This document shows positions 1-8,365 of a DNA stretch of 8,365 nucleotides, piece after piece. The translations under genes and the position numbers were made by a program. The notes under the pieces were generated by a model, which ran no database searches, was not told the origin of the DNA, and saw nothing but the letters and a program-made list of their open reading frames with translations. Numbering within the stretch: the stretch's first letter is position 1; every line of letters begins with the position of its first letter. This DNA comes from Candidatus Aerophobota bacterium (GTDB lineage: Bacteria > Aerophobota > Aerophobia > Aerophobales > B3-G15): positions 1 through 8,365 of the forward strand of contig JACUUP010000064.1 in assembly GCA_014859225.1 (NCBI GenBank), written 5' to 3'.

Positions 1-349
1 TCCCAGTATGTCCGGGGGTATGTATAACCTTTACTTCCAGGTCTCCTAACCTCAAGATATCCCCATCCTCCACTATAATATCAGGACTTACCCAGGATGC
101 ATCCAGTCTGTGACAGATAACTTTTGCTCCTGTAGCCTGGGAAATTTTTTTGTTTCCCTGTATGTGGTCTATATGACCGTGAGTGTTAACAATGTACTTT
201 AGCTTTATTTTATCCTCTTTAATTTTTCTAAAAATTAAATCTACATCACCGCAGGGGTCTATTACCATACCTTCGCCTGTTTTCTCCTCTACAACTATAT
301 AGGAAAAATTATTATCAAATCCTCCAACATCAAGCTGCTTTGCAATCAT
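1..349 (-). CDS. Metallo-beta-lactamase-fold hydrolase, partial (glyoxalase II-like)
   Basis: This is the N-terminal 116 residues of a gene that continues past the left edge. My reverse-strand reading opens MIAKQLDVGGFDNNFSYIVV. It carries the metal-binding signature THGHIDH (residues 56-62, the HxHxDH motif) and HTPGHTG (110-116), whose His114 is the next conserved metal ligand. These two motifs at this spacing define the metallo-beta-lactamase fold with a dinuclear metal site. The short form with an N-terminal 'N.SYIV...VIDP' strand pair is typical of hydroxyacylglutathione-hydrolase-like or general thioester/phosphoester hydrolases. The substrate cannot be assigned because the C-terminal half is missing. 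The ATG at 347-349 is well supported by an AAGGGAGG ribosome site (357-364) seven bases upstream. The gene is transcribed divergently from the nicotinamidase gene, 199 bases away. The family call is secure; the specific function is unknown. Confidence 0.88.
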   Translation of the reverse strand, partial: MIAKQLDVGGFDNNFSYIVVEEKTGEGMVIDPCGDVDLIFRKIKEDKIKLKYIVNTHGHIDHIQGNKKISQATGAKVICHRLDASWVSPDIIVEDGDILRLGDLEVKVIHTPGHTG

Positions 350-385
350 AATGCTGCCTCCCTTTTAAGCTGATAACTTATGCTA

Positions 386-413
386 TTTTTAACCACAGAG
401 CCTTTTTTGTCAA
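386..413 (-). promoter_or_regulatory. Probable promoter for the MBL-fold hydrolase gene
   Basis: On the minus strand a perfect TTGACA (413-408) is followed, after 16 bases, by TAAAAA (391-386), a poor but possible -10 box. The predicted start near 379 would give a leader of about 30 bases containing the AAGGGAGG ribosome site. The -35 is strong and the -10 is weak. Confidence 0.45.
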
Positions 414-451
414 CCAGAAACTCTCCAGTTTCCTCGGAAAAATTGACACGC

Positions 452-478
452 TTGAAAGTCTAACCTCTCTTTTATAAT
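452..478 (+). promoter_or_regulatory. Probable promoter for pncA
   Basis: TTGAAA (452-457) and TATAAT (473-478) lie 15 bases apart, slightly short of ideal. The -10 box is reiterated: a second TATAAT overlaps at 478-483 and TACAAT follows at 483-488. A TTGACA at 443-448 is too far (24 bases) from the first -10 box. Transcription would start near 485-495 and leave a leader of about 55 bases before the ATG at 549. Confidence 0.5.
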
Positions 479-535
479 ATAATACAATTTGCGCTGGATA
501 AAAATTTTTTCTTCTGAAATTAAATTAACTAACCC

Positions 536-542
536 GGGAGGT
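536..542 (+). promoter_or_regulatory. Ribosome binding site that fixes the pncA start
   Basis: GGGAGGT sits six bases before the ATG at 549. The frame is open further upstream to a TTG at 489, but that codon overlaps the predicted transcription start and has no ribosome site. The ATG at 549 is therefore the start. Confidence 0.85.
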
Positions 543-548
543 AAAAAG

Positions 549-1139
549 ATGCATAAAGATAAGGCTCTTTTAATAGTTGATGTTCAAAATGATTTTTGCC
601 CTGGTGGCGCTCTAACTGTTCCCGGGGGCGACAGGGTAGTTCCTGTGTTAAATAAATACATAGAGCTTTTTGCCACCAATAATCTACCAATTTTTGCCTC
701 AAGAGACTGGCATCCCAAAATAACTAAACATTTTAAAGACTATGGTGGTTTGTGGCCAGGACATTGCATTCAGGGAACAGAGGGGGCGAGGTTTCATCCG
801 AATCTAAAACTACCGAAAAAAACAATAATTGTGTCCAAGGGGATGAATCCAGAAAAAGATGCTTATTCTGTATTTCAAGCGTTTGACTCTCAGGGGAAAA
901 GTCTTTTAGATATCCTGAAGAATCAAGGAAGAACAGAACTTTACATAGGTGGGCTGGCTACAGATTACTGTGTGAAAGAGTCAGTTTTAGATGCTTTAAA
1001 TGCAAGTTTTAAAGTTAAATTGCTCATAGATGCTATCAGGGGTGTTAATCACAAAACCTCTTGTGAGGCGATAAGAAAGATGACAACCCGTGGCGCCGAG
1101 GAAATAACTTTTGAGAAAGGATGTAAGAAGTACATTTGA
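549..1139 (+). CDS. pncA: Nicotinamidase (PncA family, isochorismatase-like hydrolase)
   Basis: This is a 196-aa cytoplasmic hydrolase that deamidates nicotinamide to nicotinate plus ammonia, the first step of NAD salvage through the nicotinate route. The full nicotinamidase signature is present. The Asp-Lys-Cys triad is Asp11 (in VDVQNDF), Lys97 (VSKG) and Cys141 (GLATDYCV). The metal ligands are Asp53 and His55 (SRDWHP) and His72 (WPGHC). The 'GLATDYCV' stretch carries the conserved cis-peptide that forms the oxyanion hole, and 'CPGGAL' at 17-22 is also typical. The length matches known PncA proteins. The metal ligands and the Lys context favour nicotinamidase over generic isochorismatase-like or pyrazinamidase-unrelated members. 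The phosphofructokinase gene follows 68 bases downstream. No nicotinate phosphoribosyltransferase is in the window, so the next salvage step must be encoded elsewhere. Confidence 0.93.
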   Translation: MHKDKALLIVDVQNDFCPGGALTVPGGDRVVPVLNKYIELFATNNLPIFASRDWHPKITKHFKDYGGLWPGHCIQGTEGARFHPNLKLPKKTIIVSKGMNPEKDAYSVFQAFDSQGKSLLDILKNQGRTELYIGGLATDYCVKESVLDALNASFKVKLLIDAIRGVNHKTSCEAIRKMTTRGAEEITFEKGCKKYI

Positions 1140-1163
1140 CTTTCAACGAAGCTTGGTTAAAAT
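1136..1163 (+). promoter_or_regulatory. Possible internal promoter for the phosphofructokinase gene
   Basis: TTGACT (1136-1141) overlaps the pncA stop codon and is followed after 16 bases by TAAAAT (1158-1163). The predicted start near 1170 leaves a leader of about 38 bases that includes the AGGAGGT ribosome site. The kinase may therefore be transcribed both on its own and by read-through from pncA. Confidence 0.45.
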
Positions 1164-1192
1164 GTAGCTCTGAAAGTTGGGATAGAATTTAC

Positions 1193-1199
1193 AGGAGGT
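1193..1199 (+). promoter_or_regulatory. Ribosome binding site that fixes the phosphofructokinase start
   Basis: A consensus AGGAGGT lies eight bases before the ATG at 1208. The frame is open back to 1136, but those 24 codons lie in the pncA-kinase gap, do not resemble the family N-terminus, and would place this site inside the gene. Confidence 0.88.
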
Positions 1200-1207
1200 T
1201 CCTAAAT

Positions 1208-2371
1208 ATGGCTAAGACTCTAACAGTACTCACCGGAGGTGGGCATGCCGCCGGACTTAATGCAGGTATAGCGGGAGTGATAGACAAAGCAAAAGAGAAA
1301 GGCTGGCGTGTTTATGGAGCGCTTGATGGATGGAAAGGTGTAGTTGAAGATACGTTTGTTAATTTAACAAACTATGATGCTATGAGCCTGGTAAACAAAG
1401 GAGGCTCTATTTTAGGTTCAAGTAGAGTTAGACCTACTCCCGACGAGGTAGCTCAATCAATAAAAAAGCGTAACATAGATGCTCTTATAGCCATGGGGGG
1501 AGAGGATACTCTGGGTACTTTATGGAATGTTTACTCGGAGTATAAGTTGCCCGTGGTTGGCTGGCCGAAAACAATGGATAACGACCTTTCCCAAACTTAT
1601 TTTACCATTGGTTATCCTACTGCTATAACAGTTGCCTCCCATGCGGTTGCAAAGTCTTTTGATGCTGCCTGTACACATGCAAGGGTAGCAATTGCGGTGA
1701 TTTTTGGTCGTCATACTGACTGGGTAGCAGCAGGAACAGGGGTTTTTGGGAATGCTGACCTTGTAGTGCCTGCTGAGAAGTCCTGCACCCTGGATAAAAT
1801 CTGCGAAAAAATAGAGTCTTTATTTAATGAAAGAAAAAAATCTTTTGGTGGAGGTTTTGCTGTTATGGTTGTGGCAGAAGGTGCTCGTATAAGTGGACTG
1901 GAATCTCATGTGCGGGAACAGGAAAAAGAACTGGACGAATATGGGCATGTTAAGCTTGACCCAAACCTTCTGGCAAGTTACTTAACTTCCGCAATTAAGG
2001 AAAGAACCAGGCAGATGTTTGGCTCGCCTATCGGGACTGCCCCCATAGTACTTACTTACGAGCTTAGAAATGGCTCTCCTGTTTGGATTGACATGGAGTT
2101 TGGATATAAGTTAGGAATGAAGTGTGTGGAGATGCTGGATAGTGAGGATGTGGGGAAGGTAGCTGCCATAAAAAAAGAAAATGAAAAACTGACCATCGGT
2201 TCTGCTCCATTAGAGGAAGCGGTTAAAGTTCGAAAAGTTGAGGTGGAAGGGCTTTTTGATTACGAAAATTTATGTCCACATCCATCTTTTCTTGAGTATG
2301 CCAAACCTTTTATGGGAAAAGCTAATGAAAAATCCATTAATATGGTGGATAAAAACCTTCTTGTGCGGTGA
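1208..2371 (+). CDS. pfp: 6-phosphofructokinase family, pyrophosphate-type signature
   Basis: This is a 387-aa cytoplasmic sugar-phosphate kinase of the PfkA superfamily. The phosphoryl-donor loop GGED (residues 97-100) has Asp100 where ATP-dependent enzymes have Gly (E. coli Gly104). PKTMDND (120-126) has Lys121 where ATP enzymes have Gly (E. coli Gly124). These two positions are the classic PPi-dependence determinants, so PPi is the likely donor and the reaction may be reversible. Asp124 is the catalytic base (E. coli Asp127). Other family landmarks are GSSR (70-73), FGRHTDWVAA (166-175, normally MGR), VVAEGA, and a C-terminal RNGSP block. There are oddities: the first loop reads GGGHAAGLNAG instead of GGDAPGMNA, GGED replaces GGDD, and Tyr appears to replace the fructose-6-phosphate-contacting His before RNGSP. 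The family is secure; donor and sugar substrate (fructose-6-phosphate or sedoheptulose-7-phosphate) are inferred. Its stop is two bases from the convergent neighbour's stop. Confidence 0.88.
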   Translation: MAKTLTVLTGGGHAAGLNAGIAGVIDKAKEKGWRVYGALDGWKGVVEDTFVNLTNYDAMSLVNKGGSILGSSRVRPTPDEVAQSIKKRNIDALIAMGGEDTLGTLWNVYSEYKLPVVGWPKTMDNDLSQTYFTIGYPTAITVASHAVAKSFDAACTHARVAIAVIFGRHTDWVAAGTGVFGNADLVVPAEKSCTLDKICEKIESLFNERKKSFGGGFAVMVVAEGARISGLESHVREQEKELDEYGHVKLDPNLLASYLTSAIKERTRQMFGSPIGTAPIVLTYELRNGSPVWIDMEFGYKLGMKCVEMLDSEDVGKVAAIKKENEKLTIGSAPLEEAVKVRKVEVEGLFDYENLCPHPSFLEYAKPFMGKANEKSINMVDKNLLVR

Positions 2372-2373
2372 CC

Positions 2374-4272
2374 CTAAAACATATCCGGGTTTAATCTTCT
2401 GAGCAAAAATTTTCTTCCCTCAAAATAGCTAACTTTTCTAATCTCAATTCCCTGATGCCCGGCACAGATAACTTTGTCTTTGCTATCTAAGAGGTTATTT
2501 GCATTGTCCTCATAAAAGAGTAAAAGATGGGAGGTGGGATGTGTAGTTATCATTAAATCCCCGAATTGAAGCTCTTTAAGAGAAGAGCCTATATGTATTA
2601 CAACCTCCTCTCCTTTTTCATTTAAGAACCTGTCGGTAAAATCCCGGAAAAAAGAACCATCCAGGTTGTAAAGTTCTACTCTCATTGGGAAAGGGTGCAA
2701 AACGGCTATTTTGCCCTCTCTTACATCTATATTCAGGATTTCTTCTTCCAGGTTTATTGTATTGACTATCTCACCTTTTTCATTGAATGTAAGAATTTTT
2801 CTATCATGAGTGGGGATGTAAAAAAGCTCCCCTTCTACAGATAAATAACCTGCAGGAGTCCAATCGCTATAAGCTCCCTCAAGAGAAATTGCCTTGAGCT
2901 TTTCTCCTTCTATGCTAAAGAGATAAATTGTATCCGACTCAAGAAGATAGATTTTCTTTTCTTTGACATTGCCTGTTTCAAAATCTTTCACATATATACC
3001 GCCTGGATTTATTTTCATTTTAAAAAGATACACTTCATCTTCCATGTAAATAGTTTTCTCCACCTCCGGGGTAAAAAGCTCTATTAAAGAGCTATTTTCT
3101 AACACCACTATTTTTGACTGGAAGTCTTTTTCCACTATGGCGTATATTTTTTCCTCCTCAGAAATAGCCATATCTATGAACTGAAATAAATCGTTTTTAA
3201 ACTCTTTCACAAGGTTAAGGTTCCCATCCCGTACCTCAATTTTTTGTGCAGCATGTATGTAGAATCTGCCCTGCTTGCTCCAGCTAATACCTCTTGGGAT
3301 AAAGTCTTTAAAAAAGCTGCGTTTGGTTAAAGTTAAAGTTGCATCGCTTAAGCGAATAGTGTACTTTCCCCGAGCCAGATTCTCAGCCGTTGTGTACTCA
3401 AGCTCTTCATTTCCCATGGCTCTAAGAGCTGAGATTAAGATGCTGGAGCATTCAATACCCACGGGATTATGAAAGTCTGACTGGTGAGAGGAGGGAGTTT
3501 TTCGCACTGCATCTTTGTATTCTGCACCCCAGAGCCAGGGAACCTTATTTAAGGCTTCAATATACCGTATGAGTTTATTCGGGTGATTGGAAAGACGAGA
3601 TATCCTGTGGACAGTATCCTTTATACCTCTATCATAATCTTCAGGTGATAGGCCACTTGGATGGGTAGAGTCGGGTTTTCCCCGAGAGGAGATAAGTTTC
3701 CCGTTTAATGTTAGCTCGGCTCGGAACCTAACTGTTCCTGCCTCTTTTTCTGCTCTCATGCTCCACCCTTTATCTTTTAGGGACATTTGCTCGTATTCAA
3801 TAATTTGCCAGCCTCTCCATGCACCGTATTCTCCTTCTTCTTCACTGAAAACATTTGAGTATTGCTCATAAGCACCTCTTGGACTTAAAGGAGCCATCCT
3901 GGGCATTACTTTGTACCAGGTTATGTTTAACTTTCCCCATAGATTTTCTTTCCATCTATCAAGCGAGCCTTCTTTGAGGGAATAGGTTTTATCGTTTATT
4001 TTAACCTCATCAGGAAAAAGACTGTCCTCATAGCCAAGATAATAAGTATCTTTAGATTTTAAGAGGGCATATAAGTTAATTTTCTCATCAAATTCAACTA
4101 TCTTGCTGGTATTTGTGGGAATGAAGCCTTCCCTGCCCGAGAGGATAATCACCTCTTCTACTGTCGGTAGCTTCCGGGAAGTGGCAGAAAAACTCGTATG
4201 GGGGGTAAAAAGGGATATAAAAAAGAAAAGGAGTAAAAGTAGGCTCAGGTTACTGCACTTAAGTAAGTTCAT
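2374..4272 (-). CDS. Secreted NlpC/P60-like protein interrupted by a beta-propeller-like insertion
   Basis: This is a 632-aa protein with a signal peptide (hydrophobic core 10-22, cleavage near SFS-A, 29-30), so it is probably exported. Residues 35-200 are beta-rich, perhaps a sandwich domain (contains AGTVRFRAEL at 178-187). Residues 240-305 look like the N-terminal half of an NlpC/P60 cysteine peptidase: PWLWGAEY (245-252), then GIECSSILISALRAMG (272-287), with Cys275 at the nucleophile position. Residues about 308-548 form repeated 'IYLF..EGEKLKAI' and 'FYIPTHDRKILTFNEKGEIV' strands, like five or six NHL/propeller blades. Residues 555-628 resume the peptidase pattern: LQFGDLMI (568-575), SHLLLFYED with candidate catalytic His582, and ICAGHQGIEI. 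The canonical motif order is kept. If active, it would cleave peptidoglycan peptides or a related amide. The motif reading is mine and unverified. The ribosome site upstream is weak. Confidence 0.72.
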   Translation of the reverse strand: MNLLKCSNLSLLLLLFFFISLFTPHTSFSATSRKLPTVEEVIILSGREGFIPTNTSKIVEFDEKINLYALLKSKDTYYLGYEDSLFPDEVKINDKTYSLKEGSLDRWKENLWGKLNITWYKVMPRMAPLSPRGAYEQYSNVFSEEEGEYGAWRGWQIIEYEQMSLKDKGWSMRAEKEAGTVRFRAELTLNGKLISSRGKPDSTHPSGLSPEDYDRGIKDTVHRISRLSNHPNKLIRYIEALNKVPWLWGAEYKDAVRKTPSSHQSDFHNPVGIECSSILISALRAMGNEELEYTTAENLARGKYTIRLSDATLTLTKRSFFKDFIPRGISWSKQGRFYIHAAQKIEVRDGNLNLVKEFKNDLFQFIDMAISEEEKIYAIVEKDFQSKIVVLENSSLIELFTPEVEKTIYMEDEVYLFKMKINPGGIYVKDFETGNVKEKKIYLLESDTIYLFSIEGEKLKAISLEGAYSDWTPAGYLSVEGELFYIPTHDRKILTFNEKGEIVNTINLEEEILNIDVREGKIAVLHPFPMRVELYNLDGSFFRDFTDRFLNEKGEEVVIHIGSSLKELQFGDLMITTHPTSHLLLFYEDNANNLLDSKDKVICAGHQGIEIRKVSYFEGRKFLLRRLNPDMF

Positions 4273-4289
4273 TTTTGCTTCTTCAATTT

Positions 4290-4317
4290 ATACTATCACA
4301 GTTTGTTTCCCTGTCAA
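4290..4317 (-). promoter_or_regulatory. Probable promoter for the NlpC/P60-like gene
   Basis: The minus strand shows a perfect TTGACA (4317-4312) followed after 16 bases by TAGTAT (4295-4290). An alternative -10, TATAAA at 4292-4287, would give a 19-base spacer. The leader to the ATG at 4272 would be only about 10 bases, consistent with the weak ribosome site (GAAGAAG) and possibly near-leaderless translation. Confidence 0.5.
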
Positions 4318-4325
4318 CCTGGTTT

Positions 4326-4353
4326 TTGACATCCACCCTTATTTTTCTATAAT
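4326..4353 (+). promoter_or_regulatory. Strong consensus promoter for the Ada-like gene and adh
   Basis: A perfect TTGACA (4326-4331) and a perfect TATAAT (4348-4353) are separated by 16 bases, the best sigma-70-type promoter in the window. Transcription would begin near 4360, leaving a leader of about 43 bases before the ATG at 4403 and carrying both downstream genes. The -35 is back to back with the leftward TTGACA at 4312-4317, with eight bases between them. Confidence 0.72.
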
Positions 4354-4402
4354 TAAATAACATTACACGAGATATATCTGTAGATTAAATCATACAAAAA
4401 AT

Positions 4403-4939
4403 ATGGAATGGAAAGCATCGGGGATATCTTGCATTCAGGTGGGAGGAAGATATGTTCCACTTAAGACTCTATGGCTTAAAGACAGGTGGGGTCAGAAAAA
4501 GCGTTTCAGGGTAAAAACAGTTCTTGATTTAAGAAATAGTAAACATGGTTTTCTTCTCCCCTGGAGTCAGCTTGCCAGAGATGAAAAAGGCAGGATTGGG
4601 GCTTTAATAGTTGGCGCCCATCATTCGGGATGGTTAAGAATTGGTTCTTCCAGAAAGTTTTTGCCTTATTTATTTGTTTCTCTTGATGCTTTAGCCAGGA
4701 AAGTAAGAAAGAAACTTCTGGTTCCCCTTGATTATGAACTAATAGAGGAAGAGGATAGCATTCTGGCAAGAGAAAAAGAAATTTGTTCTTACTATATAGC
4801 AAGTAAACGGTCAAACTTGTTTCATGAGCCTGGTTGCTGGCAGGCAAAAAGAATAAAAGATAAATACAGGATAGTATTTAGAACCAGGAAAGAGGCTCTT
4901 AGCTCAGGATATATCCCTCATAAAATTTGCGGAGGATAA
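4403..4939 (+). CDS. Protein of unknown function with C-terminal Ada-like zinc-binding module
   Basis: This is a 178-aa protein with no signal peptide, so it is probably cytoplasmic. I do not recognise residues 1-125, a basic region that is rich in beta-forming residues at its start and includes WLKDRWGQKKRFRVK and GALIVGAHHSGW. Residues 131-176 resemble the metal-binding module of the Ada family: YIASKRSNLFHEPGC, then a hydrophobic RIVF strand, then KEALSSGYIPHKIC. Ada itself uses four Cys (CxxxC and PCxxC). Here the aligned positions are His141, Cys145, His173 and Cys176, a mixed His/Cys set still able to bind zinc. No methyltransferase domain is present, so this is not a DNA-repair Ada protein. 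No convincing ribosome site precedes the ATG at 4403, but the promoter fits and no better in-frame ATG exists. The stop overlaps the ribosome site region of the dehydrogenase gene, so the two are co-transcribed. Confidence 0.7.
   Translation: MEWKASGISCIQVGGRYVPLKTLWLKDRWGQKKRFRVKTVLDLRNSKHGFLLPWSQLARDEKGRIGALIVGAHHSGWLRIGSSRKFLPYLFVSLDALARKVRKKLLVPLDYELIEEEDSILAREKEICSYYIASKRSNLFHEPGCWQAKRIKDKYRIVFRTRKEALSSGYIPHKICGG
4931..4935 (+). promoter_or_regulatory. Ribosome binding site that fixes the dehydrogenase start
   Basis: GGAGG sits nine bases before the ATG at 4945, inside the last codons of the preceding gene. The TTG at 4927 would place this site within the coding sequence, so the ATG at 4945 is preferred. 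The arrangement suggests translational coupling. Confidence 0.8.
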
Positions 4940-4944
4940 AGCAT

Positions 4945-6066
4945 ATGATTTCATTAAGATACCCCTCGCATATAATATTTGGAAAAGGTGCTCTGAGTGA
5001 ACTTGCAGATGAGGTTTCCAACTTTGGGAAAGAGGTCCTGCTTGTAACGGGACGCACTGCCATGCGCAGGGCAGGTGTGCTTGATAAAGTCTGCAAGCTA
5101 CTTTCTCATGAAAAGATAGGTGTTCATTTATTTGATGAGGTAGAGCATGACCCATCTTTGCATACTGTGAGAAGAGGTGTTGAGGTAGTCAGGAGAAAGA
5201 AAATTTCTGTGGTAATAGGACTGGGGGGAGGAAGTGTGATAGATGCTGCTAAAGCTATAGCTATTGTTGCTCCGAAGGAGGAAGATGTGAAGCGCTATTA
5301 CTATGGTGAGGTTCCTATAGAGGGTCCCGGTATTCCCTTCATAGCAGTCCCGACAACCGCAGGAACAGGTGCTGAAATTACAAACAACGCTGTTCTCACT
5401 GACTCCGAGAAGAAAATAAAAAAGAGCCTGCGAAGTCCCTTCATGGTGGCAAAAGTGGCTATTGTTGACCCTGAGCTAACTTTATTTTGTTCACCTTTCC
5501 TCACCGCTTATTCTGGAATGGATGCATTTACTCAGGCTGTTGAATGTTTTATCTCCAGGGCGTCCAATCCTGTAACTGATACTCTAACACTGAGAGCAAT
5601 AGAAATTCTTTACAATAACCTGCCTTTTGCTGTCCAAAATGGGGAGGATATAGAGATAAGAGAAAAAGTAGCTCTGGGGAGTCTTCTTCAAGCTATGGCT
5701 TTTTCTAATGCCGGGCTTGGTGCAGCACATGGGCTCTCTCACCCTCTGGGGGCGCACTATAATATACCCCATGGGCTTGCCTGTGGAGTTTTGCTACCCT
5801 ATGTTTTAGAGGCTAATATGTGTGTTTGCCGGGAGAAAATGGATATAATAGCTGAAAAATTGGGAGCAGAAAAAGCCGATGACCTACCACACCTGTTTAC
5901 AGAATTTCTGCGCACAATAAACCTGCCGCTTGATTTTAAAAAATGGCAGATAAAAAAAGAGGATATTCCCGTTTTAGTGAGAGAGTCAAAAGGTGGCAGT
6001 ATGAGCAAAAATCCTAAAGATTTAGTAGATGAGGAACTTTCCCGCATCCTGAAAAAGGTTATTTAA
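4945..6066 (+). CDS. Iron-containing (group III) alcohol dehydrogenase
   Basis: This is a 373-aa cytoplasmic NAD(P)-dependent dehydrogenase that interconverts alcohols and aldehydes or ketones, typically at a metal centre. Family features are the start LRYPSHIIFGKGAL, the dinucleotide-binding GGGSVIDAAK (94-103), PTTAGTGAE (136-144), VDPELT (174-179), GMDAFTQAVECF (191-202) and the metal block HGLSHPLGAHYNIPHG (262-277). By comparison with FucO-type enzymes the four ligands should be Asp193, position 197, His262 and His276. Position 197 is Gln rather than His, a variant I recall from other members of the family, but the metal preference is uncertain. The substrate (butanol, propanediol, lactaldehyde or other) cannot be read from sequence. 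It follows the Ada-like gene by five bases, and its stop lies 17 bases from the convergent argB stop. The family call is secure and the length is typical. Confidence 0.93.
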   Translation: MISLRYPSHIIFGKGALSELADEVSNFGKEVLLVTGRTAMRRAGVLDKVCKLLSHEKIGVHLFDEVEHDPSLHTVRRGVEVVRRKKISVVIGLGGGSVIDAAKAIAIVAPKEEDVKRYYYGEVPIEGPGIPFIAVPTTAGTGAEITNNAVLTDSEKKIKKSLRSPFMVAKVAIVDPELTLFCSPFLTAYSGMDAFTQAVECFISRASNPVTDTLTLRAIEILYNNLPFAVQNGEDIEIREKVALGSLLQAMAFSNAGLGAAHGLSHPLGAHYNIPHGLACGVLLPYVLEANMCVCREKMDIIAEKLGAEKADDLPHLFTEFLRTINLPLDFKKWQIKKEDIPVLVRESKGGSMSKNPKDLVDEELSRILKKVI

Positions 6067-6083
6067 ACGTATTGTGAATACAT

Positions 6084-6938
6084 CTATGGGAGTATCTGGG
6101 TTCCGATTCCGCTGTCCGTAAATATTTCAAGAAGAAGGGAATGAGGGATTTTCCCACTTATAATGTGAACCTTTTTTACTCCTTTTTTAAGGGCCCTCTG
6201 GCAGGATTCAACTTTTGGCATCATACCCTTCTGGATGTTTCCCTCCTGTAGCATTTTCTCTATCTGTTGCAGGGTTATAGTGGGTATCAGAGTTTCCGGA
6301 TTGCAAGGGTCCTCAAGTATTCCCTCAACATCAGTTAAAAATATGAGTTTTTCAGCCTTTAGTGCACCGGCAACTTCAGCAGCCACCATGTCCGCATTTA
6401 TGTTTAAACTTTCGCCCTCTTTGCCCATCCCTACAGGAGCAATTACCGGGATAAATCCTTCCTTTTCCAGAACCTCTAAAAGCCGGGGATTTATATTTTC
6501 CACTTCCCCTACCAATCCTAATTTTTCCTTTGAGGTTTTTCGAGCAAAAATTAATTCACCATCTTTTCCCTCTATTCCCACAGCTTTTCCACCACAGAGG
6601 TTGAGAAGGGCAACAATTTCCTTATTTATTTTTCCAACAAGCACCATCTCCACGATTTCCATAGTCGCCTCATTGGTGACTCTGTTTCCCTCCACGAATT
6701 CGGGTTTTATACCTAATCTTTGCATAAGGCGGGATATGGCTTCACCGCCTCCATGAATAACGACAGGTTTTATCCCAACATAGTGCATCAAAACAATGTC
6801 TTCGGCAATATCCCGTTGTATACCTTTCTCACCAGAGGCTTTACCCCCCAGTTTTATTACAACAGTTTTACCGGAAAATTCACGCATGTAAGGAAGTGCT
6901 TCACTGAGAATCTGAGCCCTCTTTATAGCTTTTTCCAT
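6084..6938 (-). CDS. argB: Acetylglutamate kinase (ArgB)
   Basis: This is a 284-aa cytoplasmic amino-acid kinase that phosphorylates N-acetylglutamate, the second step of arginine (ornithine) biosynthesis. Landmarks are VIKLGG (27-32, Lys29 for ATP), VIHGGG (60-65), NRVTNEATMEIVEMVLVGKINKE (Arg86 for substrate), GIEGKDG, INAD (180-183, Asp183 catalytic), LIFLTDVEGIL (198-208), GMMPKVES (Lys242) and a C-terminal LEIFTDSGIGT. An N-terminal helix ending in EALPYMREF is the extension typical of arginine-inhibited hexameric enzymes, so feedback inhibition is likely. The start is set at 6938 because a GAGGT ribosome site (6948-6944) precedes it; the ATG at 6950 has none and lies only about seven bases from the predicted transcription start. 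Deviations include GGGEAI where GGGPEI is usual, and HIISGK where HIIDGR is usual. It stands alone: no other arg gene is in the window. Confidence 0.94.
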   Translation of the reverse strand: MEKAIKRAQILSEALPYMREFSGKTVVIKLGGKASGEKGIQRDIAEDIVLMHYVGIKPVVIHGGGEAISRLMQRLGIKPEFVEGNRVTNEATMEIVEMVLVGKINKEIVALLNLCGGKAVGIEGKDGELIFARKTSKEKLGLVGEVENINPRLLEVLEKEGFIPVIAPVGMGKEGESLNINADMVAAEVAGALKAEKLIFLTDVEGILEDPCNPETLIPTITLQQIEKMLQEGNIQKGMMPKVESCQRALKKGVKKVHIISGKIPHSLLLEIFTDSGIGTQILP

Positions 6939-6943
6939 AGCAT

Positions 6944-6948
6944 ACCTC
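6944..6948 (-). promoter_or_regulatory. Ribosome binding site that decides the argB start
   Basis: On the minus strand GAGGT (6948-6944) lies five bases before the ATG at 6938. The alternative ATG at 6950 is preceded by an A-rich tract with no ribosome site. The 6938 start also gives the N-terminal length usual for arginine-sensitive family members. Confidence 0.65.
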
Positions 6949-6963
6949 ATTTGTTTTTTTAAA

Positions 6964-6991
6964 ATTATATTCTTTTCTTTTTTATTTTCAA
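6964..6991 (-). promoter_or_regulatory. Promoter for argB
   Basis: On the minus strand TTGAAA (6991-6986) and a perfect TATAAT (6969-6964) are separated by 16 bases. Transcription would start near 6957, about 19 bases before the preferred start codon at 6938. Confidence 0.6.
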
Positions 6992-7087
6992 CTTTATTCC
7001 AGATTGATATATCGTATCATCATCTTTTCAGAATTCATGTAGCCAGAGAAATTTTTTCGTTGATTACAGTGTGATTGCAATATTTAT

Positions 7088-7117
7088 TTGACATTAATTT
7101 TATTAGAACAACATAAA
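7088..7117 (+). promoter_or_regulatory. Candidate distal promoter upstream of the LacI-family gene
   Basis: A perfect TTGACA (7088-7093) is followed after 18 bases by CATAAA (7112-7117), a mediocre -10. It would give a leader of about 150 bases running through the operator-like palindromes. Confidence 0.3.
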
Positions 7118-7159
7118 TAACTTACCCAGGTGACAAAACAATAATAGCTTAAGTTTATA

Positions 7160-7195
7160 TTTGTCAACTAATTTGTTCTTTCCGGACTTGACAAA
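7160..7195. repeat. 8-bp inverted repeat carrying opposed -35 hexamers
   Basis: TTTGTCAA (7160-7167) and its exact complement TTGACAAA (7188-7195) are separated by 20 bases. Each arm contains TTGACA reading outward: left toward argB and right toward the LacI-family gene. It may be a divergent promoter core or a repressor/activator site. Confidence 0.5.
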
Positions 7196-7216
7196 GCTAA
7201 AAAATAGAAGAAAATA
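7188..7216 (+). promoter_or_regulatory. Probable proximal promoter of the LacI-family gene
   Basis: A perfect TTGACA (7188-7193) is followed after 17 bases by AAAATA (7211-7216), a weak -10. The predicted start falls inside the operator-like palindrome at 7214-7233, the expected position for autorepression. The leader to the ATG at 7277 would be about 55 bases. Confidence 0.42.
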
Positions 7217-7233
7217 AGGTAACGTTATCATAT
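7214..7233. promoter_or_regulatory. LacI-type operator, probable autoregulatory site
   Basis: An imperfect 20-bp palindrome is centred on the CG at 7223-7224 with eight of ten positions symmetric. Its core is the perfect 8-mer TAACGTTA (7220-7227). A central CpG flanked by A/T-rich arms is the hallmark of LacI-family operators. It lies 43 bases upstream of a LacI-family gene and overlaps its predicted -10 and transcription start. A second overlapping inverted repeat, CGTTAT-CAT-ATAACG (7223-7237), shares the same half-site. Confidence 0.62.
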
Positions 7234-7276
7234 AACGATATCTTAAACCGTATTCAATAAAGTCTAACCATAGAAA

Positions 7277-8308
7277 ATGAGAGAAATAGTAACTATCAAA
7301 GATGTGGCTAAGAGAGCAGGAGTATCTACCAGCACCGTTTCTAGAATATTAACTCCCCGAAATAATACTTATATGCGAGACGCAACTAGGGAGAGGGTGA
7401 CAAGAGCAATTAAGGAACTTGATTATAGGCCGGATGTAAGAGCTCAAAGTCTTAGAGGAATGATAGGAACAAAGACAATCGGGCTGGTCATGCCCGATAC
7501 CTTAAACCCATATTATCAGGAATTAGCTTATGCATTAGAGGAAATTTGTTACAAAGAGAGGTATGGGATGTTGGTTTGCAGTTCTAAAAATAGTATTAGT
7601 AGAGAACTTGTTTATATAGATCTTTTAGAAAGACAAAAGGTAGATGGCATAATTTTGACAACCGTAGGCTTACACAAGGCGAGACTCGACGGCCTGATAA
7701 AAAGAGGAATTCCCATAGTTCTGATAGATAGAGACGTACCTGGTACTGTTGTTCCTACTTTGTTTTCCAACAATTATATGGGGGGATGTCAGGCCACCCA
7801 ATACTTGATAGATCTTGGACATAAAAAAATCCTTTGTGTTGCGGGCTCAATGAATGTTCTATCGAATATAGATAGGTTAAAAGGCTATACTGACACCTTA
7901 GGAAAAAATGGTTTAGAGATTGATAAAAAGTTAATTATTAGAAAAGGAAAACTCACTTACAAGAATGGCTATAAAATAATGAAAGACCTCCTGAGCAAAT
8001 CCGGTGATGAGTTCACGGCTATTTTTTGCTTGAATGATCTGGTAGCTCTGGGAGTTATGCGAGCTATCCACGAAAAAGGCAAGAATGTCCCCTCTGATTA
8101 CTCGGTAATTGGCTTTGATAATATATCCTTTTCCTCTATTTGCAATCCTCCTCTAACTACTATTGCTCAACCGACAAGAATTATTGCTTTGAACGCATTT
8201 AAAACAATAAGGAAATGGAAGGAACAAGCTTTGCTAAAAAAGAAACATAGATTCTGGGATACAAAATTGATAGTGAGAGAATCGTGTAGGGAAAATAGGT
8301 TCAGATAA
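7277..8308 (+). CDS. LacI-family transcriptional repressor
   Basis: This is a 343-aa DNA-binding regulator. The N-terminal helix-turn-helix TIKDVAKRAGVSTSTVSRIL (6-25) is textbook LacI/GalR. It is followed by the hinge YRPDVRAQSLRG (50-61), whose Leu59 is equivalent to the Leu that wedges into the central CpG of LacI operators. Residues from about 66 form the periplasmic-binding-protein-like effector and dimer domain: KTIGLVMPDTLNPYYQEL, KVDGIIL, IPIVLIDRD, NNYMGG, DLGHKKILCVAG, FCLNDLVALG (containing an effector-contacting Asp position), SVIGFDN and PPLTTIAQP. It ends with LIVRESC, a family-typical tail. The effector is probably a sugar or nucleoside, but it cannot be read from sequence. The ATG at 7277 lacks a clear ribosome site; no better start exists, because the helix-turn-helix begins six residues in. 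It probably controls itself through 7214-7233 and a carbohydrate operon beyond the right edge. Confidence 0.93.
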   Translation: MREIVTIKDVAKRAGVSTSTVSRILTPRNNTYMRDATRERVTRAIKELDYRPDVRAQSLRGMIGTKTIGLVMPDTLNPYYQELAYALEEICYKERYGMLVCSSKNSISRELVYIDLLERQKVDGIILTTVGLHKARLDGLIKRGIPIVLIDRDVPGTVVPTLFSNNYMGGCQATQYLIDLGHKKILCVAGSMNVLSNIDRLKGYTDTLGKNGLEIDKKLIIRKGKLTYKNGYKIMKDLLSKSGDEFTAIFCLNDLVALGVMRAIHEKGKNVPSDYSVIGFDNISFSSICNPPLTTIAQPTRIIALNAFKTIRKWKEQALLKKKHRFWDTKLIVRESCRENRFR

Positions 8309-8309
8309 A

Positions 8310-8364
8310 AAGCTGGAGATTAAGGCCGGAAAGGCGGTGAGAAATAGGTAGGTCAGTCCAGCTT
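8310..8364. repeat. Inverted repeat enclosing a possible structured RNA or leader
   Basis: AAGCTGGA (8310-8317) and its exact complement TCCAGCTT (8357-8364) are separated by 39 bases, starting two bases after the LacI-family stop codon. Inside, GGCC (8324-8327) could pair with GGTC (8351-8354), allowing one G-U pair, and GCC (8325-8327) could alternatively pair with GGC (8333-8335). There is no T-run after it within the window, so it does not look like a rho-independent terminator. I recognise no known riboswitch. The window ends one base later. Confidence 0.4.
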
Positions 8365-8365
8365 G

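Follow-up and report, generated by a model that had tools for sequence, protein, structure and literature searches.

A divergent NlpC/P60-like protein of Aerophobota with a predicted beta-propeller nested between its catalytic halves

We describe a gene in an 8,365-nucleotide stretch of DNA from a Candidatus Aerophobota bacterium, of an uncultured phylum of deep sediments (contig JACUUP010000064.1 of assembly GCA_014859225.1; the whole stretch is called the window below). We read its product, with a probability of roughly 0.55, as a secreted and divergent cysteine hydrolase in which two halves of a catalytic domain would be rejoined around an inserted beta-propeller that would control the cleft. 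The propeller-split architecture is real and is absent from the families that we searched. The features of the gene, in window coordinates, are the following:

2374..4272, minus strand: the complete gene (632 aa), which runs from the signal peptide through the N-terminal beta domain, half 1 and the propeller to half 2; from the ORF, homologues and dN/dS
4183..4272, minus strand: probable Sec signal peptide (residues ~1-30), recognized by eye from a hydrophobic stretch with SFSA behind it; pLDDT low at 1-32
3607..4167, minus strand: N-terminal beta-rich domain, residues 36-222, from the alignment and model; common to the propeller-free homologue
3349..3606, minus strand: NlpC/P60-like half 1, residues 223-308 (PWLWG, ECSSILISALRAMG, YTTAENLARGKYT), matching NlpC columns 2-55
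3535..3537, minus strand: Trp246, in the place of the NlpC/P60 signature Tyr; Trp in 11/11 homologues, aligned with NlpC PY
3448..3450, minus strand: Cys275, predicted catalytic nucleophile, invariant (11/11), on NlpC DC
2635..3345, minus strand: inserted beta-propeller, residues ~310-546 (~235 residues), from the model, fold comparison and sequence
2377..2634, minus strand: NlpC/P60-like half 2, residues 547-632 (GD strand 1, His, R-R last strand), matching NlpC columns 60-119
2527..2529, minus strand: His582, predicted catalytic base, invariant in the 10 homologues that reach it
2476..2508, minus strand: acidic loop resembling an EF-hand, residues 589-599 (DNANNLLDSKD), within the hairpin of strands that follows His582
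2464..2466, minus strand: Cys603, at the position of the third catalytic residue; Cys, Tyr or Phe in the family, aligned on the third-residue His of NlpC, His in the propeller-free homologue
2455..2457, minus strand: His606, possible stand-in polar residue, invariant (10/10), three residues past the third position

The open reading frame lies exactly where the sequence-only reading had placed it (2374-4272, minus strand, 632 aa), and its conversion of residues into bases was correct for Cys275 (3448-3450), His582 (2527-2529) and residues 308-548 (2629-3351). Homologues, full-length or truncated by their contigs, were present in 11 of the 17 sampled Aerophobota genomes with the reading frame open in all 11, shared 39-56% identity and, in the alignment, carried the insert in every case. 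Three close pairs gave dN/dS values of 0.20-0.26, so we conclude that the protein is under purifying selection. Mean pairwise identity reached 63.6% and 50.1% in the two catalytic halves compared with 41.5% in the propeller. The signal peptide predicts that the protein is exported. The homologue records are titled Candidatus Aerophobetes MAGs, plus two titled Clostridia (L016 and L017), which appear to be the same as the Aerophobota genomes G010 and G009, so that these titles are probably wrong.

Scans of the whole protein with Pfam, NCBIfam and PADLOC gave no match, and the whole-length match to another family that we looked for as a result against the proposed architecture was found in neither Pfam nor NCBIfam. 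The N-terminal beta-rich domain (residues 36-222) had no Pfam match. Viral contigs searched with the A1 and A4 profiles of the family gave no hit, and neither did plasmids searched with the propeller-free homologue described below.

To compare the two halves with known enzymes we used hhalign to align pieces of the family alignment with a reference profile of 29 NlpC/P60 domains taken from genomes (121 columns), all of which aligned without an insert. Residues 225-308 and 540-630 joined together matched columns 2-119 of 121 with an E-value of 9.9e-11 and a score of 65.9, while residues 225-308 alone covered columns 2-55 (2.3e-7) and residues 540-630 alone covered columns 60-119 (3.4e-6). Because hhalign E-values refer to one comparison, it is the controls that carry the weight: the best score was 22.9 among 40 column-shuffled alignments and 16.1 among 40 other segment joins, and the reversed alignment scored 10.8. 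Placing the halves in swapped order brought no gain (41.8 vs 41.7 for half 1 alone), and neither the propeller (E 0.57) nor the N-terminal domain (0.27) matched the NlpC/P60 profile. In the alignment, E274-C275 falls on the NlpC DC, G571-D572 on GD and S581-H582 on SH, and the propeller enters between NlpC columns 55 and 60, with the segment that follows the catalytic helix on one side and the GD strand on the other. The GD of strand 1 is kept in 9 of 10 members (SG in the remaining one) and a basic pair stands at residues 625-626; passages of PMC10318531 name a GD on strand 1 together with a basic residue (Arg) on the last strand as a mark of cluster II. Profile similarity to the NlpC/P60 superfamily extends over the whole catalytic domain, with Cys preceding His.

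These matches bear out what had been proposed from the letters of the DNA. The motif blocks named there are present (ECSS 274-277, GDLMI 571-575, SHLLL 581-585 and ICAGH 602-606), and we do not consider them fortuitous, since E274-C275 is invariant in 11/11 homologues and H582 in 10/10 at 39-56% identity. The suggested profile searches gave the best score to the joined halves and showed the insert alone to be unlike NlpC/P60. The claim that a propeller separates the Cys half from the His half is supported independently by the complementary profile matches, the propeller fold and the existence of an insert-free homologue. Overall, the evidence supports a divergent domain of the NlpC/P60 superfamily whose helical and barrel halves have a propeller nested between them. 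We do not regard it as a canonical C40 member, since none of the 11 whole homologues reaches the gathering score of Pfam NlpC/P60 (PF00877) and the signature Tyr is replaced; one member with its halves joined matched PF00877 at E 0.0039. The joined-halves profile (A3) matched nothing among PDB sequences. When folded alone, the C-terminal half had a mean pLDDT of 71 and matched nothing in Foldseek at an E-value below 1.7; its VIA matches to HRASLS/LRAT (Z 3.2-3.8), MepS (Z 2.3-2.5) and the ComA peptidase were all weak and were given no weight, since ribosomal and Sm proteins score alike.

The region between the halves had been described as a propeller-like insert of about 250 residues (308-548), and structure prediction turned this into a confidently modelled propeller; the insert is conserved across the family. 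AlphaFold2 gave pLDDT values mostly around 90 for residues 310-560, and the closest fold was that of the glutaminyl cyclase 3nol (Z 18.9, rmsd 2.5, 189 of 234 residues aligned). Glutaminyl cyclases 3nol, 3mbr and 2iwa spanned Z 18.2-18.9, and the TRIM3 NHL domain followed at Z 16.7. Fold comparison and DSSP strands showed the radial four-stranded sheets of a beta-propeller, and the model suggests that there are five blades; 3nol-type glutaminyl cyclases are, we take it, five-bladed as well. At the sequence level, the propeller profile matched the Brat NHL domain (~0.0008), and propellers of single members matched several Pfam propeller families weakly. None of seven propellers had a Pfam match to the cyclase family and we therefore claim no cyclase activity for the insert.

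We then considered whether the domain works as an enzyme. AlphaFold2 confidence is low at residues 245-275, and for this reason it is from homology that we infer one assembled Cys275-His582 active site. The WG motif is separated from the predicted catalytic Cys by a family-specific loop of ~17 residues (residues ~249-274, 3451-3528), poorly predicted, in which Pro260 and Gln264 are invariant. According to passages of PMC3142127, the fourth signature residue of NlpC/P60 is a Tyr that precedes the Cys by twelve residues (Tyr226 in YkfC) and is thought to touch the P1 carbonyl; all 11 homologues lack it and have Trp246 instead. This change and the Cys, Tyr or Phe at the third catalytic position would fit a pseudo-enzyme, in which the NlpC/P60-like fold is a binding platform and the propeller the working module; DUF1175, of the same cluster, is indeed described as inactive and peptidoglycan-binding in passages of PMC10318531. 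However, the predicted nucleophile and base are retained without exception among homologues of 39-56% identity, the catalytic halves are better conserved than the propeller, and passages of PMC3142127 report LRAT mutants that suggest that the third residue is dispensable. Moreover, Tse1 is active through a Cys-His dyad with a Cys at the third position, and one of its homologues has a Trp there (PMC3391265). We thus consider a pseudo-enzyme unlikely. Hydrolase activity is likely but uncertain, given that, per the authors of the Tse1 study, the dyad suffices in that enzyme.

The acidic loop that follows His582 has the canonical 12-residue form D-x-N-x-N-G-x-L-D-x-x-D in L005-L011 (with G changed to Q in two of them) and in the propeller-free homologue (L040, 1435-2475), and it is one residue short in the window member, L003 and L004, which form their own subgroup. 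By analogy with the EF-hand-like calcium switch of the LysGH15 CHAP domain (PMC4022735), its location near His582 suggests that activity may be calcium-dependent.

The genomes of the phylum bear on the substrate. Mur ligases occur in 17/17 Aerophobota genomes, so peptidoglycan is probably made in these bacteria. PF00877 was found in none of the 17, the source genome included, and CHAP in one; the split protein is the nearest to an NlpC/P60 enzyme found in Aerophobota. The gene stands alone in the window, between a plus-strand phosphofructokinase gene that ends at 2371 and a divergent gene behind its start (4403-4939). The convergent stop codons of the phosphofructokinase gene (2371) and the split NlpC/P60-like gene (2374) are two bases apart (2369-2376). 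The divergent ORF (178 aa) has no Pfam match and, by eye, its C-terminal YYIASKRSNLFHEPGCWQAKRI has an Ada-type metal-binding look. Genes adjoining the homologues in L018, L020 and L021 are not common between genomes, and gene context hence offers nothing in favour of a role at the wall.

This missing wall-gene neighbourhood would suit an active enzyme with a substrate other than peptidoglycan (a protein, an N-acylated amino acid or another polymer) bound by the propeller. So would the replacement of the signature Tyr, the presumed contact of the P1 carbonyl, and the range of the superfamily, which according to passages of PMC10318531 includes lipid amidases, deSUMOylases and transglutaminases. 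Nevertheless, the universal Mur ligases and the lack of any canonical NlpC/P60 in the 17 genomes leave a niche for a wall endopeptidase, and export is predicted from the sequence; we judge a non-peptidoglycan substrate improbable, to about the same degree as a pseudo-enzyme.

The search for homologues without the insertion, which the sequence-only reading had proposed, returned one, in another phylum. This uninterrupted match outside Aerophobota (genome G101, locus L040) was found with the joined profile at E 4.6e-5. Its ORF of 346 aa has the N-terminal domain and half 1 in common with the family (A1 profile, hhalign 1.3e-9) and aligns on through half 2 with DCADVL, GDF, QHIGALY, then DENKNGVLDEDD and then IIHAG. 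It has no propeller, and the stretch before its GD strand (INEG...VNLKWG) is like the Aerophobota sequence that follows the propeller, from which we locate the two junctions at about residues 309 and 546. No second propeller-free case appeared among ~386 genomes, apparently of many families, and two further phyla, sampled with 1 and 2 genomes, had no propeller-free relative. Of two weak matches of the A4 profile in other genomes, one was to an RNase R-like protein and the other to a giant protein of repeats, neither of them related to the family.

Given this distant propeller-free relative, the propeller looks like a lid or sensor added to a known enzyme type, and the sequences suggest that it was gained in Aerophobota. 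The opposite course, an ancestral propeller that was lost in the G101 lineage, draws on the fact that with a single propeller-free relative the direction follows from outgroup logic alone; against it, all ordinary NlpC/P60 domains, represented by 29 genome sequences, lack the insert, and we consider such a loss very unlikely. Finally, a chance or convergent likeness, in which the two blocks would belong to different folds around a propeller, could appeal to the absence of a Pfam match for the whole proteins, of a convincing structural match for half 2 alone and of any PDB sequence found by the joined-halves profile, but it is strongly disfavoured by co-linear, complementary profile matches far above each control and by the existence of the uninterrupted homologue.

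Under our preferred reading of a secreted, split cysteine hydrolase, the papain-like domain would be interrupted after its catalytic helix and resumed after the propeller, so that both halves would form one site with Cys275 and His582. The propeller would project at the helix-to-barrel junction, beside the cleft, which it would cap or flank and thereby decide which substrates enter; the bond cleaved would most likely be an amide in peptidoglycan, a related envelope polymer or a peptide. The EF-hand-like loop beside the His could add a calcium switch. The role first suggested for the propeller, a gate or a recognizer of a wall polymer, is a plausible inference by analogy: Tsi1 occludes the active site of Tse1 (PMC3391265) and a propeller gates substrate entry in prolyl oligopeptidase (POP; PMC12325989). 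These precedents, together with LysGH15, are analogies and not tests. As a tentative extension, which we regard as somewhat unlikely, the Aerophobota, which probably make peptidoglycan and whose sampled genomes gave no canonical NlpC/P60 enzyme, might use a single self-regulated split wall hydrolase that combines a nested propeller, as gate or sensor, with a calcium switch.

In a partial search of the literature we found no report of a propeller inside an NlpC/P60 domain, and passages of PMC10318531, PMC3142127, PMC7159879 and PMC3482391 describe none. Wall hydrolases need restraint, the mechanism of which is known for few and usually involves a separate protein or domain. If the role proposed here is true, a large domain nested between the catalytic halves would offer direct physical control. 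The family also shows how a split member can escape domain searches, as Pfam is blind to it, and nature supplies the comparison on which the role of the propeller can be tested, in that this type of enzyme occurs both with a propeller and without one.

When compared with known systems, the split protein is closest to the canonical NlpC/P60 enzymes (C40, PF00877; Spr/MepS, YkfC), with which it shares the order of motifs (P-W/Y-x-x-G, the (D/E)C helix, GD, SH, I-x-A and a basic last strand) and a profile match over 116 columns. It differs from them in the propeller that separates the helix half from the barrel half, the Trp in place of the signature Tyr, the Cys, Tyr or Phe at the third position, the EF-like loop after the His and the extra loop of ~17 residues before the Cys, and it lies below Pfam detection. 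The Pseudomonas effector-immunity pair Tse1/Tsi1 also joins an NlpC/P60-type enzyme with Cys at the third position to a partial propeller over the active site (PMC3391265), but there the propeller is incomplete and a protein of its own, whereas in Aerophobota it is a complete domain inside the peptidase. Prolyl oligopeptidase and DPP IV are likewise peptidases in which a propeller cap regulates substrate access (PMC12325989), although they are unrelated serine alpha/beta-hydrolases and the propeller of prolyl oligopeptidase is seven-bladed. The LysGH15 CHAP domain has an EF-hand-like calcium switch beside a papain-like amidase active site (PMC4022735), to which the candidate calcium loop of the split protein may correspond; the LysGH15 loop precedes the Cys, while the loop in Aerophobota comes after the His and ahead of the next strand. 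As for the insert itself, it shares its predicted fold with the glutaminyl cyclases (3nol, 3mbr and 2iwa) and NHL domains, but only 9-14% identity.
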